Positions 1-64,000 of a stretch of DNA of 64,000 nucleotides are shown here, piece after piece. Source of the stretch: Tilletiopsis washingtonensis (taxonomy: Eukaryota > Basidiomycota > Exobasidiomycetes > Entylomatales); the NCBI RefSeq assembly GCF_003144115.1, contig NW_020312013.1:347839-411838 (forward strand). Direction: 5' to 3'. The translations under genes were made by a program, and so were the position numbers. The notes below the pieces were generated by a model, which saw only the letters and a list, made by a program, of their open reading frames with translations, searched no databases and was not told the origin of the DNA. Position 1 is the stretch's first letter, and every line of letters begins with the position of its first letter.

Positions 1-1
1 C

Positions 2-3000
2 GACGTGGCGCTCTCCGACGAGGCCGAGGACACCCGCGTGCGCATCAACGACCTCTACGACTGGGGCTGTGCCGCCAAGCTCGTGCGTCTCACGCGGCAC
101 CCGGCCAGCCAGACGTGCACGCTGCTCGTCACCGGCATCTGTCGCGTCCGCGTCGACCGCTGGCTCAGCGTCCGCGCGCCGCTCACCAGCACCACGCTCG
201 ACCGCAACATCACCGTGCCTGACATTCCCGTACCACTCGCCGCCATCACGACCTTCACCGACGACGCGCCCTTCCCGCCCTACAATGCGTCGTCCTCTGA
301 CATCGAAACAGCCAACACGCTGCGACACGCCGCCGAGGACATCCTCGACGCGCTGACGCCGCTCGTTGCTACCATCTCGCGCAAGCCGAGCGAGGCCGTG
401 CCCGCCACGTCGACGCCCACCATGCCGCTGCTGCCGCCCGGCCTGCTGCGCCGCATCCGCACCTTCATCAAGGACGCACGCGAGGGCCAGGCCGGCCTCG
501 TCGCCGACGTGCTGGTCGGCACGCTTGGCGGCGCATGCGAGTGGTCGGAGCGCGTGAGCGTGCTTGGCGAGTGGGACCCTCGGCAGCGTGTCAAGGCTGC
601 TGCGTCTGTCCTCTCTGCCGGCGCAGCTCGCGTCCGTCTGGCACGCGAGCTGCTTGCTGCTCTCTCGGCACCGCTCGGCGGCGATACCAAGGAGAGCCTC
701 GCTCGCGCCCAGCTCGAGACACTCCTCTCGCAGCTCGCCGCTCTCAACCCCAACGTCACGGCCCGCATCAGCACCGGCTCGAGCAACTTCACTATCGGGC
801 CTGCGATCAAGTCCGAAAGCGGCCGTGGCGGCAACAGCCGCTCGAACATCGTCACGATCCGCGCACCGTCGCGTGGCTCCTCCGACGATGCCTCGGCTGC
901 GCCGCCACGACGCGCAGGTGCCATCAAGGGCCCGCCTGGCGGCGGCAATGGCGACTCGGAGGAGGAGGATGAGGTGGCGGAGCTGAGCAAGAAGCTCGAC
1001 GCCGCCATGCTGACGCCCGAGGCGCGCAAGCTGTGCGACCGCGAGCTGAAGCGTCTGGCGCGCATTCCGCAGCAGAGCGTCGAGCGCGGCGTCGTCATTA
1101 CCTACCTCGAGACGATGGCCGAGCTGCCGTGGGACAAGACGAGCGCAGATCTTACGCCCGTCTTGGACGAGAAGGCGCCGAAGGCCATCACGGAGGCGGG
1201 CGAGGAGGGCATTGTGGAGCGTGCGAGACGCATCCTCGACGAGGACCACTACGGCCTCGAGAAGATTAAGAAGCGTCTCGTCGAGTACCTCGCCGTGCTG
1301 GAGCTCAAGACGGAGCAAGCCAACGAGCGCGTTGCGGCCGAGGAGACACAGATGCGCGAGCAGAAGGCTCAGGCGGCAAAGGAGGCCAAGCGCCAGCAGA
1401 AGGTCTCTGCGCCGACGGAGGACGACGACGAGGGCGAGCCGGAGTTCAAGCACCTCGAGGATGCTGCGGAGGAGGAGCGTCGCAGCAATGAGGCTACGAA
1501 GGAGGAGCGTCGCAAGCGTCGCAAGGCCCACGTTGCAGACAAGGGCCCGATCCTGCTGCTTGTCGGCCCGCCGGGCACGGGCAAGACGTCAATCGCTGTG
1601 AGTCTCGCGTGTATGCAAGCCTTTGCAGTAGCTGATCCGCCTTTCTGCAGCGCTCGCTCGCCACTGCGCTGCGCCGGCCATTCACGCGTCTGTCGCTCGG
1701 CGGTGTTCGCGACGAGGCCGAAATCCGTGGTCACCGCCGGACATACGTCGGCGTGAGTTGCGCCGCCGCAACGGGCGTCCTGCACCGGCTGACACTCTCT
1801 CGCCCAGGCCATGCCCGGCAGCATCGCCTCCAGCCTGCGGAAGGTCGGCGTGAGCGACCCTGTGCTGCTGCTTGACGAAATCGACAAGCTGGGCAGCGGC
1901 AATGGCCACCACGGCGATCCGATGGCCGCCATGCTCGAGACGCTCGACCCGGAGCAGAACTTTGCCTTCAACGACCACTATGTCAACTGCCCGATGGACC
2001 TGAGCCGCGGTGAGCATGGCACGAGCCGCTGCCAGTGTGTGCAAGTCTGACTGTTCATGCAGTGCTCTTCATCGCCACGGCCAACACGCTCGACACCATC
2101 TCGCCGCCGCTGCTGGACCGCTGCGAGGTGATCCAAGTCTCGGGCTACACGCACGACGAGAAGGTGGCCATTGCCAAGGCCTACCTGCTGCCGAAGCAGA
2201 CCAAGGCTCAGGGCCTGCAGCCCGACGAGCTCGTCGTCGGCGACGAGGTGCTGCTCAAGGTGGCCATGTCGTACACGCGCGAAGCGGGCGTGCGCAGCCT
2301 GGAGCGCGAGATTGGCGCGATTGCGCGCTACAAGGCCGTGCAGTATGCCGAGGCGCGCAAGGGAGCAAAGGACGCGGATGGCAAGACAAAGGTGTATGAC
2401 CCTGTCGTGCATGTCGAAGACCTGGAGACCATCCTCGGCGTCGAGAGCTACGAGCCTGAAGTGGCCGACCTCGACGCTCGTCCGGGCGTGGCCACGGGTC
2501 TGGCCTACCAGGGCTCGGGCAGCGGCGGCATTCTGCACATCGAGACGCTGCTTCTTCCGTGAGTAGCTGCTGAGTGCATGCAGGACTGCGCGCCTGGCTC
2601 ACCGCTCTCCTGCAGGCCCGGCAACGGCAGTCTCAAGCTGACGGGCAGTCTCGGCGACGTGATCCGCGAATCCGCCGAGTTGGCGCTCTCCTGGGTCAAG
2701 GCGCATGCCTTCCAGCTCGGCATCACTTCGGCGCGCGACGCTGAGTTCCCGCGCAACGACGTGCATCTGCATCTGCCGAGCGGCGCCATTCCCAAGGATG
2801 GCCCTAGTGCAGGCGTGGCCATGACCTGCGCACTCGTCAGTCTCTTCACCCGCACGCCTCTCAGTCCTACGCTCGCCATGACGGGCGAAGTGACGCTGCG
2901 GGGACAGGTCACGCCCGTCGGCGGCATCAAGGAGAAGGTGCGTGGGCGCGGAATGATCGAGTGCACACCGCAGGAGCTGACGCTCCCCTCTACAGCTCCT

Positions 3001-3241
3001 CGGCGCCCACCGAGCCGGCATCAAGAAGCTGCTTCTCCCCGTGCGCAACCGCAAGGACGTCGAGGCCGACCTGCCGGCCAACGTGCGCGCCGAGCTGCAG
3101 ATCCACTACGTGCGCACCATCTGGCAGGCGCTCGAGGCGGCCTTTGGCACGGCGCTCTTTGAGCATGCCGCCGGCTCGCACCACGAGGGCGTCGTCGAGG
3201 GACGCAAGATGATGAGCGAGTTTGCCGAGTCGCGCCTTTGA
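2..3241 (+). CDS. LONP2: Peroxisomal Lon protease (LONP2/Pln1 type), 5' partial
   Basis: ATP-dependent AAA+ serine protease that degrades damaged or unassembled matrix proteins. The reading frame is open at the left edge, so the true start is outside. Exons: to 1597, 1651-1752, 1808-2009, 2063-2558, 2616-2937, 2996-3241; the visible part is about 986 residues. Seen: part of the N-terminal substrate-binding domain, a charged linker, Walker A GPPGTGKT at about fragment residue 521 (intron 1 lies just after it), the Lon block [20 protein letters not shown], Walker B LLLDEIDK, and the protease block PKDGPSAG with the nucleophile Ser at about 862. The catalytic Lys lies in the GGIKEK segment, split by the last intron. 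The protein ends in SRL, a peroxisomal PTS1-like tripeptide, which together with the insertion-rich N-terminus favours the peroxisomal over the mitochondrial paralogue. Confidence 0.93.
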
Positions 3242-5285
3242 TCATCCGTCTCGCTTTCTTCGCACTTTCCCTGCCATTCTTGCGTCTCTCACTTGCCTCC
3301 TCATGACTGTATCACCGCCTTGCCTGTCTACTACCCCCACTTCCCATCTCACTTCTCTCGTCTCACTTCTCCATCGTATTACATTTGCACACGCCTGCTC
3401 GAGCACGGCCCACAGGGCAATCGCGCCTGCCCTCAGAGGGGGGACTTGGTAAGGTAAGAAAAAGTCAAGGTGAGGGGGGCTTTCGCTCGGCCTGCATCCG
3501 GCGTGCGAGGGGCAGTAGGAGTCCTACAGCTATGCGCTTCCATGCGAACGCCGAGCATCCGGCAAGGAGAGAGGCGCAGAGGTCGGATCGGGCTGCTTCG
3601 AGCCGCGCTAAGATGCGTATGGTAGGTCATTGATGGCGCAACTGCAACGCGAGCGAAGCGGGCCCAGAAAACCCTAACGAGGTGGTCGCGTGTGTTTACG
3701 CAGGACGTAGACACACAAACGAGCGCGGCGGGATAGCAGCCGCACCGATCGTCTTGCGCAAGGGAGCTCAAAACGACGCCGTTTACGTTGCTCGAGCGTT
3801 TGCAACTGCGCCGCGACCTGGACGCCAAAACGCAGCGCTGGCTCGGCTACCAGTTCCGCCATCAAAACCTGCTTGCCCCCTCTTCTCCACCGCGACGCTC
3901 AGCAGCTCGCAACGCACAGCTCTCGTCCAATCCGGACTCGCAGCAACGCGACGCAGGTTTGTCCTCGAGCGAAACGCTCCCAGCCACACCAACGCCGTGT
4001 CGGTTCTTGCGCGCCTCCTTTGCTCGATGCACATACATCGCTCCTGTCCGTGGATCGCCCCGACAAGAGACTCTGCCACACCCGCAAGTACACACTCCAC
4101 ACGTGCGTCCGCCCGAGTGAACCACCCCCCACGTGTGGACGAGGACAATCGGACGCGCATGTGTCTCCCTGCCTCATCCTTGCTCCCTTCTTGCGCCCCG
4201 CACGACCAGCGCACAAACTAGCACAGCAACCACGCACCGCGCCAAAGGTCTTTGTGGGTTGTCCGCCGCCAGATAACAGCCTGAGAGAGGAAGTACCCGC
4301 GCACGAGTGGGGGGCAAAGACAGCTTTGCAGAAGACCCCCCTTTTCATGAGAGTACGCCTTCTCCCCCCCGGGAGAGGGGAGACGCATACTCTCGCCGTG
4401 CTCGTCCACGCGCCCTTGTGCGGCCTTTCCGCAAAGAACAGGCGTCCGAGCAACGAAGGAACGCGCGAAGCCGAGCAGCAGCTTGGGAGAGGGAGGGCGC
4501 GCGACACATATGATTTGGCCCGCCCAGACGGGAGGCGGCCAGCTGCCAACGCGCCCGGCCGTGTTGCCGCCCACCAATGCGCATGCACGCAACAGCAGCG
4601 ACAAGCCACGGCCAAGATGACTTAGGGTTAGGGAGAAGTCTCTGCGGTCCCGCATGTCTGCTCGCAGGAATGCGAAGCAACAGGGCACCGCATGTGAGAC
4701 TTTGCGCATGCGCCGTGCACAGCCTTACCCCGAGAGGAAGAGCGTGCGCGGACATGCGCGGCGCCAGGACGTGCGTGGCGACAAAGTGCCAGCCTGCACG
4801 CTGGCGCGAGACGCAAGCAGGAAGAAGCGACGAGACGGGAGAACGGCGGCACCGGGGAGGGCAGAGCTGTGCCAGGACGAGGACGGAGAGGAGACGCGGC
4901 GAGACGGCGACGACGACGACGGGCAGCGCTGGGAGGGAGTGGGGGAGAGAGAGAAGCGAGCGTCGAGCCGACGCGTCGAAGGCGCGCACTCGGCGGGACG
5001 CGTCGGCGTGGGACCACAGTGGAGCAGGCGTGTCACGTGCGCTGCGCCAGCGGCGTGCGGCCGGCGGTGCGCTCGATGCGCCGCCGCTTCGCCCGCTCCA
5101 CGCTCGGCCACCGCCGTGCCTCGCGCATGGGAGGCCTGACGTGCGTGCGTGCGCTCCCCGCTCCCCCCACCACCGCACCCTCGCTCGCTGCTCGTCCCTT
5201 GCGTACCTGCGCTCGCTCGCGGCCGCCTCTCTCCCTCCCGCGCCCGCCCGCCCGCTGTGCTGTCTGCGCCGCCTGCGGCCAGGCC
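3242..5285. other. Intergenic region between Lon and Sds3-like gene
   Basis: About 2 kb with no supportable gene. It should hold the Lon 3' UTR (the pyrimidine-rich stretch after the stop) and the Sds3-like promoter and 5' UTR. Overlapping ORFs on both strands have no family signature and arise from the GC content. The only distinctive sites are telomere-like motifs at 3670-3676 and 4622-4633. Confidence 0.6.
4622..4633 (+). repeat. Two tandem TTAGGG telomere-like units
   Basis: TTAGGGTTAGGG occurs in the gene-free region about 650 bp upstream of the Sds3-like start codon. A single AACCCTAA-like unit on the opposite strand lies near 3670. Two units are too few for a chromosome end. They fit a telobox, the type of site bound by Tbf1/TRF-like factors in fungal promoters, but the function here is inferred only. 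Confidence 0.5.
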
Positions 5286-8132
5286 ATGCCCGCGCGCGCA
5301 CGTCCGCGTGCCCGCAACGCCAGTCCGCCCCGTCAAGTTCCCGCCGCCTCGGCGCAGCCTGCGTCGCCGCCGCCGCCCGCATCGCCCGCTGCGTCCGCAT
5401 CGCCGCTCTCGTCGCCCCTGCGCACGCCCGCCACGCTGCCGCTCGCCTTCTCCGCCTCGCCCTCGCCCGTGCCCTCGCTGCACAGCATCATGCACGACGC
5501 CGCCGCCGCCGACGCCGCCGCCGCCGCCGCAGAGGCGCCGGCCGAGCAGCAGCCGGCACTCGATGCGCTCGCCGGCCTCGCCGTCGCCGCCGCACCGCAG
5601 CAGCAGCCGCCGCACTCGTATGCCTTCAGCGACGAGAGCGACCTCACCGACGAGCCCGACGACGACGCCTCGGCCGACGGCGACGACGACGACGACGACG
5701 CCTCGGCCGCCGGCACGCAGCAGCCCTGGCCCGCCGCGGCGGCGTCCGAGGGCAGCGTCTCGGGCAACGAGCTGCTCACCGCCGCTGCCGACGACGACGA
5801 GCTCGACGGCGACGACGACGACGAGCTGGGCGAGGTCGACGAGTCGGAGCTAGAGGGCACCGACAATGGCGAAGGCTCGGCCAGCGACGACGACGACGAC
5901 GACGAGGCGTCGCGCGCCGGCTCCGAGGAGCAGGAGGAGCAGGCCGTTGCGAGCCTGGCGGCGCTAGGCTCGGCCCTCGGCGGCGCCTCTGCTGCCGCCC
6001 CAAGCACGGGCAGCAGCTCGGCCGGCTCAGCCACGCGGCAAAGCGCCGCGACGAACGCGGCGCTCGATGGCCTCGCTGCCCTCGCCTCCCTCGATGCTCC
6101 GCCAAATGCCGGCCTCACGACGGCCGCGCAGCGCGCCGTCAATCTGGCGGCGCGCGGCCGGCGGCGAGGGCGCGGCATTGGCGGTCGCCGCGCTCGCAGT
6201 GGCCGCGCGGCCCGCGCTACCGAGGTGCAGTTTGGCAGTGGAGGCGAAGGAGGCGAGGGAGACGACGAGGAAGAAGCATCGGAGGAGGAAGAGGAGGAAG
6301 AGGAAGAGGGCGCATCGGACGAGGAGGCTTCTGATGCCGAGGCCCTCGACCCAAGCGGCTCGGGCCTCGCGGCGCAAGTGCCCATCTCCAAGCCCTCGCT
6401 GCTGGCGCGCGCGCCTCGCATCACGCTCGATGCCGCCCCCGACGCGGCTGCTGCGGACAGCGATGCATTGGCGCCGCCATACAGCACGCCGACGAGTCGC
6501 GAGGGCACGCCGGCGCCGCCCTTGCCGGCACATTTGCGTGCCGAGACAGAGGTGGACACGGACGCCGATGCGCCGGCTGGCAGGCGCGATGAGGAGCAGC
6601 AGGGAGCGGTGACGAGACAGGAGAAGGAGGAGGAAGAGCGAGTCGCGCGGCTGGAGGCTGAGGCTGGACAGGAAGATGGTGAGTTGCGCTGGAGGCACGC
6701 CCATGCGGATAGTCGCCCGAGCTCACGCGTGCTATCGCCTTCTTTGCAGAGGCTGCTACTGATGAGGCGGCTCAACGGCGGTCTGAGGCTATGGAGGCCC
6801 TGACGCGCATCGAGATTGCCTTTGCCGCGCTGCGTGACCGGCTGTACGTCGAGCGCATGGCAGAGGTGAACCGGGAGAGCGAGATGATCCTCGATGGTGT
6901 GTTGCTGGACGATGCGCCGCTCTGCTTCTCGCGTGGTTGCTCACGCACGCTGCTCTGCAGGCACGCACCCGGAGCTCATCCACCTCACCAAGCTCATCGA
7001 GGCACGGCGAGAGCGGCGCGTGCGGCTCGGAAGCGCGTGGTTCGAGCACCAGCAGCGCCAGTACGAGCGTGTGGGCAAGGCGGAGGAGGCTATGGAGTGG
7101 AGTGCCTGGCGCGTGAGTGCGAGAACATGTGCAGCATCTCGGATGAGCGCGGCGAGCTGACGCCGAAGGTGCCACCTGCAGAACGATGCCGCGTCGCTGC
7201 GACGCACGCAGATGGACGACGTCTCGCGCAAGCGGCGACAGCTGGAGCGCGAGAAGCGAGTGCTAGATGCCCCGCGGCCCGCGCGTCGCTACCAGCTCTT
7301 CCAGACGGAGCTGGTGCGCAATCCCGACTGGCGCGCACCCTCGCCGCCCGCCAATGCTGCAGCTGGCGGCTCGAGCAGACGCAAGCGGAGAGCGGCCGAG
7401 GCCGCGCCGGAGGAGCCGGAACGCGAGATTGGAGCGTATGTCGCTTTCCCGGATCTGAGGGGGCTCGAGGAACAGGAGGCGTGGCTGGACATGGAGCACA
7501 TGGGCGTGAGTAGCCCGCAGAGCCTTGCTGACGAGGCCCGGACTGACGCGCAAAGCACTGCGCAGATTCGGCCAGACTTGCGTCTGGGCATGCATGGCTA
7601 CCGCGGCGAGGAGCTGGCGCCGCCTCCGGGTCTCTACGGCGCCCAAGCAGGCGCCTCGGGCATGTACGAAGGCAGTGCGCCGGGCGCCTATCTGCCGCCG
7701 GGCTACGACGGACCGCACGCCGGCGAGCTCTACGCCCACGAGTATGCGCAGCTTCGGCAGCATGAGCTGCTGATGCAGCAACAGCAGCAGCAGCAACAGC
7801 AACATCTGGAGCAGCTGGCACAGCAGCATGCTCGCTATGCAGAGCATCCGGCCTCGTATGGAGCTGCCGCTATGCCGCCGCAGGGAGAGATGCCGCAGGC
7901 GGCATTTGCTGCACCGATGCCGCCGAGCAAAAGCAGTGCAGTCGGCGCCAAGGCACCGAACGCTGCGCCGCCGAAGGGCGCACGAGTGCCGGCGCCTCCG
8001 ACCGCTGCGGGCGCCCAAGCACCAGCACGACCTGCAGGAGGCACAGTGAAGAACAAGCCGCCGCCGCCACCGCCACCTTCGCATGCTGCACCACAGCGTC
8101 CAAGTGTGCCGCCGTTGCCTGCTGCGCGATGA
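5286..8132 (+). CDS. SDS3: Sds3-like subunit of the Sin3 histone deacetylase complex
   Basis: Predicted nuclear scaffold subunit joining Sin3 and Rpd3-type deacetylase. Exons 5286-6678, 6750-6896, 6961-7112, 7182-7505, 7566-8132 give 860 residues. The first 460 residues are low complexity: Ala/Pro-rich, then long Asp/Glu tracts. The Sds3-like domain follows at about 465-600, with the segments ALTRIEIAFAALRDRLYVER, HPELIHLTKLIEARRERRVR and DVSRKRRQLEREKRVLDAP, typical of the Sds3/BRMS1/Dep1 family. The C-terminus has a Gln run and a Pro-rich tail. The last intron (60 nt, GTGAGT...CGCAG) is a multiple of three without a stop; if it is retained the protein gains 20 residues. The start at 5286 is the ATG nearest the conserved part that precedes the whole disordered region; later in-frame ATGs (for example near 5490) are possible. 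Confidence 0.85.
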
Positions 8133-8357
8133 AGCCGCCTTTCGCGTCGTCTTTCTGCCCCCTTCACTCCATCCTCTGGCGCGTCTCATCACTCGACCCT
8201 GCATACCACCTGATCTCGCCTACCTGCAATCGACTCTTCACCGCACACGACCGCTCAGAGCGTGACAGACATGGCGCAGCAAGCATTCTCGCTGGCGAAG
8301 GCGCGGAGCTGAACCATGCATTGTAATCGCAGCGCCTCGGCCCCGCTCGTGGTGCAG
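8133..8357. other. Convergent 3' ends of Sds3-like gene and P450
   Basis: A 225-bp tail-to-tail spacer. It is T/C-rich after the Sds3-like stop. No gene or terminator motif can be named. Confidence 0.5.
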
Positions 8358-10755
8358 CTACTGAGGCTTGGGAGCGTTTCGGCGCGGCGTGACGGTGATG
8401 TTGATGGGGTCCTTGACGAGCACGAAGCAGTCCTGAGGTTGGACACGAGCGTCAGCAGCAGTCGCCTAACTCATGCAAGCCGCCGTGGGGGCGCGCCGGG
8501 GGGAAGGGGGGAGGTGGGCGGTACACACCTTGATCGACGCCTCGAAGCGTTCCGGGCTGAAGCCGGGCGCAAGCTGCGCATCGAAGCTCTGCGCGAAACG
8601 GGCGATCATGGCGCGCATCTCCATGCTGCGTCGTGTGAACAGAGGTCAGCAAAGAGCGCGTGCGTGTCGCGCCCTCGACTGTCGAGCTCAGTTACGCACA
8701 AGGCGAGATTCTTGCCGATGCAGCCCGTGGGACCATAGCCTGTGCGTCAAGCGTCACATCAGCAGTGAGCAGCGCATCGGAGGGCAACAGAGACGACGCA
8801 CCAAAGGCGGAGAAGGCACGCTGGTTGAACACTTCGCCAGCGGCAGGCTTGCTCAGCCAACGATCGGGCTTGAATGCATGCGGGTCGGTGAAGTTGCGTG
8901 CGTCGCGGCTGCGAGGGTGGGTTGGGGGAAAAGAAGCAGGCGCTGTGTGAGCGCAAGCAACAAGGCGTGGCTGTAGAGGCTGGAGCACGCACTGCATGGT
9001 GTATGTCGCCGTCGAGACGACGGTGTTGCCCGGGATGTGCGTGCCGTCGGGCAGAAGCAGACCTTCGGGAGGTGTGTTGCGCTGCAGTCCGCTCGCAACG
9101 GGCGGCCAGAGGCGCAGCGTCTCGTCTGTGCAGAAGGTGCGAAAGGTCTGTCAGCGAGGCTTGTCTCCCTGCCGAGAGGTGATGCGTGACCCCGGACGCA
9201 CTGATGACGGCATTGAGATACGGCAACTTGCCGAGCCGCGTAAAGTCGGTCGCGTTCTCGATGCCAAACTCCTCGTCCACCTCGGCCTGCAGGCGAGCGT
9301 AGGCGCCCGAGTTGCGCAGCAGCTCGTCTGGCGCGAAACGGACGCGTCAGCGCGACTGGATGAGTTGGCACATCGGCACACAGACGACAACGCACAGATC
9401 GTAATGGCCATCGTGTTGCTGCTCGTGTCGCTGCCGGCGACGATCAGCAGGCCTGTCGGATGAAGTCAGCATTCGTGCCATGTATGCACACTCGCGGCAA
9501 AGAAACCCACCAGCATCAGCGTTGAGTTCGGGCATCGTCTGCGTTGCACCCTGGTTCTTTGCCTCTCCCAGCAGCCACGAAAAGACATCGTGCTCGACGA
9601 CGCCCGTCTTTCCCTCGCGCACGCGCTGCTCCAGTGTCTCGCGGATCCACGCCTCGAAGAGCACGATGGGATTGGGCAGGTACTTGAACATCGCCATCAG
9701 CCAGGCCACGTTGCCCGACGCCATGATGAGCTTGACGCCCTGCTCCAGCAGCACGATGGGCTTGGCCGTCGTGGCGGACTTGACCATGTCGAAGCCGCGA
9801 CCGAAGCCGACCTGTGCGAGAGGTGTGAGATGCTGGCATCTGCTGAAGGGCCATTGAGAAGCGACGCACCTCGCCCATGACATCAAAGCCGAACCATGAC
9901 ATCCTGCAAGAGAGCATGAGCATGGGCGCCGGCTGCCTCTCTTGAGGCCGATCCATCAAGCTCACCATTGACCAACGTCGACGGGACCCTTGGCGCCATA
10001 CGCGCCGACCTGCTCAATGACAAGCTCGACATTGGAGATGACATTCTCCTCGTAGCCCTTGAGCGCCTTGAGCGAGAATGCCGCGTCCCAGACCTTGCGG
10101 CGCGCGGCGTGGTCCGTCATGGTGGGCGTAGACTGCAGATTGTACGAGCTCGTCTGGAGCACCGGCAATCACGTTTCAGCAGAAAGAAGCATGGTGGATG
10201 TAGGGACGGAGGGCTCACCCGTGTGCTCTCGACCGTGAAGGCATACCACGGTCCGCGAGTGCAGCGAGCGCTGGCGCCCGTCGCGCCGTAGATGGCCGGC
10301 AGTGCCGCGGGGTCCGCGACGCTCAGTTCGCGCGGGCCGATGCGAATGACGGAGCCGTACTGTTCGTGCCAGCGTGTGACGCGGTAGGGACGCTGTCCCG
10401 CCAGATCCATGGGGATGCTGACGAACTTGGAGAGGGCGAAGCGCCTGGGCCCGGGAAAGCGACGCAGCCGATGGAAGAAGGTGCGGTAGATGGCCATGGA
10501 GGCGAAGATGGTGGCCACCCACACGCCCGCCATGCGCGCCACGACGGCCGCGGCGGTGCCCAGGGGCAGCGCGTACTGCGTGTGCAGCGCATACACGGCC
10601 GCGGCGGCGGCGAACAGGAAGAGATGCACGAACGGCGGCGCGCGCGGCTCGCGCAGCTGCACGGCGAGGTGCGAGAGCAGGGCGAGGGCCGCACTGAGCA
10701 CGTAGAGGCCCGTGTGGCCGTGTGAGAGGTCGAGCTTGAGGAGTGGGGCCGACAT
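8358..10755 (-). CDS. Cytochrome P450 monooxygenase, 11 exons
   Basis: Haem-thiolate monooxygenase of unknown substrate, predicted ER-membrane anchored. Exons in transcript order: 10219-10755, 9966-10153, 9870-9903, 9511-9811, 9396-9452, 9202-9327, 8993-9125, 8802-8908, 8700-8739, 8529-8625, 8358-8432, giving 564 residues with every phase consistent. Seen: several hydrophobic segments in the first 110 residues (more than the usual single anchor), the Pro-rich hinge RRFPGPRR, the I-helix AGSDTSS (about 359-365), K-helix ETLR (416-419), the PERF-region equivalent FKPDRW, and the haem loop FGYGPTGCIG with Cys501. The loop has Thr where many P450s have Arg; this occurs in fungal families and does not imply inactivity. 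The DNA neighbours are not pathway genes, so no cluster is evident. Confidence 0.92.
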
Positions 10756-11045
10756 GATTGACGTGATGGAGGGAAAGGAGGGAGGGGCAGGCACTCTTTG
10801 CCGGCTGCCACACGCTACGCCCGGCTCGCGCTCCGCCGCCCGGCTGCCGCGCTGCCGGCCTGTCACTCCGGCCTGCGCGGGCCCGTGCGTCGGCTTGGCC
10901 TTGCCGGGGACATCACGTGCATCCTGCCTCCCGCTGAGGCCGCCCGACACTGGCACAGAGAATGACATGCATTGGGGGTGGGTATCGCATGAGCTTGAGG
11001 GGCGTGGGCGAGGCGATGCTGGCGTAGTGCTCGGCGATGCAGGCG
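10756..11045. other. Spacer between P450 start and polymerase 3' end
   Basis: A 290-bp head-to-tail spacer. It must contain the P450 promoter and the 3' end of the downstream-oriented polymerase gene. No clear TATA box or repeat was seen. Confidence 0.5.
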
Positions 11046-14000
11046 CTACGCATCGCAGTTGCGCAGGTGCGGCGGCATGTACGGCACGCCGAGCAGCTCG
11101 AAGCTGGGGGGCGAAGAGGACGAAGCGAGAGAGAGAGAAAGAGGGAGGGAGAGGGAGAGAGCATCGTCAATTGTGTGTCTCGTGCAGGCGAACAAAGAGA
11201 GCTACGCAACGCACATGTCTTGCTCCTGCGGCGTGTCCAGCGTCACGCCTGGCTGCTCGAGGCGCACGAGGCCCGTCGAGTGGAACTGGGCGGCGGCGGG
11301 TGCTGCTGCATCAGCAAAGCAGCCGCATATGAGGCTTCTCTCCCGGACGAGGCGAAGCGCGAGGCTGGCCGTACCTTGTAGCCCTGCTGGCGAGCCTGGC
11401 GTCGAATGTCCTTCTCAAACTGCTTGCCTGCGTGTTGCGCCTCCACACGTCAGTCTTGCACCTCATGTTCGCAGCAGCGACAACTGGAGCGCCAACGCAC
11501 TTCCCGTCCAGCCTAATGCGCATCACGTAGCCGTTTCAGCAAAGGGCATCGTACGTCTTCGTGAAGGTGCGGCCCGAACTCACCAAGCACAGTGGCGCCA
11601 TACACTTCTGCACGCGTGAGGATGATGTCGACGCGTCGATAGCGCGGACGCTTCGTGGCGTCGGCCCCGGCGCCAGGTAGAGAGGGAGGCAGGACGACAA
11701 TCTCTGCAATGTCGCAGTGCGGCACTATCGCTTCGCCGCTGCATGGAACTTGTATCAGCGTGGCGCAGCAAGAAGAGGGCAGGGAGGGCGTTGAGAGGAG
11801 GAGGAGGACGACTGACTAGTACTCCGAAGGCTGCGCCACACTGACGATGTGCGTCATGACGGCTGTCTCTACGTCAGCCGAGCCCCTACCACACGCCAGT
11901 GCAGGACAGAAGCTCACCTTTCTTCTTCAGCGCCTCCAGCACCTGATGCAGCAGCCTCGTCTGATGCTTCAAGCTCTTGAGGTCCCCCACGGGCGCCTTT
12001 TCGGGATCAGGAGCAAGCACCACATCCACATCTCCACTCGTTGCCTTTCCGCGACGATAGCCGCCGCAAATCGTATACTTCATGCCCGGATGAATCTTCT
12101 CGAATTCGTCGTGAATCTGCAGCGGCGGCGAGGGAGAGAGAGGGAGGGCTCATCAGCGCACAGCGGCCAGCACGAGTGCGGCGCAGGGGGCCTCACCAGC
12201 TCAGCGATGAACTCGCACTCCCTGCGCGGAATGCGATGCAGCAAGTCAGGCAGGATGCGCAGGCATTCTTCGCGGCCCAGGCGATCCGAATAGCTGCCGC
12301 CCAACGAGCAAAGATCCTGGAGCGAGCGTGCGCCCTGTTGATAGGCCTTGCGTGCTCCTGCTGGTCCGACGCCATAGACTGCCCCCCCACCATCGCAATG
12401 CGTCAGCTTAGGCCCGCTGCGAGTGCCTGCAACCGTTTGGAGGGAGAAGGGGGGGAGAGGGGGGGGGGGAGACTCACAGTCGAGAAACGACTTCATGATC
12501 GCGTGACTCTGATCTCCACGGATGGCTCGTGCTTCAGCGACGTATCCCAGCTCGTAGAACTGCAGCACCGCCTTGTAGATTTTGGCTCCTACGCCTGCGA
12601 TCTCCTTTGCCTTCTTCGGATCCTTGGCGAGTGGATGTGGATATGCCTTGATTGCCGAGATTGCGCTGCCCGTCAGGGGCGATGAGCATCAAGCCACGCA
12701 GAGGCAGACTGAGGGCAGAGGGTGGCAAGGAGGGAAAAACGTACCGACCATAGGCGGCACTATTGTGTTGATCGCGCGCTCCGTTCTTCTCGAACAGGAC
12801 TCGCGAGACACGAATGACCTCGAGTTCGTCGACGAGTGGCTGGTTGAACATGCTCCGGATCGGCGTCGGTCGGAAACAGGCGTTTGCGCTGTTCTGCCAT
12901 GCCGGCACGGCGCCTTCGTACGCGACGACGTGGGGAGGCGGAGTCGGCGAGGCCGAGGCTCGACGAGAAGGAGAGGCGTCGACGTCGAGGGCTCTGCCTT
13001 TGCCCTTGTCGATGCCACGAGGCACCATGACGGGCAGCGTGCCTTCCTCATGACTTCCATACCCTCCTTCCTCCTCCTCTGCACTTGCGTAGCCTCCTCG
13101 CAGCGCAGCATACGCCTCGTCCTGCTCCTGCTCCTCTTCCGTGCCCGACTCTTCGAGACGCAGAATCTTCTCCGGATGTCGTCGCGGAGAGGCAGGCTCG
13201 TTGCTGGCTGCGCGCTTCAACGCCGACGCCGACGCCGAAGCCGACGCCGACGCCGACGCGGCAGGAGCGGTGAGGCGAGGGTAGATCTGATATGCCTCAT
13301 GCGGCACTTGGATGCCTGCTTCTAGACAGGCAGTGAGCCAGCTGTGATGCAGCACTGGCACGCCTCGACTCTGGGGGCGCACAGGACAACGTCGAGTCAG
13401 CAAGCAGTACAAGTGACAGGGAATGGTCGAGAGTGCAGGGGCTTGCGAGGAAAAGCAGGGGGGGGAGAAAAGCAAAGAGAAACAACGCACCTCTGCTTCG
13501 TCGCCCAGCGCCCGTTCGGCACGCTTGGGCGCGCGGATCTCACTCAGCACGACGGTGGCGTAGTCGAGGCTGACTGCAACAGAGGCAGTGTGTGACGAAC
13601 GCACAACTCGGTCAGCTGCAGCACAGCTCGGGCATGGGCGCGGCGCAATGAAGGGGGCGCGGCATACAGTCATTTGCTTCTCGCGCAGCCCAGTATGCAC
13701 TCCTTACTCATCGCGGCTCTGCCACCCCCCTTGTCCTTGCCTCTCGCGCAGCCCAGTATGCCACTCCTCCTCCTCGGCAGCTCTGCCCACCTCCTCGCCC
13801 TTGCCAAATCAACTGACCATTGAGCGCGCCCAAGTGCGCCACGAGCTGGCGCAGCGCATCGATGTGCGCCTGGCCTAGCTTGTCGGGCAGCACATGGACG
13901 CGCGTCGAGGGCGCCAGGATACGCTTACTCGGCGAGCCCGCGGGCGCAGAGAGGGCGTCGGGCGTGCGTGCGCGCACGAGGGCGTGGAGCGTGCGCGGCG

Positions 14001-14151
14001 CGCTGGCGCCGCTGCCGGCGCGAGATGGAGCAGGTGCGGCGGAGCCGAGAGGCGAGGAAGGCGCCGTTTGCGAGGAAGTGGCACTCGTGGCGGAGACGAG
14101 ACGTGCGCGACCGGGCGAGCGCAGAGGCACGCCGAGACGCGTGGAGGACAT
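11046..14151 (-). CDS. POL4: Family X DNA polymerase with N-terminal BRCT (Pol mu/TdT/Pol4 type)
   Basis: Predicted nuclear gap-filling polymerase for non-homologous end joining. Exons: 13818-14151, 13491-13573, 12745-13370, 12478-12665, 12197-12378, 11918-12116, 11817-11862, 11584-11738, 11501-11512, 11375-11427, 11215-11285, 11046-11103; 668 residues. Seen: a BRCT domain at about 75-170 (HHSWLTACLEAG), a disordered linker with an (SA)n run, the 8-kDa/HhH region (KEIAGVGAKIYKAVLQFYEL), FYGVGPAGARKAYQQGARSL, the palm GGYRRGK...GDVD with Asp500 and Asp502, the third carboxylate in RRVD (Asp590), then GWTGSKQF (605-612) and the C-terminal LGVPYMPPHLRN. GWTGS is the Pol mu/TdT form; Pol beta and lambda have YFTGS. 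A 12-nt micro-exon encodes the middle of this motif. The donor of exon 7 is uncertain (GTCAGT chosen; a GTACTA six bases earlier is possible). Confidence 0.92.
11501..11512 (-). other. 12-nt micro-exon of the family X polymerase
   Basis: Without this exon the conserved GWTGS motif is lost; with it, phases 1 to 1 are kept and the motif is exact. On the coding strand it is preceded by an acceptor CATTAG and followed by a donor GTGCGT. The flanking exons are 11584-11738 and 11375-11427. Confidence 0.85.
13221..13260 (+). repeat. Hexamer repeat coding Ala-Ser run in the polymerase linker
   Basis: Near-perfect repeats of a GCCGAC hexamer inside the third exon of the family X polymerase. On the coding strand they encode alternating Ser and Ala in the disordered linker between BRCT and catalytic parts. 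This is a likely length-variable site. Confidence 0.7.
13680..13805 (+). repeat. Imperfect tandem duplication (two copies, about 62 nt) in polymerase intron 1
   Basis: The two copies, 13680-13740 and 13743-13805, both begin CTCGCGCAGCCCAGTATG and both end in CCTTGC or CCCTTGC. The middle differs by substitutions and small indels. Both lie wholly within the first intron (13574-13817) of the polymerase gene, which is therefore longer than its neighbours. Confidence 0.8.
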
Positions 14152-14632
14152 CGATGGCGCTCGGTGGGGGGGGTGGTGTGAGGAGGTGAGGGTCGGGCAG
14201 GATGTCGAGGGAGAGGGGTGAGAGAGCGGCACAAAGTGGAGGCCGCGCCGCGCCATGCAGGGGCGCAGACAGCTGTTCCCACGCTCCGCTCTCGCCGCAC
14301 CGCCGCCGTCGACGCCGCCTACAGCACCAGCTAGGCAGAAGGCAGCTCTCGCGCCAAGCTGTGCATCTGCGCCGCAGCTGCCGCGAGACAGGCGCCGCAT
14401 GCCGTGCACGTGCGAGGCAGCCGCACGCTTGCTGCATCCGCCGTGCCCCTTCGACGCCCTCGCCATCTCGAGCTGGCTTTGTGGCGGAGGCAGCGGCGGC
14501 TGCTCCCACGCGCCCCGTGCTCAAGTGACGCGCCCAGCCGGGCCGGCGGCTCGCTGGCGCTTCAAGGCGCACCCCGGCGCGACGCGTTGTTCTTCCTCCT
14601 CTCCCACCCCTCCCTCCCGCTTCGGCGCAGCC
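14152..14632. other. Divergent promoter region (polymerase / SGNH-like gene)
   Basis: A 481-bp head-to-head spacer serving both genes. It is GC-rich, with short pyrimidine runs just upstream of the plus-strand ATG (CCCTCCCGCTTCGGCGCAGCC). No recognisable TATA box. Confidence 0.5.
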
Positions 14633-16644
14633 ATGCCCTCCAACGCCTCCTACCGTCCGCTCACCAAGAAGCCCAGCGGCGGGGCTGGCAGTCCCCTGGC
14701 CGCGCCGCTCGTGCTGCAGGCCAACACGGCGCTGACGGCCTTCAGTGCCCTCTTCCTCTTTCTCTGCCTCGTCGCCTCGCTGGCCCCCACGGCGCCCTCG
14801 GCCTCGGCACGCGGCGGCGGGCCGCGGCGCGCGGGCGTGCGTGCGCCCGCATGCAACCCTTTTGCGCTGCCGGGCTACGTGGCGCGCCTGGCGCCGACGA
14901 ACGCGGCGCCCGCCGGGCTGGGCACGTGGCGCACCTTTGACCCCGCCTGCGCCGCCAGTCCGCTGCTGGCCGCGCTGCTGAGCAGCCGGCCGTCGACGGC
15001 GCCGCACCACCTGCACACGCCGCTGCCGGCGTCGCTCGCCATGCTGCGCAACGCCACCGCGCTCCTCGTCGGCGACCGCACCGACCACGCGCTCCTCACG
15101 CACGTGTGCGACATTGCGGGAGAGAAGGTCGAGGCCGTCGATGCGGCGCATCCGTGGGGCGCGCCGCTGCAGACGGTGCCCAGGGCGCATCGCTGGCCCA
15201 ACAACGATGCCGCGGCGCTCAAGGCGGGACAGACGGCCGATGAGCGGGAACTGCTCGACACGGGCAAGAGGGCACTGGCGCATTACTGCTGTGAGTGCTG
15301 CGTGCCCCGAGCGAGAGAGAGAGAGAATGCAAAGTGCTGCAGAGAGCGACATGTGCTGATGTGCGTTGATGGTGCAGATCTCTCCGACTATGAGTGAGTA
15401 TTTTGTCTGCGAGGCGAGACGAGGAGGAAGCAGCAGGCGCAACAGGGATTGGGCAAAGAACCCCTCCCCCACCCTTGCTCATGAGGGAGTGACGTCGCAG
15501 GCGAGGCAGGGGGGGCAGCTGCGCTGCACGTATGAGGGATGATGAGCGGGCGCGCGTGATGGAGTGGGAGTGCAGGGGGGGGGGGGAGGGGGAGGGGGCA
15601 CGGAAGGGGGGCAGGAACAGGAGGAGCATGCTGCTCCTTTCGAGCTCGACGGGCACGGAAGAGGGAGCAAGGAAGGCCACCTGTCCAGCAGGGTGTTCTG
15701 ACCCTCTCCTCCCCCCCCCTCAAGCTTCCTCCTCACTTCAGTCTACCACTACGGCACCGACACTGCCTCGCGCTGGCGTTCTCTGCCCTCCTTCGTCGCT
15801 CCCTCCCTCTTCGAAGACCGCGTCTCCGATCTCTTCGTGCCCTACATCAGCGCCATGTCATCTTCCTTGCCTCAGCATCGCTCTCCCACGCTGCCTCCCG
15901 CGCGCAGCCGCCTTGATCTCGTCATCTTCTCCTCGGGCTTCTGGGACCTGGCGGCCTGGGCACGCGAGGACATCAAGGCGGGCAGCAGCGCCACGTCGGA
16001 TCTGAGCGAGAGTCGCCTGCTGGAATGGCGCGCGCGAAGCGTGGATATGGTGGCGGCCCTGGCAAAGGCTTGGCCAAAGACGAGCTTGGCGTGGCGAAGC
16101 AGCCAGATTCCAAGCAGCACCGAACCGGCAACGGTCGAGTGGTGGACGGGAGAGCTGGGCGAGGGAGAGCAGGTAGGTTCTTGCCCCCCTCCCCCTCCTT
16201 ACCCCCTGCCCGCGCGACTTGTCGAGCCCTCATCCTCCCCCTCATCTGACTCCTTTTGTCTTTCCCCCTTCTCCCTCTCGCGCAGCCAAAGAATCATCCT
16301 CTCTTCTCTCTCAATCGTCTCTCGGCACTCACGAACGCCCGCCGCTCCGTCCTTGAGCCGCACGGCGACGACGTGGCGAAAGGGCTGCGTGATCGTGCCG
16401 CACGCTTCCCTCGGAGAGTGAGAGACATGCCTTGGGGTGGAGAGAAGTTGCTCGGTAAGTTCCCTTCCCCACCCCCCCCCCGCCTCTGTGCAAGAGAGAC
16501 AGAGAGAAGAAAGCCTGAGCTGACGCGGAGTGCGTGGCAGGACAAGGTCAACTGGATCCAGTCTCGCCGTCTATCGACGCGGGAGGAAGCATCTTCACAG
16601 AGATGCTGCTGCATCAACTGGCAGTCGCTGCGTCGGGCTACTAA
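14633..16644 (+). CDS. Type II membrane SGNH/PC-esterase-like protein
   Basis: Probable Golgi or secretory-pathway protein related to fungal SGNH/PC-esterase families (acyl-esterase or acyltransferase-like on glycans). Exons 14633-15290, 15378-15393 (16 nt), 15725-16172, 16286-16454, 16541-16644; 464 residues. Seen: a short cytoplasmic tail, one signal-anchor helix at about 32-51, then a lumenal domain with LLVGDR (about 145-149) at the place of the block-I GDS motif, VFSSGFWDLAAW near 290, and a C-terminal GQGQLDPVSPSIDAGGS segment. The usual nucleophile Ser appears replaced by Arg, so the enzyme may be inactive or use another residue. The family call is from motif spacing only. The second intron is long (331 nt), with a G-run and a CTCAAG acceptor. 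Confidence 0.6.
15378..15393 (+). other. 16-nt micro-exon of the SGNH-like gene
   Basis: This exon joins ...HYC to DFLLTSVYHYG in phase (1 to 2). It is bounded by GGTGCAG before and GTGAGTATT after. It is a hand-derived model that needs a transcript. Confidence 0.65.
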
Positions 16645-16886
16645 GCCAGACAAGCGAAGCAACGAACTGAGAAAAAGAGTGGAGAGGGACACGCCATCTG
16701 CAATGCCTACCTTATGACCTTTCGCACTGCTTGCCCGCCTCAACTGCACCGCACGACTCCAGGCTGCACTCTCGCAGTGAGGGCTGCAAGTAAGATGATG
16801 CTAGAGCATTCGATTATGCAGGTGGGATGGAGGGCTGTTACAAGTACATGGACGCGTGAGGCTCGTGTATGATTTCGCCGCTGCGT

Positions 16887-19514
16887 CTAGAAGTAGCCAT
16901 TGCGGGGCCGCTTGGCCATGCGCTCGTCGTGCGCAAGGTGCGGGCTCGGACTGCCGGCAGCAGCAAAGGGCGCCAGGCGTCGAGGATCCTCGCGCGGCTC
17001 GGGCATGCGGGGCCGCGCGGCCGCCGGGTGCTGTGCGGCGTGGTGCGGCGGCGGACCTTCAGCCGCAGGCGAATGGGCGCCGGGGTAGTACTGAGGCGCA
17101 GGAGGCATGCGCCGCGGCTGCTGGTGTGCAGCGACGTGCGGAGGCGCACCAGAGCCGCCGGCACGCTCGTCGGCGTACGGACCGCCGGCCTCCACCTCGT
17201 ACTCGCCACGCGCACGCCGAGCGTCCGGCGCCGCCCCCGCGGCGGCGCCATTGCCGTAGCGCGGCGGCGGCAGCGCGTGACTGCTGCCCGACGGGCCGCT
17301 CATGGGTGCCGAGGCAGCGGCGTGCGCAGGATGCCGACGCGGCGGAGACTCGTACTCGTCGGCATAGGCGCCCTGCGGCGCAGGGCCGCCGTGCTGCTGC
17401 GGATGGTGTGCGTACGCAGGGTGCGTGGCCGGCGGAGCGGCGGAAGCGTAGCGCGGCGACGGGTGAGGGCCCTCGCGGTGCTGCTGCTCCTGACGCTGCT
17501 GCTGTTGCTGCTGCTGCTGCTGATGTTGGAGCTGCTGCTGCTGTTGCTCGTGCTGATGCTGCTGCTGCGCGGCTTGGGCCTGCGCTTGTGCCGCTTGCTG
17601 CTGCTGCTGCTGCTGCTGATGCGATGCTTGTGCATGCGCTTGCTGCGAGGCAGTGAGGTCCTCTTGAGCACGCGACAGGTGCTGGATCCACTGCGCCGCG
17701 TTGTCCGACTGCTTCTCGAGCTGCTCGACGCGCGCGGTGAGCGCCCGGTTCTGCGTCGCCAGCTCGCGGTTCTGCTCCGCGACTGATGGCATTCGGCGTT
17801 AGCGAGCGATTGGCTGGCATCACGGCGACGGTCACTCACGCTCGTGCATCACCATGGCGCGCGCCTCGTTGAGGATGTCGGCGCGCATCATGTCGAACAG
17901 GCCCGGCGGCAGCGTCTTGCCGTTGGCGACGCCCGGCGGTGAAGGCTCGCCGTGCATGTGCTCGTTGCGCACGGGCTCCGGACCGTACGACGGGTGAGAC
18001 TGAGGGCCAGCAGGACGACGCATCGGTGCCTGCTCGTGCGGCCGCTCAGTGCGGCGCCAGTCGCCGCTGAGCGTGACGTTGGCCTCGCGCGGGCTGGCGA
18101 CCATGCGAGCACGCGCACTCTGAGGTGCACCGTTGCTGCGAGGTTCGTCGGCATAGCGCGGCTTGCCGTCGAACGGCGTCGGCGGCATCTGCCTCCGACG
18201 CGGACCGCCGACGCCCGGGTGGATGGCAGCGGCGGTCAGAGCGGGCCCGAGCTCCTCGCGGCCGTTGGAGGCGCCGTTGTGGCGCGAGCCTTGGACGATG
18301 CCCATGGCGCGCTGCCGCCGCTCCGGTCCGTATGCGCCTTGGTGAATCTGCAGTGGGTGAGGGTGGGTGCATGGTCTACAGATCTTGCCTGCAGCTCTAC
18401 TCACGCGCACAAACTCGGACACAAGCGCCGGCTTGCTCTTGGTGCTGAGTGTGCCGCGAGAGGCACACCACTCGAGCCACTCCTGGTACAGCTCGGTGAC
18501 GCTGCGTGCCATGTCCTCCTCGTCGCTGGCGTCGAGGTTGTGCTTCTCGATGAGCGCCAAAAACTTGTCGACTGCGGCGGGACATGATCAGCCAGTTGTA
18601 CACAGGCAGCCCCACGCATCAGACTCACCCTCCTCGGGCTGCAGGTCTGCATCTTCGGCAGGCACCGCCCGCGGTGCTGCGTGCATGTGCTCATGCGGCG
18701 AGCGTTGCGGCGGGTGAGGGCTGCCCGGCAGGGAGCGCGGACCTTGCTGCCCGCGGTGGTGAGAGAGATGCGCCTGCTCGCGCGCAGCGGCCGACGACGA
18801 GGGCAGGTGGTGCAGCGGACGCGAGCCGGACGGCTCATTGAGCATGGGCGGCAGGCGGCGCTGGTCGGGCATCGGGCCGCCGGGCGCAGAGGCCGGCCAC
18901 TCGGCGTGGCGCGGAGACTGCGAGAGGTGACGTCCCAACGGCGCCGCCTCGGGCTCGTGCAGCGTGCGGGCGTCGAGCGGCGGCGGACGGTGCGCTCGCT
19001 TGCGGTCAGGCACCAGCGGCGGCGAGACGCTGTCCGCCTTGCCGCCGGCCCACGACGGCGGCGCGCCGCGAGCATCGACGTTGGGCGCCGAGCGCGAAGT
19101 CGACATGCCCGAGGTCGTCGAGTGGGCCGAGTGCGGCGGCGCAGAGGCGCCGGCGGTGCGCTCGTCGTCGCGCGGAGGCATCTCGACGCTGGTGACGCGG
19201 CGCGGTGCGCCGGGCCGCTCGGCCGCGTTGGAGGGAGCGCGGCGCCGGTTGACTCGGAGCGGCAGCGTCGAGCGCGAGCGCGGCGGCAGGTCGGCGTCGG
19301 TGGGCTCGTCCTCGAGCTCGTCGACCTGCGAGCCCGTCTCGTGGCGCTCGTGTGCGGCGGCGGCGTCGGCGTCGGCGCCGGGCGGCGCGGTGCTGAGGGA
19401 GCGGCGCGGCGGGATGCGCGGGTAGAAGGACTCGGGCTCGGCGGGTGCAGTGAGCGTGCGGCGCGGCGAGGGCGCGCGGCTGCCACTGCCGCTGCGGGGA
19501 GAGGGCATGGACAT
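16887..19514 (-). CDS. Gln-rich coiled-coil protein of unknown function
   Basis: Not recognised. Exons 18629-19514, 18405-18571, 17840-18347, 16887-17782; 818 residues. The first 295 residues are disordered, rich in Pro, Ser, Arg and acidic patches. A compact, probably folded block spans exon 2 and includes DKFLALIEKHNLDASDEED and LYQEWLEWCASRGTLSTKSK (about 296-350). A charged Pro/Arg-rich region follows, then a helix (GLFDMMRADILNEARAMVMH) leading into a leucine-heptad coiled coil (ENRELATQNRALTARVEQLE; about 520-560), long Gln runs and a His/Pro-rich tail ending KRPRNGYF, a possible nuclear signal. Such architecture is common in fungal transcriptional regulators, but no DNA-binding domain is visible. 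The start could be the second Met (19508). A 4.6-kb gene-free block lies upstream. Confidence 0.7.
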
Positions 19515-22500
19515 GGGGCGAGACGGAGAGGTAGAGGTTGGAAGGGCAGAGCGTAAGGTCGGAGGGGATGGACGAGTCGCGAGTGGGCGCGGCTCGGCGC
19601 TGTAACGCCGGCCGCGCGCGCCAACGTCCTGGGCGGCGACGGAGGCTCCCGAGCGTCGCATCACATCACCGCGACACCTGCGCCGCACGCTCGTCCTCTC
19701 CCTCGCCTCCCTCGCAAGCGTGGTGCAGCGCACACGCCGGCGCTACGCCGTAGCGGCGCCCGCCGCCCGCCTGATGGGCCGCGCCTTGCCTGCGCCCCTT
19801 GATCCGGCGCCGCTGCCCGCTCGCGGCGCCATGTGACACGGGCGCCGGCCGGCTTGCTCGCAGCGTTGGCCCGCCTGCCGCACGCTGCTGCGATGCATGA
19901 TGCAAGCTGCAGCCGCTTGCCGGCGCAGAAGTCAGCGAGCTGCAGGGGCAGAGCGCATGGGCGGGCGTCGGCAGCGCCGCCGCAGCAAGGTGCGCGCGGG
20001 CGATGGCTGCTGATCCTGCTCCGCTGCACGAGGCACGGTCGGTGCGTGTTGGCGCCTCCATGCTCACTGCAGCCGTCGCGCCTGCGTCTGCATGCTGCTG
20101 CTGCGCCGCCACGCCTCGCGCCTCTCGGGCTGCCCGCGGCCCCGGCACCTTCCATGCCATGCAAGCCGCCGCCGCTGCCCCATGCACGGCGGCCCAACGG
20201 GACGGCGCTGCGCAGGGCCGCTCGTGCTTGTGCATCCGCAGCCGTCGTGCCGCTGCGCTGCTGCATGCCGCCGCCGCCCGTGCTGCGTCGACACTGCCCT
20301 CGGGCCAAGCCACCATCTAAGTCCCACGGCAGCAGCGCCTCCGCCACACGCGCGCAAATCGGCTCTCTCGCCAGACCGTGCAGCGCAGCGCAGCATGCGT
20401 CGCGCATCATCCGGCATCGTGGCTGCCGCAGGAGGGGCGCGCATACAGACACCGCTCGTTGCACCATCGCCAGAGGCAGCGAAGTGCCGTGGCGGCGCCG
20501 CAAGATGACAGCTTGCCCGCGAAGCATGCCGCTGCGGTGCGGCGGCGGCGCAAGCGCGCCATCGATCCGACGGCCTCGGTGTGCACGCGCGCGCCGCCAG
20601 CCACGCGCCTTTGCTGCGCGCGGGAAGACGGAGGCCCCGCGAGACTTGCTGCGACCCTGGCCGGGAGCCACGACGCTCCAGCAAGCACTGCGCCGTGCGT
20701 TCTAGCTTGCTCCTCCATCTCCCTTGCCCAGCCAACAGCAGCGCTTGCTCCACCTTTGCGATGCTGACTCAGGCCGCGCTCGGCCAGGCCGCCCTTGCGC
20801 CAAGCGCGTGGGAGCTGGCAGGCAGTTGCGCTTGCGCTGCCAGCGAGCCGTGCTAGCCGCAGAGTACCGCGCTTGCCGGGCGCAACTTGCGGAGAGGCGT
20901 GCGCTGTGGTTGAAGTACGATGCACGCTGCATGGCTGCGGCTGCTTCTGGGCGTCCGCTGAGGCGGCGGTGCAAGGGAGCACTTGATGCGCAAGAGCTCT
21001 CCGACGGAGCGGCCACGCTGCTCCCGCCCTTGCTTTCCTGCTGCCCACGCATCGAGAGCCAGACTGCGGCCATGCGCGACAGCGGGAAGGCCGTTGGCAT
21101 GCAGCTTGCGCCCGAGGCGGCCTCCGCGCCTTTCCCGCACCTCTCCTGCTGCTGCCCCTCGATGGCTGCTGATGCTGCCTTCGCTAGCACGCTTGCAAGC
21201 CGCTCCTCCCTTCGCGTCGTCCGCTACCCGCTCGCCGCAGCACGCAAGGCGCGCCTCTACCGTGCGACACCGGCGTGATGGTAAAGCGAGCAGCAGCCCC
21301 CGGGTGCGCTAGCGCTGTCGCCTCTGCACGCAACAGGCGGATGCAGCAGCGTGCAGGACGCATGCATGCATGACAGCAGGCGCATCTCAGGCGGCGTCTG
21401 CGGCGGCGTCGCGAGGGGCAGGCACGGGACGATGCAGAAACATGCATGGCGGCACGGGAAGGCGGAGACGGCGAAGAGGCGGCGGAGGCGGCGCAGGGCG
21501 GCATGCGGCGTGCGGAGGCTCCTGTACCGAGCGTTCGGCTGCCGCTCCCTCCTCTTCCCGTCTGCTCGCAGCAGTGCAGCTCGACGTGCCGACCACGGCA
21601 CCAGACGCTAGCACGACACTTGGAGCCGTGGGCCGAGGCTGTCGTCGGCACAATGCACCATGCTGGACGAACGTCGAGGGAGGGACAAAGAGCGGTGGTT
21701 GCACCGTTGCCGAGGCGATGCCGCGGCGCAGATGCCGCAAGCGGCGGAAGCATCCTGAGGCTGGCTGTGGTGCTGTGCGCGGCGCGCTCGCGGCACCGAC
21801 GCCGCTCGGAGCGGACCAACCCTCGTTCCCTCCGGACGAGCGCCGCAGCGGCACCGCTGCCGCCTGCGCCGCGTTCCGATCCGCGCGCACGCCTTGTTTG
21901 GACAGCATGTTTCGCCGCCGCAGGACAGCGCAGGAGCGGCGCACGGGAGCGCCTGCCGACGCTGCGCTGGCCGCATGCGAGACGCGGGCCGCCCTTCTGC
22001 GAGCAGCATGACGACGAGGCTTCGCTGCCGCTGAGTGTGCTGTTCCGCCGCCGCATCGCCCTGCTGCGGCTGTCTATGGCCCTCGCTTTCGGCGCCCCTC
22101 CCGCACTGAGACGGCCAGTGCAGCAGCTGTCATGCATCGACCCTGGCGCGTCGACGCGCTCGGCGTCGTCGACACCGAGCCGATGCGCGCATGCTCGCAG
22201 GCTGCATGCTGCCGCGCGAGGCTCAACGGCCTTCCCATGCGCCAAGCGACGCGAGGCGTACTCCTGATGCACGCAGCATCGAGCCCTCGTCGCTGGATGG
22301 GCTGGCCGAGGCGGTGCCGCGCACCACCTGCGGGGGAGAGATAGAATGTCTCGCTCGCTCCGCAGCGTGCTGCGGATTTGAGCTTCAGCAGGGCAGCAGC
22401 ATCGGAGCAAGTCTGGGAAATTCGGGCCTGTGCAGCCGCGTCTCGCGCGCCACGCCGCTCCGCTCTCGAGGCGCAGGCGAGAGTCATGGCGCACGGAAGC

Positions 22501-24139
22501 GTGAGACTGCGCCGCCTCCCGCCCCCGTTCGCATCGAGCATGAGCACGTCGTGGCTGGAGAGAGCTCGGCCATCTCGAGACCCCCGCCAGGTCGCTGCTC
22601 CACGTGAAGCAGACCCGGCGTGCCCAAGTCTGAGAGCAGCCACGCCAGCCGTGGCTGGCTCCGGCGCGGGCAGGTGAAGGCGAGCGCGATGCGGGAGCAG
22701 CAGCGGCCGCGCAGCAGCTGCACCTGCTGGGTGCTGCTGCTGCGAGAGCCCTGAGCCCTGCAGCACGCTCGCTGGGCGGCGCCGACGTGCATGTGCATGA
22801 ATTCGACCGTCCGCACGCTGGCACGCAGCGCATGAGAGCAGCCTCGCAGTGGCCGCAGTAGCGCGCCGTGCCTGCGTGGGCCCAGTGCTGCGGCATGCAT
22901 GCCTGTCGCCCCGAAAGACGCAGCGGCCGGCGGCAGAGCGCAGGGGCAGCAGGCAGCAGCAAGCCCAGGCAGCAGGGCAGCGCGCGTTGATGCACGCTGC
23001 GTGTCGAACGCCGGGACCGGCCTTATTTTGCGCAAGACGCGGCAGCAAGAGCAAGATGCAGAGGCAAGAGGAGGTGCAGCACAGAAACGCCATCGCACAT
23101 GCCGACGGCGCACGCCTTCCCGCGGCTCGCGGTGTGGCAGACCAGAGAGATGCCCGCGCCGCAGGGGGGCTGACTGCACGGGCGAGGGCCACGCTGTTGC
23201 GCGCTGCGCCGCACGCGCCCGCGTACGCGCGCGCGCCACCCTCACCCACGCGCAGGCGCGGACTGTCGCACCACCGCCTCGGGCCGCAAGAGCCAGAGGC
23301 CTCCCTCTCGTGTCGCCACGTCCAGCACGGATAAAGGAAGCGTCATCTGATGCCGCAGGAGAGTAAGATTAGCTCCGATGCCACAGCGCTTCGCTAGCGC
23401 AGACGATGCACGGGCGCAGAAGGCGCGCGACGCGCGGGATGCGCGGGTGCGGCGGCGCCCGTGCAGCGCGCAGCGGCTCGGAGGCGGCGGCGCTGACGAG
23501 GACGCTGCTGCTGCTCTCTGGCGGCTGGTCACCGCACCGCACCGCCTCGCGCTGCTGGTGCTGGCTTGGCGGTGTCGCGACGCTGCCCGCTGCACTGCAC
23601 CCTCCTGTGCCCACGCTAGCGACGCTTTAGGCTGTGAGGCCTCGACGCAACTTGCCGGAACACATGCAGCCTGGCTTGTCCCTGCACAACGCCAGGCACA
23701 GCATGCCGATCGACAGAAGCGGTCCGAAGGGTCAGGTCATGCTGTCTGCCAGGGACTGGCGTGCACAAGCGCGAGTCTGAGCCAGCCGCAGGCCGCAGTC
23801 GCGCGCGAGGAGATCTCCTACCCGCGGGGACCAGTCGCTCGGGCCGGCACTCTGTCACTTGCCACCGACTGCGGAAGCGCCGCAGACGTGGGAATGAGGG
23901 AGGCGAGACAAGCTCGGGACGCCTTGCCCAAGGCAGGCAGACTGGCGTCGGGGCTGCGAGACCGTGCTTCCTCGAGTCAGGCTAGGCTAGGCTGCTGCGC
24001 TTAGCACGCCCGTTGCGGATAGCAAGCGTCTTCCGAGCAAGGACTGGAACGTGACAAAGCATTCTGATTCTATCTCCCTCCACCTCACAAGCGCGTTGCC
24101 GCGCCTCTCTCTCTCCTCTATATCCGGTCGCACGGGCAC
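19515..24139. other. 4.6-kb gene-free block upstream of the Gln-rich protein
   Basis: No ORF here has a recognisable domain, natural amino-acid composition or a consistent intron structure; the long ORFs on both strands are Ala/Arg/Cys/His-rich artefacts. The sequence is GC-rich yet full of TGCA, GCATGC and CTGCAG words. It lies upstream of the Gln-rich gene (minus strand) and downstream of ARG1, so it is most simply a very long promoter/5' UTR or a non-coding transcript. Confidence 0.5.
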
Positions 24140-26378
24140 TCATGCCTTGCCACCAGAGTGAGCGCTCTGGCGGTCGACGCCACCAAGGCCCTTGCGCGTC
24201 TGGTTGACGCCGTGCGCCTTGAGGCGGATCGAGCTCGTGGCGATGAAGCCGCCGGCAGCCTCGACGTCGAAGCCCTCCACCACGTCCATGGACGCAGCGT
24301 CGGCGCTGTACAGCGTCTCGGACGACGAACGGCCCTCGACGATCGTGTTGCCCTTGTACAGCTGCAGAAGGCGCGAGGTCAGTTCTCTGCAGCGCCGCCA
24401 GGCTGCTCAGGCACGCTCACCTTCAGGCGCACGTCGCCGTTGACGTTCTTCTGGCTGGCCGGAATGCACGAGCGCACAAACTCGCACTCAGCCGAGTAGT
24501 ACAGGCTGCGGGGACCCATGTGAGCCCGACTGCATGCGTTGCACGAGGTGCAGTGCACTCACCCGTCGTAGAGCTGCTGCGAGAAGCTCTTGGAGAGCAT
24601 GGCGTCGCGCAGCTTGCGCAGCTCCTTGTCCATGACGAGGCCCTCGAGGGCAATGTGCGCCGTGCGCAGAATCGTGCCGGCCGGCGTCTCGTAGCAGCCG
24701 CGCGACTTGAGGCCGAGCAGGCGGTTCTGTGGCAGGTGTGAGCACGAAGCACGACGTGGCCCTGGGCGCGCGCGCGCAACACGCACCTCGACAATGTCAA
24801 TGCGGCCAATGCCGTGCTCGCGCGCGAGCAGGTTCAGCGTGTCGAAGATCTCGACGGCGTCCGTGACCTCCTTGCCGTTGCTGCCAATCTTGACCTTGGT
24901 CGGGATGCCCGTCGTGAAGGTGATGACGATCTTCTCGGGCGTGTCGGGCGCAGCCTCGGGCGACTTGATCAGGCCCCACATGTCCTCCGGCGGCGTGTGG
25001 TCCGGGTCCTCGAGGATGCCGGCCTCGTACGAGCAGTGCATGGCGTTCTCGTCTGCGGCAGTCACGCTCAGCGTGCTGTGAGGCACAGCACATGCCAGAG
25101 AGCACTCACCAGTGGACCACGGCTTGGCCTTGCTCTGCGTGACCGGGATGCCCTTGGACGCGGCGTAGTCGAGCAGCGCAGTGCGGCCAGCGAAGCGGTT
25201 GTAGAACTCTGTGCGATCGCAGCGAGCGTGAGCGGCGGTCTCTCAGCGGAACCTGGCGCACTCGGCGACGGAGGAACTGCCGAGCACTGCCCGCCTCCGT
25301 CTCTGTACCACACCGCTGCCGCTCAGAATCACTCGCAGGTCAAGCGAACCTGCCGGCTCTCCTAGCGGAGGATCGCGGCACTGCGGCGCCAGCAGGGCAG
25401 TCATTGCTGAGCTGCACCGCATCGCCGCGGCAGTCTGAGCGCCTCAGGCGCCCCGGCGGCAGAGCCTGCGAGTGCTAGTACCTCGCGCGTCCGCTGGCTC
25501 TCCTGGGTGCGCGGGCAGACCCCTCTCCCTTGACCCCTGCCTTTGCCGTGTTCGCTCAGCTCCGTCTCTTCCTCCCTTGCAACTCACCAGCCATACGCCA
25601 AGGCGCGATCACCTTGATGTCAGGCTTGAGGCCGTAGAATGCCAGCTCAAAGCGAACCTGGTCATTGCCCTTGCCCGTGCAGCCGTGCGCCACGTACTCG
25701 CATCCCGTGCGCGCGGCCGCCTCGATCATGCCGCGCGCAATGACGGGGCGCGCGAGCGAGGTGCCGAGCAGGTACGTGTCCTCGTAGATGGCGTTCACTT
25801 GCACGGCGGGGTAGATGAGCTCCTCGATGAACTCGCGACGCATGTCCTGTGAGAGCAGTCAGGCACTGCGCATGTGCGATGTGAAAGCAGCAGGCTCACC
25901 TCGAGGATGAACTCCTTGGCGCCGCACTTGAGCGCCTTGTTGCGCGCGACCTCGAAGTCCTGGGCGAGAGGAGGGCGTGAGTTCTGGCGCCAAGGCGAGG
26001 CTCTGTCTTTGCGCCAGGTGCAGTGAGCGAGAGCGCGCGCCTCGCAGGCTCTCAGCCTGCGCTCGCCCCCGAGGCACGGGCAGCCGGCGAGGCACTCGGC
26101 TCTGCCCGCCAGGCGGCGCCCCTCTGCAGGCTGTGCGCGCCTCGTGCGCCGCACACTCACCTCGATCTGGCCGACGTTGGCCATGAAGGTGACGACATCG
26201 TAGCCCTCGTCGATGAGCCAGGCGAGGATGGTGGACGTGTCTGCGTGCGTGCGCACTGATCAGCCAACGCTGCGCCGGCCAGGCAACTGATAAGCGCATC
26301 GCGGCGCCAGCTCCACTCACCGAGACCGCCGGAGTAGGCGAGCAGGACCTTGCCCTTGGCAGCAGTGGCGGCAGACAT
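24140..26378 (-). CDS. ARG1: Argininosuccinate synthase
   Basis: Joins citrulline and aspartate with ATP to form argininosuccinate, the penultimate step of arginine synthesis, in the cytosol. Exons: 26321-26378, 26161-26240, 25900-25959, 25588-25846, 25110-25208, 24787-25052, 24563-24726, 24421-24505, 24140-24361; 430 residues, close to the usual 410-420. Seen: the N-type ATP pyrophosphatase P-loop AYSGGLDTS (14-22, split by intron 1), [42 protein letters not shown] with the SYE substrate motif, and [13 protein letters not shown]. It ends in a Ser/Gly/Lys-rich tail. Intron 4 (25209-25587) is unusually long. All catalytic motifs are intact, so the enzyme should be active. Confidence 0.97.
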
Positions 26379-27237
26379 GATACAGTGGCTGCGATGTGTG
26401 TTGAGGGATGCGGTGTGGGTGTGGTAGTGGGAGGGGAGAGGAGATGGGTGCGCCAGAGGCTGGAAGAAGCGCGAACTCGCCGAGCGCCGCGGCGCCGCGG
26501 CGCACGCCAAAAGTTGGCCCGCCGGCCGCCGGCCGCGCTCGGATGCGCCGCGTGCGTGACTCGGCGCCAGCACCACAGATGCAACAGCGCAGGCAGCCCC
26601 GCACGATTCGTTCCGTCGCCAGCACCAGCGAACCCTCAAAGGGCGCTGCAGCCCCTGGTCCGATGTGCTGCTCGAGCGCTCCAAAGGGGCGAGGGAGGCA
26701 GCGCTCAAACTTCGAGAGGCGCGCCAGCTCGGCGCGCGCGCGCGCGCGGCGCTGTCGGCCGGCCGCGCCGCTCGGCCACGTCGGGCACCGCCGGGGCGCG
26801 AAGCACCAGCCTTGCTTTCGTACGAGAGCTCCGCTCGCGCTCCTCCCCCCCCCTTGCCTCCTGCTGCCTCGACCGGCCGCTCAAGCGACAACGACGGGCC
26901 AGAGCAGCACTGTATTGCTCTCAATATCTCCGGGACGGTCCTGGGGGCTGAGTTGCACGGCTCTGTGCCGTGGTCATGTATGCATCAGACCGATGCCATG
27001 AGCCCATCACGGCTGCGTGACGCTCAGACTGCTGGCGCTGCCTCGTCTTCTTGATCAACGCAGCGGGCAGTGAGTGCGACAAGCACAGCTGCTGAGCCTC
27101 GACGCAGAGTCAGCAGATGTCTGTCTCGTCAGAAGTGCCCTGCTGCTGTGTCTTGACTGCGCGGCTCAGACCGATCCGAGCAGAGGGGTAAGCGGGCCGG
27201 CCTCCTCACGCAGAAGCGCGGGGCGCGTCCCCTCCGT

Positions 27238-27291
<54 letters not shown>

Positions 27292-27610
27292 CGACGCGCC
27301 GTGCCCTGTCGTCCGGCCACCACCCACGTCTCACGCTTCACATCCACCACGCAGCTCGCGTCGCCATCGCAGTCACACGGCAGTGAGGTGTGGAGCACAG
27401 CAGACGGGCAGCGACGAGCAGCAAATGCATTGGACGCATGGGCAGCGACAGTGACCGCGTCGAAGCGGGAGGGGAGCAGCAGGGGATGGCTCGTGAGCGA
27501 GACGTGAGCGCGGCGTTGCGGGCCGCTTTTCTCGTGGTCAGCTTGAAGCGACTGCCGAGACTGTCGTGTGGCGTCGAAGAGACAGGGAAGATGTGAGCTG
27601 CCTGCTCCTC
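26379..27610. other. Intergenic region upstream of ARG1, with (CAG)17
   Basis: About 1.2 kb between the ARG1 start and the 3' end of the amino-acid transporter gene, both on the minus strand. It should contain the ARG1 promoter. It includes a (CG)n-like run near 26735-26751 and the trinucleotide repeat at 27239-27289. No supportable gene was found. Confidence 0.5.
27239..27289 (+). repeat. (CAG)17 trinucleotide repeat
   Basis: Seventeen uninterrupted CAG units. The plus-strand ORF through it (27074-27454) would encode poly-Gln, but it has no other coding feature, so the repeat is treated as non-coding. A repeat this long and pure is expected to vary between strains. Confidence 0.9.
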
Positions 27611-29597
27611 TCAGTGGAACGCAGCCTGGTTGGCAGTGCAGCTCCACGGTGCGCCCACGCCCTTGGCAAAGCTGGTGCAGCGGATGAGGCTGTCAGCGAC
27701 GCACATCTAGCTAGCGGCCAGCGGCCGGGGGGGGGGTGGGGGGGGGAGGGAGTCACTCACGTCGCCATGAGGTCCTCGGCGCTTGCATACACGCCGCACA
27801 CGAGCAGGATGGCGCCCAGCACGATGGCGCCGCCGTTGAGGAAGGACCAGAACTGATGGGCGAGAGCGGTCAGGAGCGGCAGAGCGCGCGAAGCAGCGGG
27901 GTCGCGCTCACCAGGTTGGAGCCCTGGTACCAAGGACGCTCGTCCTTGAGCAGCATGAACCACATCAGTCCCGGCGCCCAGATGGAGAAGCAGGAGATGA
28001 ACAGCGCCGAGACTGCACGAGGCGCGAGGTCAGTTCTCTTTCGACGACGTCGCGCAGCCCCCGCGGCCTCTGCTCACTCAGTCCGAGAATGCCGCCGAAG
28101 GAGGGAATGGACTGCGCCACCACCCAAGCGATGAGCTGTGCGAGAATGCATGCGTCAGCGCCGGCCGCTCGTCTCGCGCCGTACAGCTCTGCCGACGCAC
28201 CGTGAGGAAGAGCACGATGAACAGCCACATGGCGTAGCTCTTCTTGGTGCGGCGCGCAGCATCCAGGCGGTGGATGCCCGACGAGTAGATCTTCTCGTGG
28301 ATGTACACTGGCAGAGGGCGTCAGACGAGGCGAAGGAGAGGGGGGGGGGAAAGGGTACGTACGGGCGGCAGTGGTCGTGTTGATGGACCCCGAGATGAAG
28401 ATGACGGGCAGGGCCACACCGAAAGCCACCTCTGCAGAGGCGCAAGAGCAAGGGGAGAGGTCAGCATTGCGACCGGGGAGCACCGCAGCGCGCTGCGGTC
28501 ACGCACTCTGCACCATAGGACTGGCGGACAGGAGCGACGGGCTCTTGACGTCGTTGCCCACGAAGACGTAGATGACGGCGCCGATGGTCGTGTAGAGGAA
28601 GATCTCGGTCTGGCAGCCGAGGGCAGTCAGCAGCGGTCGACACGCGTCTGGAGCGCAGGAGGCACACGCACCAGGCCAAGCGTCCACAGCGCCTTCTTGT
28701 ACTCGGCCGGGTGCTTGAGCTGCGACGACATGCTCGGCAGGCACTGTGCGAAGGCGTACGCGAACGCAATGTTCGTCACCGCCAGGAAGGCCTCGGCAAA
28801 CGTGGGCTGCTCGTCCGCCGGCCGGAAGGCGTGCCACGTGGTCGCGCCCATGCCGCCCGGCTGCTTCGTGGCCTCGATGCCCGTGGCGACCATCGTGATC
28901 AGGATGGCCACCGAAATGCTTAAACAGTCAACATAGCCCAGGATAGACATGTCGTGGAAGTTGGTGGGCAGCGCGAGGATGTAGAGCAGCACGGCACCGA
29001 TCATGGAAAAGACGATGCTGCAGATGGCCTGCAGTGTGCGAGGCATGAGCGAGGAGCAGCAGTGAGAGAGGGTGATGGACTCACGTTGGTGGACAGCACG
29101 TTGAACGCAATCACGCTCGTCAGCACGTGGCTCGCCGTCGTGAGCGTGAGGAGGAGCACAAAGGACACGGCAAAGTAGACGTATCCGGCCTTGCCGAACA
29201 TCAACTTCCCGATGCCGGGGTAGTCCATGACCTCGGGGTAGCGAAACTTGACTTCGCCGACGTTGAGCGAGCAGTACGTCGCCAGGAAGCCCATGAAGAT
29301 CGTCAGGATCACGCCGGGCACGAGACCGAGCGTGGCCATGCTGGCGGGCATGGAGAGGGAGCCGAGCGCGATGGCTTCGACGATGAGGCAGATCGTGAGG
29401 CGAGGCCAGGAGAGCCTGGGCCAGCAGCGTGAGCAGTGCTGAGCGCCGACGAGCAAGACGCGCGCGCGATCTCACGAGTGGAACTTGGCATTCGTCTCCT
29501 CGAGATCCTTGACCGTCACTTCATAGCCGCCCTTGATGGAGCCGGGCGTGGAGTCGGGCACGTACTCGCGCTGGTACTTGTCGCGGTACTCCGTCAT
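27611..29597 (-). CDS. AAAP-family amino-acid transporter
   Basis: Polytopic amino-acid permease (Pfam Aa_trans; fungal neutral/aromatic transporter group such as Neurospora MTR). Exons: 29476-29597, 29085-29415, 28672-29028, 28507-28609, 28363-28431, 28201-28307, 28078-28135, 27912-28012, 27761-27852, 27611-27689; 472 residues. Seen: a soluble N-terminus, TM1 with VEAIALGSLSMPASMATLG, the ATYCSLNVGEVKFRYPEV loop, about eleven hydrophobic helices, and a C-terminal GVYASAEDLMA...KGVGAPWSC resembling the conserved family end. The last exon is inferred: reading straight on gives an immediate TGA, but that TGA lies within a GTGAGT donor, and splicing the intron 27690-27760 recovers the family-like tail. 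Substrate not predictable. Confidence 0.9.
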
Positions 29598-30728
29598 GGT
29601 GGACGAGGCGGTCAAGAGGTGGAGCAAAGAAGAGTGCAGGTGAAGCGCGAGGGCAAAGCCAGTTGCGTCGCGGCGAGGCTGGTGTGGTAGAAGGCGAAGA
29701 AAAGAGCAGAGGACGAGCTCGGCAGAGGAAAGAAAAGATGAGGAGCGAGCCGACCGAGGCCCACCGGGTCGAAGCTCGCTTTATACCCTGCACCCACGTC
29801 ACACGACCGAGCAGAGATGGCTATATTTGGCTGCCTGTGCGTCACTCACCCGCCGCACAGGCCCTGAGCGCGGCTGAAGCTGGGGCCTCGGCGTGAAATA
29901 GACTCGGCGAGAGGCCGGCAAGCTTGCGCCCACCTCCTCACCTCCTCTAGATAAGCTCAGGAGCACGGCTCCGGGCGGCGGGCGGAATCAAATGAAGCGA
30001 GCACTGCCGCGGCGGTGGCTGCTTGCGCCTCAAGGGGCTGCGGCCGCGAGGGCTTCCTCTTCTTCCTGAGCCGCGACAGCGCTGTATTCAGCCAACAGGT
30101 GCGCTGCCGATGATGTGTCATCTCGGCTCCCCGCAGTAGAGTGTATGAGCCTAGATCCGTGTGACGTGCTCAGAGCTCGTAGCGGGAGTGCGGCAGCAGA
30201 TGTAGGGGCGCCCGGCACCCGGGCTGTCGAGGGGGCTCGAGAGGCCGAGAGGCGGGGAGCATCCCATTGCTCTGCAGCCTGCAGGCAGGTCATCAGTGAG
30301 GCTGCAGCTGCATCCCATGTCGCGTGACGAGGCCGAGCTGTGCTCAGCCCCGACCGACTACGCCCACGCGCCGCATGCCGCACTGTGCCGCCCGCCATTC
30401 ACTGGCCGCCAGACAGGGGTGCAAGGCTAAAAGCAGCGGAAGTGCCGCTGCGGCAGAAGAGGAGGCATGGTGTGCTTGCTGTCCATCGGTCGTGCGAGAA
30501 GGAGGGGCAAGAAGAGCGAAAGAGACGAACCTCATCAGCGAGCGAAGGCAGAAGGGAGCAAGCGCCTCGAGCTTGCTCAGGGGCCTTCGTCAGGGGCACG
30601 CGGCTGGGCGCGTCACGTGAACGCCGCGGCGCCGGGTGCCGAGTGCCGAGGCTTCAGTGGGGCGCCGCGCCGCCTCCACATGGCCTGCCTCTCGTCCGCC
30701 TTGGCTGCGCTCCACCATCCCCTCTCTC
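29598..30728. other. Divergent promoter region (transporter / coiled-coil gene)
   Basis: A 1.1-kb head-to-head spacer. A TATAAAG sequence on the minus strand (29779-29785) lies 182-188 bp upstream of the transporter start. A TC-rich stretch near 30700-30728 precedes the plus-strand ATG. No gene seen. Confidence 0.5.
29779..29785 (-). promoter_or_regulatory. Possible TATA box of the amino-acid transporter gene
   Basis: TATAAAG on the minus strand in an otherwise GC-rich spacer, about 185 bp upstream of the start codon at 29597. Inferred from sequence match and position alone. Confidence 0.35.
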
Positions 30729-32204
30729 ATGGCATCTCTGGCCGCTCACGCAGCGCTGCATGCCTCTCTCTCGCCGCTGCAAGATCTGCCGGCGCGTCAG
30801 CAGGCACTGCAGGCGGACGTCATCGATGCAGCAGCAGCGGCGACCACACAGCGTGCGCACGTCGAGCGCGCTCGCAAGGGTGTCGATGCTGCGCGCTTGG
30901 CGCTGAGCGGCGGATGGCTCAAGGGGCTTGGCAAGAGAGGGAGAGAGCGCAAAGAGGCGCTGCGAGCCGTGAGTGGACTCATCAAGGCCGCACATCTCGT
31001 GGCGCTGAGCCGCGGCACAGGCGCAAGAAGCCCACGCAGCGCAGCTCGAGACGCTCGCGAACATCGAGCGCCGGATAGAGAAGCTGCGCGCGTTCGACGA
31101 GGATGTGAAGCTGGGCATGTCGAAGCGAGAGGCGCTGCTTGGAGAGATCGATGCGTGAGTGACGCGCAATGAGGCGCTCGGGCGGTGTCCTGATGCTGCG
31201 ACACAGCATGGACGACGTGCTTTTCGCTCGGTGCTCAGGCGGTACGTCCCGCTCCTGTCCGCCTCCTTTATGCGCCGGCTGATGTCTCGCATCCTCAGCC
31301 TACCCCGACGTCACCTCCGCCGAGGTACGCTTCCTCACGCTGCGCAGCGCAGCGGAGCTTTTGCGCGCCGAGATACCGCGCGAAGCACGCGCTCGCTCCC
31401 ATGTCTCGGGCGCCGAGAAGGCGGCAAAAGAGATGGTGAAGGAGCTCCAAGCTGCTTTGCAGCATGGAATAGATGTCGGAGTCGCTTCAAACACCAAGTA
31501 CACTCGACAAGTACGCGGCCTTTCCCTGCCGCTTTCGAGTCATCGCTGATGTCGGTTTCGAGCAGATCGGACGAGGAGCGACACCCCACGTTACGGCCAA
31601 AGGGATGGAGCCCCGGGTCCGCACCGCCAAGATCCTGTCCGGACGCATGTACGAACGCATGGCTGAAGCACGCGTGATCCAGCCCGAAGTTCGGCCTCTG
31701 CCTACACTCGACATCGTCGAGCTGTACAAGCTGCCCGGCCGACGACGACAAGACTCACTCAGCGAACAGGTGAGCCCGCTCCCCCGCCTCCATGCACAGT
31801 ACTGTGCTCGCATGCTGACACCGCAGCAGGACTTTTGTCGATCCATAGAAGCGAGCTATGCACAGGCAAGACACTGCGCCTCGCATTTGCGTTACGGGCT
31901 GCGAGCGTCAAACGCGCGCGAAACGGCCGCCCGAAGCGCGTTGAGAGCGCTCGAGCTCGAAGTGCTCGCGGCGCGAGAGGCGCTGAGGGAGTGTCGACGC
32001 GCCGTGGTGGCGGAGGCAGTGCGTGTCGGAGAGACGCAGTTGCTGCCGAGAGCGGAGAAGCACGGGGGGAGGGAGGATGAGGTGGAGCAAGGAGCGAGAA
32101 GGAGATTGAGGGAGGTGCTGAAGCAGTGCAACGAGCTGGGACGCGCGGCGGATGTACCGCCTGAGGATGAGGATGGCGCGGGATGGGACTTGCTCATGGC
32201 CTGA
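30729..32204 (+). CDS. Conserved-type fungal coiled-coil protein, unknown function
   Basis: Exons 30729-30968, 31021-31154, 31207-31241, 31299-31510, 31566-31769, 31827-32204; 400 residues, all phases consistent. It is almost entirely alpha-helical by composition: heptad-like Leu/Ala patterns at about 10-125, then AYPDVTSAEVRF (compare a F-P-x-E-D type loop), another helical block, a short hinge around VRPLPTLDIVELYKLP, and a C-terminal coiled coil (ETAARSALRALELEVLAARE). There is no signal peptide or membrane helix. The layout resembles a widespread uncharacterised fungal family, but this is from memory and unverified. The acceptor of exon 6 is a tandem CAGCAG, so one Gln may be optional. 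An in-frame ATG at 30636 is an alternative start. Confidence 0.7.
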
Positions 32205-32720
32205 GGACGCCTCCCCTTCTCTCGCCACGCGTGGATGGTCAATCTATACCCTCACCAGTCCATCAGCACGACGTAAGGGGGATAGCGTGGGTATGATTGC
32301 TATGTACTGCCAGCCCTGGCTGCGAGGGGAAAGACTACAAGACACGATCTAGGGGCACGAACGAGGCCAGCGGGTCCGAGCGAAGGGATCGAGACAAGAG
32401 TCATGGAGCGCAAAGGAGGGCGAAAGGGGCAGACGCTGTGGGATGAGTGTGCTGGCGGGCGGGCGCGAGTGGCTGCGTCCGAGGAGAGAGATGATGCGCA
32501 GGTGAGAGGGCACGGAGAGGGACGGAGCAGCGGGGTTGGCGAGGCCCTGCGCTCTACGTCGGAAGATGCATCGGGCGAGGAGATCGGCTCGAGGCAAGGC
32601 AAGCGGCACGTCGTCAGAGGCGGCGAATCTCTGATTTGTGCGCTTGACTTGTTCTTGGCGATGTCCAAGCTTGCACTTTGTCCATGTTGCCTTGTTCTGT
32701 GCTCTCTCTCTCTCTCTCTC
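32205..32720. other. Convergent 3' spacer with a (CT)n run
   Basis: A 516-bp tail-to-tail spacer holding the two 3' UTRs. A CT microsatellite at about 32702-32722 abuts the stop codon of the minus-strand gene. No gene seen. Confidence 0.5.
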
Positions 32721-32722
32721 TC
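32702..32722 (+). repeat. (CT)n microsatellite at a stop codon
   Basis: About ten CT units running into the TCA that is the TGA stop of the minus-strand gene, so on that strand the 3' UTR begins with (GA)n. Confidence 0.85.
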
Positions 32723-35195
32723 ACTGCGCAAGAGCAGCGCGCGAAGGCTTGCGCTTCGGCGTGCGAGCGCGAGCTGCCGCCGAAGCAGGCGACGAGGGCA
32801 TCGGCGGTGCGCCGCTCGTTGCAGCGGCAGCCATAGCGGTGGCCATGTTGGGCGAGCTCTTGTGGCGCTTGACGGCGCGCGGTTGAGCGCTCTCGTCTCC
32901 CAGCGGGCTACTTGCATCGAGCGAGACGGAGCCATCCCGACGATCCTCCCAGCGCGGGCCCGAGCGACGGGCGGCGCTCGTCGAGGCGGTCATGCCCTGC
33001 GAGCCAAAGTCGCGCACCGGCGATCCCTCGTATCCCGCGTCCGCAGCAGGCGATCCCGATCCGTAACCGCGGAGGGGAATCTTGTAGCTTCCACTGGGAG
33101 CGACTGCCGCGCACAGCTCGTCGGCATCCTCAATGCCGTAGTTGACGAAGCTGATCTTGCCGGGGCGAGGGTTCTCCGGCTCCGGAGCGTACTCGGGCGC
33201 AGCGCGACGACGGGCAGTCTTGCTTCCTGAAGCACTGCTCGTCGTAGAGCTGCGCGCACGAGAGCCAGAGGCGTACTGCTGGGGCATCTCGGGCATCGGC
33301 GGCTCAGCTGCAGAGGCACCGAGACGACGATTGCTGGCGATCTTGCGGATCGTGGGCGTGCCGGTGGGCGGGCTGCGCAGGTTGGGAGTGCTCTTCTGCT
33401 TCTGCGGCGAGCGCGGCGGCGAAGGCGGTGCCAGCGAAGCGAGCGAGTTCATCGAGTTGGGCGCCTTGTGAATGCCCTGTTGGCGCTGCATCGGCTGTTG
33501 CTGCAGCGCAATAGGCGCAAGCGAAGGGTTGCCAAACACGTGGCCATAGACGCTGGCGTCGACGGCATGCTGTTGCTGAGCGGGCAGCGCAGAGAGACCA
33601 AGTGCGTTGCCGAGGCCGTTGCTGGGACGACGAGCGGCGCCGCTGATGCTGTTGCGCGGCGCACCAAGCGTCATCGTCGAGTAGCTGAACGGCACCTCTG
33701 CGCCGCCAGCCGACTGGGCAAAGTCGTCGAACATGGGCGCGTAGTTGAACGACGGGCTTGCGCCAGGACCAGGCGCCAGCGGGTGCATGGGCGTGATGGG
33801 CGTCGGCAGACCTGCGCTGCTCAAGCCGGAGCTAGAGTTGCGACGCTGGCCCACCGGGCTGGTCGTCGGCTCGTGTGCCTCCATACCGTACAGCAGCGCA
33901 GCCTGCACCGCACGCGCAGCGCGCTCACTCGACTCCTGGCCGGTGAACTGCTGCGAGGGCGTGACGAAGTCGGAGTAGACGCCGAGACGTGCGGCCGTGT
34001 GTTGAGCAGTGTAGACGCGCTGCAGCTGTGCTACGCGGTCTTGCTGCGCCGGCGTGAGGTTGGCCCACGTGTGCGAGAGGGGGAATGTGGCGCTGCGAGA
34101 GTGCTGCAGGCCAGGGTACGGCAGAGGCTGGCACATCTGCGGCGCCGACATCGAGCCTTGAGCAGGCGCAGTGTTGACGGGCGCAGGCTGCGGCATCTCG
34201 CCGTCGTGCGTAATGGCACGACGCTGGAAGAGCGCTCCCTGCTGCGGCGCACAGGCGGCAGAAGCGAGACTTCCCTGGGCCGCAGACGAGGAGGAGCCGC
34301 CCGCTCCGCCTGCGTTGCTGCTGGACGAGAAATTCTGCTGCTGCTGGTCTGTGTCCACAGGCTCGTTTGTAGCATCCCAAGCCACGTCCTCGAAGAGGTT
34401 CTCGAGCTGACTGCGCGTCGAGGCAGGCTCGGGCAGCGTGGTGGCGCGCTGCAGCTGCGGCGCACTGATGGTGGAGCGCAGAGCACGCGGCGAGGTGGCC
34501 TCCTCAAAGAGACCGGCTGCCGAGCCTCCGGGCAGCGAAGCGGCGCCGGGCGAAGGCGGCGAGACCTGCATGCCTGCCATGCCAGCTGGAGCACGACGAG
34601 TGCGGCGCAGCGAACGGCCGGAAGTGGCCTTGAGCCAAGCGGCGTCGGGCGAGTCTTCGTCGTCCGAGTCGGCTCCGGCCAGTGCGGCAAGGTTGCCGGC
34701 AGAGTTCCACGCGGGCAGAGGCGCGAAGGTGGCAGAGGCAGAAGGCGCGTTGGCGCCGTAGCTGCTCTCCGACGACGAGCTGTGCGAGTCAAAGACGAGG
34801 TCGTCGACGTGCAGGCCGTCGATGGAGTACTGCGGCTCTGTCGTGGAGTGTCAGCCAACACGACGGCGCGGCACACATACGGCAACCCTGTCTGCCCTCA
34901 GCTCTCGTCACGCGGCGCACTCACCAGCAGCAGCGCCCCACAACTTCGCCGCCGTCTCGCTATGCGCCTGCAGCAGCGGCGTCCAGCTGAAGCTAGGGCT
35001 GGCCTCGCCGGCAAAGCCCTTGTTGCCGAGCAGGTCGAGATGGCTCATCGCCACGCTGGCGTCAAAGGAGAGGGGCGAGAAGAGGGCCGAGTCTGCGGCA
35101 GCGGTGCCCGTGGCGGCTGGACTCTGCGGCGAGCGAGCGCGCAGGGAGGAGGAGAAGTCGGAGGCGTCGGGCTGCGGGAAGCGTGCGTGGGGCAT
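32721..35195 (-). CDS. Ser/Pro-rich, mostly disordered putative nuclear regulator
   Basis: Not recognised. Exons 34925-35195 and 32721-34837; 795 residues. Ser-, Ala-, Pro- and Gln-rich throughout, with many SP/TP sites. Conserved-looking islands: an acidic/aromatic segment SIDGLHVDDLVFDSHSSSSE near 92; a possible helix LTPAQQDRVAQLQRVYTAQH near 300; SPPRSPQKQKSTPNLRSPPT; and a C-terminal block GKISFVNYGIEDADELC...VAPSGSYKIPLRGYG (about 665-700). Basic stretches AVKRHKSSPN and RTPKRKPSRA fit nuclear localisation. The C-terminal block faintly recalls a short F-V-N...APSGS motif in some fungal regulators; I could not confirm this. It has a 3-kb gene-free upstream region like the two other regulators here. 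Confidence 0.65.
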
Positions 35196-38160
35196 GCTGG
35201 ACCGAGGCGAAGGGGAGGCGCTACTTGTACCAGTGAGCCAATCGGTGTGAAAGCAGCTGAGCGGGCGCCGCAGCGGACCGTGGCTTGCCTGCTGCGCCCG
35301 CATGTGACACTCACACGAGGGAGAGGGATGCGGCCGGGCAAGCTACGGAGAGCACGCCGCGGGCGGAAAGGGTCCAGCCGCCGCTAGGGCTGGGAAGCGG
35401 GAAGTGGAGGGCAGGGCCAGCCTGCAGAGGGCTACGGAAGAGGCGCGACGATTGTGGGAGAGGAGCAAGGAGCGTAGGAAGCGGCGGGCAGCAAGGTGCC
35501 GTCGCTGGTCGGGGCAAAAGGACGTCGGACCGGAAAGGGCAGCACACGCGCGAGCAACGAGCGGGCAGCCACGGGAAACGCTGCGACTGGCGGAGATACG
35601 AGAGGAGCCTGCCTCTTGCAAGAGATGCAGCAGTCGAGCGTGAGAAGAAGGAGAGGAGACGGAGGCGAAAGAGTGTGGGAGAGGGCAGTGGGATGCAGGG
35701 TGGAGGCGGGAAGGAGGGCAGGATGGAGGCGCGGCGCCGGATGCAGCCCAGGCGGGCGCGGGCGCGCGCGCGGGGCGGCCACGCGCGCGCGGCAAGCGGC
35801 GCGGCAGCGCCAGAGACGGCAGCGGCAGCCACGCCGCGCCCCGCGGCAGGTGTTGGTCTTCGACGCGCTGCCGCTGCCCGCTAGAATCCGCAGCAGCAAC
35901 GCGCCGCAGCGGCACTCGCCGGCATCGGCCTCGTCTGCGTCGTCTGCGTCGGCGGCCGGCACAGGCAGGCAGGCTGCGCCATAAGTTGGCCCGCAGTACC
36001 ACTTGCGCCCGCTCTCCGCAGGCGCCGCAGGGGGCCGAGGAGGAGGAGGACGTGCAATGGATGCGCGGCGAGGGAGCAACGCGACACCCGCGGCCGACTC
36101 CGCCCTCGAGCCTCCGACACCGCTGCATGGGACGACGCAGTCGCCTGCTGCAGCTGCTGCTCGCCTCGCACCTCTCCTGCTGCACTGCAGCGGGCTCGGC
36201 ATTCGGCTCACCTGCCGAGCAGCACGCTCGTGTGTCTCGCTGCTCGTGTGCGCGGTGGCGCCGTGTCGAGGCACCTTCTCCCTCTCATGGAAGCGTGAGA
36301 ACGCCACTTGCGACATGCCCATCCATGCAGGCACACTTCGCAGCGACGCAGCGACGCCGCATCGGCTCGGCGGCGCTGGCGGCAAGTCGGCCCACCCGCT
36401 CCCCGATGCGCGGCGGGCAGGGTGCGGCGACGATGGGCGCAAGCCGTGGCCCCTGGCGCTGCGGCCCGGGCATCGGCGCCAACGGCGAGGCGCTGCTGGC
36501 GCTGGGGGACGAGGCCTCCGAGTCCGAGTCCAGCTCAGCATGACATCGCAGCACCTGCGCTGCTGGGGTCGACACTCCTGCTGCGCACAGCATCATGCAG
36601 GGACATGCAGCGCAGCAGCGTGCCCGCAGCTGCGGCCGAGACCTTCCCCATGGACGGGCATCGCGACGCCTCGAGGCGCAGCACGGGCAGAACAGCAGTG
36701 AAGCCGTGCCTCCGATGCCTCGAGTAGTGAGACGGGCCGTGTCAGCACCACGAGCAGGCCCGCCCGACAGCCCCCCGAGCAAGCAGCTGCGCTGCACAGG
36801 GGCAGCGCTGTGTGGAAGACACTTGAGAGGGAAGATGAGATGCTCTGCCCTTCGTGCGCGACGAGGTGGGCTAGCTGCATGCACCGCGGCTCTTCACGTG
36901 CGCGACAGACACAGGCGAGATGCCTCGACTCGACTGCGCGACACGGCGTGGATGCATCGCTCAACACCGCCTGCCGCCTGCTCGCCGCTGCGGCGTGCCT
37001 GCCGCTTGCTCCGTCCGAGCTTGCGCCGGCGCAGCACGAGGCAGCAACCGGCCGAGGCTACTAGTCCGAGGCAGAAGCCCAAGAGCCGGACGGACTCACA
37101 GAGGCCGAGGCGCAGGTCTGCAGTTGCTGAGCAGCGTGCTGGGCGAAAGGGCGCGACAGACCGCGTCGCGCCGCCGCCGCCGCGCGGCCTCAGCGCGCAG
37201 GTGCCGGCACGGCCTCCGGCATCCGCCCGAGGCTTTCGCTGCGACAAGCCCGCACGCTGAGCTCGGCATCCGGACTGCGAGCAGCGCTCGGACAGCCTGC
37301 CGTCGCTCGGGCGAGGGGAGCAGTCTCTCAGCACGCCGGGAGCGCTGCACAGCGACGCCACTCGTCCGCCAGCCGGCGGCTCGTCATGCTCCGAGAGGGT
37401 CCGCTCGCCCGCCTCATCGTGCTCACGCAGGCAAGATGGAGGATGCCGCGAAGCCCATCCGGCGACAGCGCAGCGTCAGGCGCTGGCGACATGCCCGTCG
37501 GCGAGCGTGCCTTGCGCTCGGGGCGTTGGTGCGACAGCACGCAGCGCCGTGGCGCTAGCGAGTTGTCATGCGTCGCTGCGAACTCGGGAACGGGAGCGGG
37601 CATGCGCAGGAGCGACCACGCCACCGTCAGCGTCAGCGTCGGGCCAGTCAGCGACCAGCTGGGCCAGGCCACACGAGAGAGGTGGAATGGGACGAGTAAT
37701 CATTAACAAAAGGGTGACTGCGCAGGACCATGTAGGGTGGTGCGCGCGCAGCCAAGGTCAGCGAGCGAGCGAGCGGGCGAGGTTCTCGTATCCTACAGAG
37801 TTGGGTGTATAACAAGGGGAAGGGAGGGAAGTGGGAGTGGTCCGATCAAGACATACATACGAAGAAGATGTGTGTAGGTGTGTGCAATGTATCGCCGCGT
37901 GCGGAGCGAGTCTGAAAGAGGGGCCAGAGGAAACGGCCACCCGCGAGGTAACTTCTCCGCACGAGAGAGGACGCGCGCGATGCAGATGATGACGGGACGA
38001 CAGTGAGGTAAGTTGGGTATGGAATGGACAAGAACGAGAGAGAGGTGGAGGGGTGAGCGAGCGGTGGGACTACCAAGACGAGATCTATCAGTGTATGTGG
38101 GGCTTGCGCTGGTAATAAAGAGAGAGATGGAGAGGCCGAGTGGTGGATGAGTGACGGCGC
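35196..38160. other. 3-kb gene-free block upstream of the Ser-rich regulator
   Basis: It spans the upstream region of the minus-strand Ser-rich gene and the 3' UTR of the Sfp1-type gene (the A/G-rich stretch about 37690-38160). ORFs on both strands lack domains or plausible splicing. The part 36100-37650 is GCATGC/TGCA-rich, like the two other large blocks. Confidence 0.5.
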
Positions 38161-40073
38161 CTAGGCAAGCTTGGGCGAGGGACCGAGCGGCAGGCTGGGG
38201 TGCGCAATCGTCGCGTTGACAGCGGGCGCCGAGACCGTCTTGGGCATGCTGCTGACGGCCGGTGCGGCGCTGACCATCGGGCGCGGAGCAGCGGGTGCAG
38301 GCGCGGCGGCGACGCCGGCGGGCTTGACGGGTGCGGGGCCAGCGACGGGAGCCATGGGACGCGCGGCGAGAGCGGCCTTGGCGGCCTGGGCAGCCTGGTT
38401 CGCCGGCACGGGACGGGCGGCGTTCTGTGCGGCAACGGCAGCCTGGGCAGCGGCGGCGAGCTGCGCGCTCGTCAGCGTGTTGGTGCTGACTGCCGGACGG
38501 CCCGTGGCGCCGTCCACGCGCGCGGACTGCCCGCCGCCGTTGGAGGAGAGCAGGGCGAGGCCGAGCATGCCGTGCGAGCCCGAGTGCAGGTAGTGGTAGC
38601 GCAGGCCGTTGAGGTTCTTGTAGCGCTTGCCGCACGCGCCCACCTGGCACAGGTACATCTTCTCCACCTTGTACTCGGTGTTGGCGGCGAGCGCGGCGGT
38701 GGCAGCCGTGCGCGGGCTCGTGGGCGCAGACGACGTCGGCGTCGGCGTGCCGGAGAGCGCGGGCGAGGCCGCGCCAGCCTTGGCAGCGACGCCAGTGTTG
38801 ATCGTCGGGCGTGCCGGCGAGCCGGCGACGGGCCGCGTGGGCGTGGCGGCGCGCGAGCCGGCGGGCGTCTGCTGCATCTGCTGCGACGGCGGCAGGTTGT
38901 TCTGGTTGCAGTGGCCGTGCAGGCGGTGGTACTTGAGGCCGTTCATCTGCTTGTACGCCTTGTCGCAGCCGGGCGCCGGGCACTTGAACGGCTTGTCGAC
39001 GACGAGCGTGGCGCCGGGGCGCGAGATGTGGCTCTCCGGTGCGGCACCGGCAGCGACGGCGGCGCCGGCAGTGTTGATGCGCTCACGCTTCGTCGGCGGC
39101 TGCTGGGCGGCGCTGGCAGCGGCGCCGCTGCCGCCCGAGGGGAAGAAGAGATTCGGCGGGGCGCAGCTCGGCAGCGTGTTCTCGGCATCGAAGCCGCCGC
39201 GCAGCGACAGCGACGAGAACGAGGGCGTGACGCCGCCGAAGAAGGCCGCGTCGTCGGCGTCGCCGATGGGCGTGCCGGGGATGGACGAGTCGGGCGTCGA
39301 GAAGGGCGAGTTGACCGAGTAGATGGACGGGGCGCCGCCGGCGCCGGCACGGCCGACGCCGCCGTCGATGAGCGCACGGCGCAGCGACTGGTGCACGGCG
39401 CTGTTGCTCGTGCCGCTCGAGTACTGGCCGAAGCTGCGCTTCTTGCCCTTGAGGCCCGCAGCGCCGGCGACGGCGGGGAAGGCGGATGCGTCGTCGAAGT
39501 CGGCACTGCGGCGGGCGCTGGGAGCGCGCGGGCTGGGCGGCTGCGACGACGACGAGGCCGAGGAGCTGCTGCCGGAGTGGTCGTCGTCGGACATCATCGT
39601 CGGCATGTCGTCGTCCTCGAAGCGCACATGGCACTCCTCGTAGTGCTGCAGCAGGTCGTGCAGGTCGTCGAGCGCCTGGCCGCAGCAGGTGAAGTCGCGA
39701 CAGAACGTCGTCTCGAGCTTGCGCGGCATGGATGTCGACGGCAGCGCGGTCATGTCCGAGTCGACGGAGGAGGCGAAGCGGTCGGAGAAGCGGTCGATGG
39801 AGTAGTCCATGATGCTGGGGCAGGGTCAGCAGGTGCTGACGAGGTGACCGCGTCGTGTGCTGCGGCGGCATGCTCCACCGACGGCCGCCAGTCCACCAAC
39901 GAGGGCGCTCCGCCATCTGGCGACGACACTCACTCAGCAATCTCCTTGCCCGTCGAGAAGGCCATGGCCTCGCGGAATGAGGCGCTGTTGGGCGTGGCGA
40001 AGCTGCCGGGCTTGAGGGCGCCGAAGGAGTCGAGGTGCGAGGGCGAGCGGGCGATGGCGATGGGCGCGGGCAT
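38161..40073 (-). CDS. SFP1: Sfp1-type split zinc-finger transcription factor
   Basis: Predicted nuclear activator of ribosomal-protein and ribosome-biogenesis genes, acting downstream of nutrient/TOR signals in yeasts. Exons 39934-40073 and 38161-39814; 597 residues. Seen: an N-terminal atypical finger starting at Cys85 (CRDFTCCGQALDDLHDLLQH ending in HYEECH), an acidic Ser-rich region, then the diagnostic C2H2 finger FKCPAPGCDKAYKQMNGLKY (about 323-347) and, after an Ala/Pro/Thr-rich spacer of some 80 residues, a second C2H2 finger YLCQVGACGKRYKNLNGLRY (about 431-457). The N-terminal exon begins MPAPIAIARSPS and ends in STGKEIAD. The C-terminus is Ala-rich. The pair of widely split fingers with NGLKYH/NGLRYH is the Sfp1/JAZF hallmark. 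A 4-kb gene-free region lies upstream. Confidence 0.9.
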
Positions 40074-43000
40074 GATGGGCGAGGGGTGGGTGTGATGGAG
40101 ACGAGGGTGATGGATGATGATAAGCGAGAGCGAGCTTGAGAGGTCGGGTCGGGGACGGGTCGATTAGGTGCGCAGTTCAGGGAAGGGTGCGCTTTTGGGG
40201 GGCGGGCAGACAAGGTGCCTTTTGAAGCGTTGCTGCAGGTGAGCAAGCTAAGAGGTGTGGGTGTCGAGAGTCGACTTTTGGGGTGCGGACGCCGGGTGCG
40301 CAGTGTAAGGGACGGGGTGAGGCTGGAAGCGGGGGTGGGTGAGGGCAAGAGGCAAGCAGCATCCGCGCGAGGCGGGTACGGCGCGGGCGGGCGCCGTGCG
40401 GTGACTGGCTGCGCGCGGCGGCCGCGCCTGGGGGGCAGCGCAGCCGGCGCCGCGACGGTGTGAGGCGAGGGGCAGCGCGCGCGCCGCGCGCCAGCCCGGC
40501 CACACAGGCGCAGCGCCCGGGCGTGAGTGGTGCGCCGCGCCCGCTGTGCCGTCACACTGCGAGCGTGCGAAGGTCGGGCGGCGCAGCGGCAGGCCGGCAG
40601 CCGCGAGCGCAACGTCCAGCCGCGGCAAGGTCTGACGCAGCATGCAGCGCCAGTGCCCGGCTTCGCTCCTGTTGGCTCTACACTGGCGCCACGCCCAGGG
40701 CCATTGCCACTGTGAGCGGCACCTGGGTGCGCCCGCGGCGCGCCTGCCCGAGCGCTTGCACGCTAGGCGCCGCACACTGCCGCTGCGCCTGCGCCGTGTT
40801 GAGCCGCCGGAACAGCTGCGCGGCGGAGTTTGAAGTGGTGAATCTTATGCCTGCGCAGCCGAGGGCCACGGCACACAACCCGTCTCGGCGCACGCGCAGG
40901 CGTTCTGGGCCAAGAAGCGCGGCGGTGCCGGAAACGGGCCCGCGCCAACGGCTGCAGCCACGGCGCCGCGACGCTCGGGCGGCCGAGCTGCACGCTGCAG
41001 TGGGCCCTGCGCCGCCGCCGCGCCTCCGGAGCGGGCGCATCTCCGCCCGGGCAGCGTGGCACGGCACGGCGGCGGCGGCACCGGCAGCGGCGCTGGGCGC
41101 GTCCACTGAGATTCGCGCACAGCCGGTCCGCCACGCCGGCTGCGCTCCTCTTTCCACGGGCGGCTTCATTTTGGCGCTGCGGGCACCCTGCGCCTACTTG
41201 CAGGCTGCATGCCTGCAGCCGCTCGAGGTGATCCGCCGGGAGCCTTGCTGCTGCTGAGCCTCTCTCCGCCGTCCCGAAGAGCGCGCCGCGCCGCCTAGGA
41301 GGTCCTTCCCGAGATGGGCTGACGCGGCCTCTTGTCCGTGGCTCCTGAGCGCGTGCGGCGAGGGGCGCAGAGTGCAATACACTGTGACTCTCCTGGCCTA
41401 AAGGGCAGCCACAGCGGCGAGAGTGCGCTGCGAATAGACACGGCATGACGTCGGAGCCGAAGCGCGAGGCGCGGCTCTCGCGGCCCCGTCGACGCTGGGC
41501 GCCTCGCAGGCGCCCAGCGTCGACGGGGCCGCGAGAGGGGCGGTGGGCCGGTCCCGAGCGCCATGGCAGCGGCTTGGCCACAACCGCGGCGCCCGACGGC
41601 TCCCCTCGCCTCGCTCGGGCGACCTCCTCCATGATTGGCCCGCCTTCTCTGGCGACGAATGGACGACGAGGGACGCCGAGCAAGCAACCTTCGGAGGCGT
41701 CCCATGCGGGCACCCTCGGGCTCACCTGCAGCGCCGCCATTGGATTGGCGCTCAGAGCGCAGCATGCAGGCGGCTTCTGGCTGCATCTCGTTGCATGCTT
41801 GTGTGGGTACAGCTGCAGCGCCGAGTGCGCTAGGAGCAGCGGGAGGGGTGCGCAACAGAGACGCAGGCATGCGGCGCGGCGCAGACGCCGCACCCGCACC
41901 GCAGCTGCGCAAGCCAACGACCCGACCCGGCATCGCCTCGCCGCCTGAGGCTCTGCGCCAGCTGCACTGCACCCGACGTTCTCGCAGTGCCAGCAGGCAG
42001 CATGCACAAGCCTCCAGCTGAAGCCGGCATGCACGAGCAAGAGCGGGTGCACGGAGCGGGCTCGCACCCTCACTTGCCGCACCGCCGCCCGCCGCGACAG
42101 CCGCCACGATGGAATGCTCCGCGCACCGCACCGCCGCAAGAAGGGCGAGGCTGGACCCACATGCCAGCATGCAGCACCCCGCTCCGAGTGGGTGCACTTG
42201 CATGCTGCACGCCCCCGCCACCGCTCGGCACGCTCGGAAGCGGCGAGGGCTGCTGAATCAACAGCATGCCGCCGTCCGAGCCTCGCTGGGTGCGCGCTCG
42301 GCGTTGTCGCCGTGCGGATCCGGATGGGCGCGACGGCGGCGACGCCCACGCTCTCAGACAGCGCCCGGGGTTCAAGCGCGCGGGTGGCGGCTGCAAGTGC
42401 GTCCGGCGCTGCTGCCGCGCTCGCGCCTCTCCGGAGAACTCGACGCTGCGAGACGGAGCCAGCCGTGTGGCTCTGGCGCTGCGCCGGAAGAGTGGCGTGT
42501 GGTGTTCCGGGCGGAGTGCGAGCCACGCCGCCGCCGCGCCTTCGCCCTCGGAGCCGAACGCGCCTTCGCCATGGTCGTCTGACCGCGTCCGTCGCACCCT
42601 CGGCCCAAGCAGCATGGCCCCGCACTCACAGATCTTGACAGCGCGCGCTTGAATACAATGCAGCGTGTGCATGTGGGAGCGCGGTGCCCGTCTTGGCTTG
42701 CGCCGCAAGGAGGTGTGCGCCAAGCGAGGCCCGCCCGTCGTTGCAGGCTCGGCAAGCGCACGAATTGACAACGACGAGCGAGCGTCCGCGAGGCGAGTCT
42801 TGATGAGGGCACGGCACGGCCGCGGCCTCTCTCGCGCTGCGCGGCGAACTCGAGCGTTCGGCGGTGTCGCCGAGGCCACGCGGTGCCGGGCAGCCAACGA
42901 CTCTCGGAGCGCTGCCCGAGGCGCCGCCGCGCCGAGGCTCCGCGCGAGCAAGCTGCACCTGCGACGGCCCGGCGGGCTACGAACGGCCGCTGCGCCGAGG

Positions 43001-44141
43001 TGCTCGGGCAGAACGCAGCAGCTCTGCAGCGCTGCTGCTGATGCTGATGCTGCCGCTGCGCTCTGGGCGTGGGCAGCGCCACACACAGCGCGCAGCTGCC
43101 TTGCAGTGCTGCAGCACCACGGCACGCTCGGCAGCAGCGCGGCAGCAGCCGGCTTCGAGCGCCTCGCAGCCGCGCTCCGACTCGACCTGGCCGCTGTTTG
43201 CCGCGGCAGCACGAGAGGGCAGCGCAGCGCACGACATGACGTCGGGAGCGTGGCGCTAGAACGCAGGCCCATGGGCCGCATGAACGTCGGCCGCGCAAGC
43301 AAGCAGCTTCGCGAGAGATGGCCGAGCGCCGAGCCACCCGACTCTGCGCCTTGGCTGCTGACGCTGGCCCGCCCACGTCACAGCCTCCGCACCGCAACCG
43401 AGCGCCCTTGATAGTTTTGAGCGCCCAAGCTAGGCACGGCTGCATGAAAGGTCGCTCGGACGCTGAGCGTGACCGCGGCCAGCAGGTGCAGCGCCGAGCT
43501 CGCCGCCTCCTCTCATGCTGCTGCCTCAGCTCGGAGGCTCGGAGAGTAACGGCAGCAGCAGCAGCAGCAGCAGGGCCCTCCTGCTGATCAGCGCCAGATC
43601 ACCGCTCACTGTTGCGCTGGCCGCCGCCGGGGGTGGTGCTGCTTTGGCTTGGCCCGCTGGCCGCAACTCTGCGGCGACTAGGCATGGTCCAACCTTGTCC
43701 AACAGCAGGGCGTTACGCCGACGAGAGGTTCGATTGAGCCGCCTGCACCGCACCCGCACGAATGCACCACCCACATGGCGACCACGTCGTGCGGGTGCAC
43801 GGGCGCTGCGGGAGACAGGCGCACCAAATGAGCGACCCACACCTGCGGATGCTGGCGAAATACTGATGGCGCTCCACGCTCATGCGTGACGTTCACCCTC
43901 GCCCGAGCGCCGGATGTGGAGAGAGCATGAATGCCCATCTCGGGGAGATGTGATAGGCACGGGCATGGTCGCGTGCACACGACGTTGCGAGGCGGGCCGC
44001 TGCACAGAGCCCGGCGCCTCGAGGTGCGCCAGAAGCTGCGGTGACTTTGATGAAGAGCGATCTCACGGCTTGCGTGTCGCGTCACACGACGTCACTCGAC
44101 TCCTCGGGAAAGCGCTCCTTCGTGTACACTGCATGCCCATG
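40074..44141. other. 4-kb gene-free block upstream of the Sfp1-type gene
   Basis: Between the Sfp1-type start and the Doa1-like stop. No coding signature was found on either strand, including the two 600-residue ORFs at 40763-42625. It is rich in GCATGC, TGCA and CTGCAG words and holds a perfect 30-bp inverted repeat (41475-41537). The part next to 40073 (40074-40330) is G-rich and purine-biased, consistent with a 5' UTR/promoter. Confidence 0.5.
41475..41537. repeat. Perfect 30-bp inverted repeat with 3-nt loop
   Basis: The left arm 41475-41504 and right arm 41508-41537 are exact reverse complements, separated by CGC. The arm starts CTCTCGCGGCCCCGTCGACG. No mismatch in 30 pairs, very GC-rich; the pairing stops at both outer ends. 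In single-stranded DNA or RNA it would form a very stable hairpin. Confidence 0.97.
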
Positions 44142-45876
44142 CTACCGCGCTACCCGGGGCGCCACGAGCTGGATGAAGTCCTCGATCTGCGCGACGTACG
44201 AGTCGGGCAGCGAGTGCTTGGCCACGAAGGCGAGCGCTGCCTCATGGGCGTCATCTGCGTTGCGCCAGGTCAGCGACTGCCACCGCGATGCACAGGTAGT
44301 CCGCTTCTGCGCACCGGCAGCGTTGAGCCCGAGCTGCAGCGGCGGCGCGTCGTCGCTGACGTCGATGCAGAGCACGGCGTCGTACGGCACACCATCGAGC
44401 AGCTGCCGCTCATTCTGCGGTGCCGCATCGCCGCTGGCCGCGATCACCTCCGCCGTAGGCCTGTGGCAGCGTGAGCGACGTGCCAGCGCGCTCTGTCGCT
44501 CGACTCACCCGCCGCTGCGCTGCGTTCGCTTCACTACTTCCGCGCAGGCCTCGTCGTGCGCGCGACGCTCTGCCTCGTCGACCTCGCCATCCTCGGCGTG
44601 CCCAGTCGTGTACATGCAGATCCGTCCGGTGTTCGAGGCGGCGGCAAGGTCGCCGCACGGCAGCAAAGCTACCGCCCAAATGCTGATGCTCGGCTGTGCA
44701 ATCGTGTCCTGCAGAGCCGCGCCTGTTGGACGTTCAGCACACGGTCGTCTGAGCCCGGCGCTCTACTCACTCTCCCAGCTCCACAAACGTACCGCGCCTT
44801 CTTCGCCGGCAGTGGCAGCCAAGCTGCCCTGCGCAGCCGCAGCGTAGACGAATGGCTCGCGCGGCGTGGACAAGACTCGCAGTGCCTCGCCGCCGCTCGT
44901 GGGCACGCCAGGTGGGCTGCGCCGCTCATCCAGCGACCATACTCGCGCACTGCCGTCGTTGGACGTCGTGAGGAAGAGCGACTCTGCGGCGTAGAACTCG
45001 GGCATCGCTCCGTCGAGTACTCGAGGCTCGTTTAGGGGGACTAGCGCTCGCACTACGTCGTCGTGTCCAGCCCACACGCGCACGAGCGACGAGCCATGGA
45101 AGAGACGCACGAAGCGATCAGCGCCCGCTACAGCGCAGCGCAAGTCAGCTACGGCTTGTCCGCTCGGCAACTCCCACTCACAAGTCAGCACTCGTGGCTC
45201 CCCCTCGTGCACTCCGCACACGCTAGCGTCCCAGACGGCACAGTCATGCCACATGGTGTCGAGTGACGTCCATGTCTCCTCATCATCGGCACGGCTCCAG
45301 GTACGTGCAGAGCCGTCCCAGCTTGACGACACGAGAAGATGGCGTGTGCCGTCGACGAACGAGTGGAGCGCAGTTACGTTCGCCTCGTGGCCCGAGAGAC
45401 GGAGCCCTTTGGAGACTGGAGCGCCGCTCTGCGCCGCGGCTGGGAAGGGAAAGACAAGCACCTCTCCCGAGAGGCCGGCAGTGAGAAGCTGCGCTATGTC
45501 GCCTGTCAGCATTCACTCCTGGCAGCCGATCGTAGCCATACCTACGTCGCGAACCGCCCACAAAGTGTACAGCGTTGAGATAGCGGCCTTGCGGATCTGC
45601 CCATGCGCCGTGCTCTCCCCATGGCCCACGCCGCTGCTCGCCGTCAGCGCCGCAGCTGAGCTGGCGCACCCATGCCCGTGCCGTGCCGTCGCGCGAGGCG
45701 GAGAAGAGCGCCTCGATGGGCATGTCTGCGCCGTCGATGATGCCAGGCTCGAGCACGCAGGCGTGCAGCGCCTTGACGTCTGAGGTGTGCTGCGCCAGGA
45801 CGTGCGCGAGACGCCAGGGCGAGCTGGGCCCTGCCGCTGCCTCGCGCTCGCCTGCAACAGGCTCGTTGTCGCCCAT
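44142..45876 (-). CDS. DOA1: Doa1/Ufd3/PLAA-like WD40-PFU protein without PUL domain
   Basis: Ubiquitin-binding cofactor of Cdc48/p97 in ubiquitin homeostasis. Exons 45546-45876, 44771-45502, 44509-44722, 44315-44460, 44142-44254; 511 residues. Seen: a WD40 propeller with family phrases ALFSASRDGTARAW, GRYLNAVHFVGG, LSGHEANVTALHSF, SSSWDGSARTWS, WAGHDDVVRALVPL, TTSNDGSARVWSLD, AATAGEEGAVRLWSWE and ISIWAVALLPCGDLAAASN; then the PFU domain (YDAVLCIDVSDDAPPLQLGL...SLPDSYVAQIEDFI) at about 445-505. The protein stops six residues later, whereas Doa1 (715 residues) and PLAA continue into the Cdc48-binding PUL domain. No PUL-like helical coding sequence was seen downstream. Intron 1 is only 43 nt. 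The start at 45876 is the first Met before the propeller; the frame stays open further upstream. Confidence 0.88.
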
Positions 45877-46226
45877 GCTAGTCGAGACGGCTGTGGTGCG
45901 GCTGCTTGCGATGTACTTGAGGCGCTTGTGGTGGTGGAAGGCAAGCCTTGCCGGCAGCGTCTGCTTCAAGGTCGAGCGCTTGCGCGCCACGGACGCGCGC
46001 ACGGTCCGCGGGGCGCTGCATCCCGATGCCCCTCGCAGACCCGCGCTTCTTCTCGACACGCGACTCGCTCCTCACCACCACCTCATCGTTGCGCCGCCCA
46101 GAGCACCCCACTGCCAAGCATCGGCGCCGCTACTGCTGCCGCCCTCGCATCACAGCGCTGCAGGCGGCTCTGCGGCCCTCGCCGTCCCTTTGTCCTCTTG
46201 CGGCCGCCGCCCCTCCACTGCCCAGC
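45877..46226. other. Divergent promoter (Doa1-like / ARP8)
   Basis: A 350-bp head-to-head spacer. It is pyrimidine-rich toward the ARP8 ATG. No TATA box. Frames remain open through it on both strands, so either start could lie slightly further upstream. Confidence 0.5.
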
Positions 46227-49064
46227 ATGCCTCGCGCTCCGCCGGGCGCGCCGCGGCGCCTCGTCATGAAGCCCGCGCCGCCGCCGGGCCCGTCGCGCGA
46301 GCTGCCGCTGCAGTACACCAGCTTTGCCGTGCCGCCGCCGGTGAATGCAAAGAGTGAGTGTGGAGCAGCGAGGCGAAGAGCGGCGCCGTGAAGGCGGCAG
46401 CGGCACGGCGCCATCGTCGACCTGCGTGCGCGCTGGCAAGCTCAGCTGCTGGACGCTAGACTGAGCCGCGGTTCGCAGACATGGCGAGCACATACCTCAA
46501 GACCGAGGCGCAGACATGGCTTGGCAGACAGGCGCCGGCGCCGCCGCTGGGCCAGGGCGTGGTGCCGAGCCGCGGGCGCAAGCGCAAGCGGCCCGAGGCG
46601 ACCAATGCGCGCGTGGCCGAGGACGATGAGGAGGAAGAGGGCGACGAGAGCGGCAGTGAGACGGATGTGAGTAATCTTCTTGCAGAGCGTCAGACCTTGC
46701 GGCTCACGCTCTGGCAGGCGGCGGCAAATCCGGCGCAGCGCACACTCGTGATTCACCCAAGCACGTCGTTCCTGCGCATCGGCCTCGCCTCGGATCTCTA
46801 TCCGCTCACGGTGCCCAACGTCGTGGCCCGGCGAGACCGCGAGGGCGCACCTCCACGGCCTGCGCGGGCGTCTGCCTCGCCCGAGGAGGAAGACGGCGTG
46901 GAAGAGGCTGAAGTGGAGGAGGAGGACGCCGAGGAGGAGGATGCAGACGGCAAGCGCAAGAAGAAGAAGGACCCGGTGAGTGCGCCTTCACGGCGGGCAC
47001 GGACACTCCGGCTGACTCTGTCGCAGCTCACGGTCAAGATCGACGTCTTGCGTGCCGACCTGCGCAGCATCATGCGCGCCATGAAGCTGCGGCCCGTAAC
47101 CAACGGCCGTGGGCTGGCAGCCGCGTACAACGAGACGTCACGAGCGGAGAAGGTGCCAGAGCACAACGACGTGATGGGCGTCGAGTGGACCAAGACGGCG
47201 GCGTCGGATCCGGATGTGCTGCTGGGCGAGCGTGCACTGCGCCTGCCGGCCTTCTCTGGCGAGGCGCAGTCCGCGAGCCGGCCGTGGGAGCTCTTCTATC
47301 CCTTCCGCCAGGGCCGCCTCGACATTGAGCCATACGTGGCACGCTACGGCTCGGCTGCGGCGCAGGCGCTGCTCAGCGACGTGCGCGCGATCCTGATGCG
47401 CGCCATCACTGCGCCACGCGAGGATCTCGAGGCTCGCGACGACGCCGCCGGTCCGCCGGACTACGGCCTCGGCATCGACGCCAAGGAGCTCGGCACGTAC
47501 AGCGTCATTCTCATCGTCTCGGACCTGTACAGCGCGACGGACATCCAGGACTTGACGGACCTGCTGCTCGTCGACATGGGCTTCCAGGCGATCTGCATTC
47601 AGCAGGAGAGCGTGAGCGCCACTTTCGGCGCCGGCCTCAGCAGTGGCTGTGTCGTGCGCATCGGCCGCGACCACACGGCAGTGACGTGTGTCGACGAGGG
47701 CCTCGTGCTGGCCGAGTCTCGCATCGGCCTCGCGTACGGCGGCGACGACGTGAGCCTGTTCTTCGCACAGCTGCTGCGTGCCGCCAACTGCGCGTACAAG
47801 GAGCTCGACTTCTCACGACGACTTGCCGACCGCTGGATCGTCGAGGACCTCAAGCACCGCCTCCTCACGCTCGACGCGACGCAGCTCGGCCTCGTCATCT
47901 CGGACTTCCATGTGCGCTTGCCGGGCCGGCCAACGCTCAAGTACCAGGTGCGAACCTACGACGAGGTCATCCTGGCGCCCATGCTGCTGTTCAGCCCGCG
48001 CGTCGTCAGCTTCAAGGGCAAGCGCTCGTATGCGGCGCGTCTCGGCGGTGGTCTCAACCAGGCCGAGCGCGAGGATGGCGAGCGCGGCGCGCTGGGCACC
48101 GGCGCCGACCTGCCCGTCACTGCAGCCATGCAGGGCTCTGTCAGCCACCTTCTGCCTGCGGCGCCAGATGCTGCCGCAGCGGACGCCACTCCTGCGCCGG
48201 CTGCACAGGCGGCGACGAACGGCACTGCCGCGGCCGGTCGCGAGGCCGGCGCGAGCCCGCATCCGGTGAGCCTGCCGCCGGGCATGGAGCAGCTGGCGCT
48301 GCCCGACTTTCACGCACGCATGGCCGCGGCCTCTGCTGCGGGCGGCTCGACGGGGTCGCCGATCAAGAACGAGATCTCGAGCGGCACGGCCGGCCCATCG
48401 CGAGCGCTGACTCCTGCACGCACGGCCGGCGAGTCGACGCGGCCATCGCCGTCTGCTGGCGGTGCACGCGGACCGAGTGCCACGCCTCTGGCGCTGCCGA
48501 GCATCGATGTGCAGTGGGAGGCGGCCAAGGTGCCGCTCGACGTCGCCGTCTGGAACTCCATCCGCGCCGCCGTGCAGCCGCAGATGACGACGAGCGCGCA
48601 GGAGGAGCGCGTCAAGCGCATGTCCAACAATATCATCTGCATCGGCGGCACGGCGCAGCTGCCCGGCTTGGGCAGCGTGCTCGAGGCACGGTGAGTGAGG
48701 GTGACCCCACGCGGAGTGCAGCAGCCGTCCGGCACGGTTTGAGCAGCGCGCTGACCCCCTCCTGCAGGCTCAACGTCCACCTCGCCGCCTGGTCGCAGAG
48801 CGTGCTCGGCAAGGACGCCGAGTCGAGCATCTCGGCCTCGGTCATCCCGCCGCCGCGCGACATGGACCCGCGCCTGCTCGCATGGAAGGGCATGGCGGTG
48901 CTTGCACGCCTCGAGAGCGTCGGCGAGATGTGGCTGCAGCGGCGCGACTGGGACGCCTTTGGCTGGCGCGCGCTGAGGGAGAAGAGGTGAGTGAATGTGC
49001 CCCGCTCGAGGGCGTCCGGGCGCCTGCTGACTCGGCGCTTCGCGACGACAGTCTGTTCTTGTGA
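46227..49064 (+). CDS. ARP8: Actin-related protein 8 (INO80 complex subunit)
   Basis: Nuclear actin-fold subunit of the INO80 remodeller that binds nucleosomes and actin/Arp4. Exons 46227-46353, 46479-46975, 47027-48690, 48768-48986, 49052-49064; 839 residues. Seen: a Pro-rich basic N-terminus, the Arp8 start of the actin fold TLVIHPSTSFLRIGLASD, an acidic insertion before KIDVLRADLRSIMRAMKLRP, the N...YNETSRAEKVPEHNDVMGVE insertion, SVILIVSDLYSATDIQDLTD, GFQAICIQQESVSATFGAG, IGLAYGGDDVSLFF, a long Ala/Pro/Ser-rich insertion after LFSPRVVSFKGKRS, and the end LLAWKGMAVLARLES...LREKSLFL. The 51-nt intron 46976-47026 is in frame without stops. The final exon is only 13 nt. The 3' end is 39 bp from the RraA-like stop on the other strand. 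Confidence 0.93.
49052..49064 (+). other. 13-nt terminal coding exon of ARP8
   Basis: After the acceptor CGACGACAG, 13 nt complete a Ser codon and encode Leu-Phe-Leu-stop. This gives REKSLFL, matching the short aromatic end of Arp8 proteins. Reading through the donor instead (GAG AAG AGG TGA) would end the protein one residue later, at Arg, so the exon is supported but not proven. Confidence 0.6.
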
Positions 49065-49103
49065 TCAATGCGATGCGTCACCCGTGTCCCGTCTGCGCGT
49101 GCC

Positions 49104-50093
49104 TCACTTGCCCCGCCATTTGGCGAACGTCTCCTTGACGCCGCAGCCCGCCTTGAGGTCCTCCATGCACTTGGCATCGACGTCGCGCCCCTCCTGCGCC
49201 AGGCGCAACACGTCCTCGGCCATGCTTGGCGGCACAACGACGACGCCGTCGACGTCGGCGAGCACGAGGTCATGCGGGTTCACGACGGTGCTGCCAAAGG
49301 CTGCATCGGCAGGCAAAGTGGCGTCGCGGATCGTGATGGGCACCTGCAGCTCGGACGGGCGCGTGAACGGCGACTGCCCGACGGTCGAGTGGCCGCGCGC
49401 AAAGACCTGCGACTTGATGCTCAGCCGGCGGGGCCTCGTCAGATGGCGCCTACTCACGGCAAAGCCTGCTTCCCGATGCTCGGACAAGTCGCGGCAGCGC
49501 CCGTCGAGCACGACGCCCTTGACGCCGATGGCCTGTGCCCGTGCAGACATCAGGCCGCCCCACACAGCCGAGCGGGTCTCTGACAGCGGACGTCAGACAG
49601 GTCTATCTGAGCAAGCACAGGGACGCACCCGGTGGGGCACTGACGACCATGACGCTGTCCGGCTCAGCGGCATCGACCTGAGGCGCAGTGAGCACAGAGC
49701 TGGCACACCCGCTGCCCTTGCTTGTCTCACAAAGTGCTGCGCCGGCTTCGGCGCGTCCTTGTCCGCCTGCGAGACCATCTGTGCGCTCTCCGCGATCAGC
49801 TCCGCTCCGTGATGCGGTGCATCGCGACAGCCTCACCTTGACCGTGAAGGCTGGTCCGCACACTCGCGCGTCGCCGTCGACGTGGCGCGGCGACCACATC
49901 TCGATGCCAGCGAGCAGGCCGCCCGTCGGGTGCTTGAGCTTCACCAGCGCATCAGAGACCTGCGCTTTCGGCCGTCAGCGCGGCGCAGCAGAGCGCGAGA
50001 AGGCCACGCGGCGCGGCGCACCTCGCAGGTCGAGAAGCGCGCAAGCGCGGCGATGAGCGCTGCGGATGTCTTTGCTGAGCTTGACGCTGCCAT
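49104..50093 (-). CDS. RraA-like protein (4-hydroxy-4-methyl-2-oxoglutarate aldolase/oxaloacetate decarboxylase family)
   Basis: Small cytosolic enzyme of the RraA-like superfamily. Plant and bacterial members cleave HMG (4-hydroxy-4-methyl-2-oxoglutarate) or decarboxylate oxaloacetate with a divalent metal; bacterial RraA inhibits RNase E. Exons 50022-50093, 49837-49959, 49629-49677, 49458-49579, 49104-49406; 222 residues, normal for the family. Seen: FSTCEVSDALVKL near the start, RVCGPAFTVK, SVMVVSAPPETRSAVWGGLM, the hallmark ARAQAIGVKGVVLDGRCRD (Arg and Asp of the metal/substrate site retained), PHDLVLADVDGVVVVPPSMA and a helical C-terminus. Fungal copies exist widely, often without assigned function; the aldolase role is family inference. 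Confidence 0.85.
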
Positions 50094-50386
50094 GCTGGGC
50101 TGCTGCGCGTGGTGGTGAGGAGGCAAGGAGCGCCACGTCGGCGGGCGCTGCCATGGCACCCCGCAGTCGCCGGCTAGTCCGTGTCCCGAGGCGCCGCCGT
50201 GGTATCTGTGCTCGGACCACCCTCTCAGGTCGGCACACGTGACCCCCGCCAGCGAGCAGCCCAAGTCGCCGAATAGATAGTTGCAGTTGCGAGAGCAAGG
50301 GTATGGCCGCAGGAGCAAGTGTGCGGCACAGGGAACAGAGCAGAGGCAGGGAGCAGAGCGCGCAAGGGAGCGGCTGGGCGCAGCGC
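50094..50386. other. Spacer upstream of the RraA-like gene
   Basis: A 293-bp head-to-tail spacer between the RraA-like start and the 3' end of the PX-associated gene. No motif can be named. Confidence 0.45.
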
Positions 50387-53300
50387 CTACTTCTTGCGGA
50401 ACAGGCCGCCGAGGCCGCCCTTCTTCGGCTCGGGCGCCTTTTTCTCGGCAATGGACGGCGGCGCCGAGTCCTTGGGCGCCGCAGCGCTGGCAGTGAGGCC
50501 TGCATCCTTGGGCGGACCGCGTGCGTCTCCCTCGCGCCAGCGCGGCAGGCATTCGCGCAGCGCATGCTGGAAGGCCGGCATGACCTTGCGCAGTGCTGCA
50601 AACTCCGGCACGGGAGCCGAGGCCATCTTCGGCTCGAAGAACAGCTGCGGCTCCTGTCCGCCCTCGGGACGCAGATGCTGGTGCAGCGGATCGAGCGACG
50701 AGAAGTAGGCCCAGGGAAACTCGGCCATCTCGCTGCCGCGCGCCTCGGTGCGCACCGTGCCGTCCTCGACGGGCATGCCTTCCTGCTCGAGCAGGATGCG
50801 CATGAGCGAGTCGAGCTCCTGTATCTCTTGCCGCATCGGGCCCTTGGGAATGTCGTCCTCCGTCAGGCCGCTGGCGGGCGCCGCGTCGGGCCGCGCGAGC
50901 AGGAAGTTCTTGCGCATCTCCAGCTCGTACCAGACCTGTGTGGAGCAGCGCTCAGCTCAGGCACTCTTCCGCACTGGCGCAGCCGTGCCACGCACCTTCT
51001 GCCAGCGGACATACTCCGCCAGGCGGTCCGTCTCCTTGAGTACGGCATCGACGTCTGCGTTCGTCAGGCTGTCGTCCTGCAGCAGCTCCTCGAGGTCGAC
51101 TTCGATCTTCTTGGCCTTGCGGTTGGCCGGGTGGTACGGATCCGTCGTGCCCATGGCCATGTAGTCGGCGCCAGCCTGCAGCCAGCGCGTGAACGGCTCT
51201 GCGATCGTGTGGCACTCGCTGAAGAGCATGTACAGGCTGTTCTCGTGGCGCGCACACAGCGCAATGTAGGCCTGCAGGGCTGGACGGCGCAACAGCATGT
51301 CAGCGCAAAGGCGGCGCGGCAGACTCGCAGCAAGGCAACGAACAGTCGTCCTTCTTCTTTTTCATCTTGATGAGGTCGTCGATGAAGTTCTGCAGATCGC
51401 CGAGGCGCGCGGCGAGGTCTGCCACCTCGGCCACCTGCCGGATCGTCTGGTAGAACACCACCTCGAGCGAGTCCTTCAAGATCGACGGGATGAGCGCGCC
51501 GCTGGCCATGGCCACCGTCTGCTCGCGGTCACGCTTCTTGAGGCACTCGCGGAGGTGCAGGCGCAGCTGGGCGAACTTGCGCGCGTCGGCAGCGACGGTG
51601 GACGAGGCGTTCCAGTTGCTCGGCTCGCCGGCGTGCAGCTTGCCCATGGGCGACTTGGGCGGGTAGGCGAGGTTGAGGTTGGTGAGGTACGGCGACGCCG
51701 CAAAGGCGCGCTGCATCTCGAGCACGTGCTGTGGCAGATGGTCAGCGTGTGCTGCTTCCCACGGGGCTCGTGCTGCAGCTCACCTGCTGCTTCGACTGGC
51801 TGAGCTGCGAGCCGCTCGAGTAGAGCAGGATGGTCGTGAGCACATCCTCGCCCGTGCGCTCAGCGCGCGAGCGAATGGCACGGCCTTCGGGCCGACTGGC
51901 GCGCTTGACGTACTCCTCGATCTTCTTTGTGAGCTCTGCATCATCGATCATCTTGCGCAGCGGCACAATGTAGTCCTTGCCAATCGCCGAGGCCTCCTTG
52001 CCGAGCACGTAGGTGAAGATGCGCTGCACCAGCGACTTGCTTCCCGCGGGCCGCGCCAGCAGCAACGAGAGGATGCCCTGGATCATCGTCTGTGCATTGG
52101 CAACGCGCAGCAGCTGACGGGCGCCCCAGTATGGGAAGAGCGTGTGCACGCCCTTGACGACGTCGAAGATGCTGTCGGCGGCCGGCGACGTGACGAAGAG
52201 CGTGTGGAAGATGTATGCCGCATGCATGCGAGCCCACTCCTCGGCGTTGCGGAAGCGCGGCGGCAGGTTCTTGATGTTGCTGACCTGCAGGTAGGCCATC
52301 GTGTCCTCGAGGCCCGTCTCCGTCTCGATGTTCATCTCCTTGAACGCCTGCCAGTCCTTGCGCACACGCGCCGTCTCCTTGCCCGCCAGACGCCACACTT
52401 TGCCTTCCTCGCCCTCGAAGAGCGCATCAATGCGCGCCATGAGCTTGTCGTCGATGCGCGCCGGCTTGTCGAGGCCGCGCTTCACGGTGCCCTTGCCCCA
52501 CTGCTTGCCCACGCCCCACTTCTCCGAGCCCAGCTCGCCGCGTCCAGGTCCGCGCAGCTCGCCCTCGCCGCGCACGCCAAAGCCACGTGCAAAGAAGCCG
52601 CCGAGGTAGCGCGTGAATGCGAGCGTATAGAAGCGCCGACTCGTGATCTCGCCGCGCTCCATCGACGTCGAGAAGTTGCGCGCCGCCGTCTCGTCAAAGT
52701 ACGGCTGGATGCGCTTCTGCCAGTACTTGAGCGGCGCCTCGTCGAGTCCCGGAAAGGGACGCAGGTGCACCTGGAACATGTGTCGCAGAATCAGCGGCTC
52801 CGCGAGCTTCTCGGCACGCCGCGCCGCGTCCTCGTCGGCGTAGGGATCGTCGGCGCCGGCGGCAAACTCGCCCTTTGCGAACTCGGAGTCCATGTCCAGG
52901 TCGTTCTTGACGCGCTTCAGCTGCGGTCGCTCGAGGGCAAAAGGATAGCCGTACTGCGTGAGGGCGCCGAGCTTCTCCAGCTCGCTCCACTCGGCTTGCA
53001 TCTGCAGCGAGACGAGCGCCTTGAGCAGGTAGTGGCGCTGCTCAGACGTGAGACGTCGCACGCGGCCGGCACGCCTGGCACGAGTCTCTTGTGCGGCTTT
53101 CTGCTCCGACGCAGCACGCTGGTCTGCCGCACGCTGCTCCTCGTCGATGAGCGCAGCTGCGTCCTTGGTGGGTCCGCCGTTGCTGGGCGATACGTCCTCG
53201 TCATCTTCAATCTCCTCCTCGTAGTCCGGCACCTCGAGATCCTCTTCGCCCTCGGGCCGCTCGAGCTCAGACGATGCGGCTGCAGATGGCTGAGCAGCGT

Positions 53301-53460
53301 GGTTCTGGGCAGCGGCGCAAAAGGGTCAGCAAAGATGTGCTAGACGAAGGAAGGCGAAGAGCCAGCACGCGAGTCGCGTCACACAGCCAGCTTGGGTGCC
53401 AGGAACGGCCCCGCAAGCGGCCCACCTGACCCCCTCAGCTGCAGCAGCGAGCAAATGCAT
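50387..53460 (-). CDS. PX-associated-domain protein (PXB/DUF3818, Lec1-like)
   Basis: Probable lipid-trafficking protein related to fungal PX-domain proteins such as yeast Lec1 (YPR097W). Exons 53431-53460 (tentative), 51784-53304, 51344-51728, 50996-51279, 50387-50935; about 922 residues. Seen: an acidic N-terminus, the PXB-like segment LTSEQRHYLLKALVSLQMQA...WSELEKLGALTQYGYPF, EPLILRHMFQVHLRPFP, ITSRRFYTLAFTRYLGGFF, and a helical core GVHTLFPYWGARQLLRVANA...IFTYVLGKEASAIGKDYIVP as in DUF3818; then long helices and a basic C-terminal tail KKGGLGGLFRKK. A canonical PX phosphoinositide pocket was not found. Exon 1 is speculative: 53460 is the only upstream ATG before the next gene, and a GTCAGG donor keeps phase. 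The gap to the neighbouring stop at 53479 is only 18 bp on this model. Confidence 0.65.
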
Positions 53461-53478
53461 CTGATTGCCTCTTGGGAA

Positions 53479-54366
53479 TCAGGCGAACCTGAAGGCGCCA
53501 GGCACGGCAGGCACATCTGGGCTCTCTGGGCATGCATCGCGCAGCGGGCCCAGGGCCGGCGGTCGGGCGCTGGGCACCTGCTGCGCATGTGGTTCTGCAG
53601 CCTGAGGCACTCTGTTCTCGCCGACGGGAGCCGGCACTTCATCCAACGGACTGAGCGCTGGAGTCGCGCCAGACTGAGCGCTGTAGCGACTCGGTGAACT
53701 GGCCGCCGAGCCGCCCGCCTCGGCCTCCTCCTCGGACTCCTGCGGATCGCGCAGCTGTACGCCGCGAGGAGCGTTGCGCCTGCCCAGCAGGGCATTGAGC
53801 GTTGCCTCTTCATGCTCGCGGCGCGACATGACGGGCAGGCCGGCACCGGCGTCGGGCGGCTGTGCCGCGGCTTGCGCCGCATGCCGCCGCTGGGCGCGCA
53901 GCTCGACGGCCTCGGCCTGCGCCTGCTTTTCGCGGCGCAGCGCGAGCCATGGCGACTCGGGCGCAGCGACGGGCGGAGCTGCGGCCTGATTGAAGCGCAT
54001 GCGGCGTGCGCCGTCGGTGCCTTGGCTGCTGCCGGAGAGCGCCGAGCCAGAGCGCGGGCGCGACGCCCCGGACGCATCGGCCTCGGGCGAGCCGTCGGAG
54101 GGTGCACGTGCGTGGCGATGCGCGGCAGACGACGGCGAGACGCTCACCCTGTACTGTGCGTCGGTGCCGGCGTCGCTGGGCTCGCGACTGCGGCTGCTGG
54201 CGGCCAGCTCGGCGGTGAGGCGGGGAGCGGCGGCGGCCGACGAGGCGGACCGAATGCTGCTGCCACCGGCAGCGGCGCCGCTGGCGTTGCGGCTGCCACT
54301 GCTGCCGCCGAGGCCGCTGCTCATGGAGCCGAGGATGGACTTGCGCGACGGCTTGTGCTCCGGCAT
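53479..54366 (-). CDS. Small Ser/Ala-rich hypothetical protein
   Basis: Not recognised. A single exon of 295 residues with no intron signals. The N-terminus HKPSRKSILGSMSSGLGG is basic, then Ser/Gly/Ala-rich. A short helical, charged block APESPWLALRREKQAQAEAV and RREHEEATLNALLGRR (about 150-205) is the only part likely to fold. The C-terminus is Glu/Pro-rich. There is no membrane helix or signal peptide. The body has codon use and GC bias like its neighbours. It could be a real intrinsically disordered protein; the ATG at 54366 follows a G16 run 46 bp upstream. Confidence 0.55.
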   Translation of the reverse strand: MPEHKPSRKSILGSMSSGLGGSSGSRNASGAAAGGSSIRSASSAAAAPRLTAELAASSRSREPSDAGTDAQYRVSVSPSSAAHRHARAPSDGSPEADASGASRPRSGSALSGSSQGTDGARRMRFNQAAAPPVAAPESPWLALRREKQAQAEAVELRAQRRHAAQAAAQPPDAGAGLPVMSRREHEEATLNALLGRRNAPRGVQLRDPQESEEEAEAGGSAASSPSRYSAQSGATPALSPLDEVPAPVGENRVPQAAEPHAQQVPSARPPALGPLRDACPESPDVPAVPGAFRFA

Positions 54367-55100
54367 GGCTGGCTGCGTGAGGGTGGTGGTGAGAGGAGAA
54401 GCGGCAGATGCGGGGGGGGGGGGGGGGCTGCCGTCTGACGCTGAAGGCTGCCCCGCCTGCTGATGCGGAGTGCGGCACGGGCTCGGCAGCAGCCTCTCAG
54501 GCACGCAATGTCTCACGCGCAGTACACTGCTCAAGTGCCTGACCCCGCGAGCCGCTGCAGGCTGCTGCTCCACCCTTTCAACGCCGCAGTCGCGCCGATC
54601 CCCCCGCAGAGCCGGCTCAGCGGCCTCTCTCCGCAGCCATGGGCGGGCGGCTGGCGGGAGCAGGAGCAGCCTGGACCGCCGAGAGCATTGCGGCACATGG
54701 ATACGCCAGAAGGCATCTGTTGCGGCAGTGTAGGAAGAGCACGGCTGTGAGACGGTGTGCAGCAACGTCGTGGTGCGTCTTGCCCTCTGCGCCAGAGTCT
54801 GCTTCCGCCTCGGCAGCAAGTGCTGAGAGGCTCGGAGGCGCGCATCAGCGGGCGCCAGTCAGGACTGTTTCGCTGCTTGGGTGTACGTCGTTCTTTCCTC
54901 CTGACTGAGCATATCCTCAGTGCCAAAGGCGGGCGCTGCGAGCAGCCAGGCCGAGTAGCGGGCGGTGAGAGAGACAAGGGTGGTGGGTGGTGCGGGGCGC
55001 TCCGCGGGCTCCGCGGCTTGCCATGTTCCCACGAGGCACGCCCGTCAGAGGGCTGAGACCGACGAGGAGCATGCGTGCCTCTTGCTTCCTGGCCACAGCC
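54367..55100. other. Divergent promoter region (hypothetical / YOS9), with G16 tract
   Basis: A 734-bp head-to-head spacer. A run of 16 G occurs at 54412-54427, just upstream of the minus-strand ATG. In-frame ATGs for YOS9 also exist at 55021 and 55071. No gene seen. Confidence 0.5.
54412..54427 (+). repeat. G16 homopolymer
   Basis: Uninterrupted G run in the spacer; a likely length-unstable site and G-quadruplex candidate. Confidence 0.85.
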
Positions 55101-57391
55101 ATGCACCTCCCACCTCTTCTCTTGGCAGCACCGCTGCTCGCCGCCAGCGCCTTGGGCGAGAGCGTCGCGAGCTCAAGCTCCTCCTCCGGCTCCGCCTCGG
55201 GCTCGGGCTCGGGCTCGGGCGCGGGCCATGCGCCTCAACGTCTCGGCAAGCCCGGCTCAGGCGCCGCGGGCCTCGGCTCCTCCTCTGCACGTCCATTCCC
55301 CGAAGACGTCTTTGCGCACCCGCCCCACCGACTCTCCTTCGACGGCGCGCCCATCAGGAACGGCAGCGCTGCTCGGGTGGTGGAGGGCGAGGAGACGGTG
55401 AGTGAGGGCGGCGGGGTGGGGGGGGGGGGGGGGCTAGCAAGGGGGAACAAGGCAGAACGGCTGACGCACAGCGCCCTCCAGGTCGCTTCGGGCATTCCAC
55501 ACCTCTTCCGCGGTCCAGACGGTGCCTATCTCTGCCATCTGCCCGCTGCTCAATCCCGCGCCGCCTCTGCACCGCCTCTGTCCGCCTCCCAGCTCGCCGC
55601 CGAGCGATCCCGCGCCCTCTCTTCCGGCCTGGCGCTGCTCGAGCCGCTGCGGCAGCAGTGCATCTACCACACGCTCGACTGGTTCACCTACGAGTTCTGC
55701 CATGGCCGTTCGGTCCGACAGTTCCACGCGCTAGCGTCCTCGGCGCTGCCGGGAAGAACACCGGTGCCGGATCCGAAGCAGGACAGCTATGTCCTGGGGC
55801 GCGCGCCGGCAACGAGGGAGACTACGGATGTGGCACATCAACGACCGCAGGGAGAGGGAGGCACGGAGCTGATGGAAGTCGTGAGCTTTTCCGTCGGCGA
55901 AGCGGGGAGGAACGAGGACTTGCATGGCCAGAGATACCTCTCGCAAGTGTGGGGCGGCGGCACGCTCTGTGCCATCTCCAACGAGCCGCGCAGTATTGAG
56001 GTGCAGGTGAGTGACTGGAGAGAGGTGCAGCAGGAAGAGACGCTGATGAAGGACGGCGCAGTTTCATTGCTCGAGAAGACCGGGCGATCGCATTTCCCTG
56101 GTCAAGGAGACGACTACTTGCAACTAGTGAGCTGCATCGCCTCTCGCGGCAAGGCGGTTGGCACGATTCCTGGGACAGTCGGGGCGAGAGGGCGCTGTGC
56201 CATCGCTGATCACGGAGCACCCTTTCGCGCAGCGTTCTGATTGTCGACACTCCGCGCCTCTGTGCCGACTCGGTCTTTGCCGTGCCCGAGGAGCAAGTGC
56301 ACGACATAGTCTGTCGTCCGGTAGTCTCGGACACCTACACCTCTCCCATCGCCAGCCGTACAGCGCAGCAACTCGACTCTGGCGCCGCGGCGGCAGCGAG
56401 TTCGCCGACGGTCGGCGAGGCAGGACCGAGCGAAGAGGCAGATGAAGAATCCGGCTTTCATACGAGGGGAGATCCCTTCTCCCTTGGTGGCCTGCCGGAT
56501 GGCGGCGGAGAAATGTGGGCGGTAGACGTAGATGAGGATGGGCAGGTAGTGATGGAGCGTTACGACGAAGACTTTGACGCTCCCGAGTCCGACTTCGACG
56601 ACCAAGGCGCCTCGAGCGATGCCGAGGCAGCAGGCATCGGCGGCGTGGGAGACATTGAAGTGCAACTGCTCGAAGGCGACATGGACCCGGCGATTCGCGC
56701 ACGCATCCAACAACACATCAACGACGTCGCCGCGCGTGCGGCACGCGAAGACGCGGCGAGTGCACAGCCGCGCTCGGCGGAAGAGCGCTGGGCCATGCTG
56801 CAGGAGGCGCTCAAGGAGGCCCTCGCAAAGAGCGGCATAGAGGCCGTGGTGCAGGAACGACCACCGCCTGGTACGACGCAGGATAGAGAGAGGGCGATGC
56901 AGATGGCACGCCAACAAGAGCAGCAGCAGCAGCAGAAGCAGGAAGCGAGAGAACTGCCGAGGGCGAGACAAGGGCTGGCTGCCGCACCGGCCGCTCCTGC
57001 TCAACCCGTCGCTCCTCCGCATGCACAAGCACAGCAAGCGCGTCAAGCACCTCCGCCGCCGGCACCGCAAGTGCAGGCAGCTCGTCCCGCCGCGCCTGCA
57101 GCAGCAGCGCCGCCCCTGCAGCAGCAAGCTCGAGCGCAGCCTCAAGCAGCAGCAGCAGCAGCAGCCAACGCGCGCCTCGAGGCGGCAATCGCAGCGGCAC
57201 TCGAGGCGACGAAGAAGCTGCGCGCTGGCGGCGCCGCCGTCGACGGCGCCGATGGTGGTGCCGCAGGCGGCGGTGGCGCAGCTGCGGCTGCACGTGGCAC
57301 CCAAGCTAGGACGCAGGAGTCGCTGGGAGAGAGGGCGGAGAGGTTTTGGAGGGAGAAGAAGGAGAGGGAGAGGAAGCGAGAGGAGCTCTGA
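55101..57391 (+). CDS. YOS9: ER lectin Yos9/OS-9 (ERAD)
   Basis: ER-lumenal MRH-domain lectin that recognises trimmed mannose on misfolded glycoproteins and hands them to the Hrd1 ligase. Exons 55101-55397, 55482-56006, 56062-56126, 56233-57391; 681 residues. Seen: a signal peptide (MHLPPLLLAAPLLAASALG), a Ser/Gly linker, then the MRH domain with CIYHTLDWFTYEFCHGRSV, YLSQVWGGGTLCAISNEPRS, FHCSRRPGDRISLVKETTTC and YVLIVDTPRLC, keeping its Cys pattern across three introns. An acidic region (about 380-430), helical AEERWAMLQEALKEAL and an Ala/Gln/Pro-rich tail follow. The end is KREEL, similar to the HDEL-type retrieval signal of yeast Yos9. The 84-nt intron 1 (with a G16 run) is in frame without stops. 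An upstream Met at 55071 would lengthen the signal peptide. Confidence 0.93.
55418..55433 (+). repeat. G16 homopolymer in YOS9 intron 1
   Basis: Sixteen consecutive G inside the first intron (55398-55481), 20 nt after the donor. Confidence 0.85.
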
Positions 57392-57847
57392 AGAGGAGAG
57401 GAGAGGAGTGAGAGGCACAATGTCACCTTTGTCTGTTCGTTTGGTTGGAGAGCTCTGCCCCCCCCCCCCCCCCCCCCGGCTCTCTTCCTGCTGAAAGAGA
57501 GGCCCGAATGCTTCGCTGTCCCGCATGTGTGTCGCCCTCTGGGCCAGAGGAGCCAAGGCACTCGTACGCATGCGAGCCTGATGTCTTTGCTAGCGCACCG
57601 AGCGTCAGCTGCAGCTTCGCAAGAGGTCTCTGCTGCGCGTTGCGGTGCCAGGCTTGCTCGCTGGACGAGCAGCGCAAGGGCTTCGGCCGTAGCGAGCCAC
57701 CGCAGCGCGGCGCGCCGGCGGCGGCGCACGTCAGCGCAGCGCTGCGGCGCTTGGCTCGCGCCGGCGGCCGCTGCGGCGCGAAAACTACAAGCAGTCTTCG
57801 CGCAGCGACGTTGCCTCCACTCCACCACGCCGTCTCTCTTGCCCAGC
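57392..57847. other. Spacer between YOS9 and MIA40, with C20 tract
   Basis: A 456-bp head-to-tail spacer holding the YOS9 3' UTR and the MIA40 promoter. A C20 homopolymer lies at 57458-57477. No TATA box was identified. Confidence 0.5.
57458..57477 (+). repeat. C20 homopolymer
   Basis: Twenty consecutive C, the longest homopolymer in the window, about 65 bp after the YOS9 stop. Confidence 0.9.
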
Positions 57848-58771
57848 ATGTTCGCACGCGGCATCTCTCGTTCTCTCCCCCGGAGCGGCGCGCTGCGTCG
57901 CGCCATGTCCTCCAACGCCCCACGCTCCTCCTCCTCTGCGCAGCAAACGCGCATCGCCGCCGCCGCCGGCGGCGCAGCGCTCGTGGGCCTGCTGGCGTAC
58001 GCTGCTTCCAGCCGCGACACTGCAGCCGTCGAGGGCGGCAAGGCAAAGCGATTGAGCTACTCGGAGCGCATGCGGCCGAGAGGCGATGGAAAGATTAGCA
58101 TCCCGTGGCCCAAGGAGGAGCCGGAGGAGGAGGAGCAAGAGGAGGCGGCCGTCGAGGAGGCGGGAGGTGAGTGGCGAGAGGCGTGTGGCAGGTGCAAGGG
58201 GAAGCGGGTGGAGCGGCGTTGGCAGTGGAATGGGAAGAAGGACGGGGCGAAAGCGCAGGGGCGGGCTTCGATCCACTGCCGCAGCAAACCGCACGCTTGC
58301 GCAGACCCTGAGCATCGCACTGACCCCCCCTTTCTCAGAGCCACTGCAAGCTCTCGAAGCCGAAGCCTCGCAGCAGTCGGCCTTCGATCCCGAGACCAAC
58401 ACGATCAACTGGGACTGTCCGTGCCTGGGCGGCATGGCCGACGGGCCGTGCGGCGAAGAGTTCAAGCTGGCCTTCTCCTGCTTCGTCTTTAGCGAGGCCG
58501 AGCCAAAGGGCATCGAGTGCGTCGCCAAGTTCCAGGGCATGCAGGACTGCTTCCGCCGGCATCCGGAGATCTATGCCGAGGAACTCAAGGTGCGTTTTGC
58601 GCTTGCTGAGGAGCGCGCGATTTGCGAAAGAGGAAGGAGAGGTGCTGATGGCTTGAGCTTCGCTGCCTGCAGGACGAGGAGTGGGAAGAGGCAGAGCGCG
58701 ATGGTGCCGCGCCCGAGACGGGCAGCGATCTTAGCGCCGCCGCGCCGGGCACGCAGGAGCACAGCGACTAG
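57848..58771 (+). CDS. MIA40: Mitochondrial intermembrane-space oxidoreductase Mia40
   Basis: Redox receptor that introduces disulfides into small Cys-motif proteins entering the intermembrane space, reoxidised by Erv1. Exons 57848-58166, 58339-58589, 58673-58771; 222 residues. Seen: an Arg/Ser-rich mitochondrial presequence, one membrane anchor ([19 protein letters not shown], about 36-54) as in fungal long-form Mia40, an acidic Glu-rich linker, then the CHCH core: redox CPC at Cys133-Cys135, and twin CX9C pairs Cys144/Cys154 and Cys166/Cys176 ([40 protein letters not shown]). All six cysteines are present. An acidic tail follows. Intron 2 is short and ends in CTGCAG. Confidence 0.96.
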
Positions 58772-59013
58772 GCGCCTCGCGACTAGATGCGTCGCGCCGC
58801 TGCAATGCCACCACTCAAAACGGAGGAAGAATGACGTCGTGATTGCGGTAACAGGCCAGAAGTGACAGTGACGGGGAGTGCCAGACGGGACAGCTGCGGG
58901 ACGGTGGTGGTGCGTGACAGGTGAGGACGAGGCGTGCAGACGGGCGAGGCGAGCAAAGGCGCCTTGCACGGGCCGGCGTGTGGCTCAGCGAGCACGAATG
59001 CAACGGGGAGCTT
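58772..59013. other. Convergent spacer (MIA40 / hydrolase)
   Basis: A 242-bp tail-to-tail spacer with no feature that can be named. Confidence 0.45.
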
Positions 59014-60774
59014 CTACGTCTTGCGGCGCAGCGCAGCGCCGTGCTCGATCATGTAGCGCGCGAGCCGGGAGTGGCTGCGCGCCTGACGAGAGTTGAGGAT
59101 GCTCTTGTCGCCGAGGTAGTGCGTGCAGATGAGGTGTCCCGCGGCCGGCTGCACGAAGAGGAGACCGTAGAACGTCGACGTGATGGGCATGGGATAGTCG
59201 GCGTTGGGCAGCAGCACAGCCGTGCCGCCGGGACCATCGCCCGTGTGAGAATCAGTCTTGCCGCTGACGGGCAGCGAGGCGCCCGCGGGAGAGGTGAAGG
59301 CCAAGACGCCGATGCGACAGACGTAGTCGAGCGTGTGCGCAAAGTCTGGAGCGAGAAGGCGTCAGCATGGCAGCTTCGAGGGTGCCGGTCGTCGACACTC
59401 ACGCTCGACGTGAGCAAACGGCGGACGGCCGGCCGAGTCGAGAGGCGAGCTAAAGTGCGACGCCGCGCTGCGAGGTGCCGGGGGAGGGAGATCAGGCGTC
59501 GGCCTTGCGCAACTCTGCCGGCCACGTGCGATGCTCACCTGGCGAAAGTGTACACCTCGAGCGCGCCAAGTACCTCACGGCTGAAGTCGGCGAGCAGCTG
59601 GTCGACCCAGGCCGAGGCGATGATGCCGCCCTGAGAGTGCGCAATGAGCACCACCTTCTTCTTGCTGCCCATCGCCACGTCGTTGAGCGCCGCCTTGAGC
59701 ACCTCGTAGCCCGCCGAGGCGTCGCGCGTGGGCCTGGTAGTGGGTGCAACGTTCAGCACTGCTTGCCACCTCTGACGGCGCGCACACTCACCAGCGCAGG
59801 TCGCGCTGGATCAGACACTGCGCCAGATCCGCCAGCGGGCCGAGCGAACGATTGTTGATGCCGACGACGTTGCGGCTGATAGGGAATGTGAGCGTGCGCG
59901 AGTGGGGGTATTGGCACGCATGCACGCACCCGAAGAGCTCCTTGAAGCGAGCGAGGGCCTTGCGCGTGCCCGAGGGCGTCGTGGCGACTCCGTTGATGCT
60001 GCATGGCGGAGGTGAGTGCGGAGCATGACTGCACCTGTCGCGAGCCCCTCACAAAAACCACGCCTCGTCGGCGTGGCCGTCGGGCGCCAGGTTGCGGCCG
60101 AAGACGACCTCGGGGCCCTGCGCGAAGAGGAAGAGCGACGCGCCCGCCCACGTGGCGACGAGCGTGGGCACGGGCGCCGGAATGCCGACGAAGAGGGCCG
60201 AGAAGAGCACGGGCAGCACGAGGAGCGAGCAGGCCAGCGCCAGAATCTGGAAGACGACGCCCTGCAGCGTCATGTCCTGGAACGGGTAGGCGCCGCGGTT
60301 GAGGTTGAGCGGCACGAGCGCCGTGGGAATGTAGGGCGCCTGCCAGATGAACTGGCGCAGACGGAGTAGAGTGGTCAGCCAAGTGTACGACGTGCAGCAG
60401 CTGCAGCTCGCCACGCCTCTGCGGCGGCCACGCACCAGCAGCAGGTCGGTGAAGAGCACGTAGAGGGCGCTGCCGCGGTACGGCACGGGCGCGGCCTTGA
60501 TCTCGGCGTCGTCGGCGGGGATGGAGGCGAACATCTTGACGGCGCCGCCCTGTGCGGCGTCGGCGGCCGCAGTGGCGGCGCTGCTGCTGGCATTGGCGTG
60601 GGGCAGCGGCGCGGCACCGTCGGCGGCGATGACGGCGTTGGCCTGCATGCGCGCCACGCTGCCGCTGCTGCCGGCGAGGAGCGCGTCGGGCACGCCCATG
60701 CCCGCGAGGGCGCTCTTCTTGGCCTGGCTAGCGCCGGCGCCGATGCCGTCGAGGAGGCTGAGGCTGTGTGCCAT
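59014..60774 (-). CDS. Membrane-anchored alpha/beta hydrolase (lipase-like)
   Basis: Predicted serine hydrolase of unknown substrate. Exons 60436-60774, 60053-60351, 59930-59998, 59792-59875, 59539-59733, 59403-59467, 59014-59345; 460 residues. Seen: an Ala/Ser-rich N-terminus, two or more hydrophobic segments (VVFQILALACSLLVLPVLFS and the following VATWAGASLFLFA; about 145-185), then a hydrolase fold with FINGVATTPSGT (strand and oxyanion loop), GRNVVGINNRSLGPLADL, and the nucleophile elbow VVLIAHSQGGIIASAW (Ser in GHSQG-like AHSQG). Later exons give GALEVYTFAR, SHFSSP and a His-rich TLDYVCRIGVLAFTSP segment, and it ends YMIEHGAALRRKT. The family resembles fungal DUF676/lipase-3-like proteins. 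Which Asp and His complete the triad is not certain. Confidence 0.8.
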
Positions 60775-61568
60775 CGTGAGGAAAGGTGCGGTGCGGCGCG
60801 GTGCGGCACGGCAGTTGGGGTGGTGGTGGTCGGGAGCAGGAAGCGAGCCCGCGGCGCGCTGCTTTATGCGCCTGGTGGATGGCAGGCCGCAGGCCGCAGC
60901 GCCGTGCGCTCTCGCTGCCCCTGCGTCTCTTTCACAGCACAGCAAGCCAGGCAGCCAGGCACAATCGGGCTCCGTGCATGCTGCACTGAGTGCCTGCTAT
61001 CGGAGCTGCAGTCCGAGCTCGCTCGCAGTCGGCTCGCCTGAGTTCGGCTGCTGCGCGTGCACGGACGTGGGCTGGCCTTTGCGTGAGCCAAGTGTTGCTC
61101 TGCGCAGGTGGAGGTGTGCTGGGGCTGGCTGTCACGCGTGGGAACGGGCGCCTGGCCGCGGCGGGCATGGCCGAGGCTCGGGCATGGCGCGCCTCTGGCT
61201 TCATAGCTTGGTGTTGCGCTCGCTGTTGGCCTGCCTTTGCCCTGAGCACGGCTTTAGCCTGAACCGGCACACGCCGGCAGCGCTCCCGAGGCACCGGACC
61301 GGAGCGCTCCCGCATCTTTCAAAAGGCAGCGAGCGCGCGGCACGGCTCTCCTGGCTCGCACTCATCAACACCGCGCACCACGGGCGCCTCTTTCGCCGCC
61401 TCGCAGGCCGCACCCAAGCTCTCGCAAGTCTCCCCAGCGTGCCGCCTCGGCCGAGCCGCCGCCGCGTGTCCAGCGCACCCTTGCCTCGCTTCAGCTTCAG
61501 CCATCGTCCTGCATCTGCCACAATGTGCGTTGTCTCTCCCGCCGGCCGTTACGGCGCGTCAGCTCATC
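60775..61568. other. Divergent promoter region (hydrolase / decarboxylase-like gene)
   Basis: A 794-bp head-to-head spacer. A CATAAAGC on the minus strand near 60863-60870, about 90 bp upstream of the hydrolase ATG, is a weak TATA-like candidate. The middle has the GCATGC/TGCA word style of the large deserts. No gene. Confidence 0.45.
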
Positions 61569-62825
61569 ATGGCTGACTCGCCTTGTCGCTCTTCTCCTGG
61601 CATCGAAGCGATCTGGCACATCATGCCACCCTCACTCGCGCCTCCCGCCCTCGAGCCTCCCGCTGGTCTGCCCGCCGTTGCACCGCCCTGGACGCTCTCC
61701 GCCTCCTCCTGGATCTTCCCACACTGGACGTCTCCCTCTCACATCTCCTCGCAGCGCTCTGCCTCCTGCTCCGCCGCCGCCAGCTCCGCCTCTTCGCTGG
61801 CGCAGCGGCAAGGTCTCGATGCTGGCTCATACGCGCCTCGCGAGGTGCTCTACTTGGGCGCCGAGGCCGATGTCTTCAAGGGAGGCCTGGGCGGATGGAT
61901 CATCTATCGCTACACGTCCAGTCCTGTGGGGCCATACGATGAGCTCATCCACGTCGCTGGCAGCTTTGCGAGTGCCGAGACTGGTCTCACCAGTGCGTTG
62001 GACACGCGGTGTGGGAGACAACACACCTTGTGGGGGCCCAACAAGTGATGTGCTGGAAGCTGACATCGCGCTTTCGCTTTGCCCAGCTCTGCGCATCACA
62101 AACATCTACGTCTCGACGGATGTCTCGGTGTGGAATGGTCGCCGCAACTGGAACATCCCCAAGCATCGCGCCGTCTTCTGCTTCGACGACGACACCTCTT
62201 CTTCTTCTTCTGCCGGCAGCGGCGGCGCGACGACTGTGCGCATCTCGCATCCGCACCACGCCGCCTCGCCGTTCTTCGCCGCGAGGCTGGCGCCGCGGCG
62301 CTGGTCTCCCTCGCTGCCCGTGCGGCCGTGGATGCTGCCGACGCTCGCGTTGCTCGGGCCTCCCTTGCTCACGGGCGCATACGAGAGCGAGGGCGCAAAG
62401 CAAGTCGTGGTGCAGTCGCAGCCAGAAGCAGCTTGGCGCATCTCTCAGCCTACGTTTAGCGGCTCGATGCGCCTCGCTGCCGCTGAGCCAATGCTGGTGC
62501 GTCTTGCCGGTGCAGGCAACGCTGCGCCTCTTTCTTCTGCGAATGCAACCTGTCACTCACCAAACGTCACTGCCCTGTTGGCACAGGACGGAGCATTCGG
62601 CGATGGCGAGAGCTTTGCAAAGCTGCAGCGCACGTGGTGCAGCTTTGGCTTCTACGTGCGTTTGCCGGCTCCTCTCCCCCGGCCCCCCTTTGCGCATCTT
62701 CTCTCTGATCACGTTCCTCCAACCTCTCCTGGCAGTTCCCGCAAGTCACAGTGACGTTTCCTCTGGCCCTCGAAGTAGGCCCAGGCGCGCGCAAGGCAGA
62801 GCAAGAGGGCGGAAAGACGAAGTGA
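61569..62825 (+). CDS. Acetoacetate-decarboxylase-like fungal protein
   Basis: Uncharacterised fungal protein with the beta-barrel signature of the acetoacetate decarboxylase superfamily. Exons 61569-61992, 62087-62655, 62736-62825; 360 residues. Seen: a Pro/Ser-rich N-terminus, WIIYRYTSSPVGPYDELIHV (compare GPY-E-L in the family), the hallmark ITNIYVSTDVSVWNGRRNWN followed by IPKH, FDDDTSSSS, a Pro-rich hydrophobic stretch PVRPWMLPTLALLGPPLL, and the C-terminal barrel strand FPQVTVTFPLALEVGPG. There is no obvious signal peptide. Whether the Schiff-base Lys of true decarboxylases exists was not established, so the enzyme activity is unknown. The 3' end faces the CreC-type gene, 118 bp away. 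Confidence 0.75.
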
Positions 62826-62943
62826 AGCTTCACACTCAAGGCGAGAGGCGTGGGGGGGGGCAGTGGAAGATCGAGTCGAATGCTTTCAATGACGAGTCAG
62901 TTTGCCCTTCCCTCTCTGGTCTCTCTTCCCCTCTCTCTCTCCT

Positions 62944-64000
62944 CTACATGCGCACGTGTCTCCTGGCCGCCATGCTACTCCTCGGTTGCGCCTCGTTTCG
63001 CTCTGCCTGCTTGGGCCTCTGCAGATGCCGCACTGCGCCGGTGCGATGCAGCAGCAGCAGGCCGTCTCTGTTGAAGCGCACCGCGGCCAGCAGATCGTCC
63101 TTTGCGCCGTCGCTCGGCGGCGGAATCGTGTACGAGGCAATCGGCTGCAGTTCGGCCACCAGGCCTCGTCCGGCCGCCTCGTGCGACACTGCATCGCCTG
63201 CCTGCGCGAATGCCGAGGCACCTCCGCCGCTGGCGGAGGAGACATTGCCGAGTTCGAGGCCCATGGACGCGCGGCGAGCGGAGAGCGAGGTGCGTCGAGC
63301 CTCGGAGAGGGAGAGCGTGGAGCCGATCGAGGGACGCTTGTGCGCTGCGCCGAGCGCATTCGAGGAAGCGCCGTGCGACGAGGACTGGGCGTGCGCGTGG
63401 CCTTTGGGACGATGAAGTGCAGCGCTTGAGAAGTCCCACTGGTGAGAGAGCCGCAGGAAAAGGTCAGTTGCTATGCAAGTCAAATCGCGCGTGCCTTGCA
63501 ATGCCCCCCCCCCCTTCCAGAGCTTCCAGCAACTTGCGGTACCCCCCCAAGGTCGGCGGCGAGCGATCAGCCACTCACCAGGATGATGCGATTGTCCTCT
63601 CCCACACTGGCAAAGCGGTAGATGCGATCGTCGGCGCCCCAGCGCCACGGATCAAAGGCGATGCCGCGCACGAAGCTGGCGTGTCCGGGACAGCGCGCCA
63701 CGATGCGTCCTTCGCGCGGCGCCCAGATCGTCACCAGGTCGTCGCACTGTCGGGCGACGATGAGGGAGCCCGGGGACGGGGGGGGGGCCCAGGCGTGAGC
63801 AACGGGCGAAGCGAGGTCGAGGGAGAGAAGGGCAGGAGCGGAAAAGGCAAGAGAGAGAGAGACACACGCACGGAGCCGGTGAGGAGGAATCGACCATCGG
63901 GCGACCAAGCGAGGCATGTGAATGCGCCAAAGTAGGAGCCGAACGAGGCCTCGAGACTGGGGTGGGCCAGGAGGGGAAAGCAGGGCGCCTGGCGTGTCAG
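62944..64000 (-). CDS. creC: CreC/WDR20-type WD40 protein, 5' partial
   Basis: Carbon-catabolite-repression WD40 protein, the partner and stabiliser of the deubiquitinase CreB in Aspergillus; WDR20/DMWD in animals. Exons visible: 63872-64000 (continues outside), 63579-63746, 62944-63438. Seen: SLEASFGSYFGAFTCLAWSP, DDLVTIWAPREGRIVARCPG, HASFVRGIAFDPWRWGADDR, IYRFASVGEDNRIILWDFSS; these are the hallmark blocks of the family. A Ser/Ala-rich insertion follows, then the last blade LLAAVRFNRDGLLLLHRTGA, and a basic tail. The N-terminal blades and start codon lie beyond the right edge. Both introns carry C- or G-homopolymers. Confidence 0.9.

Follow-up and report, generated by a model that had tools for sequence, protein, structure and literature searches.

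A perfect 30-bp GC-rich inverted repeat in apparently non-coding DNA of a probable fungus, a likely template-switch scar

Introduction

Short-range template switching is a published mutational mechanism and, in the portions of the literature drawn on here, has also been put forward as a source of microRNA hairpins. In the part of the work on great apes used for comparison (PMC7954356), copies have a median length of 12 nt and reach at most 128 nt, and events that lengthen the sequence make up 65.0%. We describe a GC-rich stem-loop of 63 nt found in a 64-kb window, the whole stretch of DNA analysed, which occupies positions 347839-411838 of contig C16 in an assembly of 18.7 Mb and 32 contigs. 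The likeliest origin of this hairpin is a mutation of an already known kind, of which it would be the scar; as it stands, it is an eye-catching yet ordinary mutational feature.

Results

Structure of the hairpin and expectation by chance

A preliminary description of this DNA reported error-free 30-bp arms separated by a 3-nt loop, and the arms are indeed exact reverse complements around the trinucleotide CGC (Table 1). The hairpin is a real feature of the assembled sequence, and pairing of the stem ends abruptly, with two mismatches and then three pairs beyond the 30 bp. About 1.1e-10 perfect 30-bp arms with loops of up to 60 nt were expected by chance in the window, using a base-pair probability of 0.281 derived from the composition of the window, a value in keeping with the earlier wording of 'extremely unlikely by chance'. 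The runner-up perfect arm within the window was 12 nt, and the longest perfect arm in first-order Markov simulations (n = 3) was at most 12. As a chance origin is extremely unlikely, the hairpin is either recent or selected, a point on which the preliminary description was correct; most likely it is recent, with maintenance by selection being less likely. The additional argument that such palindromes tend to be lost carries little weight for an arm of only 30 bp, as strong instability is a property of much longer palindromes.

The hairpin was stable in single-strand folding. A 133-nt RNA containing it folded at -103.8 kcal/mol (z = -7.5) and a 73-nt DNA at -51.3 kcal/mol (z = -11.3), and none of 200 shuffles was equally stable in either case. 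The duplex had few unpaired bases and no side stems in the RNA fold, as is looked for in a fungal microRNA-like locus.

Table 1. Positions of the hairpin and of neighbouring features in the window
Feature	Position	Strand	Comment
C2H2 zinc-finger gene	38161..39810	-	PF17017, 28.8 bits (cut-off 27); GC3 0.918
Apparently non-coding stretch with hairpin	40201..44100		Weak codon periodicity; no Pfam match over cut-off in 12 open frames tested
Left arm	41475..41504	+	30 nt, CTCTCGCGGCCCCGTCGACGCTGGGCGCCT; exact reverse complement of 41508-41537
Loop	41505..41507		CGC, 3 nt
Right arm	41508..41537	-	30 nt; left-arm sequence on minus strand
WD40 + PFU gene (PLAA/Doa1-like)	44142..46059 (approximate extent)	-	Separate open frames pass the cut-offs of PF00400 and PF09070

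Searches for further copies and for comparable hairpins

The preliminary description had proposed a search of the genome for more copies of the arm. No third place was found for it at up to 3 mismatches in the non-N part of the 18.7-Mb assembly, the only matches being the two arms themselves. The 3.2 kb around the hairpin matched nothing in the non-N assembly but itself and, over the hairpin, its own opposite strand, and a 201-base query around the hairpin likewise gave no indication of a dispersed repeat in the non-N assembly. These searches bear directly on the reading of the arms as a remnant of a transposable element, either the paired ends of a MITE or a solo inverted end. Inverted repeats are typical of transposable elements, and the N stretches of this genome could hide copies; nevertheless, additional genome copies, by which such an element would be recognized, were absent from the non-N assembly for the arm at up to 3 mismatches as well as for the surrounding 3.2 kb, and the spacing between the arms is a mere 3 nt. 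A dispersed repeat or transposon end was, hence, disfavoured by the searches of the non-N assembly with all three queries, and a remnant of this kind is extremely improbable. Trinucleotide arrays of TGC/GCA occur elsewhere in the window, with 48 imperfect copies at 17479-17622 and 17.7 perfect copies at 27238-27290.

An assembly or library artefact, in which a fold-back read entered the consensus, is quite unlikely. GC-rich sequence is hard to sequence, which speaks for such an error, but the sequence runs on without a break into both flanks, on a contig of 610 kb, and neither flank has a match elsewhere in the non-N assembly. Moreover, a fold-back artefact usually ends the sequence or inverts a long stretch rather than inserting 30 nt and resuming.

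A scored census of hairpins with loops of up to 20 nt detected no comparable second hairpin in 309,896 non-N bases (31 records). The best other score was 13, which falls inside the range of the top scores in three shuffles (13, 14 and 14). A total of 38 rows scored 11 or more, with ten nested versions of this same hairpin among the 25 listed; other hairpins at this level, therefore, numbered at most 28, as against 19, 26 and 26 in the three shuffles. Records L001, L002, L010, L012, L013, L014 and L016 were dropped from this census as repeating or overlapping other loci, and the hairpin centres considered were those at least about 40 bases from either end of a record. When perfect arms with loops of up to 100 nt were sought in all 38 records, the next longest was 14 nt. 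Within the sampled 1.7% of the genome the hairpin is exceptional. N stretches, amounting to 28,132 bases in five loci, lay outside these scans; L007, L025, L027, L028 and L029 are N-rich, with 4,055 to 7,851 N bases per 10-kb stretch.

Surroundings of the hairpin and coding signal

The hairpin apparently lies in non-coding DNA. Between 40201 and 44100, divided into 13 bins of 300 bases, G+C differed by 0.05 to 0.13 between codon phases, compared with 0.27 to 0.38 in five bins inside the zinc-finger gene. The bin from 39901 had a phase difference of 0.22, making the non-coding status of 39.9-40.2 kb uncertain. Weak periodicity alone is compatible with coding, since values as low as 0.09 and as high as 0.39 occur in the bins over the WD40-PFU gene. 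None of the 12 open frames tested within or reaching into 40201-44100 had a Pfam match over the cut-off, and these included the three frames that cross the hairpin, 41445-41948 (+), 40763-42625 (-) and 41295-42221 (-). These three also showed no codon periodicity, and the hairpin was rejected as coding sequence. The frame at 41445-41948 had a sub-threshold match to PF09534 (E = 0.0053; 17.1 bits against a cut-off of 29.6), treated as compositional, and a frame farther off, at 43678-44085, matched PF19593 below the cut-off (E = 0.14). Known structured RNAs and tRNAs were also rejected, as the window contained no Rfam match above the gathering score and no tRNA.

On one side of this stretch is the zinc-finger gene, presumably Sfp1-like and a probable regulator gene, whose start codon, at 39810, has the hairpin 1.7 kb upstream. 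A PDB search with the protein detected only three weak zinc-finger matches, the best with an E value of 0.00011, and gave no closer identification. On the other side, the hairpin is downstream of the minus-strand WD40-PFU gene, at a distance of 2.6 kb from the stop of the PFU frame. This gene seems to be split into several exons, and the frame at 45283-46059 had no match in Pfam. A PUL domain was not found beside the gene, while two PUL matches were detected in the genome search, both on other contigs (C30:17829-18509 and C8:653276-653584); the gene may be a shortened paralogue, or its PUL part may have been missed. Matches of open frames in the window also include Arp8. Together with the RNAi domains described below, these matches mark the genome as eukaryotic and, probably, as that of a GC-rich fungus. 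The hexamer GCATGC, possibly a promoter motif of the organism, is clustered in the window: by raw counts, 10 of the 70 copies are in 39.9-44.0 kb, with a span near the hairpin of 40637-42270, and 14 are in the 20- to 24-kb bin, a second cluster at 20001-24000.

This position raises the question of a selected DNA element: in the long region upstream of the zinc-finger gene, the hairpin could serve as a site for a dimeric protein or form a cruciform. Clear coding signal is lacking over about 4 kb here, the gene downstream is a probable regulator, and the hairpin is stable when folded as single-stranded DNA. Protein sites, however, rarely need 30 perfect base pairs, and no copy of the arm was found elsewhere in the non-N assembly. 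Yeast inverted repeats have been reported in the vicinity of transcription starts and of gene ends in the portions of PMC4237412 and PMC6420913 considered, but the gene-end repeats in the latter are AT- or A-tract-rich, whereas the hairpin is GC-rich, with the nearest upstream stop codon 2.6 kb away. Selection on a DNA element is, on this evidence, about as improbable as an assembly artefact.

RNA interference genes and the arms as possible small RNAs

Profile matches indicated that the genome encodes a Piwi domain (C11), an RdRP of family PF05183 (C8) and RNase III domains, with three matches for the last, two of which are in tandem and apparently in one open frame (C18). With these RNAi domains encoded, the hairpin may be a source of small RNA: it could be transcribed as a young microRNA-like or siRNA precursor, with Dicer cutting the stem-loop and one arm being loaded on Argonaute. 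The stem is sufficiently long and very stable. In the part of PMC9757828 consulted, the well-supported hairpin loci for fungal small RNAs tend to be short and to have <20 nt separating the arms of the duplex. Dicer and Argonaute, which are expected with a fungal microRNA-like locus, are represented here by single domains only (tandem RNase III and Piwi, respectively). A 22-mer of one arm had five other places in the genome at 3 mismatches versus one for its reversed control, but the 22-mer of the other arm had two versus four for the control. Combined, near-perfect targets of the arm 22-mers numbered 7 versus 5 for the controls in the genome search, which is no clear excess, and the proposal of an arm acting as a small RNA with near-perfect targets was rejected. 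Also against a precursor, a match in Rfam, which would lend support but is not required, was absent from the window, and nothing in a wholly perfect stem suggests that selection has long maintained it for processing. Overall, a small-RNA precursor is rather unlikely.

A further proposal is a newborn hairpin-RNA gene. In this case, a template switch would have just made a perfect Dicer substrate upstream of the zinc-finger regulator gene of an RNAi-encoding fungus, and the stem would be seen before mismatches have arisen. While this is very unlikely, if it were true, a fungal microRNA-like locus could be watched directly as it comes into being.

Discussion

The preliminary description offered three proposals for this hairpin, a transcribed small-RNA source, a protein site and the scar of a fold-back event. 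The fold-back scar fits best because the hairpin is single copy in the non-N assembly, apparently non-coding, perfect and sharply bounded; the transcribed source is possible, given the encoded RNAi domains, but gained no positive evidence. We therefore favour, with a probability of about 0.62, a single short-range template switch (fold-back) in apparently non-coding DNA as the origin of the hairpin. During replication, the growing strand would have just moved beyond one arm, jumped to the complementary or the nascent strand, copied about 30 nt in reverse as the reverse complement and then returned, so that a perfect inverted copy came to follow a 3-nt spacer. The arms would be free of decay because the event is young; alternatively, later template switching may have re-corrected them. 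The 60 unchanged arm sites would place the divergence since the event at less than roughly 0.05 substitutions per site, if the arms are unselected (exp(-60K) = 0.05).

Evidence for a template switch comes from the exact, full-length reverse-complement copy of a nearby sequence and from its occurrence beyond chance, with ~1e-10 expected in the window and none comparable in the 309,896 sampled bases. Two observations run counter to it. The sample contained no other, decaying hairpins, so that nothing in it indicates a high frequency of such events in this genome, and 30 nt is well over the median of 12 found in apes, as far as the part of PMC7954356 used here goes. Flank microhomology was rejected as a trace of the switch: a 9-mer in the flank (41463-41471) is reverse-complementary to the end of the arm together with the loop, but 4.7% of 3000 random flank pairs matched equally well or better. 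In one genome, selection for the hairpin would look identical to a template-switch scar. Nothing found here points to a job for the hairpin, and it probably has none. If the hairpin is a young template-switch product, it provides one more clean case of a long perfect stem made in a single step, in a genome that also encodes RNAi proteins. It would gain more importance only if small RNAs derive from it or relatives retain it.

Comparison with known systems follows the same lines, within the portions of the cited papers relied upon. Short inverted repeats in yeast (PMC6420913) resemble this locus in being spaced inverted repeats, here in a probable fungal genome; those at yeast gene ends, however, are AT- or A-tract-rich, whereas this hairpin is GC-rich, is not near a gene end and by far exceeds in length every other one scanned in the sample. 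The fungal microRNA and microRNA-like (milRNA) loci of PMC9757828 share with it a short hairpin with arms that are close together, and RNAi domains are present in this genome, but the stem here is wholly perfect and the locus has no known homologue. There is also a likeness to short-range template-switch mutations under the four-point model (PMC8794818, PMC7954356), with which the hairpin shares a perfect reverse-complement copy and a short spacer; its arms are longer than the ape median of 12 nt (PMC7954356), yet a 30-nt copy, while long, is inside the range given in these two sources.
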